Shown piece by piece: positions 1-30,581 of a DNA stretch of 30,581 nt. Numbering within the stretch: position 1 is the stretch's first letter; each line of letters opens with the position of its first letter. A program made the position numbers and the translations under genes. The notes beneath the pieces are model-generated. The model saw only the letters and a list, made by a program, of their open reading frames with translations. It did no database searches and was not told the DNA's origin. Origin of the DNA: a virus; IMG/VR virus record IMGVR_UViG_3300005436_000029, positions 1 to 30,581 of that record; one strand, 5' to 3'.

Positions 1-1023
1 GTATCTCCACCTTGGTTTAGACCGACATATCAAACTTCAAACCGCAGGATTACTTGGCCCAATGGATCAATAGCCATAGCGTACTCAGCCGAAGAACCAG
101 ATATGCTTCGCGGACAGAACACAATGTTTGCCTGGGTAGATGAATTAGCAGCTTTCAGATACGACGATGCCTGGGACCAACTCATGTTTGGCTTGCGCCT
201 TGGCAAGCAACCCCAGGTAATGGTAACAACTACCCCGCGCCCTACGAAGCTGATGCGAAAACTTCTCAAAGCACCAACCACGGTAGTAACTAAGGGCACA
301 ACCTATGAGAACATTGCAAACCTATCTCAAGCTTTCTTTGACCAGATTATTGACAAGTATCAAGGTACTCGGCTCGGTAGGCAAGAGTTATTGGCAGAAA
401 TCCTTGAAGATAGCGAAGGGGCGCTCTGGAAGCGCGAAGAGATGATTGAGGCGTACAGAGTTGTTAAGCACCCAACACTCGCAAGAGTGGTCGTTGCTAT
501 TGATCCGGCTACCACATCTATAGAAGACTCCTCAGAGACCGGGATTGTCGTGGCTGGCCGCGATGGAAATGGTCACGTCTACGTGCTAGAAGATCTCTCG
601 TTAAGAGCCTCACCGCAGAAGTGGGCAGAAGCCGCGGTTACTGCTTACCACAAATATGGCGCAGATCGGATAGTTGCAGAGACTAATCAGGGAGGCGACT
701 TGGTAGAACATACTATTAGAAATGTAGATCGATCCGTCGCTTACAAGAAGGTCACTGCCTCCCGAGGTAAAGTCCTACGCGCGGAGCCAATCGCTGCTCT
801 TTATGAGCAAGGCAAAGCTCACCACGTTGGAGCCTTCCCCTATTTAGAAGACCAAATGTGTCAATGGGAACAAGGTCAAGCCTCTCCAGACAGACTAGAC
901 GCTCTTGTGTGGTCTCTCACAGAGTTAACCATCGGACTCACGCATGCTGACAGTCTTAACGAAATACGTAGCAGATTGGAGGTGAGAAAACAGCATGAAC
1001 AAGCGCAACCGGCGTTCAGGTAA
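1..1023 (+). CDS. terL: Terminase large subunit (5' truncated)
   Basis: The frame is open from base 1, so the N-terminal part with the Walker A motif lies outside the window. What remains is the end of the ATPase domain, with a Walker B-like FAWVDELA about 40 residues in, and the RNase H-like nuclease domain. The nuclease carries three acidic positions expected in this family: VVAIDPATTS (bases about 490-520), DRIVAETNQGG (about 665-700) and SPDRLDALVW (about 886-915). In the family the protein pumps DNA into the prohead and cuts concatemers. It is followed by the portal gene, overlapping it by 29 bases, which is the standard order. A methionine at base 103 is inside the ATPase domain and is not the true start. 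Confidence 0.95.
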   Translation, partial: VSPPWFRPTYQTSNRRITWPNGSIAIAYSAEEPDMLRGQNTMFAWVDELAAFRYDDAWDQLMFGLRLGKQPQVMVTTTPRPTKLMRKLLKAPTTVVTKGTTYENIANLSQAFFDQIIDKYQGTRLGRQELLAEILEDSEGALWKREEMIEAYRVVKHPTLARVVVAIDPATTSIEDSSETGIVVAGRDGNGHVYVLEDLSLRASPQKWAEAAVTAYHKYGADRIVAETNQGGDLVEHTIRNVDRSVAYKKVTASRGKVLRAEPIAALYEQGKAHHVGAFPYLEDQMCQWEQGQASPDRLDALVWSLTELTIGLTHADSLNEIRSRLEVRKQHEQAQPAFR

Positions 1024-2935
1024 GCAGGACCTTCGGATGATAGTACGTGAGGAATTGAGTAGAGCCAAAGTCAACGAAGGGCAAGTCGTTAAACCCAAAA
1101 GTGCTAACTCACCACAGATGCCTGATAGTACACCACTTCGACCATCCAGATTCGATAGCACCCGACTTGGTGGGTCACCAAACCGAGAAGCACAAATTCT
1201 TCAGTTCTTGATGCAGCAACGCGGTGCTCCTGGTTCGCCATCAGCAAACTTCGTACCAGCAGATCAGTCCATCATGGACTTGATGTATCATGCGCTAGCT
1301 CCTCAAGATCCAAATACAGCGACACCACTCTACTCTCCTGGCGTTCCGCTCTTACCGATCCCAGGAATTACACCCCCTACTGGACCACGTCAATGGTCGT
1401 TTCCCGTTGGAGACAATATCTCGACAGTCCCAAGAGGGGATAGCGAGTATTCATTCGCAGATTTACGTTCTGTTGCCAAGATCTACGATGGTATTCAAAT
1501 TTGCGAGCAAGTGTGGTTGGACTATGTTGGTCGTCTCAAGATCCGCGTGGAACCCATTCCGTCACTGGTTGAGGATAACCAGGATCAATCTGTCTACGCC
1601 AAAGACATTGCCTTCTACGAGGACTTCTTTGCCTATCCAGATCGAGAGAACGGTTTAAGCTTCCGTGATTGGATTAGGCAGGCAGTTAAAGAGCAGTTAG
1701 AGGTAGACGCGTTAGCTATCTATCCACACCTTGCCAACGATGGTACGTTGCATTCCCTCGAAATACTTGACGGTGCGACTATCAAACCGTTGATTGATGA
1801 TCGCGGTCGTAGACCAGAGCCACCATTTCCCGCGTATGCGCAATACCTCTATAGAGGTGTACCCGTTGCCTGGCTGAGTGCTGACGAACTCGTCTACATG
1901 AAAGAGACCTCTGCGGTCAACCAATTGTACGGTACCCCACGCGTAGAAAAAATCATGCTGCGTGTCAATCAAGCGTTGCGCAAACAGTCGAAAGATCTTC
2001 TACGTTTCACAGAAGGCACTGTGCCAGCAGGCATGATCCAGGTACCATCTGACTCGCCGTGGACACAAGACCAGCTAGAAGAGTTTGAAGTCAATCTCAA
2101 TGCTTTGATGGCTGGCAACGATATGGCTCGCGCGCGGTTAAAGGTCTTGCCAAAGGGTTTTGTCTACCTACCGACAGACGATCCAGCAGTCAACACGCTG
2201 TTCGATACCGTCTTGATGAACATCACGGCATCCGCGTTTGGTCTAACGATGGCCGAGCTGGGCTTTGTGGAAGATGTGAATAGGGCAAGTGGTGAGTCTC
2301 AAGAGAACGTCGTCTACCGTCGCACGATGCAGCCTTTGATGTCTCGATACGAAGACCTCTTTACGCATATCCTTCGCAAATACTTCAACGAGACGAGATT
2401 CCGAGTTTGCTTCCATGGATTCGAGGAGGTAGAGGACTTCCAGACGAAGGCATCTACCTACGTCGCCCTGGTACAAGCTGGTATTCAGTCTCCAACACAA
2501 GCTGCGCAAGCATTGAAGTTACCAGTCTACGACGATATGAATGTGCCGCCGTTCATCATGATGCCGTCAGGTCCATTCGTCGTCTCCGACCTGGCCAACG
2601 ATCAACTGCGACAGGCACAAGTACAATCGCAAATTACTAGCTTGACTACTCCACCTGTACAACCCGGAGCTAAACCCGCTGACGGGTCACAACCAGCAGA
2701 CGGGCCTCAAGACGAAGACGAACCTGATCAAAAAACGTCTCGCGCAGAATACCGTAGGTGGAGAGAATGCGTTCTCAAAGATATTCGGAACGGCAAGCCA
2801 ATACGAGCATTCCAATCTACTATTATACCCACTCCCGTACTAACTGCGATGTCAACGCAACTCCAGCGCTGTGAAACTCCTGATGAAGTTCGTGCAGTAT
2901 TTAGTTCGTGGCATGGGTCGCAATTAGGAGTTTAG
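995..2935 (+). CDS. Portal protein
   Basis: 646 residues, beginning inside the end of the terminase gene behind a strong GGAGGTGA site. The middle of the protein (about residues 170-500) has the look of the phage portal family: a stem/wing region with YGTPRVEKI, then LRFTEGTVPAGMIQV and a GESQENVVYRRTMQPL helix. Portals form a dodecamer at one capsid vertex through which DNA passes. The first 120 residues are basic and low in complexity. The end (about residues 565-646) is an acidic, proline-rich linker followed by a small helical domain (SRAEYRRWRECV onward) that looks like an added appendage. Position between terminase and prohead protease supports the call. Confidence 0.9.
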   Translation: MNKRNRRSGKQDLRMIVREELSRAKVNEGQVVKPKSANSPQMPDSTPLRPSRFDSTRLGGSPNREAQILQFLMQQRGAPGSPSANFVPADQSIMDLMYHALAPQDPNTATPLYSPGVPLLPIPGITPPTGPRQWSFPVGDNISTVPRGDSEYSFADLRSVAKIYDGIQICEQVWLDYVGRLKIRVEPIPSLVEDNQDQSVYAKDIAFYEDFFAYPDRENGLSFRDWIRQAVKEQLEVDALAIYPHLANDGTLHSLEILDGATIKPLIDDRGRRPEPPFPAYAQYLYRGVPVAWLSADELVYMKETSAVNQLYGTPRVEKIMLRVNQALRKQSKDLLRFTEGTVPAGMIQVPSDSPWTQDQLEEFEVNLNALMAGNDMARARLKVLPKGFVYLPTDDPAVNTLFDTVLMNITASAFGLTMAELGFVEDVNRASGESQENVVYRRTMQPLMSRYEDLFTHILRKYFNETRFRVCFHGFEEVEDFQTKASTYVALVQAGIQSPTQAAQALKLPVYDDMNVPPFIMMPSGPFVVSDLANDQLRQAQVQSQITSLTTPPVQPGAKPADGSQPADGPQDEDEPDQKTSRAEYRRWRECVLKDIRNGKPIRAFQSTIIPTPVLTAMSTQLQRCETPDEVRAVFSSWHGSQLGV

Positions 2936-2939
2936 ACGA

Positions 2940-4403
2940 ATGGCTGATTGGAGCACACAAGCTTCTAGAGACGCCCATGTAAAAGCCGGTGGTTACTTTG
3001 CTGGACCACATCAGTCGTATCCCCTCAAAGATTCATCCGACGTTGGAGATGCCTGGGGTCTTGCAGGTCAAGCAGACGATCCAGATCAAGTGCGTCGAAA
3101 CATCGTGAAATGGGCTTCTGATAATGGTCTCACCAATGCACTTCCTGATACTGCTAAGAAATGGGCAGAGGATCACAATATGGAATTATCTGACAACGCC
3201 GACATCGTTCGACATGCCATCATCGATGGTATGACACAACCGGATGGTGTCGATCAACATGGTAATCATGTACCGATGACCGGTTCTCATACTCACCATC
3301 ATTCGGATGGCAACGGAGATTTACACCACCACGACCATACTCACGATGGTGACAACACTCATATGCACAAGCATCCAGCCTCAACGATGCCAAGAGTCAC
3401 CACACCCGACATCATTCGGACGATGCCATCTGAACTCACCTTCTACGCACCAATTGTGCGCATCGATAAAAACAAACGCGAAGTAGTTGTGAGAGCAACT
3501 TCTGAGGCACTCGACAGCTACGGTACAGTGTTTGACTTCGATGGGAGCAAAGCGGCTTTTGCAGAGTGGAAAGGGAACATTCGAGAGATGCACCAACCTA
3601 AAGCTGTTGGTAGAGCGCTTGAATGGCACCCAGTAGAGGAGCAACGCGCTATCGATGTGACTCTACACATCTCTCGTGGGGCAGAAGATACGTGGCAGAA
3701 ACTTATTGAAGAGCCACCTACGCTAGTGGGTGCATCAATTGGTGCAAAGAACGGCAAGTGGGAGAAGCGGACTATTGATGGTGAGGAAATACCAGTACTG
3801 ACTCGCTACAAACTCGTTGAGTTGAGTCTTGTAGACAATCCCGCCAATCCAGATTGCAATATTCAAATTGTTAGGGCTGGAGGCATCGAGGATCAGTACG
3901 AAACGACCGATGTGCTAGAAGAGGAAGTCGAACAAGCTACTGAGACTCGCGTGGGCAAGCCTGCTAGTGCAACCTCCCATGACGATATCCTGAATGCTAT
4001 CCTTCCAGATCTCATACGAGCGGCAGAGAAGACCGTTGGAGATAGCTTAAATGCTCCAATGAAACGCTTGCAAGCCATTGCCGCTACCCTCTCCCAGCAC
4101 TCAGTAGACGCTGAGATTACCAGACGTGTCGATAAGCTAGACGCTGCGCTGTCGGAAGTACGCTCACTTTTGAGTGAGGTAAAAGCGACAACTGAGAGTT
4201 ACGCAAAGAGACCGATGTCAGGTGGTCCGGTTGTCAATTCTGCAGGTGCATACTCACAACCGCAACAACTACAACCGTCGCAGATTGCTGCCCAGTATGC
4301 ACCCTTCGTTGAGTTACTCCAACGCCAGGGCATACTCAAGGACCGACAAGCAATACTCGACGCCAACCTGTTAGTCGAAAAAATCGCTAACGGAGGGAGA
4401 TAA
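2940..4403 (+). CDS. Prohead protease with scaffold-like C-terminus
   Basis: 487 residues in four parts. Residues 10-65 resemble the small domain found at the N-terminus of many phage proteases (YPLKDSSDVGDAW, then a helix and KWASDNGL). Residues 107-145 are a histidine-rich linker with 14 His. Residues 165-315 are the HK97/XkdF-like serine protease core; H218 (REMHQ) and S266 (GASIGA) are in the right places for catalysis, followed by ELSLVDNPANPDC, the usual end of this fold. Residues 330-430 are charged and helical like a scaffold (delta) domain. Such proteins direct capsid assembly and then cleave themselves and the capsid precursor. The GGAG site lies about 11 bases before the start, and the gene sits directly before the capsid gene. 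Confidence 0.88.
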   Translation: MADWSTQASRDAHVKAGGYFAGPHQSYPLKDSSDVGDAWGLAGQADDPDQVRRNIVKWASDNGLTNALPDTAKKWAEDHNMELSDNADIVRHAIIDGMTQPDGVDQHGNHVPMTGSHTHHHSDGNGDLHHHDHTHDGDNTHMHKHPASTMPRVTTPDIIRTMPSELTFYAPIVRIDKNKREVVVRATSEALDSYGTVFDFDGSKAAFAEWKGNIREMHQPKAVGRALEWHPVEEQRAIDVTLHISRGAEDTWQKLIEEPPTLVGASIGAKNGKWEKRTIDGEEIPVLTRYKLVELSLVDNPANPDCNIQIVRAGGIEDQYETTDVLEEEVEQATETRVGKPASATSHDDILNAILPDLIRAAEKTVGDSLNAPMKRLQAIAATLSQHSVDAEITRRVDKLDAALSEVRSLLSEVKATTESYAKRPMSGGPVVNSAGAYSQPQQLQPSQIAAQYAPFVELLQRQGILKDRQAILDANLLVEKIANGGR

Positions 4404-4406
4404 ACA

Positions 4407-6107
4407 ATGTCAGACGACTTCGAGAAGCGTCTTAAACAGTTAGAAGACGAGATGGCATCTAAAAATAAGCCAGATGCCGTCATGAAACCGAAGATGTTCG
4501 GTATTCCGGCTGAGCAGATGACCCTTCGCAATCATGCACCGGGTACAATGCTACAGAGTCCGGATACTGTACGCAATTTCAACACCATCAGCCACGAGCA
4601 AATCTTGAGAGGACCTCTGAGCGAGTTGGTCCAAGATACCGTCGCGAATACTCAAGATGCAATCAATCGTGGTATCTCAACCTCGACAGGCTTCACACCT
4701 TACGTCCTTGAGACACCATCGATTCGTATCTTCCCTACTGAGACCCCGTTTGCGAATATGATTCCTCGCGTCGTAGGTAAAGGTACGGACATTGAGCACT
4801 GGAAGTCAGTCCTCTCCCTGTTCTATTACAACTCAACCAACTCTGGTCCGTTCGGACAGACTGGTTGGGGTGGTTCTACAGATGGTCAGACTTCGATGAA
4901 CCCATTTGTGTATAACATCCAGTCGTATCAGTCTACCTACCAGACCATCTGGCAGCCGCAGACAGAAACGTTCCAGGCGCAGTGGAGATCTCGCGCGTTG
5001 GAAGGCGACTTGCAGGCACGTGCAAAGTTGGATACTCTCTACTCGCTTAAACTGCAAGAAGAGAACTGGCTCATCAATGCTGCTACAGCGTTGCACACAC
5101 CACCTACGCCATACCTGACTGCCTCAACTACTGGTGGTAGCCTTGTTGGTTCTCCTACGACCTACTGGATTCAGGTGACTGCTACAACTGCTGCTGGAGA
5201 GACTCTACCGTCAACCGCTGCTAGCATCTCTCTGCCGTCAACTTCCGCAGGTTCGATCTCGATCACATTCCAGTCACAGGTGAACCAGGCCACAGGCTAT
5301 AACGTCTATGTCGGTACTGGTAGCACTCAGCCAGCAAACGGCAGCATGTTCATCTGTGTCTCTGGAGATTTCACACCGTCTGGCCTACCCGCACAGCCTG
5401 GTGATCCGATTGGCAACACTTCCGTCACTGCGTTGCTCACGACTAAACCAACCTCCGGTGCGAATCCTCCTGCATCGAATGGTGCAACCACGACTACGAA
5501 CCAGTTCAATGGCGCGATCGCTCTCTGCTATGCTAACCCGAATGCTCTAACTGCGCCTTCGGTAGGCGAGCAAGGCATGAGTAGCGTCATCATTCAGCCG
5601 GGTGCATCTAATGGACAGTTCCAGCTTTCTGATCTCTTCAAGCTCTTCCGACTGATGTACTCGCAGGCAAGAGCGAATCCTGATTACCTGTTCGTGTCTC
5701 CAATCGAAGGGGAGACACTTGCACAGTTGATTGGCAACGCTTCCAACTTCCGAGTGGTGACCTCTCCAACGAAGGGCAACGTAGACAAGTTGGCCTTCGG
5801 CCAGGCAGTTGGCTCTATCCTCAACCCTGTCACACAGAAGTATGTCGAAGTTGTGGTGCTCCCATACATGGCACAAGGCACTATGATGGCTGGCTCTTGG
5901 ACGGTTCCGTTCCCGCTGCCATCTGGAGTGCAAGATCCGCCATTCAGAGTCATGCTGAACCAGGATTACACGTACATCGACTACCCACCGTCTATCGCCA
6001 ACCCACAGCAATGGGGTTGGGCCTACCTAGTTGACGAAGTGCTGGTGAACCAATACCAAGGTGGGTGGGGACTCATCCATGGTATTACTCCACCGTCGAT
6101 CTTCTAG
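4407..6107 (+). CDS. Major capsid protein with inserted Ig/Fn3-like domain
   Basis: 566 residues, behind GGAGGGAG. Residues 1-20 form a short charged helix; the following 100 residues contain TPSIRIFPTETPFANMIPR, typical of the N-arm of HK97-fold capsid proteins. A second conserved stretch (GQFQLSDLFKLFRLMYSQ, then NPDYLFVSPIEGETL) is the P/A-domain region. Between them, about residues 231-362, lies a Thr/Ser/Gly-rich insert with the pattern of a phage Ig/Fn3-like domain (YWIQVTATTAAGETLPS, ATGYNVYVGT). The insert makes the protein much longer than a plain capsid protein. No separate scaffold gene is present; the protease's C-terminal region may supply that role. The call rests on position and sequence pattern; the fold is inferred. 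Confidence 0.88.
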   Translation: MSDDFEKRLKQLEDEMASKNKPDAVMKPKMFGIPAEQMTLRNHAPGTMLQSPDTVRNFNTISHEQILRGPLSELVQDTVANTQDAINRGISTSTGFTPYVLETPSIRIFPTETPFANMIPRVVGKGTDIEHWKSVLSLFYYNSTNSGPFGQTGWGGSTDGQTSMNPFVYNIQSYQSTYQTIWQPQTETFQAQWRSRALEGDLQARAKLDTLYSLKLQEENWLINAATALHTPPTPYLTASTTGGSLVGSPTTYWIQVTATTAAGETLPSTAASISLPSTSAGSISITFQSQVNQATGYNVYVGTGSTQPANGSMFICVSGDFTPSGLPAQPGDPIGNTSVTALLTTKPTSGANPPASNGATTTTNQFNGAIALCYANPNALTAPSVGEQGMSSVIIQPGASNGQFQLSDLFKLFRLMYSQARANPDYLFVSPIEGETLAQLIGNASNFRVVTSPTKGNVDKLAFGQAVGSILNPVTQKYVEVVVLPYMAQGTMMAGSWTVPFPLPSGVQDPPFRVMLNQDYTYIDYPPSIANPQQWGWAYLVDEVLVNQYQGGWGLIHGITPPSIF

Positions 6108-6124
6108 GCGCTTAGGAGAGTAGC

Positions 6125-6454
6125 ATGACTCAAACGCCAACAAAGCTCCCTCCAGCACCAGTCAACATGTCTGACCTACAAAAGAAGACTATCAAAGGCG
6201 TTGAGCAGGACGAGATTTACCAAGTAAGTCTCGTCCTGGACAATGACAACGTCTACCAAGTAGATCTTCCTCGTAGTATCCTTGTCTCTTTGATAAACCC
6301 AAAGGTTACTGATGGGTTTATCAAAGTTAAGGTACAGGCAGTTAGCACTGGGTTGCTGCAAGGCGCTGGCTCTCACAGGTTCATTCACACCAGTTTCATC
6401 CGAGAAATAGTCTTTAACCAAGACTTACCTGATACCCTCCTCGGAGGTGCCTAA
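6125..6454 (+). CDS. Small hypothetical head-module protein
   Basis: 109 residues, not recognised. It starts 17 bases after the capsid stop behind an AGGAG site and its stop shares one base with the next start (TAATG). The sequence is mixed alpha/beta with a predicted small beta-barrel character (DEIYQVSLVLDNDNVYQVDL, later GFIKVKVQAV). Its place directly after the capsid gene suggests a decoration or head accessory protein, but nothing in the sequence proves that. The real start could also be the methionine at residue 14. Confidence 0.6.
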   Translation: MTQTPTKLPPAPVNMSDLQKKTIKGVEQDEIYQVSLVLDNDNVYQVDLPRSILVSLINPKVTDGFIKVKVQAVSTGLLQGAGSHRFIHTSFIREIVFNQDLPDTLLGGA

Positions 6455-8190
6455 TGACAGCTCAGTATCCAGCCCCTCCTGTTAACCAAACTGCAACACC
6501 GACATTCTCCGTAGATCCCGTAACAGGTGCTCCACTTTCCCCTACAGACGGCCAGGCAACGAACGTCTCGCAGATCAACGGCCAGACAGTTAACTCCTCA
6601 GACGGTAACATGCCCGTTGAGCAAGCTGACCTCACCACTTCGGGAACGCTCAGTGCAGCGCAGTCAACTGAGGGTACACCAGTTGCTAACGCAACTCTTG
6701 TACTCAGTGTCGGTTTAGGACAAAGTGCATGGAGAGCCTCTCTCGTAGCCGGTGCAGGATTCACGAGTGCGACAACCATTGTTGCGGACAGGACCGTAGA
6801 TGGCACTAACTGGATTACAATGGGATTCAAAGTAGGTGGCGCTCTCGCAAACACAACTGTGCAGTCAGTAGTTGGTCCTGGTCCTTTGGAGATCACCGGC
6901 AACGCTGCTGGAGCCAATAAAATCCGCATTAGATGCTCTGTACTCAATGGTGGTGAGAGTGTTGTGGTGACATTGCGATCGAGTGCGGGAGTAGCAGACG
7001 TCGGATTATTATCTTCCATTCCAGCAGGTTCTAACAATATCGGCAGCGTTACTGCTAATGCTGGTACCAACCTGAATACGTCCCTGCTAGCATTAGAGGC
7101 TGGCGGCAACCTGGCCACAATAGCTACAAATACTACTGGAGTAGCTACTGCTGCTAACCAAACTACAGGAAACGCCTCGCTTAGTACTCTCGCTGGTGCA
7201 GTCAGCGGAGGTAAGGAACAAGTCAACGTAACGCAGATTGGTGGAGTCTCTACACAGATGAGCACTGCGGATGGCGTTAGCTCTGCCAATGTCCAAGAGG
7301 TTAGCAGCACTCAATACAATTCCGGTGGACCACCACTCTCAACCGGCGTTCCAAACGGCCTCTCTCTGGATCGCAAACTAAATACGCAAGGTAAGGGGTC
7401 AACGCTCAACTCTGCTATCACTACTACCACAGCGGGGGACACTAACGTCACATTCAGTGTTGCTCCGAAGACCATCACGCAAGGGCAAGGCATCTTACTC
7501 TCTGGTTCTGGCACAGTTGAGAAGGTCTACGTCACAACTAACGCCACGATTACATCCACAACGACGGTGTTCCCACTGCAAAGTCCCATCGTTAACAGTG
7601 GACAAACATCTGCCTCTTGGGACATATTCGCTGCTGACGGCGCTGCCACAAGTGCAATGACTGCCAATGGGTTAGACATTGCAATAGTCGCAATGAATGA
7701 TCCGAGTGCGACTAATCCGAAACAATACCGATCGATGGTATCTGCAGCACAGGATGCCATAAGCGGAAAAAGCGTATTAGCGAACAATGCGGTTCTTTAC
7801 AATGGTACTAATATGGACCGCAAGAGAGGCAACCTCGACAATATCACCATACTCACGGTGGCTGCTCAAACGACTAGCCAGAACGGTGCTGACCAAACCA
7901 ACTATAACGCCAGAGGTGCAAAGGTCTACTTGAACATGACTAATGTTGGTACTGGATCTGTAACCCTCACCATCCAAGGGAAAGATCCAGTGAGTGGAAG
8001 CTACTACACCCTACTTACTGGCGCAGCCGTAGTTACGAACTCCTTCAATGTGTACGAGGTCTATCCAGGAGTAGCAGTGACGACAAACGTGAGTGCATCC
8101 ACAACTCTACCTCGCACTTGGAGAGTCATCACAACCGCAAACAACGCTAATGCAACTACGTACACATGCAGTGTGTCCTACGTGCTGTAG
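6454..8190 (+). CDS. Large beta-rich virion structural protein
   Basis: 578 residues of Thr/Ser/Ala/Gly/Val-rich sequence with almost no charged clusters, Cys or long helices, typical of beta-sandwich or fibre proteins on phage particles. At least three units can be seen. Residues 60-180 are a sandwich-like domain (AQSTEGTPVANATLVL onward). A middle linker carries NIGSVTANAG and repeated TTGVATAANQTTGNA-type text. Residues 465-578 are a second sandwich (NMTNVGTGSVTLTIQGKDP, then YEVYPGV). The start overlaps the previous stop by one base behind TCGGAGG. Because it lies between the capsid and adaptor genes it may sit on the head surface, or it may be a tail fibre component placed unusually; the sequence does not decide. 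Confidence 0.7.
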   Translation: MTAQYPAPPVNQTATPTFSVDPVTGAPLSPTDGQATNVSQINGQTVNSSDGNMPVEQADLTTSGTLSAAQSTEGTPVANATLVLSVGLGQSAWRASLVAGAGFTSATTIVADRTVDGTNWITMGFKVGGALANTTVQSVVGPGPLEITGNAAGANKIRIRCSVLNGGESVVVTLRSSAGVADVGLLSSIPAGSNNIGSVTANAGTNLNTSLLALEAGGNLATIATNTTGVATAANQTTGNASLSTLAGAVSGGKEQVNVTQIGGVSTQMSTADGVSSANVQEVSSTQYNSGGPPLSTGVPNGLSLDRKLNTQGKGSTLNSAITTTTAGDTNVTFSVAPKTITQGQGILLSGSGTVEKVYVTTNATITSTTTVFPLQSPIVNSGQTSASWDIFAADGAATSAMTANGLDIAIVAMNDPSATNPKQYRSMVSAAQDAISGKSVLANNAVLYNGTNMDRKRGNLDNITILTVAAQTTSQNGADQTNYNARGAKVYLNMTNVGTGSVTLTIQGKDPVSGSYYTLLTGAAVVTNSFNVYEVYPGVAVTTNVSASTTLPRTWRVITTANNANATTYTCSVSYVL

Positions 8191-8199
8191 GAGGTCTTT

Positions 8200-9435
8200 A
8201 TGAGCTTTATAGCCCTTGTCCCACCGATCTACTACAACGTCAAGCAATATGGAGCGCAAGGTAATGGGACAACGGATGACACTACAGCCATCCAAACAGC
8301 CATCACAACCGCACAAACTGCTGGCGGTGGAGTTGTCTACTTCCCACCAGGTACTTACATCATTTCCAACACGCTTACCATCTCTCACGATAACATGGAG
8401 CTAATAGGCGCTGGCTGGTCATCTGCAATTCAGGCAGGGTCTTCTATGCCTGCCGCCCCCATGATCCAAGTAACAGTAAGTAGCACCCAGCACCGGCGCG
8501 GTATAAAGATTGCCGAGATGTTTATCAATGGCAATAGCATTACCGGGGTCAGCGGAATTGAGCTAGACAATACATATCAAGCTCTCATTGACCACGTGTG
8601 GATACGTTTCTGTCCGGTGAATGGAGTCTACCTCAATGGTGGCCCAAGCAGCAGCTTTGGTGCTTACACTACCATACACGCCAGTACCATTTCTGATGGT
8701 GGTGCAGGAATTGGCTTACTCACCTTCAATCACGAGTTTAACACGATTACGGATTGCCTCTTTTCATTCTACAACAGCACTGGTGGATATGGTATGAAAC
8801 TCCAAAACGGCAACAACAGTATCAAAGGTTGCACGTTTGACGAGTGCGATACCTCCGTGTGGTTGTTCTTCACGCACAACAATAGTTTTATGAGTTGTCA
8901 ATTCGATCGTGGCCTGACGCAGTTCATTTACCTTAACGGAAGTAAGTTGACATCGTTCATTGGAAACTTCTTCGGTGTCTTTAGCGGTAGTGGCACTAAG
9001 TCAATGATTGTTGTGGACAATTCCAGTAACGCTTCCAACAACTTCATTGGGAACTACACACAGACCGGCACGACTTGGACAAATTTTCTGAGCGAGGACG
9101 GCGCTACTGGTACTCCCGGAAACACCTATACAGAGAACACTATTGGATCCTTAGCGGTAGTGAGGCACAATGGCGTCTTCAAAAACAATACGGGCTACAA
9201 CCCGGTAGGTTCACTTACTCCCCCTACAGTGCCGGCCACAACAGTAGCACAAACCAACAGTTTCGGAGTAGACGCTGCGGTCTTTGTGGCTGCAAGTGGA
9301 GCCACCATCACTGCAATTGCGATTGGTGGTATCTCCACTGGGCAAACATCTGGTTCTTTTAGAGTGCCTGCTGGACAATCGATAACGCTTACCTATTCGG
9401 GAGGAACTCCTACCTGGACTTGGTTCGGAGATTAA
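8200..9435 (+). CDS. Pectate-lyase-like right-handed beta-helix protein (spike/fibre)
   Basis: 411 residues behind TAGGAGG. Residues 8-75 match the N-terminal pattern of the Pectate_lyase_3 group: VKQYGAQGNGTTDDTTAIQ, then GGGVVYFPPGTYIISNTL. The following 230 residues show repeated short strands with Asn/Gly turns (NSIKGCTFDECD, NNSFMSCQFDRG, SFIGNFFGV), the coil pattern of a right-handed beta-helix. The last 80 residues form a Thr/Gly-rich beta domain that may trimerise or bind. In phages these proteins are spikes or depolymerases that bind or cut surface polysaccharide. The catalytic residues cannot be named from sequence alone. Position in the head module rather than after the tail genes is unusual. 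Confidence 0.85.
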   Translation: MSFIALVPPIYYNVKQYGAQGNGTTDDTTAIQTAITTAQTAGGGVVYFPPGTYIISNTLTISHDNMELIGAGWSSAIQAGSSMPAAPMIQVTVSSTQHRRGIKIAEMFINGNSITGVSGIELDNTYQALIDHVWIRFCPVNGVYLNGGPSSSFGAYTTIHASTISDGGAGIGLLTFNHEFNTITDCLFSFYNSTGGYGMKLQNGNNSIKGCTFDECDTSVWLFFTHNNSFMSCQFDRGLTQFIYLNGSKLTSFIGNFFGVFSGSGTKSMIVVDNSSNASNNFIGNYTQTGTTWTNFLSEDGATGTPGNTYTENTIGSLAVVRHNGVFKNNTGYNPVGSLTPPTVPATTVAQTNSFGVDAAVFVAASGATITAIAIGGISTGQTSGSFRVPAGQSITLTYSGGTPTWTWFGD

Positions 9436-9438
9436 CTC

Positions 9439-10035
9439 ATGTCTGCATACTCAGCGCTAATCTTATCAGAAGTGGGTTTACAGGCATACTACCGTATGGA
9501 TGAGACATCCGGCACTGTTGCCCATGACAGTACCAGCCATGCTTACAATGCTGCGTTAAGTGGAAGTTTCACATTGGGGCAGCCGGGAGCAATTGTTGGA
9601 GATAGCGACACTTCCATTTTGTTCGATGGTGCGACGGGGATCATTTCTCTTCCCTACACACTTAACTACACGACATTTTCGACACTCTCGCTGGAGTTCT
9701 GGACAAATGTCGCAGGTACCTGGCAATACATCGTTATCACGTGCGACGGGAGTAACATCTTTACTTACCTCAACAGTCTTCCCTACTCTGCGAGCGCTAC
9801 ATCAACCGTGGTTGTTGGAGACTTGATAGACTTTGCAGGTAGTTACGTAACCAGCAACTTAGATGAAATTGCTCTTTACAATACGCAGTTGAGTCTTCCT
9901 CAAATCCTCAACCACTATGCGACTGCTGGCTATAGCCCGTCATCTCTTACCTTCCCAGCAGTAAATCGTAGAACAGGTTTGTTCTCTGCAACGAATCGTA
10001 GAGACGGTGTCATACCAGCGACGAAGAGAAGGTGA
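9439..10035 (+). CDS. LamG/concanavalin A-like lectin-domain protein
   Basis: 198 residues, 3 bases after the spike gene. It shows the LamG/ConA-like pattern: LQAYYRMDETSGTVAHDST at the start, SILFDGATGIISLPY, LSLEFWTNV, and the closing strand NLDEIALYNTQLSLPQI followed by NHYATAG. Such domains bind carbohydrates and are common in phage fibres. The C-terminal 27 residues carry three short degenerate repeats built on NRR/KRR (NRRTGLFSATNRR, DGVIPATKRR), a basic tail that may contact another virion protein. The end overlaps a possible GTG start of the next frame, but the ATG at 10043 is a better start for that gene. The partner is presumably the preceding spike. Confidence 0.75.
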   Translation: MSAYSALILSEVGLQAYYRMDETSGTVAHDSTSHAYNAALSGSFTLGQPGAIVGDSDTSILFDGATGIISLPYTLNYTTFSTLSLEFWTNVAGTWQYIVITCDGSNIFTYLNSLPYSASATSTVVVGDLIDFAGSYVTSNLDEIALYNTQLSLPQILNHYATAGYSPSSLTFPAVNRRTGLFSATNRRDGVIPATKRR

Positions 10036-10042
10036 TGCTCAC

Positions 10043-10369
10043 ATGACTTACCAACCGTGGTATGTAACTCAAACATACCCATCCTGGACGATCCCTTTAA
10101 ATGTGGAGGGTAACGCGGATAATATATCTGGTATATCCTCCAGCGCCCTCACAATGATCTTTCACCCAACAGTTTCACCACCATCGACAGACTTCACGGG
10201 AACGGGAACGTTCGCAATTGTCACCTCTAACCCAGCAGTAGTGATGTACACTCCTTCAGCCGGAGACGTGACTAGTAAGTTTACTGGAGATCTGTTCGTC
10301 AAAGTAGTGTTTCCTAGTGGTGGAACAGCGATCTATGATCCGATTCCTTTCTCGATCACGGACATATAA
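10043..10369 (+). CDS. BppU N-terminal-like Ig-fold protein
   Basis: 108 residues from the ATG at 10043, which has GAAGGTGA eight bases before it; an in-frame GTG at 10007 would add 12 basic residues overlapping the previous gene and is less likely. The pattern YPSWTIPLNVEGNADNI, then ALTMIFHP and a final GDLFVKVVFPSGGTAIY resembles the small Ig-like domain at the N-terminus of baseplate upper proteins (BppU) and many phage fibre proteins. This resemblance is by eye. It may be an adaptor that docks the neighbouring spike and lectin proteins on the particle. Confidence 0.6.
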   Translation: MTYQPWYVTQTYPSWTIPLNVEGNADNISGISSSALTMIFHPTVSPPSTDFTGTGTFAIVTSNPAVVMYTPSAGDVTSKFTGDLFVKVVFPSGGTAIYDPIPFSITDI

Positions 10370-10378
10370 AGAGCTAAC

Positions 10379-11263
10379 ATGAACACCTACATCACGTGCT
10401 TTGACTACTTGAGAGCACCCTCTGGACAAGAAACAGCCTCCCTACTTGGCAACATCGGGCATCTAAGCTCCTCAGTGTCAACGGGTGCAACGTCTCTACC
10501 AACCGCTACCCTTACTGTGGCTCTGAACGTCTACGACCAGGTGTACATCTTCGATGGTACAAATAGCGAAGTAGCCATTGTGTCCTTTGTAGCTACCGTT
10601 GGCTCCACGCGTGTCTCCGTGCAACCGCTTCAATTCAACCACAATGCCGGGGCGCCTTACTGTAGCGATGGCGCGAATGGGAGTTTAGCCAGTGCTATTT
10701 TGCAAGCATCCCAGAGAGTTGAGACATTCTGCCAGCAAGCGCTCTTGCAAACTACTTACGCAGGCGAGCAATCTCCGTTGAGAACCCTCTCAGCGAATAT
10801 CACGAGCGATGGATACTTGCATTTCCGTACCAGGCATTTCCCGATACAGAGTGTAAGCGCTCTGGCACTGGTACTAGACTCGGTGACAACGCTTACCTTA
10901 GACCCAACGCAATGCGTCTTCAACTCTAGAGCGATGTCGGTTGACGTCCCGATCGTGAGTACCCTGAGCAGTACCACTCAACTGCTGTCCGCGTTCCCTC
11001 CTTTGACTCAACTCGATCCGGGTTGGTTGCAGTATAGCTACGTAGCTGGTTATGCCTATACATCCTTACCTGCTGACATCCAGAGAGCCTGCGTACTATT
11101 CACATCTGAGATCTTGTCAGACAGGTTCAATCCCATGGGTGCAGTAGTTGAGAGTATGGGGAAACGTCACATCTCGCAATATGCTAGAGGTCGCACCACA
11201 CTAGAAAGTCCAGCGCAGATTCGCGCTTACGAACTGCTAACTCCTTACAGGAGGTTGGCATAA
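10379..11263 (+). CDS. Head-tail adaptor (gp6/connector-like)
   Basis: 294 residues. The second half has the usual helical connector pattern: LASAILQASQRVETFCQQ, a beta insertion (LHFRTRHFPIQSVSAL), then GWLQYSYVAGYAYTSLPADIQRACVLFTSEIL and a C-terminal helix ending LLTPYRRLA. The family forms a ring under the portal that extends the DNA channel. The first 95 residues are a Thr/Val-rich beta domain not usually present in the shortest members. The stop shares one base with the next start. Order (adaptor, closure, gp10-like, terminator, tube) is the classical siphovirus neck order. Confidence 0.78.
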   Translation: MNTYITCFDYLRAPSGQETASLLGNIGHLSSSVSTGATSLPTATLTVALNVYDQVYIFDGTNSEVAIVSFVATVGSTRVSVQPLQFNHNAGAPYCSDGANGSLASAILQASQRVETFCQQALLQTTYAGEQSPLRTLSANITSDGYLHFRTRHFPIQSVSALALVLDSVTTLTLDPTQCVFNSRAMSVDVPIVSTLSSTTQLLSAFPPLTQLDPGWLQYSYVAGYAYTSLPADIQRACVLFTSEILSDRFNPMGAVVESMGKRHISQYARGRTTLESPAQIRAYELLTPYRRLA

Positions 11264-11583
11264 TGTCTCAGGTTATACGCGTCAACGTCTCTCGCAGGAC
11301 CACTTCTGTTGCTAGCAACGTCACATTGCAGCTCGATGTGATGAATCCGCATCTAGCCAGAGACTACGACGGCAATCACCCATTTGACCTCTTTGATGCC
11401 TACATTTACTACTTGCCACCAACGACAACTATTCTGCGTGGAGACATCTTCACCGATATCACAAACAACTCTCCATCAACTGGCGCACTGGCGCAATACC
11501 TTGTCGTTGGCCGTCCAGAGCCTTTTCCTGATGGGCATGTAGAGTGTGTGGTCAACCAATACGTCGGAGTCAACAACTCATGA
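11263..11583 (+). CDS. Probable head closure (stopper) protein
   Basis: 106 residues of mainly beta character, with RRTTSVASNVTLQL, AYIYYLPPTTTILRGDIFTD and GRPEPFPDGHVECVV. The size, the mid-protein turn before RGD and the position right after the adaptor fit head closure proteins of the gp16/gp7 type, which seal the head after packaging. No catalytic residues are expected. Start overlaps the adaptor stop (TAATG) and the stop overlaps the next start (ATGA), so translation is coupled. The assignment is by position more than by motif. Confidence 0.6.
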   Translation: MSQVIRVNVSRRTTSVASNVTLQLDVMNPHLARDYDGNHPFDLFDAYIYYLPPTTTILRGDIFTDITNNSPSTGALAQYLVVGRPEPFPDGHVECVVNQYVGVNNS

Positions 11584-12002
11584 GTATAGATTTTTCCGCA
11601 GAGTTTGACTCCGAAAGCAAAGCGCTACTCGGCAAGTTTGCTAACCTCGGCGCTCACCTTGCAGAAGCAGCCGCATGGAGAGGAGAGGTACAGAGCTTTG
11701 GTTCAGATCTTGCTCAAGCCATACAAAGTACAGCCTCAAGTGCATTCACAAATGGTACTGGCGAACTCGCAGGCAGCTTTGAAGTCACTATGACAGGTAC
11801 GGGCGCTGAGATTGGGTCAAATATCCCATGGGCAAGACGTAGAGAGTTCGGCTTTTCGGGTATGACTGACTCTTTGGGTAGGTTTTATCCGAACGATCCA
11901 GGCAAATTCTATGTTGCAGGCGCACTGTCACAGTTATCACCAGAGATACCAGGACGATTTACGAGCGCAATCGGATCTAGTATCGCGGAAGCATTGGGGT
12001 GA
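11580..12002 (+). CDS. HK97 gp10-like minor tail/neck protein
   Basis: 140 residues from the ATG at 11580, which overlaps the preceding stop by four bases (ATGA); an upstream in-frame GTG at 11544 would add 12 residues inside the previous gene. Key pattern: an N-terminal helix pair (LLGKFANLGAHLAEAAAW), a central strand pair (GSFEVTMTGTGAEIGSNIPWARRREFG) and a glycine-rich end (RFTSAIGSS). The IPWARRREFG stretch corresponds to the conserved core of the HK97 gp10-like family, which helps join the tail to the neck. Confidence 0.72.
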   Translation: MSIDFSAEFDSESKALLGKFANLGAHLAEAAAWRGEVQSFGSDLAQAIQSTASSAFTNGTGELAGSFEVTMTGTGAEIGSNIPWARRREFGFSGMTDSLGRFYPNDPGKFYVAGALSQLSPEIPGRFTSAIGSSIAEALG

Positions 12003-12008
12003 TGGTAG

Positions 12009-12488
12009 ATGGCATTACCTAACACACTGGCTGTTATGCAGCAGATCCAGTCGCTCATCAATGCGCAAACCAATGCTGCCGGGTATAAAACAGTCGCATT
12101 GGAAGCAATCAAAGACTGGCGTGGACTCGATCCCATTTGTGAGATTGCCTTCGTCGGCGACGACAGTAACCACTTCGCTCACGGGGGCAAGATCGAAGAC
12201 GTACAGCGTTTTCGGATTGCAACTGGTGTCCTCTTTGCAGATGACTCTGATCCTACTGTAACTCCTCTCTCAGTTATCACCACGCTTACTGCTATACGAG
12301 ATGTCGTTGTACCTCTCTTCCAACAAAAAGCCTACTTGGGCGGTCTCACTGGCGTGCAGGATAGCAGAGTTAGGGAGGGATCGTTCAGGATAGGCTTTCT
12401 CACAGTTTCAGGGCAAGACTATCTTGTCCATACTTTTGAGGTTGAGGTTAGGTCTATGTACAACATCGTAGTGCCTGACGGAGGCTAA
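12009..12488 (+). CDS. Probable tail terminator/completion protein
   Basis: 159 residues. An N-terminal helix (LAVMQQIQSLINAQTNAA) is followed by a beta-sheet region (FRIATGVLFADDSD) and a helix (TTLTAIRDVVVPLFQQKA), then strands ending VHTFEVEVRSMY. This helix-sheet-helix layout and the position before the tube gene fit proteins that cap the tail tube and join it to the head. The motif is weak, so the call is mostly contextual. The ribosome-binding site is poor (GATGGTAG), so it may be coupled to the previous gene. Confidence 0.6.
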   Translation: MALPNTLAVMQQIQSLINAQTNAAGYKTVALEAIKDWRGLDPICEIAFVGDDSNHFAHGGKIEDVQRFRIATGVLFADDSDPTVTPLSVITTLTAIRDVVVPLFQQKAYLGGLTGVQDSRVREGSFRIGFLTVSGQDYLVHTFEVEVRSMYNIVVPDGG

Positions 12489-12489
12489 C

Positions 12490-12702
12490 TTGAATACTCG
12501 CACTTATCACATGTACTTTTCTGGAGCTATCCCTGGTGTGCCTGGACCTAATCGTGGTCTTTGGCCTGGTGGACAATCTGTCGTCGTAGACGAAGACACC
12601 AACCAAGCAATAGCAACCTATCCCATTGGCAAACCACTTGATGCCGAACCTGCTGTTGAGGTAGTAGAAGCTCAAGTAGAACACATAGAGGAGGCTGAAT
12701 AA
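12490..12702 (+). CDS. Small hypothetical protein in tail operon
   Basis: 70 residues beginning with TTG at 12490, five bases after GGAGG; an ATG at 12511 would lack a good site. The N-terminus reads HMYFSGAIPGVPGPNRGLW (a Gly/Pro-rich short segment) and the C-terminal 25 residues are acidic and helical (EVVEAQVEHIEEAE). The function is unknown. Lying between tail terminator and tube genes with 1 and 3 base gaps, it belongs to the structural operon. The unusual start makes its expression slightly uncertain. Confidence 0.5.
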   Translation: MNTRTYHMYFSGAIPGVPGPNRGLWPGGQSVVVDEDTNQAIATYPIGKPLDAEPAVEVVEAQVEHIEEAE

Positions 12703-12705
12703 GCT

Positions 12706-14346
12706 ATGCCTTCAACAGGTTTAGGTAGTATAGGGCTTGCTTTTGAACCTACTACTATCAATCCAGGAGAGCAAGTAGATAACAACGGCTCTCCAATCTT
12801 GACCCTCCAAGCGGTAGCGGCAACGCTCTCAGCTACAAACCAACCAACTGGCTCTACTGGTATGCGTTGCCATGTGTACGTCTACGGTAACACAGCGTCA
12901 GGCACAGTTACTATTGCTGGTACGGATATCAATGGTAACTCCATCACGGAGACTTCGCCAACGATTCCAATCTTTGATAACACGCTACAGTCAAACGAGG
13001 TAGCCAGGAACGAGTATGTCACCACGAACGTGTACGGTACAATCAGCGCATCCGGCATCACAACAACTGGTTTGACCAACGGCACATTCAAGATTGGTGG
13101 CATTCCTGGAGCCAAATCATTAGCACCCGGCATTGCAAAGATCGATGGTAAGTACGATATGTACTCACCAGATGAACATCGAGCCATCGGTGATCGCCAT
13201 ACGCACAAGGTACAGACCATTAAAAGTGTCGATGTCGAACTCACCACGACTTTGTACCCGAATTCGGCCTTGTGGGTGCCTTATGGCATTCTGAGTAATA
13301 CGCTCTCGACATCTATTACGACATCTCCTGGTTCTCCGACATCGCTGCTCTCTTCTACAGCAGTGTCCGGCTCTCCTCTGTCTTTGACCACACAACCAAC
13401 GGCTCCTGGTATGCACCTCATACTAGCGTTAACTGGTACGAGCGTTGCAGGCAACTTTGTGATTACTGGCACAGATGCCGCTGGAGAAGCCCTAGTTGAG
13501 ACCGTCTATGGCTCAGGTACTAACCCAACTGTGTACACCGTTAACAGGTTTGCAAGCGTCGGCTCTGGCGGCATTGTCGTGACTGGCTTTACATCGGGTA
13601 GCGTTACGGTCACGGGCGTGTATGGTTGGAACAGATCTTGGCTGCCATCGATTACGAATCCACCCTATACGAACACCCTTGAGTGGTTCACCGGTTCAGC
13701 TTCTTGGACTGTGCCAGGTGTGGCTTGGTCAGAACTCGACTTGAAGTACGACGTCAAAAAAGAACTCTCCGTCGCTATGAAGGGCATGGGACAGGATCAG
13801 TTGCCAATCGGCAGCCAGCTCACTACTCCCATGACTGCATCTAGAGTGAGTGCGCTTGCACAGCCGGTAGACACACCAGTCGCTGGTTGGCAGTGCAACG
13901 TGTACTTTGATCCACTATCTGGCACTCCAGGTACGACACAGTACGCCTACTTGATGGATGGTGGAATCAAGATTACGTATCCACTAGAAACAGTTCACAC
14001 TCTCTATAACAAGCAAGTCTACACAGTCTTGGGTAGGGCAAAGTATGACGTTGCTGTCGATGGCAAGATCGTCTTCGTCGATGTCGTCCAGTACGAAAAG
14101 TTCCGCTCGGATGTCAAGCAATACCTCGTATTCAAGTTCTATGGCAAGAACACAGGAGCGGGCAACATCTTTGAGGTCGATGTCACCATACCATTCAAGT
14201 TCACCAAATTTGTTGAGACATCCACACCTACGGACAAGTACCCTATGGGTGAGTTCTCTGGCATTGGTGAGTACGATCCAGCCATTGGCGCCTCCTACAA
14301 AATCAGTTGGCTCAACTCCGGTTGGAACCCAAGCTTCACAAGTTAA
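12706..14346 (+). CDS. Major tail tube protein with duplicated beta domain
   Basis: 546 residues. The C-terminal 240 residues (from about residue 310) are the likely tube core: SWTVPGVAWSELDLKYDVKKE, GGIKITYPLETVHTLYNKQVY and VDVTIPFKFTKFVETSTPTDKYP. Residues 30-133 and 223-306 are two related beta domains; compare VTIAGTDINGNSITET with FVITGTDAAGEALVET, then SGITTTGLTNGTFKI with GGIVVTGFTSGSVTV. Between them lies a short core-like strand region (DGKYDMYSPDEHRAIGDRH). Extra sandwich domains projecting from the tube surface are known in siphophages. The assignment rests on position before the chaperone and tape-measure genes and on the core pattern. Confidence 0.7.
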   Translation: MPSTGLGSIGLAFEPTTINPGEQVDNNGSPILTLQAVAATLSATNQPTGSTGMRCHVYVYGNTASGTVTIAGTDINGNSITETSPTIPIFDNTLQSNEVARNEYVTTNVYGTISASGITTTGLTNGTFKIGGIPGAKSLAPGIAKIDGKYDMYSPDEHRAIGDRHTHKVQTIKSVDVELTTTLYPNSALWVPYGILSNTLSTSITTSPGSPTSLLSSTAVSGSPLSLTTQPTAPGMHLILALTGTSVAGNFVITGTDAAGEALVETVYGSGTNPTVYTVNRFASVGSGGIVVTGFTSGSVTVTGVYGWNRSWLPSITNPPYTNTLEWFTGSASWTVPGVAWSELDLKYDVKKELSVAMKGMGQDQLPIGSQLTTPMTASRVSALAQPVDTPVAGWQCNVYFDPLSGTPGTTQYAYLMDGGIKITYPLETVHTLYNKQVYTVLGRAKYDVAVDGKIVFVDVVQYEKFRSDVKQYLVFKFYGKNTGAGNIFEVDVTIPFKFTKFVETSTPTDKYPMGEFSGIGEYDPAIGASYKISWLNSGWNPSFTS

Positions 14347-14464
14347 GCTCAACAATCTATACGGTTGATTTTACGTTCAAAAAGCTTTGAGTCATAAATT
14401 AGACTCTACAGCGCTAAAAGCACGTATATCAACCGTATAACCGTATTAATGCAAGGATTAAACC
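14347..14464 (+). repeat. Intergenic gap with 12-bp inverted repeat
   Basis: The 118-base gap is the largest in the late operon and no gene is seen. It holds TATACGGTTGAT (14358-14369) and its exact complement ATCAACCGTATA (14428-14439), 58 bases apart. The right arm is followed at once by a second AACCGTAT (14439-14446). Inside lies a smaller dyad GAGTC/GACTC around 14389-14406. The same 12-mer recurs at 22258-22269 in the lysogeny region, which points to a protein-binding site shared by both places. A convincing -35/-10 pair is not visible here. A small terminal-inverted-repeat element is an alternative reading. Confidence 0.7.
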
Positions 14465-14824
14465 ATGGGTGCTTTTAGAAAAGCAGACGAGATTACTGTC
14501 TCTGGTAAGCCTGGTTGGGAGCCTGGAGAGTACATCAAAATTAAGGGTGTAATGACCGTTGGAGACCAGAGAAAGATCGCTGCTCTCCAGGCTGGTGGCA
14601 CTGTGGATGTGGATCTAGTTGCTATGCTGGACTGCATGGTTATTGAGTGGAACCTCTTTGGAGACCACGGGCCAGAACCACTCAACCGCTACAATATCGA
14701 ACGCCTCCCTACCTACTATTCAGATCCAGTTGCAGAAGAGGTTATGAAAGTCGTCAACAAGGGGAAACTTGCTGACCCTTTAGCTTCTATGAACGGTGTA
14801 AAGACTCCTTCCTTGGCAATGTAA
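14465..14824 (+). CDS. Tail assembly chaperone, short form (gpG-like)
   Basis: 119 residues. It begins with a beta region (FRKADEITVSGKPGWEPGEYIKI) and continues into a helical part (AEEVMKVVNKGKLADPL). Size, place between tube and tape-measure genes, and the -1 frame extension after a slippery heptamer at 14776 identify it as the gpG-type chaperone that binds the tape measure during tail assembly. The unshifted product ends at 14824 in KTPSLAM. The ribosome-binding site is AAGGA, eight bases before the ATG. Confidence 0.85.
   Translation: MGAFRKADEITVSGKPGWEPGEYIKIKGVMTVGDQRKIAALQAGGTVDVDLVAMLDCMVIEWNLFGDHGPEPLNRYNIERLPTYYSDPVAEEVMKVVNKGKLADPLASMNGVKTPSLAM
14776..14782 (+). promoter_or_regulatory. 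Programmed -1 ribosomal frameshift site (C CCT TTA)
   Basis: The heptamer CCCTTTA is in exact X XXY YYZ phase with the chaperone frame (codons CCT at 14777, TTA at 14780). The -1 frame has a TGA at 14773-14775 and is then open to 15024, while the 0 frame stops at 14822-14824, so the shift must occur in this short window. It is the only heptamer in the window that fits the rule. Downstream RNA structure could not be verified by eye. Confidence 0.85.
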
Positions 14825-15024
14825 AAAACAATGCTGACGTGCCTCCTGAAATTGTAGAGCAAGAAATGCTTAAAGTGTTTGGTGGTTGGCTGTCCTATCT
14901 TGAAGTCCCTCTCGACATCCTCGAAAAACATCAACTGGTCTACCTCTCAAGACTAGACGCTGAAAAGACTCAACAAGAAGAGGTTGAGCGTCAACAACGC
15001 CTGCAAGCATTAACCGCTCCCTGA
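14776..15024 (+). CDS. Tail assembly chaperone, frameshift extension (gpT-like)
   Basis: Read in the -1 frame from the slippery site. The predicted fusion joins the first 106 residues of the chaperone to 80 residues of this frame, giving 186 residues. The extension reads SFYERCKDSFLGNVKNNADV, then a helical part (EQEMLKVFGGWLSYLEVPLDI) and a charged coiled helix ending in LQALTAP. In lambda the G-GT pair works the same way: the T part recruits the tube protein while G coats the tape measure. A GTG at 14839 could be read as an independent start but has no suitable ribosome-binding site. Confidence 0.82.
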   Translation, partial: PFSFYERCKDSFLGNVKNNADVPPEIVEQEMLKVFGGWLSYLEVPLDILEKHQLVYLSRLDAEKTQQEEVERQQRLQALTAP

Positions 15025-15034
15025 GAAAGATGAA

Positions 15035-17482
15035 ATGGCTGGAGAATATAACCTTAGCGTTATCCTAAGTGCCAGAAACCAAGCTGCTGGCGTCCTTTCT
15101 GGGTTCGCAAGCCAACTTGGTGGAGTAGGTACGGGTCTATTAGCCGTTGCTGGGATTGCCGTTGGTGTAGGAGCTGCTTCCATTAAGATGGCCGGAGACT
15201 TCCAGCAGGGAGTCACCCAACTTGTTACTGGCGCTGGAGAGTCTACCAAGAATATCGGCATGATTAAGCAAGGACTGCTTGATATGTCCGTACAAACAGC
15301 TACCTCGACAACCGCTCTGACAAATGGTCTCTATATGATCGAGTCTGCTGGTTATCACGGCGCAGCAGGTCTCCAAGTCTTACAAGCAGCCGCGATGGGT
15401 GCCAAAGTTGGAAACGCTGACCTGGCTACGGTAGCAGATGGCCTGACAACTGCGATGACCGATTATAACATCCCAACCAGCAAGGCTGTCGATGTTACCA
15501 ACTTGTTAGTAGCCACTGTGGCCAACGGCAAGACTCACATGCAGGATCTTGCCTCATCCCTCTCTGTGATCTTACCAACTGCTGCTGCATCTGGCGTGGG
15601 TCTCAATCAGGTCGCTGGTGCTATGGCGACCATGACGGGAGAGGGTATCTCTGCACGACAAGCTGCGCAAAGTCTTCGCATGACTATCATGGCGCTGGAT
15701 GCGCCATCTGCTTCCGCTCAAAAAGAGTTCAAACTCATGGGGCTGTCATCTTCCGAAGTAGCCTCCAGGATGAAAACAGATCTCCCTGGAGCACTCAAAG
15801 AGATTACCGACGCGGTTGGCAAGAAGTTCCCTGAAGGATCTGCCGGATATATGGCAGCGCTTAAAGCAATGCTTGGTGGGAACAACCAGATGCAAGGCGT
15901 GTTGGACCTGACCGGTGCGCATATGGCAACGTTCAAGGGCAACGTAGCTGGCATTGCCAATGCTGTGAGTGGTGCCCACGGTCAAATCAACGGATGGGCA
16001 TTAGCGCAGCAAGACTTCAACTTCAAGCTACAGCAGGCGCAGATGGCCGCTAACAAGTTGATGATCGAGTTGGGTACAGCTCTCATACCAGTGGTGCTCA
16101 ATCTGATGAATGGCATACAAAACGTCATTTCGACAGGCCAGCGCTTCATCAGTTGGCTATCTGGTTCCAGTGCCGGTGCGACCGCGACGAAGATCGCCCT
16201 GGTCGTCTTAGGTGGAGCTATATTAGGTTTCGCTGCTGCGGCAATACCAGCGCTAGTTGCGGGCTTCGTTGCCTGGGCTGCGGCTGCATGGACTGCCGCC
16301 GCAGGTACCATAGCTGCGACCTGGCCGTTCATCCTCATCGGTGCAGTCATTGCCCTGGTAGTAGTTGGGATCGTACTCGCCATCCAGCACTGGGGTCAGA
16401 TCATGGCCTGGCTACGTGGAGTTTGGACAGCCTTCACTAGCTGGTTTGGTGGAATCATGTCCAACATTGGATCGTTCTTCCACAATGTTTGGAACGGCAT
16501 CTCTACCTTCTTTGTCAACGTGTGGAATGGGATCGTTAACTTCGCGAGGGCAGCACTAAACAACTTCTTGAATGCCTTCACTGCACCATTCAGAGCTATC
16601 GGCGCACTGTTCATTTGGCTCTATAACCACAACTACTACTTCAAGGCGTTGGTGGACACCATTCGCATCGTAACGCAAGCCGTACTGTCCTGGCTGCAAA
16701 ACGCTTGGCAAGCAACCGTCAACTGGATAGTCAACGCGTGGAATTGGCTGAAAGGCACTGCCACATCCGTGTTTAACGCAGTGAAGGACGCGATTATGGG
16801 TCCAGTCAACTGGGTCGTTGGCTGGCTGACTGCCTTGTGGAATGCAGAGGTACTCGGAATACAAATCATTTGGAACAAGCTGTCAGGCTTTGCACAAAAC
16901 GCGTGGAACGCCGTTGTCAATGTCTTCCGATCCGTTTGGGGACCGATTGGTAGTGCGCTATCTGGCCTGTGGAATAACATCTCAAACTGGTTCAGCAATC
17001 TAGCGTCACAAGCTTTGCAATGGGGTAAGAATCTCATCCAAGGGTTCATTAATGGTATCACTAGCATGATCGGCGGCGTCATTAATGCAGCCCAGGGTAT
17101 TGCGAATGGAGTCAAGAACATTCTAGGCTTCCACTCGCCAGCGAAAGAAGGTCCTGGTAAGGACGCAGATACGTGGTCTCCTAACTTCGTGAAGATGTAC
17201 GCAGCAGGCATCCTAGCTGGTATACCAGCGGTCAAAAACGCGGTCAATCAACTTGCAGGCACACTCCAGCCAGGCGTCAACATAGGCATTGGCAGTGCTG
17301 GAGCAGCATCACGTTTGGGTACCTCTAGCGGACAGGTCATCAATGCGCCAATCAACCTCACAGTAAATGGCTCTGTTGTAGATCACACCAAGCTCCTCAA
17401 AGACCTACAAGTACAGCAGGACAAGCAATTCCGGCAGCAAGGCATCCACGTAGCTATTCGTAGCGGAGGGAAGACAGCGTAA
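15035..17482 (+). CDS. Tape measure protein
   Basis: 815 residues, the longest gene of the window. Residues 1-330 have the TP901-like tape-measure pattern (GDFQQGVTQLVTGAG, MIESAGYHGAAGLQVLQAA, GMIKQGLLDMSVQTATS, ALKAMLGGNNQMQGVL). Residues about 383-452 are three hydrophobic segments that may enter the host membrane during injection. Residues 455-660 are rich in Trp-Asn repeats (VWNGISTFFVNVWNGI and similar). The end has HSPAKEGPGKDADTW, a conserved feature of many tape measures. At about 0.15 nm per residue the length would fit a tail near 120 nm, a family rule of thumb. No peptidase or transglycosylase motif was recognised. Confidence 0.93.
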   Translation: MAGEYNLSVILSARNQAAGVLSGFASQLGGVGTGLLAVAGIAVGVGAASIKMAGDFQQGVTQLVTGAGESTKNIGMIKQGLLDMSVQTATSTTALTNGLYMIESAGYHGAAGLQVLQAAAMGAKVGNADLATVADGLTTAMTDYNIPTSKAVDVTNLLVATVANGKTHMQDLASSLSVILPTAAASGVGLNQVAGAMATMTGEGISARQAAQSLRMTIMALDAPSASAQKEFKLMGLSSSEVASRMKTDLPGALKEITDAVGKKFPEGSAGYMAALKAMLGGNNQMQGVLDLTGAHMATFKGNVAGIANAVSGAHGQINGWALAQQDFNFKLQQAQMAANKLMIELGTALIPVVLNLMNGIQNVISTGQRFISWLSGSSAGATATKIALVVLGGAILGFAAAAIPALVAGFVAWAAAAWTAAAGTIAATWPFILIGAVIALVVVGIVLAIQHWGQIMAWLRGVWTAFTSWFGGIMSNIGSFFHNVWNGISTFFVNVWNGIVNFARAALNNFLNAFTAPFRAIGALFIWLYNHNYYFKALVDTIRIVTQAVLSWLQNAWQATVNWIVNAWNWLKGTATSVFNAVKDAIMGPVNWVVGWLTALWNAEVLGIQIIWNKLSGFAQNAWNAVVNVFRSVWGPIGSALSGLWNNISNWFSNLASQALQWGKNLIQGFINGITSMIGGVINAAQGIANGVKNILGFHSPAKEGPGKDADTWSPNFVKMYAAGILAGIPAVKNAVNQLAGTLQPGVNIGIGSAGAASRLGTSSGQVINAPINLTVNGSVVDHTKLLKDLQVQQDKQFRQQGIHVAIRSGGKTA

Positions 17483-19546
17483 ATGTGGACCGTTATCAAT
17501 AACATTGATCGTTCCGACAACGTGATGATCGATAGTGCCACTGTAGACCTCGCAATGGGAGATACGCTCTCAACGGCGAGCCTGAGAGTCAAAGATCCTG
17601 GATCGCAAATACCACTAGCAATAGGGCAAACCGTCATGATCTGGGACGAGACTGCACTACCAGACAGTAGCTCACAAACGGTGCCCTCTCTCAATCTTAT
17701 CATCGACCCAAGCTTTGCCTTTGGTGGTGCAAACTATGTAACTTCTGGCACCAATGCAAGTATTATTACATTCCCGTCATTTAGTGCGCTTTGGACTTTT
17801 AACAATCAAACCGGGTCTACCATTGCCGCAGATGGGCGTATCACACAAGACACGATGCCCGCAGGTTATGTCACTCCGGGGACACAATACATCTTTTCTG
17901 CATATGTCAGAAGCACTTCTGCGACCAACGTGGCGTTCTATATGGAAATCAACTGGCAAGATGCTAATCGCAACGCATTGAGTACCACCTCAACAGTCTA
18001 CAATAGCAGTTTCACCAACTTCGCTACACCACCAGCGTCACAAAAGAGATGTTCCGTATTTGGCACTGCTCCAGCAAACTCGGCTTTTGCACAGTTACAG
18101 ATAGGCTGTTACCCAACAGTCAGTGGAACCAACTCTGGCACAGTAACAGTCACCACACTGCAACTCGAGCCAATGTGGTTTGTAGGTCGAGCGCTTGCTA
18201 ATGGCTCTGTTGTGACGTATCCCACGCCAGACTGTAACTTCTACCAAGTCACAACTACTTTAATGCCGGACAACACATTCGCTCGCACTTGCAGACTCTT
18301 CTTAGGTACGATTACGAATCTGCAAGTAAACTATCAAGGCACAACGAGAGACTGGGCAGTAGATTGTACCAGCACTGGTGACCTATTAGAACATGGTGCT
18401 CTCATTGAGAAGGCATACACGAGTCAAACGGATGCCTTTATCATTGGGGATATTATCTCAACGTACTTTAGTGGTGTACTGTCAATCGGACAAGCAAACA
18501 GCAGCCAACCTAGCACGACTGTCTTTACAGGGCCAACTATCGACTCGATCTCTTGGACAGATGTGACGTTCAGAGAGGTCTTGAATAACCTTACAGATGC
18601 ATCGGGCTTTAGTTACTTCCTTGACGCTTACAACTATCTCAACTATCAGCCGATCCCGTTTGACTATGCAAACCTACAGGTCTCTGACCAGAACGTAGAT
18701 TACGCAACAGTCTTCCCTCCTGGTGACTATCAACTCACGTATGACGGAACCCAAATGCGCAACAGCGTGAAAGTCACTGGAGGTAAGTTTGTAGCAACCG
18801 ATCAAGATGTGTTCTCTGGAGACGGTTCGACCAAGACGTTTACGCTCGACCATGCGCCAGTCAATATTATCAATATCACGATTGGTGGATCAACGTATGC
18901 GCCGACCTCAACCAACAAGATAGGTGTTACCGGTCAACAGAAAAACGGTACTGGTGGCGTTGTCGCTCTCATGTCTCCACAGTCCAAGCACGTTACTTTC
19001 AATACTGCCCCGGCTTCGGGCAGTAGCAACGTCGTGATTACTTACTCATTTGACAGTCCAGTGGCGATCTTGACCGAAGCCAATGCCAGTGTCGGGCAAT
19101 ACGGCAGGCGCATGAGCAAGGTCAACGACTCTTCACTTACCTCTAACCTGGCCGGGCAGCTACGTGGGGAGTCGGAACTAGCTGCGTGGTCTCAACCCGT
19201 GACCGATGTGCAATTCACTTTGACGTCGCAATACAACAATGGCTCTCCGGTACCGACGCTTGTCTACCCAGGCACAACGATCTACTTTTCGAGTTCGCTA
19301 GATGGTATCACCAAGCAACCGTTCGCAGTACAAACCGTTGAAATAACCTCTCCAGGTGGGGGCGTCAACATCTACAAATACAACTGTTGCAAAGTATATC
19401 GCCCCAAGATGCTTGACCTGCACCGCAACACCATTAAAACCATCGCCAGATCCACCACAGATCCATCTAGCGCCGTCGCCCAACTAACCTACGAAACTGT
19501 AGAGGAGAATCTCTACTATTCCGATACTGTTACGCATACTCCATAA
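17483..19546 (+). CDS. Tail hub/tip protein with CBM-like insertion
   Basis: 687 residues starting directly after the tape-measure stop, with GGAGG 13 bases before the ATG. Residues 1-65 and from about 240 onward form a hub-like framework (STASLRVKDPGSQIPLAIGQTV, DWAVDCTSTGDLLEHGAL, then FSYFLDAYNYLNYQP and a final QTVEITSPGGG). Residues about 70-235 are an inserted domain with the carbohydrate-binding jelly-roll pattern: NLIIDPSFAFGG, TPGTQYIFSAYVRS, VAFYMEINWQDANRNA and VTTLQLEP. A second beta insert around residues 440-520 begins FSGDGSTKTFTLDHAP. In the family the hub closes the tail end and carries receptor-binding parts. No baseplate wedge genes follow, which fits a siphovirus. Confidence 0.78.
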   Translation: MWTVINNIDRSDNVMIDSATVDLAMGDTLSTASLRVKDPGSQIPLAIGQTVMIWDETALPDSSSQTVPSLNLIIDPSFAFGGANYVTSGTNASIITFPSFSALWTFNNQTGSTIAADGRITQDTMPAGYVTPGTQYIFSAYVRSTSATNVAFYMEINWQDANRNALSTTSTVYNSSFTNFATPPASQKRCSVFGTAPANSAFAQLQIGCYPTVSGTNSGTVTVTTLQLEPMWFVGRALANGSVVTYPTPDCNFYQVTTTLMPDNTFARTCRLFLGTITNLQVNYQGTTRDWAVDCTSTGDLLEHGALIEKAYTSQTDAFIIGDIISTYFSGVLSIGQANSSQPSTTVFTGPTIDSISWTDVTFREVLNNLTDASGFSYFLDAYNYLNYQPIPFDYANLQVSDQNVDYATVFPPGDYQLTYDGTQMRNSVKVTGGKFVATDQDVFSGDGSTKTFTLDHAPVNIINITIGGSTYAPTSTNKIGVTGQQKNGTGGVVALMSPQSKHVTFNTAPASGSSNVVITYSFDSPVAILTEANASVGQYGRRMSKVNDSSLTSNLAGQLRGESELAAWSQPVTDVQFTLTSQYNNGSPVPTLVYPGTTIYFSSSLDGITKQPFAVQTVEITSPGGGVNIYKYNCCKVYRPKMLDLHRNTIKTIARSTTDPSSAVAQLTYETVEENLYYSDTVTHTP

Positions 19547-19557
19547 GGCCAACACTG

Positions 19558-20073
19558 ATGACTGACAACATGTTGTTCGTGGGTCGTATCAGAACGCGCT
19601 GCCTGCCGCCTATCACTAAGGAAGAGTTTCTAGCGTGGTGGCCCAAGTTGTCAGAGCGGGAGAGAGACCAGTATACCGTCTACGAGACGAAAAACTTGAT
19701 TACCACAGCCGGTAGGGCACAATTGCTCACGTATATCGGTGCAGCAGCTCTATCTGCCCCTGTTGTGCCGTTCGCTATGTACTTCGCGGTTGGGACTTTT
19801 CCGATCAATACAGTCAACCCTGGAGATACTGCTGTTAATGGGGAACTCTTTAGAGCTGTGCCGACCACTTCAACTGTAACCGGCAACACTGTCGATATCA
19901 GTACGTTTTTCAGTACGTCAGATGCCAATGGCACATACACGAACTGTGGCATCTTCGGAAACAACGCCACGAGCACACCTGGCTCTGGTACGCTTGTGAC
20001 GCACGCTCTCTATTCCTACACCAAAACGGTGTTTAACTCCCTCACCAACGATTACCTCATTACGTTGAACTAA
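19558..20073 (+). CDS. Hypothetical tail-associated protein
   Basis: 171 residues. The start is charged and helical (PPITKEEFLAWWPKLSERERDQY), followed by ETKNLITTAGRAQLL and a beta region (VPFAMYFAVGTFPI, NPGDTAVNGELFRAV) ending in strands rich in Thr/Ser. This layout occurs in small phage fibre or tail-tip proteins, with the AGR-LL helix followed by a beta sandwich, but I cannot name a family. It lies 11 bases after the hub gene and before the membrane proteins, so it closes the tail module. Confidence 0.65.
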   Translation: MTDNMLFVGRIRTRCLPPITKEEFLAWWPKLSERERDQYTVYETKNLITTAGRAQLLTYIGAAALSAPVVPFAMYFAVGTFPINTVNPGDTAVNGELFRAVPTTSTVTGNTVDISTFFSTSDANGTYTNCGIFGNNATSTPGSGTLVTHALYSYTKTVFNSLTNDYLITLN

Positions 20074-20143
20074 CCACAATGGAGACCATGACCATGCCTG
20101 GACCCGATGAAATCCAACAGGCATTCCAGAAGGCAAAGCTATT

Positions 20144-20497
20144 ATGCAACAGCAAACGCCACAAGACCTCGCAGGAGTCTCTTACCGACTCAGTGCAGTC
20201 GAGCAGGAGATCAAGGCTCTGCAAGCTCAACTAGGTCAGTACGTGCCAGCCAGAGAGAACGACTTGCAACTCGCTTCCATCCGATCAACGGTTGAACGCA
20301 TTGAACGCGATGTGTCTACTGCAAGCAAGCAACTTGCGGAACTCAACACGAAAATGGCTGTGCAGGAGATCGCCTCTAGAGAGAATCAGAGCAAGCTCTT
20401 GAATCGCGTCTTGTGGAGTCTTGTTGGTGGAGGCGGAGCCATAGTAGTGGGTGTGCTAATCTTTGTCCTGACGCACGCATTAGGCGGTGGACTATGA
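20144..20497 (+). CDS. Coiled-coil protein with C-terminal membrane anchor (XhlA/holin-like)
   Basis: 117 residues from the ATG at 20144 (AGAAGG about ten bases before). Residues 10-85 are a coiled coil (SYRLSAVEQEIKALQAQL, STVERIERDVSTASKQL). Residues 90-115 are one hydrophobic helix (LVGGGGAIVVGVLIFVL). This layout matches small XhlA-like lysis proteins that anchor at the membrane. A second reading frame with a better start at 20094 (MPGPDEIQQAFQKAKLL) runs into it one base out of register, and looks like a missing N-terminal helix. The end overlaps the next start (ATGA). Function is inferred from layout only. Confidence 0.65.
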   Translation: MQQQTPQDLAGVSYRLSAVEQEIKALQAQLGQYVPARENDLQLASIRSTVERIERDVSTASKQLAELNTKMAVQEIASRENQSKLLNRVLWSLVGGGGAIVVGVLIFVLTHALGGGL

Positions 20498-21102
20498 AAG
20501 AAAAAACATTACGAGCATACGCGTGGGCTAAAAACGTGTTTGGAGTCATCTGCTTGTTGTGCCTTGGTGCACTATCCCTCTTTTCGGTGATTGTGCATCC
20601 CTACGATATCATCAACGCTACTGCAAACCAGGCTACTAGAGCGCAGTTCATTTCAAAGGATGCGCTACTGCTTGAGTATACTCCGGCCTCTCAGCTCACC
20701 ACGCGAACGACGGCAATTAGTGAGTTACAGGACATCCTGCCAAACTTCCAACAGGAAGAGGCGTACCTATCTACTCTTAAAGCGAGCAACGTCAAGTTGC
20801 TAATGCTGCGCGTGAGTCAAGATTATACGCCGATGGATGTGGCACTCAAAGCACTGCTTGCTAGTCCAACGAAGACAGACCCTATACAAGTCGGTATCAT
20901 CCTCCAGCACGAAAAAACGTACACTTTGGGCATCAACCAAGTAGTAGCCGCGATGCTGCAAGACCTCGACGACATACAGCAGCAGATCTTTGTTATTGAT
21001 CTTGTGCTGTTCTCGCTCCTCATTCTACTCGCAGGAATGGACTCTGCCCTCATGGAACGTCACACTCGTGCTGTATCATCAAGTGGAAGCCGTGCCTCTT
21101 AA
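20494..21102 (+). CDS. Two-helix membrane protein of unknown function
   Basis: 202 residues from the ATG at 20494, which overlaps the previous stop. Residues 13-35 (FGVICLLCLGALSLFSVIV) and about 173-192 (FVIDLVLFSLLILLAG) are membrane segments. Between them lie about 135 residues of helical, hydrophilic sequence (ISELQDILPNFQQEEAYLST) that should face the outside. The layout resembles a sensor-like extracytoplasmic helical domain or a lysis/exclusion protein. It could be a holin partner of the preceding gene or a superinfection-exclusion factor. No endolysin gene follows. The tail end of the gene overlaps the convergent minus-strand gene by 24 bases. Confidence 0.7.
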   Translation: MKEKTLRAYAWAKNVFGVICLLCLGALSLFSVIVHPYDIINATANQATRAQFISKDALLLEYTPASQLTTRTTAISELQDILPNFQQEEAYLSTLKASNVKLLMLRVSQDYTPMDVALKALLASPTKTDPIQVGIILQHEKTYTLGINQVVAAMLQDLDDIQQQIFVIDLVLFSLLILLAGMDSALMERHTRAVSSSGSRAS

Positions 21103-21441
21103 TGCCTGGAGTAGTTTCTCCTTGACATCTTTCCGGGCTTGCTCAAGCGTGACGAAGTTGAGTTGTGGGACAAAGCCATGAGCGACCACAAACTTGAAGT
21201 ACATCCCCAACGTCATACGCTCCTCGATATCCGCCGCTAGACTCTCAACTAACTCTTGAGGTATCTGCCTACACATCACAACTGGACTACTCTTGAGTAC
21301 TATCCTCTCCTGCTCGAAAAACAGGCTATCCACGGCGAGCGCTAAGAAATGCTCTTTCAAGAAGTCAATCAAGGCTGCGTCATCGTTTAGGACACGCTCA
21401 ATGTTCTCTTCGATTGTGGGTTCTCGTTCCTGTTCCTGCAT
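21079..21441 (-). CDS. Hypothetical helical protein
   Basis: 120 residues, not recognised. It is acidic at the start (EQEREPTIEENIERVL) and mostly helical (AALIDFLKEHFLALAVDSLF, QARKDVKEKLLQAL), without membrane segments, cysteine clusters or recognisable motif. It lies 15 bases downstream of the glycosylase-like gene on the same strand, so the two are probably co-transcribed. It may be a regulator or partner of that protein. GGAG lies before the ATG. Confidence 0.6.
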   Translation of the reverse strand: MQEQEREPTIEENIERVLNDDAALIDFLKEHFLALAVDSLFFEQERIVLKSSPVVMCRQIPQELVESLAADIEERMTLGMYFKFVVAHGFVPQLNFVTLEQARKDVKEKLLQALRGTAST

Positions 21442-21456
21442 ACCATCCGCTCCTCT

Positions 21457-22158
21457 CTATCTACTATGCTTCTTTCGCCACTCCCAGATTTGATTGTCTA
21501 CTTCCCTTGGAGTAAGCCCAAGTTGTGCAGCAGCGACACGCACGAGGGCTTTCATCTCATCGTTCGTTAGTGCATGACCAACGACTTGCTCCAGGTAATT
21601 GTAAACATGCCTATCGATCTTCACCGCGTTCTCATCCCCGGACAACATCCAGAAGTAGTCATATGAGATCCCGCTTCCTTGACCCGTTATCCCCTGAATT
21701 GTTGTTGCAAAATCGTGGTTTCGTTGTAAATCAGGATGCAAATCCTGGAAATACTCGATACCATATGCCACTAACACCTCTGCAAACTGTAAACTTGCCT
21801 CCGCTTTACGAATACTGCTCCTGATTGTCGTCGAAGTCCATTGACGATTGTTGAGCACTGTCTCCATAAACTGATCTGATCCCATGTCCCGACCAATCTG
21901 AACAAACTGGCTTAACGGTTCTTGAGCATCCGCTCTCAAGAAAACCTGACGATCTGGTCTATACGTCACAGGGATACCTCGCCAGGCAACGTATCGTGTT
22001 GACACGTTTCTCTCTGCCTCAGCCCGCGTGTTGATCGAGAAGACTGCTGAGAGGACGCACAGCGAGAGGTGTGCATATTTTAGCTCTGGGAGATCTGGTG
22101 CTGGTGGAAGTTGTTGCAATGCTTGGACAGTGCGTCGAAGGTCCTCACGAGTGACCAT
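21457..22158 (-). CDS. HhH-GPD-type DNA glycosylase-like protein
   Basis: 233 residues from the ATG at 22158, seven bases after AGGAG; an earlier in-frame TTG would add 11 residues without a site. The first half is helical (LKYAHLSLCVLSAVFSIN resembles the first helices of the endonuclease III fold). The signature is residues 159-165 GQGSGIS, the hairpin of the helix-hairpin-helix, followed by SYDYFWML and D182 in AVKIDRHVYNY, the position of the catalytic Asp. The lysine of bifunctional members (in GVGRKTA) is replaced by Gly, so any glycosylase would be monofunctional. No iron-sulphur cysteine set is seen at the C-terminus. The role is unknown: base removal, repair or defence. It is transcribed with the preceding small gene, near the repressor. 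Confidence 0.7.
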   Translation of the reverse strand: MVTREDLRRTVQALQQLPPAPDLPELKYAHLSLCVLSAVFSINTRAEAERNVSTRYVAWRGIPVTYRPDRQVFLRADAQEPLSQFVQIGRDMGSDQFMETVLNNRQWTSTTIRSSIRKAEASLQFAEVLVAYGIEYFQDLHPDLQRNHDFATTIQGITGQGSGISYDYFWMLSGDENAVKIDRHVYNYLEQVVGHALTNDEMKALVRVAAAQLGLTPREVDNQIWEWRKKHSR

Positions 22159-22257
22159 TAAGTATCTCCTCTTGCGTAGCAATGGGCGCAAAACGGATAT
22201 ACGAGCGATTTCTGTTCCCCTATATAAAGTATAAGCTATGCTTTACACCACGGGTAA

Positions 22258-22287
22258 ATCAACCGTATACGTACGTTTAACCGTATG
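22258..22287 (-). promoter_or_regulatory. Tandem AACCGTAT sites upstream of the glycosylase-like gene
   Basis: The 148-base gap 22159-22306 contains no gene. It carries ATCAACCGTATA at 22258-22269, identical to the 12-mer in the late operon at 14428-14439, then ACGTACGT and a second AACCGTAT (22279-22286). On the minus strand a TTGATT inside the motif could serve as a -35, with a TATACT (22234-22239 region) nearby, although the spacing is not ideal. Likely an operator/promoter for the two-gene minus-strand unit. Confidence 0.55.
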
Positions 22288-22306
22288 TTGCGTCGAGATG
22301 CTAATC

Positions 22307-22528
22307 CTACTTTCCGTCCTGGGAAGGCCCAGGGCTGTCTTCGATGAGCATGTGTACAGATATGCCAAGAGCGTCGGCTAAACGACCAAGCGTGAAGGTT
22401 GTGACCTCAGCAAATGGGTCATGCACAAGTCGCTGGACTGTTCGATAATCCAGATCTGCTTTCCTGGCCCAACTCGCTATACTAACCCCATGCTCGGTTG
22501 CTATTTCTTTGACTCTCAGGCGTATCAT
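22307..22528 (-). CDS. XRE-family HTH regulator (repressor-like)
   Basis: 73 residues, a single Cro/CI-type helix-turn-helix domain. Helix 2 and 3 are seen in VSIASWARKADLDYRTVQRLVHDP, followed by FTLGRLADALGISVHMLIE, the standard fourth and fifth helices. No dimerisation or cleavage domain follows, so it resembles Cro or a short repressor rather than a full CI. A GAGGA site lies before the ATG. It reads away from the small membrane protein gene, with a 265-base control region between, and is a good candidate for the lysogeny switch regulator. Confidence 0.85.
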   Translation of the reverse strand: MIRLRVKEIATEHGVSIASWARKADLDYRTVQRLVHDPFAEVTTFTLGRLADALGISVHMLIEDSPGPSQDGK

Positions 22529-22545
22529 AGCTCTATCCTCGTCTA

Positions 22546-22564
22546 TACACTCAAGTTGAGTGTA
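22546..22564. promoter_or_regulatory. 19-bp perfect palindromic operator candidate
   Basis: TACACTCAA-G-TTGAGTGTA, a perfect 9-1-9 palindrome located 18 bases upstream of the HTH gene start, before its ribosome-binding site. A related half-site AGTGTA recurs at 22641-22646. Such a site would be suited to a dimeric XRE regulator controlling its own gene; binding is inferred, not shown. Confidence 0.65.
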
Positions 22565-22583
22565 GCAGAACCTAGAGCCTCTT

Positions 22584-22642
22584 ACTACAGGATGCTACCG
22601 TACAGCACTAGAAGCTATACAGCGCAGCCTATAGACTGTAGT
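22584..22642. promoter_or_regulatory. Dyad-rich control region between divergent genes
   Basis: ACTACAG (22584-22590) and CTGTAGT (22636-22642) form a 7-bp inverted repeat enclosing several CTATA/TATAG and TACAGC half-sites. The stretch lies between the regulator gene and the plus-strand promoter at 22717. The sites look like additional regulator-binding sequences; low complexity in this base range makes some dyads possible by chance. Confidence 0.3.
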
Positions 22643-22716
22643 GTATACATAGTAGGTCAAATGCGTGCGGGATTGCAATAGGGGCAGAGGTGATACACAA
22701 GCATACTTTTTGGTAC

Positions 22717-22745
22717 TAGACATATACATTTGCATTTGTTATAAT
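22717..22745 (+). promoter_or_regulatory. Sigma70-type promoter
   Basis: TAGACA (22717-22722), a 17-base spacer, and TATAAT (22740-22745). Five of six bases match in the -35 and all six in the -10. The site is 49 bases before the ATG of the small membrane protein gene. It faces away from the HTH gene, giving a divergent switch layout. Confidence 0.75.
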
Positions 22746-22793
22746 GCCTGCGTTCCATTTTATCTCCCCAGGGAAAGACATGAGGAAACGCCT

Positions 22794-23093
22794 ATGCCTT
22801 CTCTGGAAGAGCGCGGAGACAAACCGCAAAACAGAACGAATGCGAGGTCCAAGCATTCGCCTGCAAATATACGGACTGATCGACCACCTGTGACTAAGAC
22901 GACGTCAAATCACAAACGGGCTAATCCCGTAGCGTGGTTTACGACGATGGCAGTCATGCTGGGCTACGGAATGTACCAGCATGACAACACTGTGCTATTC
23001 TCGGTCATGATTCTGGTGACAGTTGGTTGTGGATACGGCCACGCAGTCGAGGTGCTGTTCAAGTACCTGAAACTGAAAGCGCCCTCCGACTAG
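22794..23093 (+). CDS. Small membrane protein of the lysogeny region
   Basis: 99 residues from the ATG at 22794, eight bases after GAGGA; an earlier in-frame start would lie upstream of the promoter. Residues 1-45 are basic and polar (NRTNARSKHSPANIRTDRPP). Residues about 47-60 (AWFTTMAVMLGYGMY) and 66-85 (NTVLFSVMILVTVGCGYG) are two membrane helices. The gene has its own strong promoter and a perfect intrinsic terminator, so it forms a single-gene unit that could be expressed in the lysogen. Unknown function; superinfection exclusion or a holin-like role are possibilities. Confidence 0.7.
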   Translation: MPSLEERGDKPQNRTNARSKHSPANIRTDRPPVTKTTSNHKRANPVAWFTTMAVMLGYGMYQHDNTVLFSVMILVTVGCGYGHAVEVLFKYLKLKAPSD

Positions 23094-23103
23094 TTCGGGA
23101 CGC

Positions 23104-23143
23104 AAGAAGAGCAGTGATCCCCAGCCTGCTCTTCTTTTTTTTT
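23104..23143 (+). terminator. Intrinsic terminator
   Basis: Stem AAGAAGAGCAG (23104-23114) and CTGCTCTTCTT (23126-23136) pair over 11 bases without mismatch around an 11-base loop, followed by seven more T. It ends the small membrane gene's unit 10 bases after the stop. Confidence 0.92.
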
Positions 23144-23157
23144 ATGGCTACACGAGC

Positions 23158-23186
23158 TTGCGTTCTTAGAAAAAGTGTGCTAATAT
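23158..23186 (+). promoter_or_regulatory. Possible promoter for tRNA-like/integrase region
   Basis: TTGCGT, 17 bases, TAATAT. The match is weak (three and four of six) but the spacing is right, and the site sits between the terminator and the tRNA-like sequence and integrase gene. Confidence 0.3.
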
Positions 23187-23424
23187 GCAGTTGTTCTATG
23201 TGTTTACACAGTTGTTATGCAACAAGTAAAACACGAGGTCAAATAGTGAGTTGGCTTTAGAAGCCGCTTTGCTGGTGTGCGGAATGAGTAGCATGTTGTG
23301 AACATGTTACTGTCTCAAAAACAACTGCCCGTACGGGCTTGGGGGTTCGAATCCCCCCACCGGCACTTGGAGCGCTTTGACGCTCAACCATACGTGACCT
23401 CTAGCATAACAACGTGCAGTTGTT
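23187..23424. repeat. CAGTTGTT repeats around the putative attP
   Basis: The octamer CAGTTGTT occurs at 23188-23195, 23209-23216 and 23417-23424, with its complement in AACAACTG (23320-23327) inside the tRNA-like sequence. At 23408-23424 AACAAC and GTTGTT form an inverted repeat around GTGCA. Another dyad TTGTT-ATGC-AACAA is at 23213-23226. All are within 240 bases ahead of the integrase gene. Tyrosine integrases bind arm- and core-type repeats around attP, so these are likely integrase sites. Confidence 0.6.
23271..23365 (+). tRNA. Degenerate tRNA-Leu(CAA)-like sequence, putative attachment core
   Basis: 95 bases with a closed acceptor stem (GCTGGTG with CACCGGC, one G-T pair), a perfect T arm (GGGGG TTCGAAT CCCCC), a type II variable arm (GCCCGTACGGGC) and a loop CTCAAAA that gives anticodon CAA. 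The D arm is one or two bases short (GCGGAAT to GAGTAGCA). The anticodon stem pairs only if GTTGT and ACAAC are used, which leaves 14 extra bases. An alternative hairpin CATG-TTGTGAA-CATG would present GTG (His). No CCA is encoded. The intact 3' half next to an integrase gene is the usual picture of an attP that copies a host tRNA end; a functional gene is unlikely but possible. Confidence 0.5.
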
Positions 23425-23442
23425 TACTTGGAGGTCATTTTT

Positions 23443-24381
23443 ATGCTCATTACCGCAGCCATCGAAGAGTATCTGGCTTGCAAATCCAATGCTCTTACCC
23501 ACTCGACTTATCGCTGGTATACCTGGGCACTCGATAGTTTTGCTCAATGGTGTACCGTCAACCACCTCACTGAGTTGAGCGAGATCACTACTGCTCAAGT
23601 CCAACGCTTTGTTGCCTCTAACCCTAAACTGAGCGACAACAGCAAACACCACAAAGCGCAGGTTCTCAAAACCTTCCTAAGATGGTGTGCGCAAGACGAT
23701 GAACTAGGCGTGAGAGAACGCACTGTGAGACGTATCGAAATGCCAAAAGTTGCTCAGCCTGGCGTCGAGATCTACTCGGAGACAGATATCAAACGGTTAT
23801 TGGCAGCGTGTGAAGCCGTGAGACATCCGCTCCGAAACAAAGCGATCCTGCTGATATTGCTGGACACCGGAGTACGTATCGCTGAACTCTGCTACGACAA
23901 TAGCCGACCAGAGGAGAGCACTGGCTTGCTTTTGGAGAACGTCATCCTCGGACGACGTGGTATGGAGTCCTACATCATCGTCATGGGTAAAGGTCGTAAA
24001 GTGCGTTCAGTGAAACTCGGCGATGAGAGTCGCATCGCTGTGCAGAGATATGTCAACCGAGAGAGAGCACATTCTGAGTCTCCCTATCTGTTCTTGGCAC
24101 AAGGAGATGAACCTCTCAGTACACGGATGCTCGATCAACTGCTGGATAAGCTCGGTGTCATAGCAAAGGTACCAAATACACATGCGCATCGCTTCAGGCA
24201 TACGTTCGCTATCAACCAACTGATGCATGGCACTGCTGATCTTGTCTTGATGCAACTCCTGGGTCACACGACATTGGAATCGACGAAGATCTACACCAGA
24301 GCACTATCACAGCTACAAGCACGTCAAGCATCGATCAGCGTTGCTGATGCACTGCATGGTCATCGCAGACGAATGAAATAA
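23443..24381 (+). CDS. int: Tyrosine recombinase (phage integrase)
   Basis: 312 residues from the ATG at 23443, seven bases after GGAGGT; a TTG at 23428 has no suitable site. Residues 1-90 are the SAM-like N-terminal DNA-binding domain (AIEEYLACKSNALTHSTYRWY). The catalytic domain carries the complete set: R145 (TGVRIAEL), K183 (GKGRKVRSV), H249 and R252 (HRFRHTFA), H275 (LLGHTTLE) and nucleophile Y284 (KIYTRAL). It is XerC/D-like in length. In phages this enzyme integrates at a tRNA or similar attB, and the tRNA-like sequence directly upstream supports this. It is followed by a repeat-rich tail rather than another gene on its strand. Confidence 0.95.
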   Translation: MLITAAIEEYLACKSNALTHSTYRWYTWALDSFAQWCTVNHLTELSEITTAQVQRFVASNPKLSDNSKHHKAQVLKTFLRWCAQDDELGVRERTVRRIEMPKVAQPGVEIYSETDIKRLLAACEAVRHPLRNKAILLILLDTGVRIAELCYDNSRPEESTGLLLENVILGRRGMESYIIVMGKGRKVRSVKLGDESRIAVQRYVNRERAHSESPYLFLAQGDEPLSTRMLDQLLDKLGVIAKVPNTHAHRFRHTFAINQLMHGTADLVLMQLLGHTTLESTKIYTRALSQLQARQASISVADALHGHRRRMK

Positions 24382-24846
24382 CAATGCATTGAAATCACTG
24401 CATTGAAATAACACTGCATTGACTTGATGGACTCGATTGATGCGATGACCATGCAAAGAGGTAGATATCACTCGATACCTACCTCTTTGCTAGCCTTGAT
24501 CGTTCGCATCAATCGAATCTTCGTCATCGTATACCGGCTCAAGTAAGAGTAAGCCAGCATAGCACAGGCGTTGGCCTCTACTGCCATCCTGGCGAAGACC
24601 AGAGGGATTACTTTCTTTATAACCTGCCCCGGTGGCTAACTTCTTCAACACTGCATTGAATGCTTCTCTGGATACTGGCACTGCATTGAGTTCAGTGCAT
24701 CGAGCATAGTAGTGCTCATAGCACTCCCATTGTGCAGTGATAGCCTTAGCATTGAACTCTGCCCACTCACTAAACCACTGCGTTGCATCATAGAGTTGTC
24801 TCTGCACAGGTTGCAGTGTTTCCATTGCATCGTTGTCAATGCAGTG
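24382..24846. repeat. CACTGCATTGA repeat cluster (iteron/clt-like)
   Basis: The 11-mer CACTGCATTGA occurs exactly at 24396, 24412, 24649 and 24679 and in inverted form at 24836-24846; a one-mismatch copy is at 24382 and a two-mismatch copy near 24776. The first three copies are spaced 14 and 16 bases, directly behind the integrase stop. The others lie inside the coding sequence of the ATPase, in different reading contexts (for example NAV and HCID), so they are not a protein-level repeat. Five exact 11-mers in 450 bases are very unlikely by chance. Likely binding sites for the ATPase or a replication protein. Confidence 0.85.
24433..24516. repeat. Nested inverted repeat between convergent genes
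   Basis: An outer pair TCGATTGATGCGA (24433-24445) and TCGCATCAATCGA (24504-24516) encloses a hairpin from 24453 to 24490, GCAAAGAGGTAG against CTACCTCTTTGC, extended by TATC/GATA across one mismatch to a four-base loop. No T-run follows on either strand, so it is not a standard intrinsic terminator. The right outer arm also codes for the end of the ATPase. Structure by eye only. Confidence 0.75.
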
Positions 24847-26025
24847 CTCTTCAAAGACGTTGAACGTCGCAATGTCGATACTCTTTGCATCTACGCGTAA
24901 GAATGCGTACATAGATGCATTGTCAGCGTAAGGGACTCTTGCATACGTAAGACGGCCACCAGTACTAATGATGACGTTGCCTTTCACCCCGCGATTCAAC
25001 CAATCCAGATCCAGCTTTGTCTCCTGACCGAACAAGTACTTCTTCGTCATAGCATCAGGTACGCCAGGTGCGATGACAGTTCTGAAGCAGTCTTGTACGC
25101 CAGAACTCAACCCGATCGTTTGTACTTGAAAATCAGTCGATGCGACGATGCAGAATACTTTGTACTGGCGACCTGTACGCAGAATCTTACCTACGGCTGT
25201 TGGTATCTCTTTGCCACATTCGCTGACGATAGCAGGTAGCTCATCGATGACGATCCAGACCGGGTCCCACTCTTCAGCAGTGCCATCGCGTTCTTCTTGT
25301 TGACGTTGACCAATGAGATCTAACACTCCTTGAAAGAAGTTCGGCATTGCTTTGTACTTGCAAACGATGCCAGATAGCAATGAACTGACTGCACGAAGGT
25401 CTGTTTTTGCTTTATCGTTCTTGACTGGTGCCCACATGGGATTCACCCAATAGACATATGAAAATGGAATCAGTTGCATTATCAGTAACAACTCAATGTT
25501 TGTCTTACCGGAACCCGTTGGTCCTGGCAAAGCAATGTGATACGACGATGCAGGATTGACTATTACGTGGCGCTGAGCATCCTCCAATGCCAATAACAAC
25601 TGTTCTGCTGCCGGTGCAAAGCCTTGCCATATCAGGTCTGACACAGAGATGTCACTAGTGTTGGACGTGACGCCAATCAGGTTTCTACGCGACAGCGTTG
25701 GCATCGCTTCTACTGGAGAACTCTCAGGGAACCTACCAAGTAATCTATCACGGATAGACCTGTTGGCACTCAGCGCAGGCAGTGCATCGGTGCTAGGCAA
25801 AGACGCTTCTTCTGCCTGGACATGAGAGGAGGGGAGAGGCAAAAAGCCTCTCCCGAACGCTACAAAGTCTTCTCCGTGACGCCAGGCAACGTAAGCTGCT
25901 GCTGCGCCGATGAACGCGCCTAATGGCCCTGCATGGGAAAGTGCAACGGCTGTCTCTGCGACTGCAAGTGTGCCAGCGGACATTCCCAATTGCAATCTTG
26001 TGACTTTGGGAGAGTGCTCACGCAT
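24490..26025 (-). CDS. FtsK/HerA/TraB-type ATPase
   Basis: 511 residues. Residues 13-48 are hydrophobic (membrane-facing, one or two helices). Walker A is GPTGSGKTN at 168-176 and Walker B VWIVIDE at 256-262. A sensor-like stretch CIVASTDFQVQTIGL follows, then a Q/R region (RTVIAPGVPDAMTKKY) as in HerA/FtsK DNA motors. Residues 433-495 form a winged-helix domain similar to phage primase ends (VSREAFNAVLKKL, GQRLCYAGLLLLEP). GGAGGT lies before the ATG. The gene is the last of a five-gene minus-strand unit, two bases after a membrane protein gene. Its 3' end carries the 11-bp repeats, as clt lies with traB in Streptomyces plasmids. Role proposed: pumping double-stranded DNA; a partition role is also possible. 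Confidence 0.82.
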   Translation of the reverse strand: MREHSPKVTRLQLGMSAGTLAVAETAVALSHAGPLGAFIGAAAAYVAWRHGEDFVAFGRGFLPLPSSHVQAEEASLPSTDALPALSANRSIRDRLLGRFPESSPVEAMPTLSRRNLIGVTSNTSDISVSDLIWQGFAPAAEQLLLALEDAQRHVIVNPASSYHIALPGPTGSGKTNIELLLIMQLIPFSYVYWVNPMWAPVKNDKAKTDLRAVSSLLSGIVCKYKAMPNFFQGVLDLIGQRQQEERDGTAEEWDPVWIVIDELPAIVSECGKEIPTAVGKILRTGRQYKVFCIVASTDFQVQTIGLSSGVQDCFRTVIAPGVPDAMTKKYLFGQETKLDLDWLNRGVKGNVIISTGGRLTYARVPYADNASMYAFLRVDAKSIDIATFNVFEEHCIDNDAMETLQPVQRQLYDATQWFSEWAEFNAKAITAQWECYEHYYARCTELNAVPVSREAFNAVLKKLATGAGYKESNPSGLRQDGSRGQRLCYAGLLLLEPVYDDEDSIDANDQG

Positions 26026-26027
26026 GA

Positions 26028-26555
26028 CTACCTCCTAAACTCTACAAACGCTCTCTCTACGCACGCGATACCAGCGACTAACCCAAAGACTACAATGAAT
26101 GACGTGACACCAGCGAACAAGAGTTGTCCGAGCCAACCACTTGAAAGTGTTCCATAGTTGTAGTCAGTGAAGCCATTCAGCGCCATCAGGATAACTGCAC
26201 CAGTTCCATACCAGCGACGAAGCTTGTCAGATGACGCTCCGACTGCGTGCGCAGTGACTTCATAGGCCACAGAGACGATCAATGTGATAATCTCCATCCC
26301 CCATCCGACTGCAACGGCTTCAGCTAGAGGGCCGCTTAGTTGGCCTGATACGAACGCTGGGAGTTGCAGAAACAATTGCCAATTGGCATTGCTCAACGAT
26401 ACAGTACTCCCGCCGAGTATATAAGCCTCCGTCGTCTGGATCTGCAAGAGCGAAGAGGCAACGAACACAGCTAGAATCAAACCACCTACGATAATAAGCA
26501 CTAGCGGACTAGACCCACGTTTGACGACGGTTGGTTGCACAGTGTTAGTTGACAT
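26028..26555 (-). CDS. Four-helix membrane protein, ATPase partner
   Basis: 175 residues with four predicted membrane segments, around residues 15-40 (PLVLIIVGGLILAVFVASS), 77-102, 115-135 and 142-170, and a short basic N- and C-terminus. No family was recognised. It lies between the finger-bearing membrane protein (11-base overlap) and the ATPase (two-base gap), each with a GGAGGT site, which implies coordinated production. In Streptomyces-type transfer systems the motor gene is accompanied by small multi-pass Spd proteins; the parallel is by layout, not by sequence. Confidence 0.7.
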   Translation of the reverse strand: MSTNTVQPTVVKRGSSPLVLIIVGGLILAVFVASSLLQIQTTEAYILGGSTVSLSNANWQLFLQLPAFVSGQLSGPLAEAVAVGWGMEIITLIVSVAYEVTAHAVGASSDKLRRWYGTGAVILMALNGFTDYNYGTLSSGWLGQLLFAGVTSFIVVFGLVAGIACVERAFVEFRR

Positions 26556-27480
26556 GTTGTCCTACCTCCTGGATGTCAGTAACTCTACCTGCTGGTAGCA
26601 CTTGCCGCTCCATATCAAGGAACAGTTGCTTTACGTATTTGTCAGCTTCTAACTGTTCCTTCTTCGCCTCTGCCATTGCTCTACGGTCGCGTGCCTCTTG
26701 AGTAAGCTCCTTTATCTTGTCTGCTACCGTCTTTACTTCGATTGGAATGGCAATCGCAATCGCGAAGTCTGCGGATGTCGTACCAATCGCACGAAGGGCG
26801 ATGATAGACCACGGTAGTATTACAGCCATAGTAGGGCTGAGCAAGCTCGCCCCAGCTAAAGCAGCGAACTGCGCTACTGCAGAGACGAAGGCCAATGCTG
26901 CCCACGTCCAAGCAGCTACTCTAAACTGTTTTTGCATCTCCGGTAGTGCGTCTTTTGGTGCTAAGATCATCCGTTTGCGAAACCTGTGCAAAGCGAATGT
27001 CATCACCATCAAGATTGCCTCGAAAAAGATCGTCATCATCAGGATCGCAACAATCGAGGCAATGTTGGTGTTACCACCGATGAGGAACACTGCTATGTCT
27101 ACTCCTACGGCAGCAACTAAACCTGCTGGGCAGATAAGCGTTCCCCAACTGATGACATGTCGGCGAATCGTCTCATCGCTAGTTTCAACATCAGTGCTTC
27201 GATGTGCCTCACGAAGCTGCTCATCGGTTTCGTCGAAGTACACTTGAGCGCGATCAGCAATTCGACGTTCTTCATAGTTGACGACATTCTCCGTCATCGT
27301 CGTTGTCGTCGTGCGCGAAGCAACTTGCAGTTTCTTCTGCTCTGCTGTCCTTGCCAATGACATCTGAGTCTTCCACCGATTGTGCTCATCCAGGCATTGC
27401 TTGTTGTGATACGAAGTGCCCTTTTTCAAGGGCACTATCGATGTGCATTTTGGATTTGCACACCTCTTTTCATCTGGCAT
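26545..27480 (-). CDS. Membrane protein with N-terminal Cys/His finger and C-terminal coiled coil
   Basis: 311 residues. Residues 7-33 form a small metal-binding module (C7, C12, C29, H33, with H25 near) like short zinc fingers in phage and plasmid proteins. Residues 55-105 are helical and charged. Residues about 110-245 contain four hydrophobic segments (GTLICPAGLVAAVGVDIAVF, IVAILMMTIFFEAILMVMTF, WAALAFVSAVAQFAALAGA, TSADFAIAIAIPI). Residues 250-300 form a coiled coil (KIKELTQEARDRRAMAEAK). Both ends would face the cytoplasm. It could couple DNA or the ATPase to the membrane. It starts behind AGGAGGTAACAACG, a leader also used at 30368. Confidence 0.7.
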   Translation of the reverse strand: MPDEKRCANPKCTSIVPLKKGTSYHNKQCLDEHNRWKTQMSLARTAEQKKLQVASRTTTTTMTENVVNYEERRIADRAQVYFDETDEQLREAHRSTDVETSDETIRRHVISWGTLICPAGLVAAVGVDIAVFLIGGNTNIASIVAILMMTIFFEAILMVMTFALHRFRKRMILAPKDALPEMQKQFRVAAWTWAALAFVSAVAQFAALAGASLLSPTMAVILPWSIIALRAIGTTSADFAIAIAIPIEVKTVADKIKELTQEARDRRAMAEAKKEQLEADKYVKQLFLDMERQVLPAGRVTDIQEVGQHVN

Positions 27481-27494
27481 CGTTGTTACCTCCT
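27476..27494 (-). repeat. 19-base translation-start leader, copy 1 of 2
   Basis: The 19 bases GGCATCGTTGTTACCTCCT (plus strand) cover the start codon, ribosome-binding site and spacer of the finger membrane protein gene. The same 19 bases recur at 30364-30382 before the 68-residue gene. They were probably duplicated or are constrained as a common start signal. Confidence 0.7.
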
Positions 27495-27689
27495 TCGTCT
27501 GGCTAGCTCTCGATCACGCGCGCGGATGAGAAACGCGAGATCGTCTGCGTCAACGAACTTGTAATCGATTAGCTGAACTAATCTATCTATCATGTAAGCG
27601 ATGTCGTAATCATCGTATAGTTGAGTCTCACCCGTTGTATAGCCCGTTAAGAACTGAAACAGTTCTCTTGCAAGTTCTTTCTGTGACAT
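27486..27689 (-). CDS. Small acidic helical protein
   Basis: 67 residues from the ATG at 27689, eight bases after AAAGG; an earlier in-frame start inside the HNH gene end is less likely. The sequence is helical throughout (KELARELFQFLTGYT, YDIAYMIDRLVQLIDYKF) with a very basic end (RARDRELARRRR). No family recognised. It sits between the HNH gene (13-base gap) and the finger membrane protein (5-base gap) and is likely co-transcribed. It could be an accessory regulator or an inhibitor of a neighbour. Confidence 0.6.
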   Translation of the reverse strand: MSQKELARELFQFLTGYTTGETQLYDDYDIAYMIDRLVQLIDYKFVDADDLAFLIRARDRELARRRR

Positions 27690-27702
27690 CGATGTGACCT
27701 TT

Positions 27703-28299
27703 CTACCATTGAGTCTTGTTTTTCTTGCGGCAATTGCACACAAAATGCGCTAGCTGTACGTTTGACGGCTCATGTGTACCACCTTTTGAAAGCGGCTTAA
27801 CATGATCTAAAGACTTCGACATCGGGTGTGGATACTTCAGAGTTTGATCGACTGGTTGCAAGCAGAGCTGGCAGATCCAATCGTCGCGTTCGTAAATCTC
27901 CCGATGGTTGACTGGCGCGACGTATGCACTACGCTTGCGGGCATCGTACCTATGAGCGTACTCAAGAACCCTTTCGGGATTATTCTTAGCCCACTGGCGA
28001 CAACTCTCCCGCTCTTTTTCTCGGTTGCTAGGATTGTCATAGTACTTACGAACGCTCTCACGGACTTTTTCTGGGTAGGTTGCATCGTACCAGCGAGAAT
28101 GCTCACGATTTTTCTCCCGATTGGCGGCATCATACTTACGACAGTACTCGCGCGCATTCTCTGCATTTTTTGCATACCATCTACGATCATTCTCGTTGGT
28201 ACACCTTTTACACAGAGAGCACAACCCGGACTTCCTCTGGCGATCTCTTCCGAAGTCGCTCTCTGTTAAGTCGTCTCTTTCGCACTTTGGACAGTACAT
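27703..28299 (-). CDS. HNH endonuclease with zinc ribbon and linker repeats
   Basis: 198 residues. Residues 3-33 hold a zinc ribbon (CPKC and CSLCKRC). Residues 42-123 are about five degenerate 16-18 residue helical repeats (REYCRKYDAANREKN, RESVRKYYDNPSNREKE, RESCRQWAKNNPERV), common in phage homing-type nucleases where they span DNA. The nuclease core follows: WICQLC (C143, C146), then SLDHVKPLSKGG (D165, H166), SNVQLAHFVCN (N180, H185) and C188/C190. These match the ββα-metal HNH motif. It is the first gene of the ATPase unit. It may be a mobile passenger, or a nicking partner; the position alone does not decide. Confidence 0.85.
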   Translation of the reverse strand: MYCPKCERDDLTESDFGRDRQRKSGLCSLCKRCTNENDRRWYAKNAENAREYCRKYDAANREKNREHSRWYDATYPEKVRESVRKYYDNPSNREKERESCRQWAKNNPERVLEYAHRYDARKRSAYVAPVNHREIYERDDWICQLCLQPVDQTLKYPHPMSKSLDHVKPLSKGGTHEPSNVQLAHFVCNCRKKNKTQW

Positions 28300-28335
28300 C
28301 TTATCGTTTGTGCTCCTCTTGATTGTCCTCGAACC

Positions 28336-28351
28336 TTATATTATAATATAA
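28336..28351 (-). promoter_or_regulatory. Palindromic -10 region of the HNH-ATPase unit
   Basis: TTATATTATAATATAA is a perfect 16-bp palindrome with TATAAT readable on both strands (28340-28345 for the minus strand). It lies 41 bases upstream of the HNH gene start and is a good -10 candidate; no clear -35 was seen. Confidence 0.5.
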
Positions 28352-28383
28352 AGTAAGAGCATGTAATGCTTGTTGAGTGAGGT

Positions 28384-28433
28384 CCAAAAACGAAAGGGCG
28401 ACGTCTGCTAAACTTCTGCCGTTTCGTTTTTGG
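28384..28433 (-). terminator. 12-bp hairpin at the end of the MazG-like gene
   Basis: CCAAAAACGAAA (28384-28395) pairs perfectly with TTTCGTTTTTGG (28422-28433) around a 26-base loop. On the minus strand the 3' arm contains TTTTT, so it may act as a terminator for the gene that ends at 28408. The loop is long, so confidence is moderate. The hairpin overlaps the last codons. Confidence 0.5.
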
Positions 28434-28743
28434 TTGTACTTACAGGTGACGACAATTCAATCACAGTGAGCGTGAACGCCAAGTAGTTGATTAAATCGTG
28501 CGCACTATCAACTACGTGATCTCTCGATCCACCTTCTGCTAGGTTTTTCAAGCCCGTTTGCAAGCGCATCCACTTCTGGCGCGAAAATTGCATACACGTT
28601 GTTGGCTCATCTCCGAAGTACTCAAAGAGCGAGTGCTCGTTGTCTGGAGAGTTGTACTCCAACGCTCTCGCCTGGACGATACTCTGGCAAGCCGAAAGCA
28701 CTTCGAGATAGTGAGCATAGAATTCCGAATCTGTGTACGTCAT
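28408..28743 (-). CDS. MazG/nucleotide-modification-like small protein
   Basis: 111 residues, all helical. The pattern FYAHYLEVLSACQSIVQARALEY, then MQFSRQKWMRLQTGLKN and DHVVDSAHDLINYLAF follows the layout of phage DUF1599/Nmad-type and MazG-like proteins, where a lysine/arginine helix precedes a D-x(n)-D-x2-NY helix. In the family such proteins hydrolyse or handle nucleotides, or take part in base modification. Similarity was judged by eye, and the metal-binding glutamates of true MazG are not all present. A reasonable GAGAAGG site precedes the ATG. Confidence 0.55.
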   Translation of the reverse strand: MTYTDSEFYAHYLEVLSACQSIVQARALEYNSPDNEHSLFEYFGDEPTTCMQFSRQKWMRLQTGLKNLAEGGSRDHVVDSAHDLINYLAFTLTVIELSSPVSTTKNETAEV

Positions 28744-28822
28744 TGACCTTCTCCATTGATTGCTAACCGGTAAAACCTTATAATTTACCTAAGAGGGACT
28801 TAATACGACTTCTGAATGCGAG

Positions 28823-28858
28823 AAGGCTCAAAGGATTCTTAGCAGACACTTGAGCCTT
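28823..28858. terminator. Hairpin with T-run between minus-strand genes
   Basis: AAGGCTCAA (28823-28831) pairs with TTGAGCCTT (28850-28858). On the plus strand it is followed by TTCTCTTT. On the minus strand it follows the HTH gene but lacks a clean T-run. It lies in the 126-base gap 28744-28869, which also holds the AT-rich promoter-like TATAAG for the MazG-like gene (around 28780). Confidence 0.5.
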
Positions 28859-28869
28859 TTCTCTTTGCA

Positions 28870-29085
28870 CTACTCTCCTCGGCTCTCGATCATAGCCTTC
28901 AACGCCAGGTAGTCTTCTTTGTGAACGAGGCGTTTCCGACCGTCCAATGGATCAAACTCTAGCTTTTTACCAAGCTGCCGCAAGCGATATGACAGTACGG
29001 GTGCGTCCATTCCTAGTTGGGTAGCGACCCACTTCTGCGGGAGCAATGCCGGTAAAGAGTCTTCGTCTTCCCAGTTGATTGACAT
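28870..29085 (-). CDS. Small winged-helix/excisionase-like protein
   Basis: 71 residues. The core WVATQLGMDAPVLSYRLRQLG followed by DGRKRLVHKEDYLAL resembles the MerR-like winged helix of excisionases and small phage regulators (helix-turn-helix, then a wing with basic residues). It starts eight bases behind AGGAGA. It is the first gene after a palindrome-rich promoter region. It could be the excisionase for the integrase or a control protein for the early genes. Confidence 0.6.
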   Translation of the reverse strand: MSINWEDEDSLPALLPQKWVATQLGMDAPVLSYRLRQLGKKLEFDPLDGRKRLVHKEDYLALKAMIESRGE

Positions 29086-29120
29086 CGTATCTTCTCCTTT
29101 CTTTTGTTTCTCTTATTTAT

Positions 29121-29150
29121 ATAATATGATACAATCCACTATAAAATCAA
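29121..29150 (-). promoter_or_regulatory. Promoter of the small HTH gene
   Basis: Read on the minus strand: TTGATT (29145-29150), 18 bases, TATTAT (29121-29126), then an AT-rich stretch and the AGGAGA site. The -35 matches four of six, the -10 five of six. Confidence 0.55.
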
Positions 29151-29152
29151 GA

Positions 29153-29181
29153 GATATCGATTAATGTTTTTAATCGATATC
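29153..29181. promoter_or_regulatory. 12-bp perfect inverted repeat (operator candidate)
   Basis: GATATCGATTAA and TTAATCGATATC flank TGTTT. The site begins three bases upstream of the minus-strand promoter at 29121-29150, a normal place for an activator or repressor. The rest of the 241-base gap 29086-29326 holds this site, the terminator at 29226-29255 and no gene that I can support. Confidence 0.6.
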
Positions 29182-29225
29182 CGTCAAGACCACGTGTAAT
29201 CATTATCAATACTGTTAACATGTAA

Positions 29226-29255
29226 AACACGAGAGATAGAACTATCTCTCGTGTT
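29226..29255 (-). terminator. 14-bp hairpin, minus-strand terminator
   Basis: AACACGAGAGATAG and CTATCTCTCGTGTT are complementary over 14 bases with two bases between. On the minus strand TTTTA follows the stem, so it probably ends the unit 29327-30581. It lies 72 bases beyond the last stop of that unit. Confidence 0.75.
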
Positions 29256-29326
29256 AGGTTTACTACAAGATGTAACCCGATTAGTCCGCACATGTTGTAG
29301 TTTCCTACTCTAATTATATGATAGAA

Positions 29327-29596
29327 CTATTCGGTGAACGACCTTGACATTCCCTGCGTACCGATGACGTACTCGAAGAACGGATACGTGGTCCTCAAAT
29401 GCGTGATCTCGTCTTCCCACTCGTCGGTTGGATGTCCCAACACGGGCCGGTAGGTTGCCATACGTCGTAGGCGAGGTCTACGCGTCGGGCAGTTCCTCGC
29501 GTGATCGAAGCGGTCTAACTCGTGTAAGCCCGCCCAGAGGAGCTGCCTTCTATGACATTCTGCACAAAGAACTATCACCTGGATGCGTTCTGTCAT
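29327..29596 (-). CDS. Small Cys/His protein, paralogue A
   Basis: 89 residues. Residues near 10-40 have CAEC, 17 residues, then HARNCP, a C-x2-C-x17-H-x3-C-P finger that may bind zinc. The rest is mixed and charged, ending in FFEYVIGTQGMSRSF. The gene starts six bases after GAGGAGG and shares one base with the stop of its upstream neighbour, which has the same finger. No family recognised; small metal-binding phage protein of the early region. Confidence 0.6.
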   Translation of the reverse strand: MTERIQVIVLCAECHRRQLLWAGLHELDRFDHARNCPTRRPRLRRMATYRPVLGHPTDEWEDEITHLRTTYPFFEYVIGTQGMSRSFTE

Positions 29597-29865
29597 TATG
29601 CAGCCTCCTCTAATAGCTCCGTTGGCACTGAGTACAAGTACACCTCACAGGGTAGGTTGTCAATTCCTCTAGCGCGACGAGTTGTATCTAACTCGTAACT
29701 CGCCTCTTGTTCTACGACGTGCTTACCATAGCGTAAGTACATCGTGTTGACGGGACATCCTAGTGAATGTGCGTCAAAAGAGAGCTTGTCTCCCTGTTCG
29801 AGCACTATCCATTGCACTTCTTGACAGTGAACACACTGTATAAAGCACTGCTTTACCTGGGTCAT
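29596..29865 (-). CDS. Small Cys/His protein, paralogue B
   Basis: 89 residues, the same length as the next gene. It carries CVHC, 18 residues, then HSLGCP in the same place. The remaining part has KHVVEQEASYELDTTRRARG, a short helix and strands. The pair is probably a tandem duplication that has diverged. The start overlaps the upstream stop by four bases (ATGA). Confidence 0.6.
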   Translation of the reverse strand: MTQVKQCFIQCVHCQEVQWIVLEQGDKLSFDAHSLGCPVNTMYLRYGKHVVEQEASYELDTTRRARGIDNLPCEVYLYSVPTELLEEAA

Positions 29866-30143
29866 GAGTTTGCCTCCTGTGTGAACGCAGCCATGAATTG
29901 AACTTTCACGGCATTACGCAAACGATATCTGGTTACCTGTTCCGGTAGTTCTGTAAGAACTGATTCAACCCATCGACGAGCGAACATTTGAATGTCCGAC
30001 ATCGAGTAATCTGACTCGGCCATGTACTGACCTTTGACGACCCAGAACTCCTCGTACAACACAGTTGGATGTGTGCGATAAAACTCTGGGTCTAAGACGT
30101 AGCGCTCCCAGTCGATGTAGAGCGGGTTCATAGCGATTGTCAT
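29862..30143 (-). CDS. Hypothetical early-region protein
   Basis: 93 residues, aromatic-rich (YIDWERYVLDPEFYRTHPTVLYEEFW), then helical (SMSDIQMFARRWVESVLTEL) with a short basic stretch (RYRLRNAVKV). Not recognised. AGGAG lies eight bases before the ATG. It is coupled to the next gene by a four-base overlap. The role is unknown. Confidence 0.55.
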   Translation of the reverse strand: MTIAMNPLYIDWERYVLDPEFYRTHPTVLYEEFWVVKGQYMAESDYSMSDIQMFARRWVESVLTELPEQVTRYRLRNAVKVQFMAAFTQEANS

Positions 30144-30161
30144 GGCGGAGACTCCTTTCAG

Positions 30162-30368
30162 TTAGTCGTCTGTTGGTCGTATTTCGTAAGCGACGATCTT
30201 GAGTTGTAGCAAGAGCATCTTGACGTAGTTCGACAAGAGCGTGTACGCATCATCTGGCGCGTTTAACTCCGCGAGACGCTCAAAGGCTGCTTGTGTTTCT
30301 TTCAGATGAAAGAAAGCCGCAAGTACCAACTTGGTTTGGTTTTCCTCTGGGAAACTCAATTCCGGCAT
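30162..30368 (-). CDS. Small helical protein
   Basis: 68 residues, all helical (TKLVLAAFFHLKETQAAFERLAEL, then YTLLSNYVKMLLLQLKIVAYEI). Not recognised; the second helix is hydrophobic enough for a helical pair. Its start, ribosome-binding site and spacer (30364-30382) are identical over 19 bases to those of the finger membrane protein gene at 27480. Confidence 0.55.
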   Translation of the reverse strand: MPELSFPEENQTKLVLAAFFHLKETQAAFERLAELNAPDDAYTLLSNYVKMLLLQLKIVAYEIRPTDD

Positions 30369-30387
30369 CGTTGTTACCTCCTGTTGA

Positions 30388-30581
30388 CTAGCTTATTCTG
30401 GTTTGCACGAAAGAGACAATCTCGCGCGCGACATTGGGTTTAACCAGATCTGCTTGCAAGACCTCTGTGCCGGAACCTCGAAAGGTTAACGACGTCGCCT
30501 GGATGAGAGCGCCTTTACGGCTATCCACACCAGAGAGCGTCGAAAGGTACAGCGTTGACTGTTTCCACTCTCCTAGCTCGA
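30388..30581 (-). CDS. Hypothetical protein, N-terminus off the window
   Basis: The minus frame is open from the window edge (first full codon at 30579) to a TAG at 30388-30390. About 63 residues are seen: ELGEWKQSTLYLSTLSGVD, then SRKGALIQATSLTFRGSGTE, then a helical end (VAREIVSFVQTRIS). No family is recognised from this piece. It is 19 bases upstream of the next gene on the strand, so it should belong to the same unit. Confidence 0.5.
   Translation of the reverse strand, partial: ELGEWKQSTLYLSTLSGVDSRKGALIQATSLTFRGSGTEVLQADLVKPNVAREIVSFVQTRIS

Follow-up and report, generated by a model that had tools for sequence, protein, structure and literature searches.

An FtsK-superfamily ATPase with membrane-protein partners and repeats inside its own gene suggests a DNA-pumping module shared by several soil phages

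To our knowledge, the FtsK-like genes of phages have no agreed role. What, then, might one be doing beside genes for membrane proteins in a viral sequence of 30,581 nt (IMG/VR record IMGVR_UViG_3300005436_000029, positions 1 to 30,581; from this point on, the window)? An earlier note had read a group of five genes here as a candidate TraB/FtsK-type DNA transfer or partition system. An FtsK-like motor, membrane proteins and DNA repeats in the motor's own gene, taken together, leave the role open to simple binding and transfer assays, and if transfer proved true, one genome would cross the line between phages and conjugative elements. The sequences suggest that a module shared by several soil phages could pump double-stranded DNA (dsDNA) across a membrane, and perhaps from one cell into another. 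The suggestion is made because the module is shared and because, in three of the phages, the ATPase gene holds a dense cluster of short repeats.

All five minus-strand genes (28299-24490) are real, separated by 2-13 nt or overlapping by 11 nt. They encode, in order, an HNH endonuclease (27703..28299; Pfam HNH, 1.5e-9; phrog_1035, 9.5e-24); a 67-residue ORF (27689-27486), with no relatives found at the corresponding place; a 311-aa membrane protein comprising a zinc finger, a coiled coil, four transmembrane (TM) segments and a further coiled coil (26545..27480); a small integral membrane protein of 175 aa with three to four TM segments (26028..26555), referred to here as the 4-TM protein; and a 511-aa ATPase of the FtsK family (24490..26025), assigned by alignment with two relatives, Pfam, hhalign and hydropathy. 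A tyrosine integrase gene, int (23428..24381, plus strand; Pfam Phage_integrase, 7.5e-27), is convergent with the ATPase gene. Two other soil phages, G006 and G011, retain the order finger-membrane protein, 4-TM protein, ATPase, with finger-membrane orthologues in the equivalent position (45% and 43% identical) and 4-TM orthologues that are 34% identical in both. Neither the HNH gene nor the 67-residue gene is found next to these homologues, so both lie outside the conserved module; the HNH endonuclease is probably a homing-type passenger. In a fourth phage, whose contig ends overlap, the 4-TM protein (46% identical) and the ATPase are retained beside a different membrane protein. The 4-TM gene is thus adjacent to the ATPase gene, every time directly upstream and in unchanged order, in four phages with no fewer than three different portal proteins among them. 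The five genes of the earlier note are thus present in the window, and membrane genes are indeed conserved beside the ATPase, but five genes as a unit are not borne out: the conserved unit is one of three genes, or of two in the most distant relative.

The ATPase has a Walker A motif, GPTGSGKT, at 168-175 and a Walker B motif of the form hhhhDE (D261, E262), both within a motor of about residues 150-365, which is preceded by a putative membrane hairpin (about residues 11-49; hydropathy peaks 1.2-1.9 in residues 11-46). Three relatives score above the Pfam FtsK_SpoIIIE (PF01580) cut-off (30.3, 27.2 and 35.8 bits vs 24) and match PHROG 1358 (phrog_1358, FtsK-like); the window's own ATPase, taken alone, falls below that cut-off and is tied to its relatives by alignment and hhalign. 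In hhalign, a three-ATPase profile aligns over 170-210 motor columns with TraB at P 6.7e-6, with E. coli FtsK at P 2e-6 and with a staphylococcal plasmid FtsK at P 2e-7, compared with P >= 0.25 for a shuffled profile. Against terminase the same profile gives P 0.05 and 0.0016, limited to short stretches at the P-loop or Walker B, and the phage carries a terminase of its own, distinct from the module ATPase. Judged by these profiles, the ATPase is a member of the FtsK superfamily and not a terminase. It is not demonstrably TraB, since the TraB and FtsK scores are alike; a profile of the G006 and G011 proteins alone leans to TraB (P 1.3e-7 vs 1e-3), and the window ATPase alone leans to plasmid FtsK (P 8e-10, hhalign). 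Searches of phage and plasmid collections gave weak motor matches only, and structure prediction (pLDDT 33 and 36) gave no usable fold match. The winged helix claimed for the C-terminal domain (about 413-491) has a counterpart in a weak winged-helix-like signal: when the isolated domains of three ATPases were searched, RFX_DNA_binding appeared in all three (E 0.004, 0.07 and 0.1) and Pox_D5 in two (E 0.1 and 0.15), every one of them below cut-off. No Pfam match to FtsK_gamma was obtained with the ATPase, its relatives or the isolated C-terminal domains.

The two membrane proteins have the architecture that had been described for them, the finger reading C-X4-C...C-X3-H and hydropathy giving approximately four membrane segments in the larger protein and three to four in the smaller. 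Their supposed kinship with Spd proteins was not supported, as neither matched the SpdA/SpdB alignments (hhalign P 0.04-0.5); Pfam DUF2637 likewise had no match in the membrane proteins scanned. Spd proteins have been described as highly diverse (PMC4170104). The finger-membrane protein has no relative in the phage collections searched, and cellular genomes scanned with it and with the portal protein returned none.

Short repeats had been noted at the 3' end of the ATPase gene, and they are there. The 11-bp repeat CACTGCATTGA occurs six times, once with a mismatch, and every copy falls within 24382-24846; 1.05 would be expected across the whole window, and 0/100 shuffles reach six. Three copies on the plus strand are non-coding: one with the mismatch directly past the int stop codon (24382..24392) and two exact ones between int and the ATPase gene (24396-24406, 24412-24422). 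Inside the ATPase gene lie two exact direct copies (24649-24659, 24679-24689, plus strand), which read TCAATGCAGTG on the coding strand, and one inverted copy (24836..24846, minus strand). The two sets are parted by a 17-bp hairpin at the ATPase stop codon (24453..24490; 16/17 paired, loop 4), which is likely a bidirectional terminator, though a T-run terminator scan did not call it. No other 600-bp stretch of the window is as rich in repeats as this junction of the ATPase and int 3' ends. For short-word excess, the final 200 codons of the ATPase gene rank first of 36 coding segments in the window, of 45 in G006 and of 34 in G011. When synonymous codons are shuffled inside the segment, the excess persists in G006 (21 vs 10.4, P 2e-4) and in G011 (16 vs 8.5, P 8e-4); under synonymous codon permutation the window has 2 CAATGCAGTG vs 0.10 expected. 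The word CAG[AT]G was initially chosen by eye, a choice for which an all-words test together with the within-segment permutation corrects. The window's repeats share their position, the 3' part of the ATPase gene, with the word clusters of G006 and G011, and its word TCAATGCAGTG bears only a loose resemblance to theirs (CAGWG, YAGAG). This word cluster, exceeding the coding demands of the protein in three phages, is new. We had also considered in-gene repeats as a general TraB feature and rejected the idea, as eight Streptomyces traB genes have no comparable cluster; the ATPase gene of the fourth phage has none either, so such a cluster does not characterise pumps of this kind in general.

The best reading, to which we give slightly less than even weight, is a membrane-anchored dsDNA pump of the FtsK superfamily that loads on the phage's own DNA. 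It builds on what is directly seen, namely the gene conservation, the FtsK-type motor sequence and the repeat and word clusters. Its core would be a dsDNA translocase to which one or two membrane partners are dedicated. The N-terminal hairpin probably places the enzyme in the membrane, where it would form a ring, and the winged-helix-like domain probably recognises the short repeats clustered at the 3' end of the ATPase gene, recognition that would load the ATPase on phage DNA. The membrane partners probably build or gate a passage. Most likely it would serve to carry the excised dsDNA genome of the phage across a membrane or septum to an adjoining compartment or cell, on the model of the TraB/clt/Spd systems of Streptomyces; cell-to-cell transfer is plausible.

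The motor, however, is equally close to E. coli FtsK and to TraB, which would also suit a helper that acts on phage DNA within the cell, with no transfer between cells. Such a helper might hold prophages or replicating genomes away from the septum, resolve concatemers or segregate excised copies. FtsK/SpoIIIE-like genes have been reported from other phages, where the roles suggested are DNA translocation required during infection (PMC4113786) and concatemer resolution (PMC13299392). Two dedicated membrane partners seem more than such a helper needs, and no FtsK_gamma domain was detected with Pfam; we consider this role somewhat unlikely. An integrase with a probable tRNA-Leu attP in the phage makes the plasmid-style partition role once proposed less likely. 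Exclusion systems often include membrane proteins, and the motor is matched by PADLOC mad8 (1.4e-6 and 3e-12), as might be expected of a prophage-carried defence or superinfection-exclusion module; this match probably reflects the common FtsK-like fold, neither membrane protein has a PADLOC match, and the proteins scanned included no further partner gene of any system listed there. We consider defence very unlikely.

Two further readings concern the repeats. That they form a replication origin (iterons), or serve another protein, unrelated to the action of the ATPase, is distinctly unlikely; the pump could then have any function. Phage genes are known to house origins in a linker, lambda O being an example of iterons inside a gene, and the weak Pox_D5 likeness recalls primase-type origin-binding domains, but the ATPase is not of the initiator type and G006 has a separate, far denser repeat region between its primase gene and int, a more usual location for an origin. 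Arm-type sites bound by the neighbouring integrase were our first idea, given three copies directly past the int stop codon, and it was dropped once the probable attP was located. This is a tRNA-Leu-like sequence with an intact 3' half (23271..23366, plus strand), recognised by eye immediately upstream of int, some 1 kb away from the repeats; its G006 counterpart, with the 5' half intact, is also directly upstream of int. With attP on the opposite side of int in both phages, and with the ATPase word clusters of G006 and G011 lacking an adjoining int, arm sites are extremely improbable.

Returning to the membrane-anchored pump, its nearest parallels are the TraB/TraA-clt-Spd systems of Streptomyces (pSVH1, pIJ101, pWTY27) and the AICEs. 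With these it has in common an FtsK-superfamily motor, which may also share the N-terminal membrane segments and C-terminal DNA-binding domain of TraB/TraA and AICE Tra; membrane-protein genes within one operon; and, as with clt and as the earlier note had proposed, short direct repeats that lie at or within the 3' end of the gene for the translocase, a likeness at the sequence level. In pWTY27, clt overlaps the traA 3' end, and two N-terminal TM segments are present in the tra product (PMC3583192). Unlike these systems, the module is found in phages, together with terminase, portal and tail genes, and is known from sequence alone, its membrane proteins are unrelated to Spd by sequence and are encoded upstream of the ATPase, and the repeats in three phages lie largely inside the gene. 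No phage with TraB-type transfer was found in the literature searched. TcpA, the coupling protein of conjugative plasmid pCW3, is the top match of the ATPase profile among solved structures (PDB 6o1w, E 3e-4). It works for a type IV secretion system that includes a relaxase, and neither was recognised among the selected genes scanned. Chromosomal FtsK has a similar motor but matches FtsK_gamma, is of 1329 aa vs about 510-550 aa, and differs from the module in the latter's dedicated membrane partners. FtsK-family ATPases of phages are also known as PHROG 1358 and from gamma-like Bacillus phages and AP-20-A, with no membrane partner genes or in-gene repeats reported in the available text.

AICEs are defined by an Int/Rep/Tra set (PMC3218068). 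Like them, the phages combine an integrase with the motor in one element, to which G011 adds a Prim-Pol replication gene: its integrase, Prim-Pol (PF09250) and FtsK_SpoIIIE matches are all above cut-off. The combination of Int, Rep (RepSA/RepAM/Prim-Pol) and FtsK Tra occurs in G011 only, G006 having a D5/P4-type primase and the window ending before its own replication region. Because G011, G006 and the window are all phages, none is classed as an AICE. It is conceivable, and in our estimate unlikely, that they are phage-AICE hybrids, temperate phages that make virions and are also self-transmissible, a TraB-like pump loading at repeats inside its own gene and driving the excised dsDNA genome between cells or mycelial compartments.

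All five minus-strand genes that an earlier note had described as a candidate DNA transfer or partition unit of the TraB/FtsK type are present at 24382-28299, but only three of them are kept in relatives. These are the genes for a 311-residue finger membrane protein (26545-27480), with a C-X4-C...C-X3-H finger, coiled-coil stretches and, by hydropathy, about four membrane segments; a 175-residue membrane protein (4-TM protein, 26028-26555), with three to four such segments; and the ATPase (24490-26025). Order and spacing are as in the window in two further phages, G006 (IMGVR_UViG_3300005537_000017; 39,375 bp) and G011 (IMGVR_UViG_3300006028_000024; 33,228 bp), with identities to the window of 45 and 43% for the finger protein, 34 and 34% for the 4-TM protein, and 25 and 25% for the ATPase. 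Neither the HNH gene nor the 67-residue gene was found beside the module in these two phages. In their place both phages have a gene for a protein of 125-127 residues, which follows a small HTH gene whose G006 copy matches excisionases. The terminase and SPP1-type portal of G011 differ from those of the window and G006, which implies that the module moved between phages or outlived an exchange of structural genes. The HNH endonuclease of the window (27703-28299) sits as an insertion in front of the conserved module, has internal (R)EKxRExxRxY-type repeats and resembles a passenger of the homing type.

The window ATPase has good Walker A and Walker B motifs and, searched alone, returns few matches. 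Its three relatives score 30.3, 27.2 and 35.8 bits against Pfam FtsK_SpoIIIE (cut-off 24 bits), and relatives also match PHROG 1358, FtsK-like. Over the motor, a profile of three aligned ATPases (window, G006 and G011) matches eight TraB proteins from Streptomyces as well as the FtsK of E. coli and that of a staphylococcal plasmid (P 7e-6 to 2e-7), but not terminases, primases or portal; as a control, shuffling the profile columns abolished the TraB/FtsK match. Given these family and profile matches, the enzyme is, as judged from sequence, an FtsK-superfamily ATPase of the dsDNA-pump type and no packaging terminase, with no branch of the superfamily singled out. The closest solved structure is TcpA, a conjugation coupling protein. 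The isolated C-terminal domains gave sub-threshold matches to two families of winged-helix domains, RFX in 3/3 and Pox_D5 in 2/3, making the C-terminal winged helix claimed earlier plausible, if unproven.

The short repeats noted at the 3' end of the ATPase gene are borne out, with six 11-bp copies (at most one mismatch) in 465 bp (24382-24846) versus 1.05 expected in the whole window. The repeat, which reads TCAATGCAGTG on the ATPase coding strand, occurs inside the gene as two direct copies and an inverted one; the remaining three lie between the terminal hairpin of the gene (24453-24490) and the stop codon of int, the tyrosine integrase gene (23428-24381, plus strand). Copies of short words beyond the need of protein sequence and genome codon usage were then scored for every 5-letter word in which no more than one position is two-fold degenerate, and for every coding segment no longer than 200 codons. 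The segment at the C-terminal end of the ATPase gene ranks top in the window (36 segments), G006 (45) and G011 (34), the G006 gene carrying 16 CAGWG in 190 bp on a single strand. With synonymous codons permuted only within the segment, the excess persists, at 21 versus 10.4 in G006 (P 2e-4) and 16 versus 8.5 in G011 (P 8e-4), although these clusters are not independent, the two genes being 83% identical in DNA. The corresponding result in the window is two CAATGCAGTG versus 0.10 (P 0.002); the 11-bp repeat apart, its word excess is modest. We found no precedent, in the literature searched, either for the conserved pairing of an FtsK-like ATPase with membrane proteins or for the in-gene word cluster.

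A fourth phage, G012 (IMGVR_UViG_3300027706_000012; 48,312 bp), encodes portal and head proteins, and the two ends of its contig share a 165-bp overlap at 99%; the other three of the four genomes compared are contigs without end repeats. Its 4-TM protein, 46% identical to that of the window, directly precedes an ATPase whose N-terminal 90 residues resemble those of the window ATPase and which by itself scores above the FtsK_SpoIIIE cut-off. The finger protein is absent from G012. Beside the ATPase, across the contig junction (L045 5-1006, joined to L041 8346-8536), is a protein of 333 residues that has membrane segments in its N-terminal part, a long charged stretch, presumably coiled-coil, and a possible but weak C-terminal HTH (HTH_36, E 0.02), a layout shared with Streptomyces SpdB2-type proteins without sequence similarity. 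The G012 ATPase gene has no in-gene word excess (rank 35 of 49 coding segments). An imperfect palindrome of GGTA/GGTG tetranucleotide repeats directly follows it (L041 8140-8270) and might be no more than a terminator.

In the likeliest mechanism, a ring of the ATPase would sit in the membrane, assisted by the membrane proteins, load onto the repeats found where its own gene ends and drive the double-stranded DNA of the phage through the membrane. Membrane partners and cis repeats would be put to use most economically in transfer to another cell or compartment; a serious rival is a pump acting inside the cell, in replication or segregation. FtsK-like genes have already been reported in other phages, with no agreed function (PMC4113786; PMC13299392). 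Directly upstream of int, tRNA-Leu-like sequences were read by eye in the window (23271-23366; 3' half intact) and in G006 (L014 8629-8700; 5' half intact), so that each phage would appear to rebuild a different half of the tRNA gene it targets. Such an attP would lie away from the repeats and indicates chromosomal integration, which renders a plasmid-type partition role less likely.

As for transfer, the window fits the TraB-clt picture from plasmids: clt of pWTY27 contains four 7-bp direct repeats and overlaps the 3' end of traA by 16 bp, its other 159 bp lying past the gene, the TraA of this plasmid has two N-terminal membrane segments, and the C-terminal winged helix of pSVH1 TraB reads 8-bp repeats (PMC3583192). 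Unlike the ATPase genes of the window, G006 and G011, however, none of eight Streptomyces traB genes tested in the same way has an in-gene word cluster. The phage membrane proteins match neither SpdA nor SpdB, a weak negative because Spd proteins are reportedly very diverse across plasmids (PMC4170104). Motor similarity does not single TraB out either. G011 has a tyrosine integrase, Prim-Pol and FtsK_SpoIIIE, all over their own cut-offs, the combination used for calling AICEs (PMC3218068), but G011 is a phage.

Between the primase gene and int of G006, a non-coding, very repeat-rich stretch with long inverted repeats (26600-27700; L014 6600-7700) is likely a replication origin. The window, a 30,581-bp linear IMG/VR record and tailed-phage fragment, ends before its own replication genes; it runs from the large terminase (starting inside the gene) through portal, head and tail genes to the integrase and the minus-strand block. 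A 235-244-residue protein is kept near a repressor-like HTH gene (window 21457-22191; L014 10074-10781; L026 6716-7423), its window copy matching phrog_29694, a family without assigned function. Two other contigs encode a portal protein ~100% identical to that of the window, and several more one about 61-66% identical. Compared with a nearly identical contig, the tail-fibre/adsorption genes (window 6454-10035; L018 1859-6127) are strongly divergent between almost identical flanks, a possible host-range swap region.
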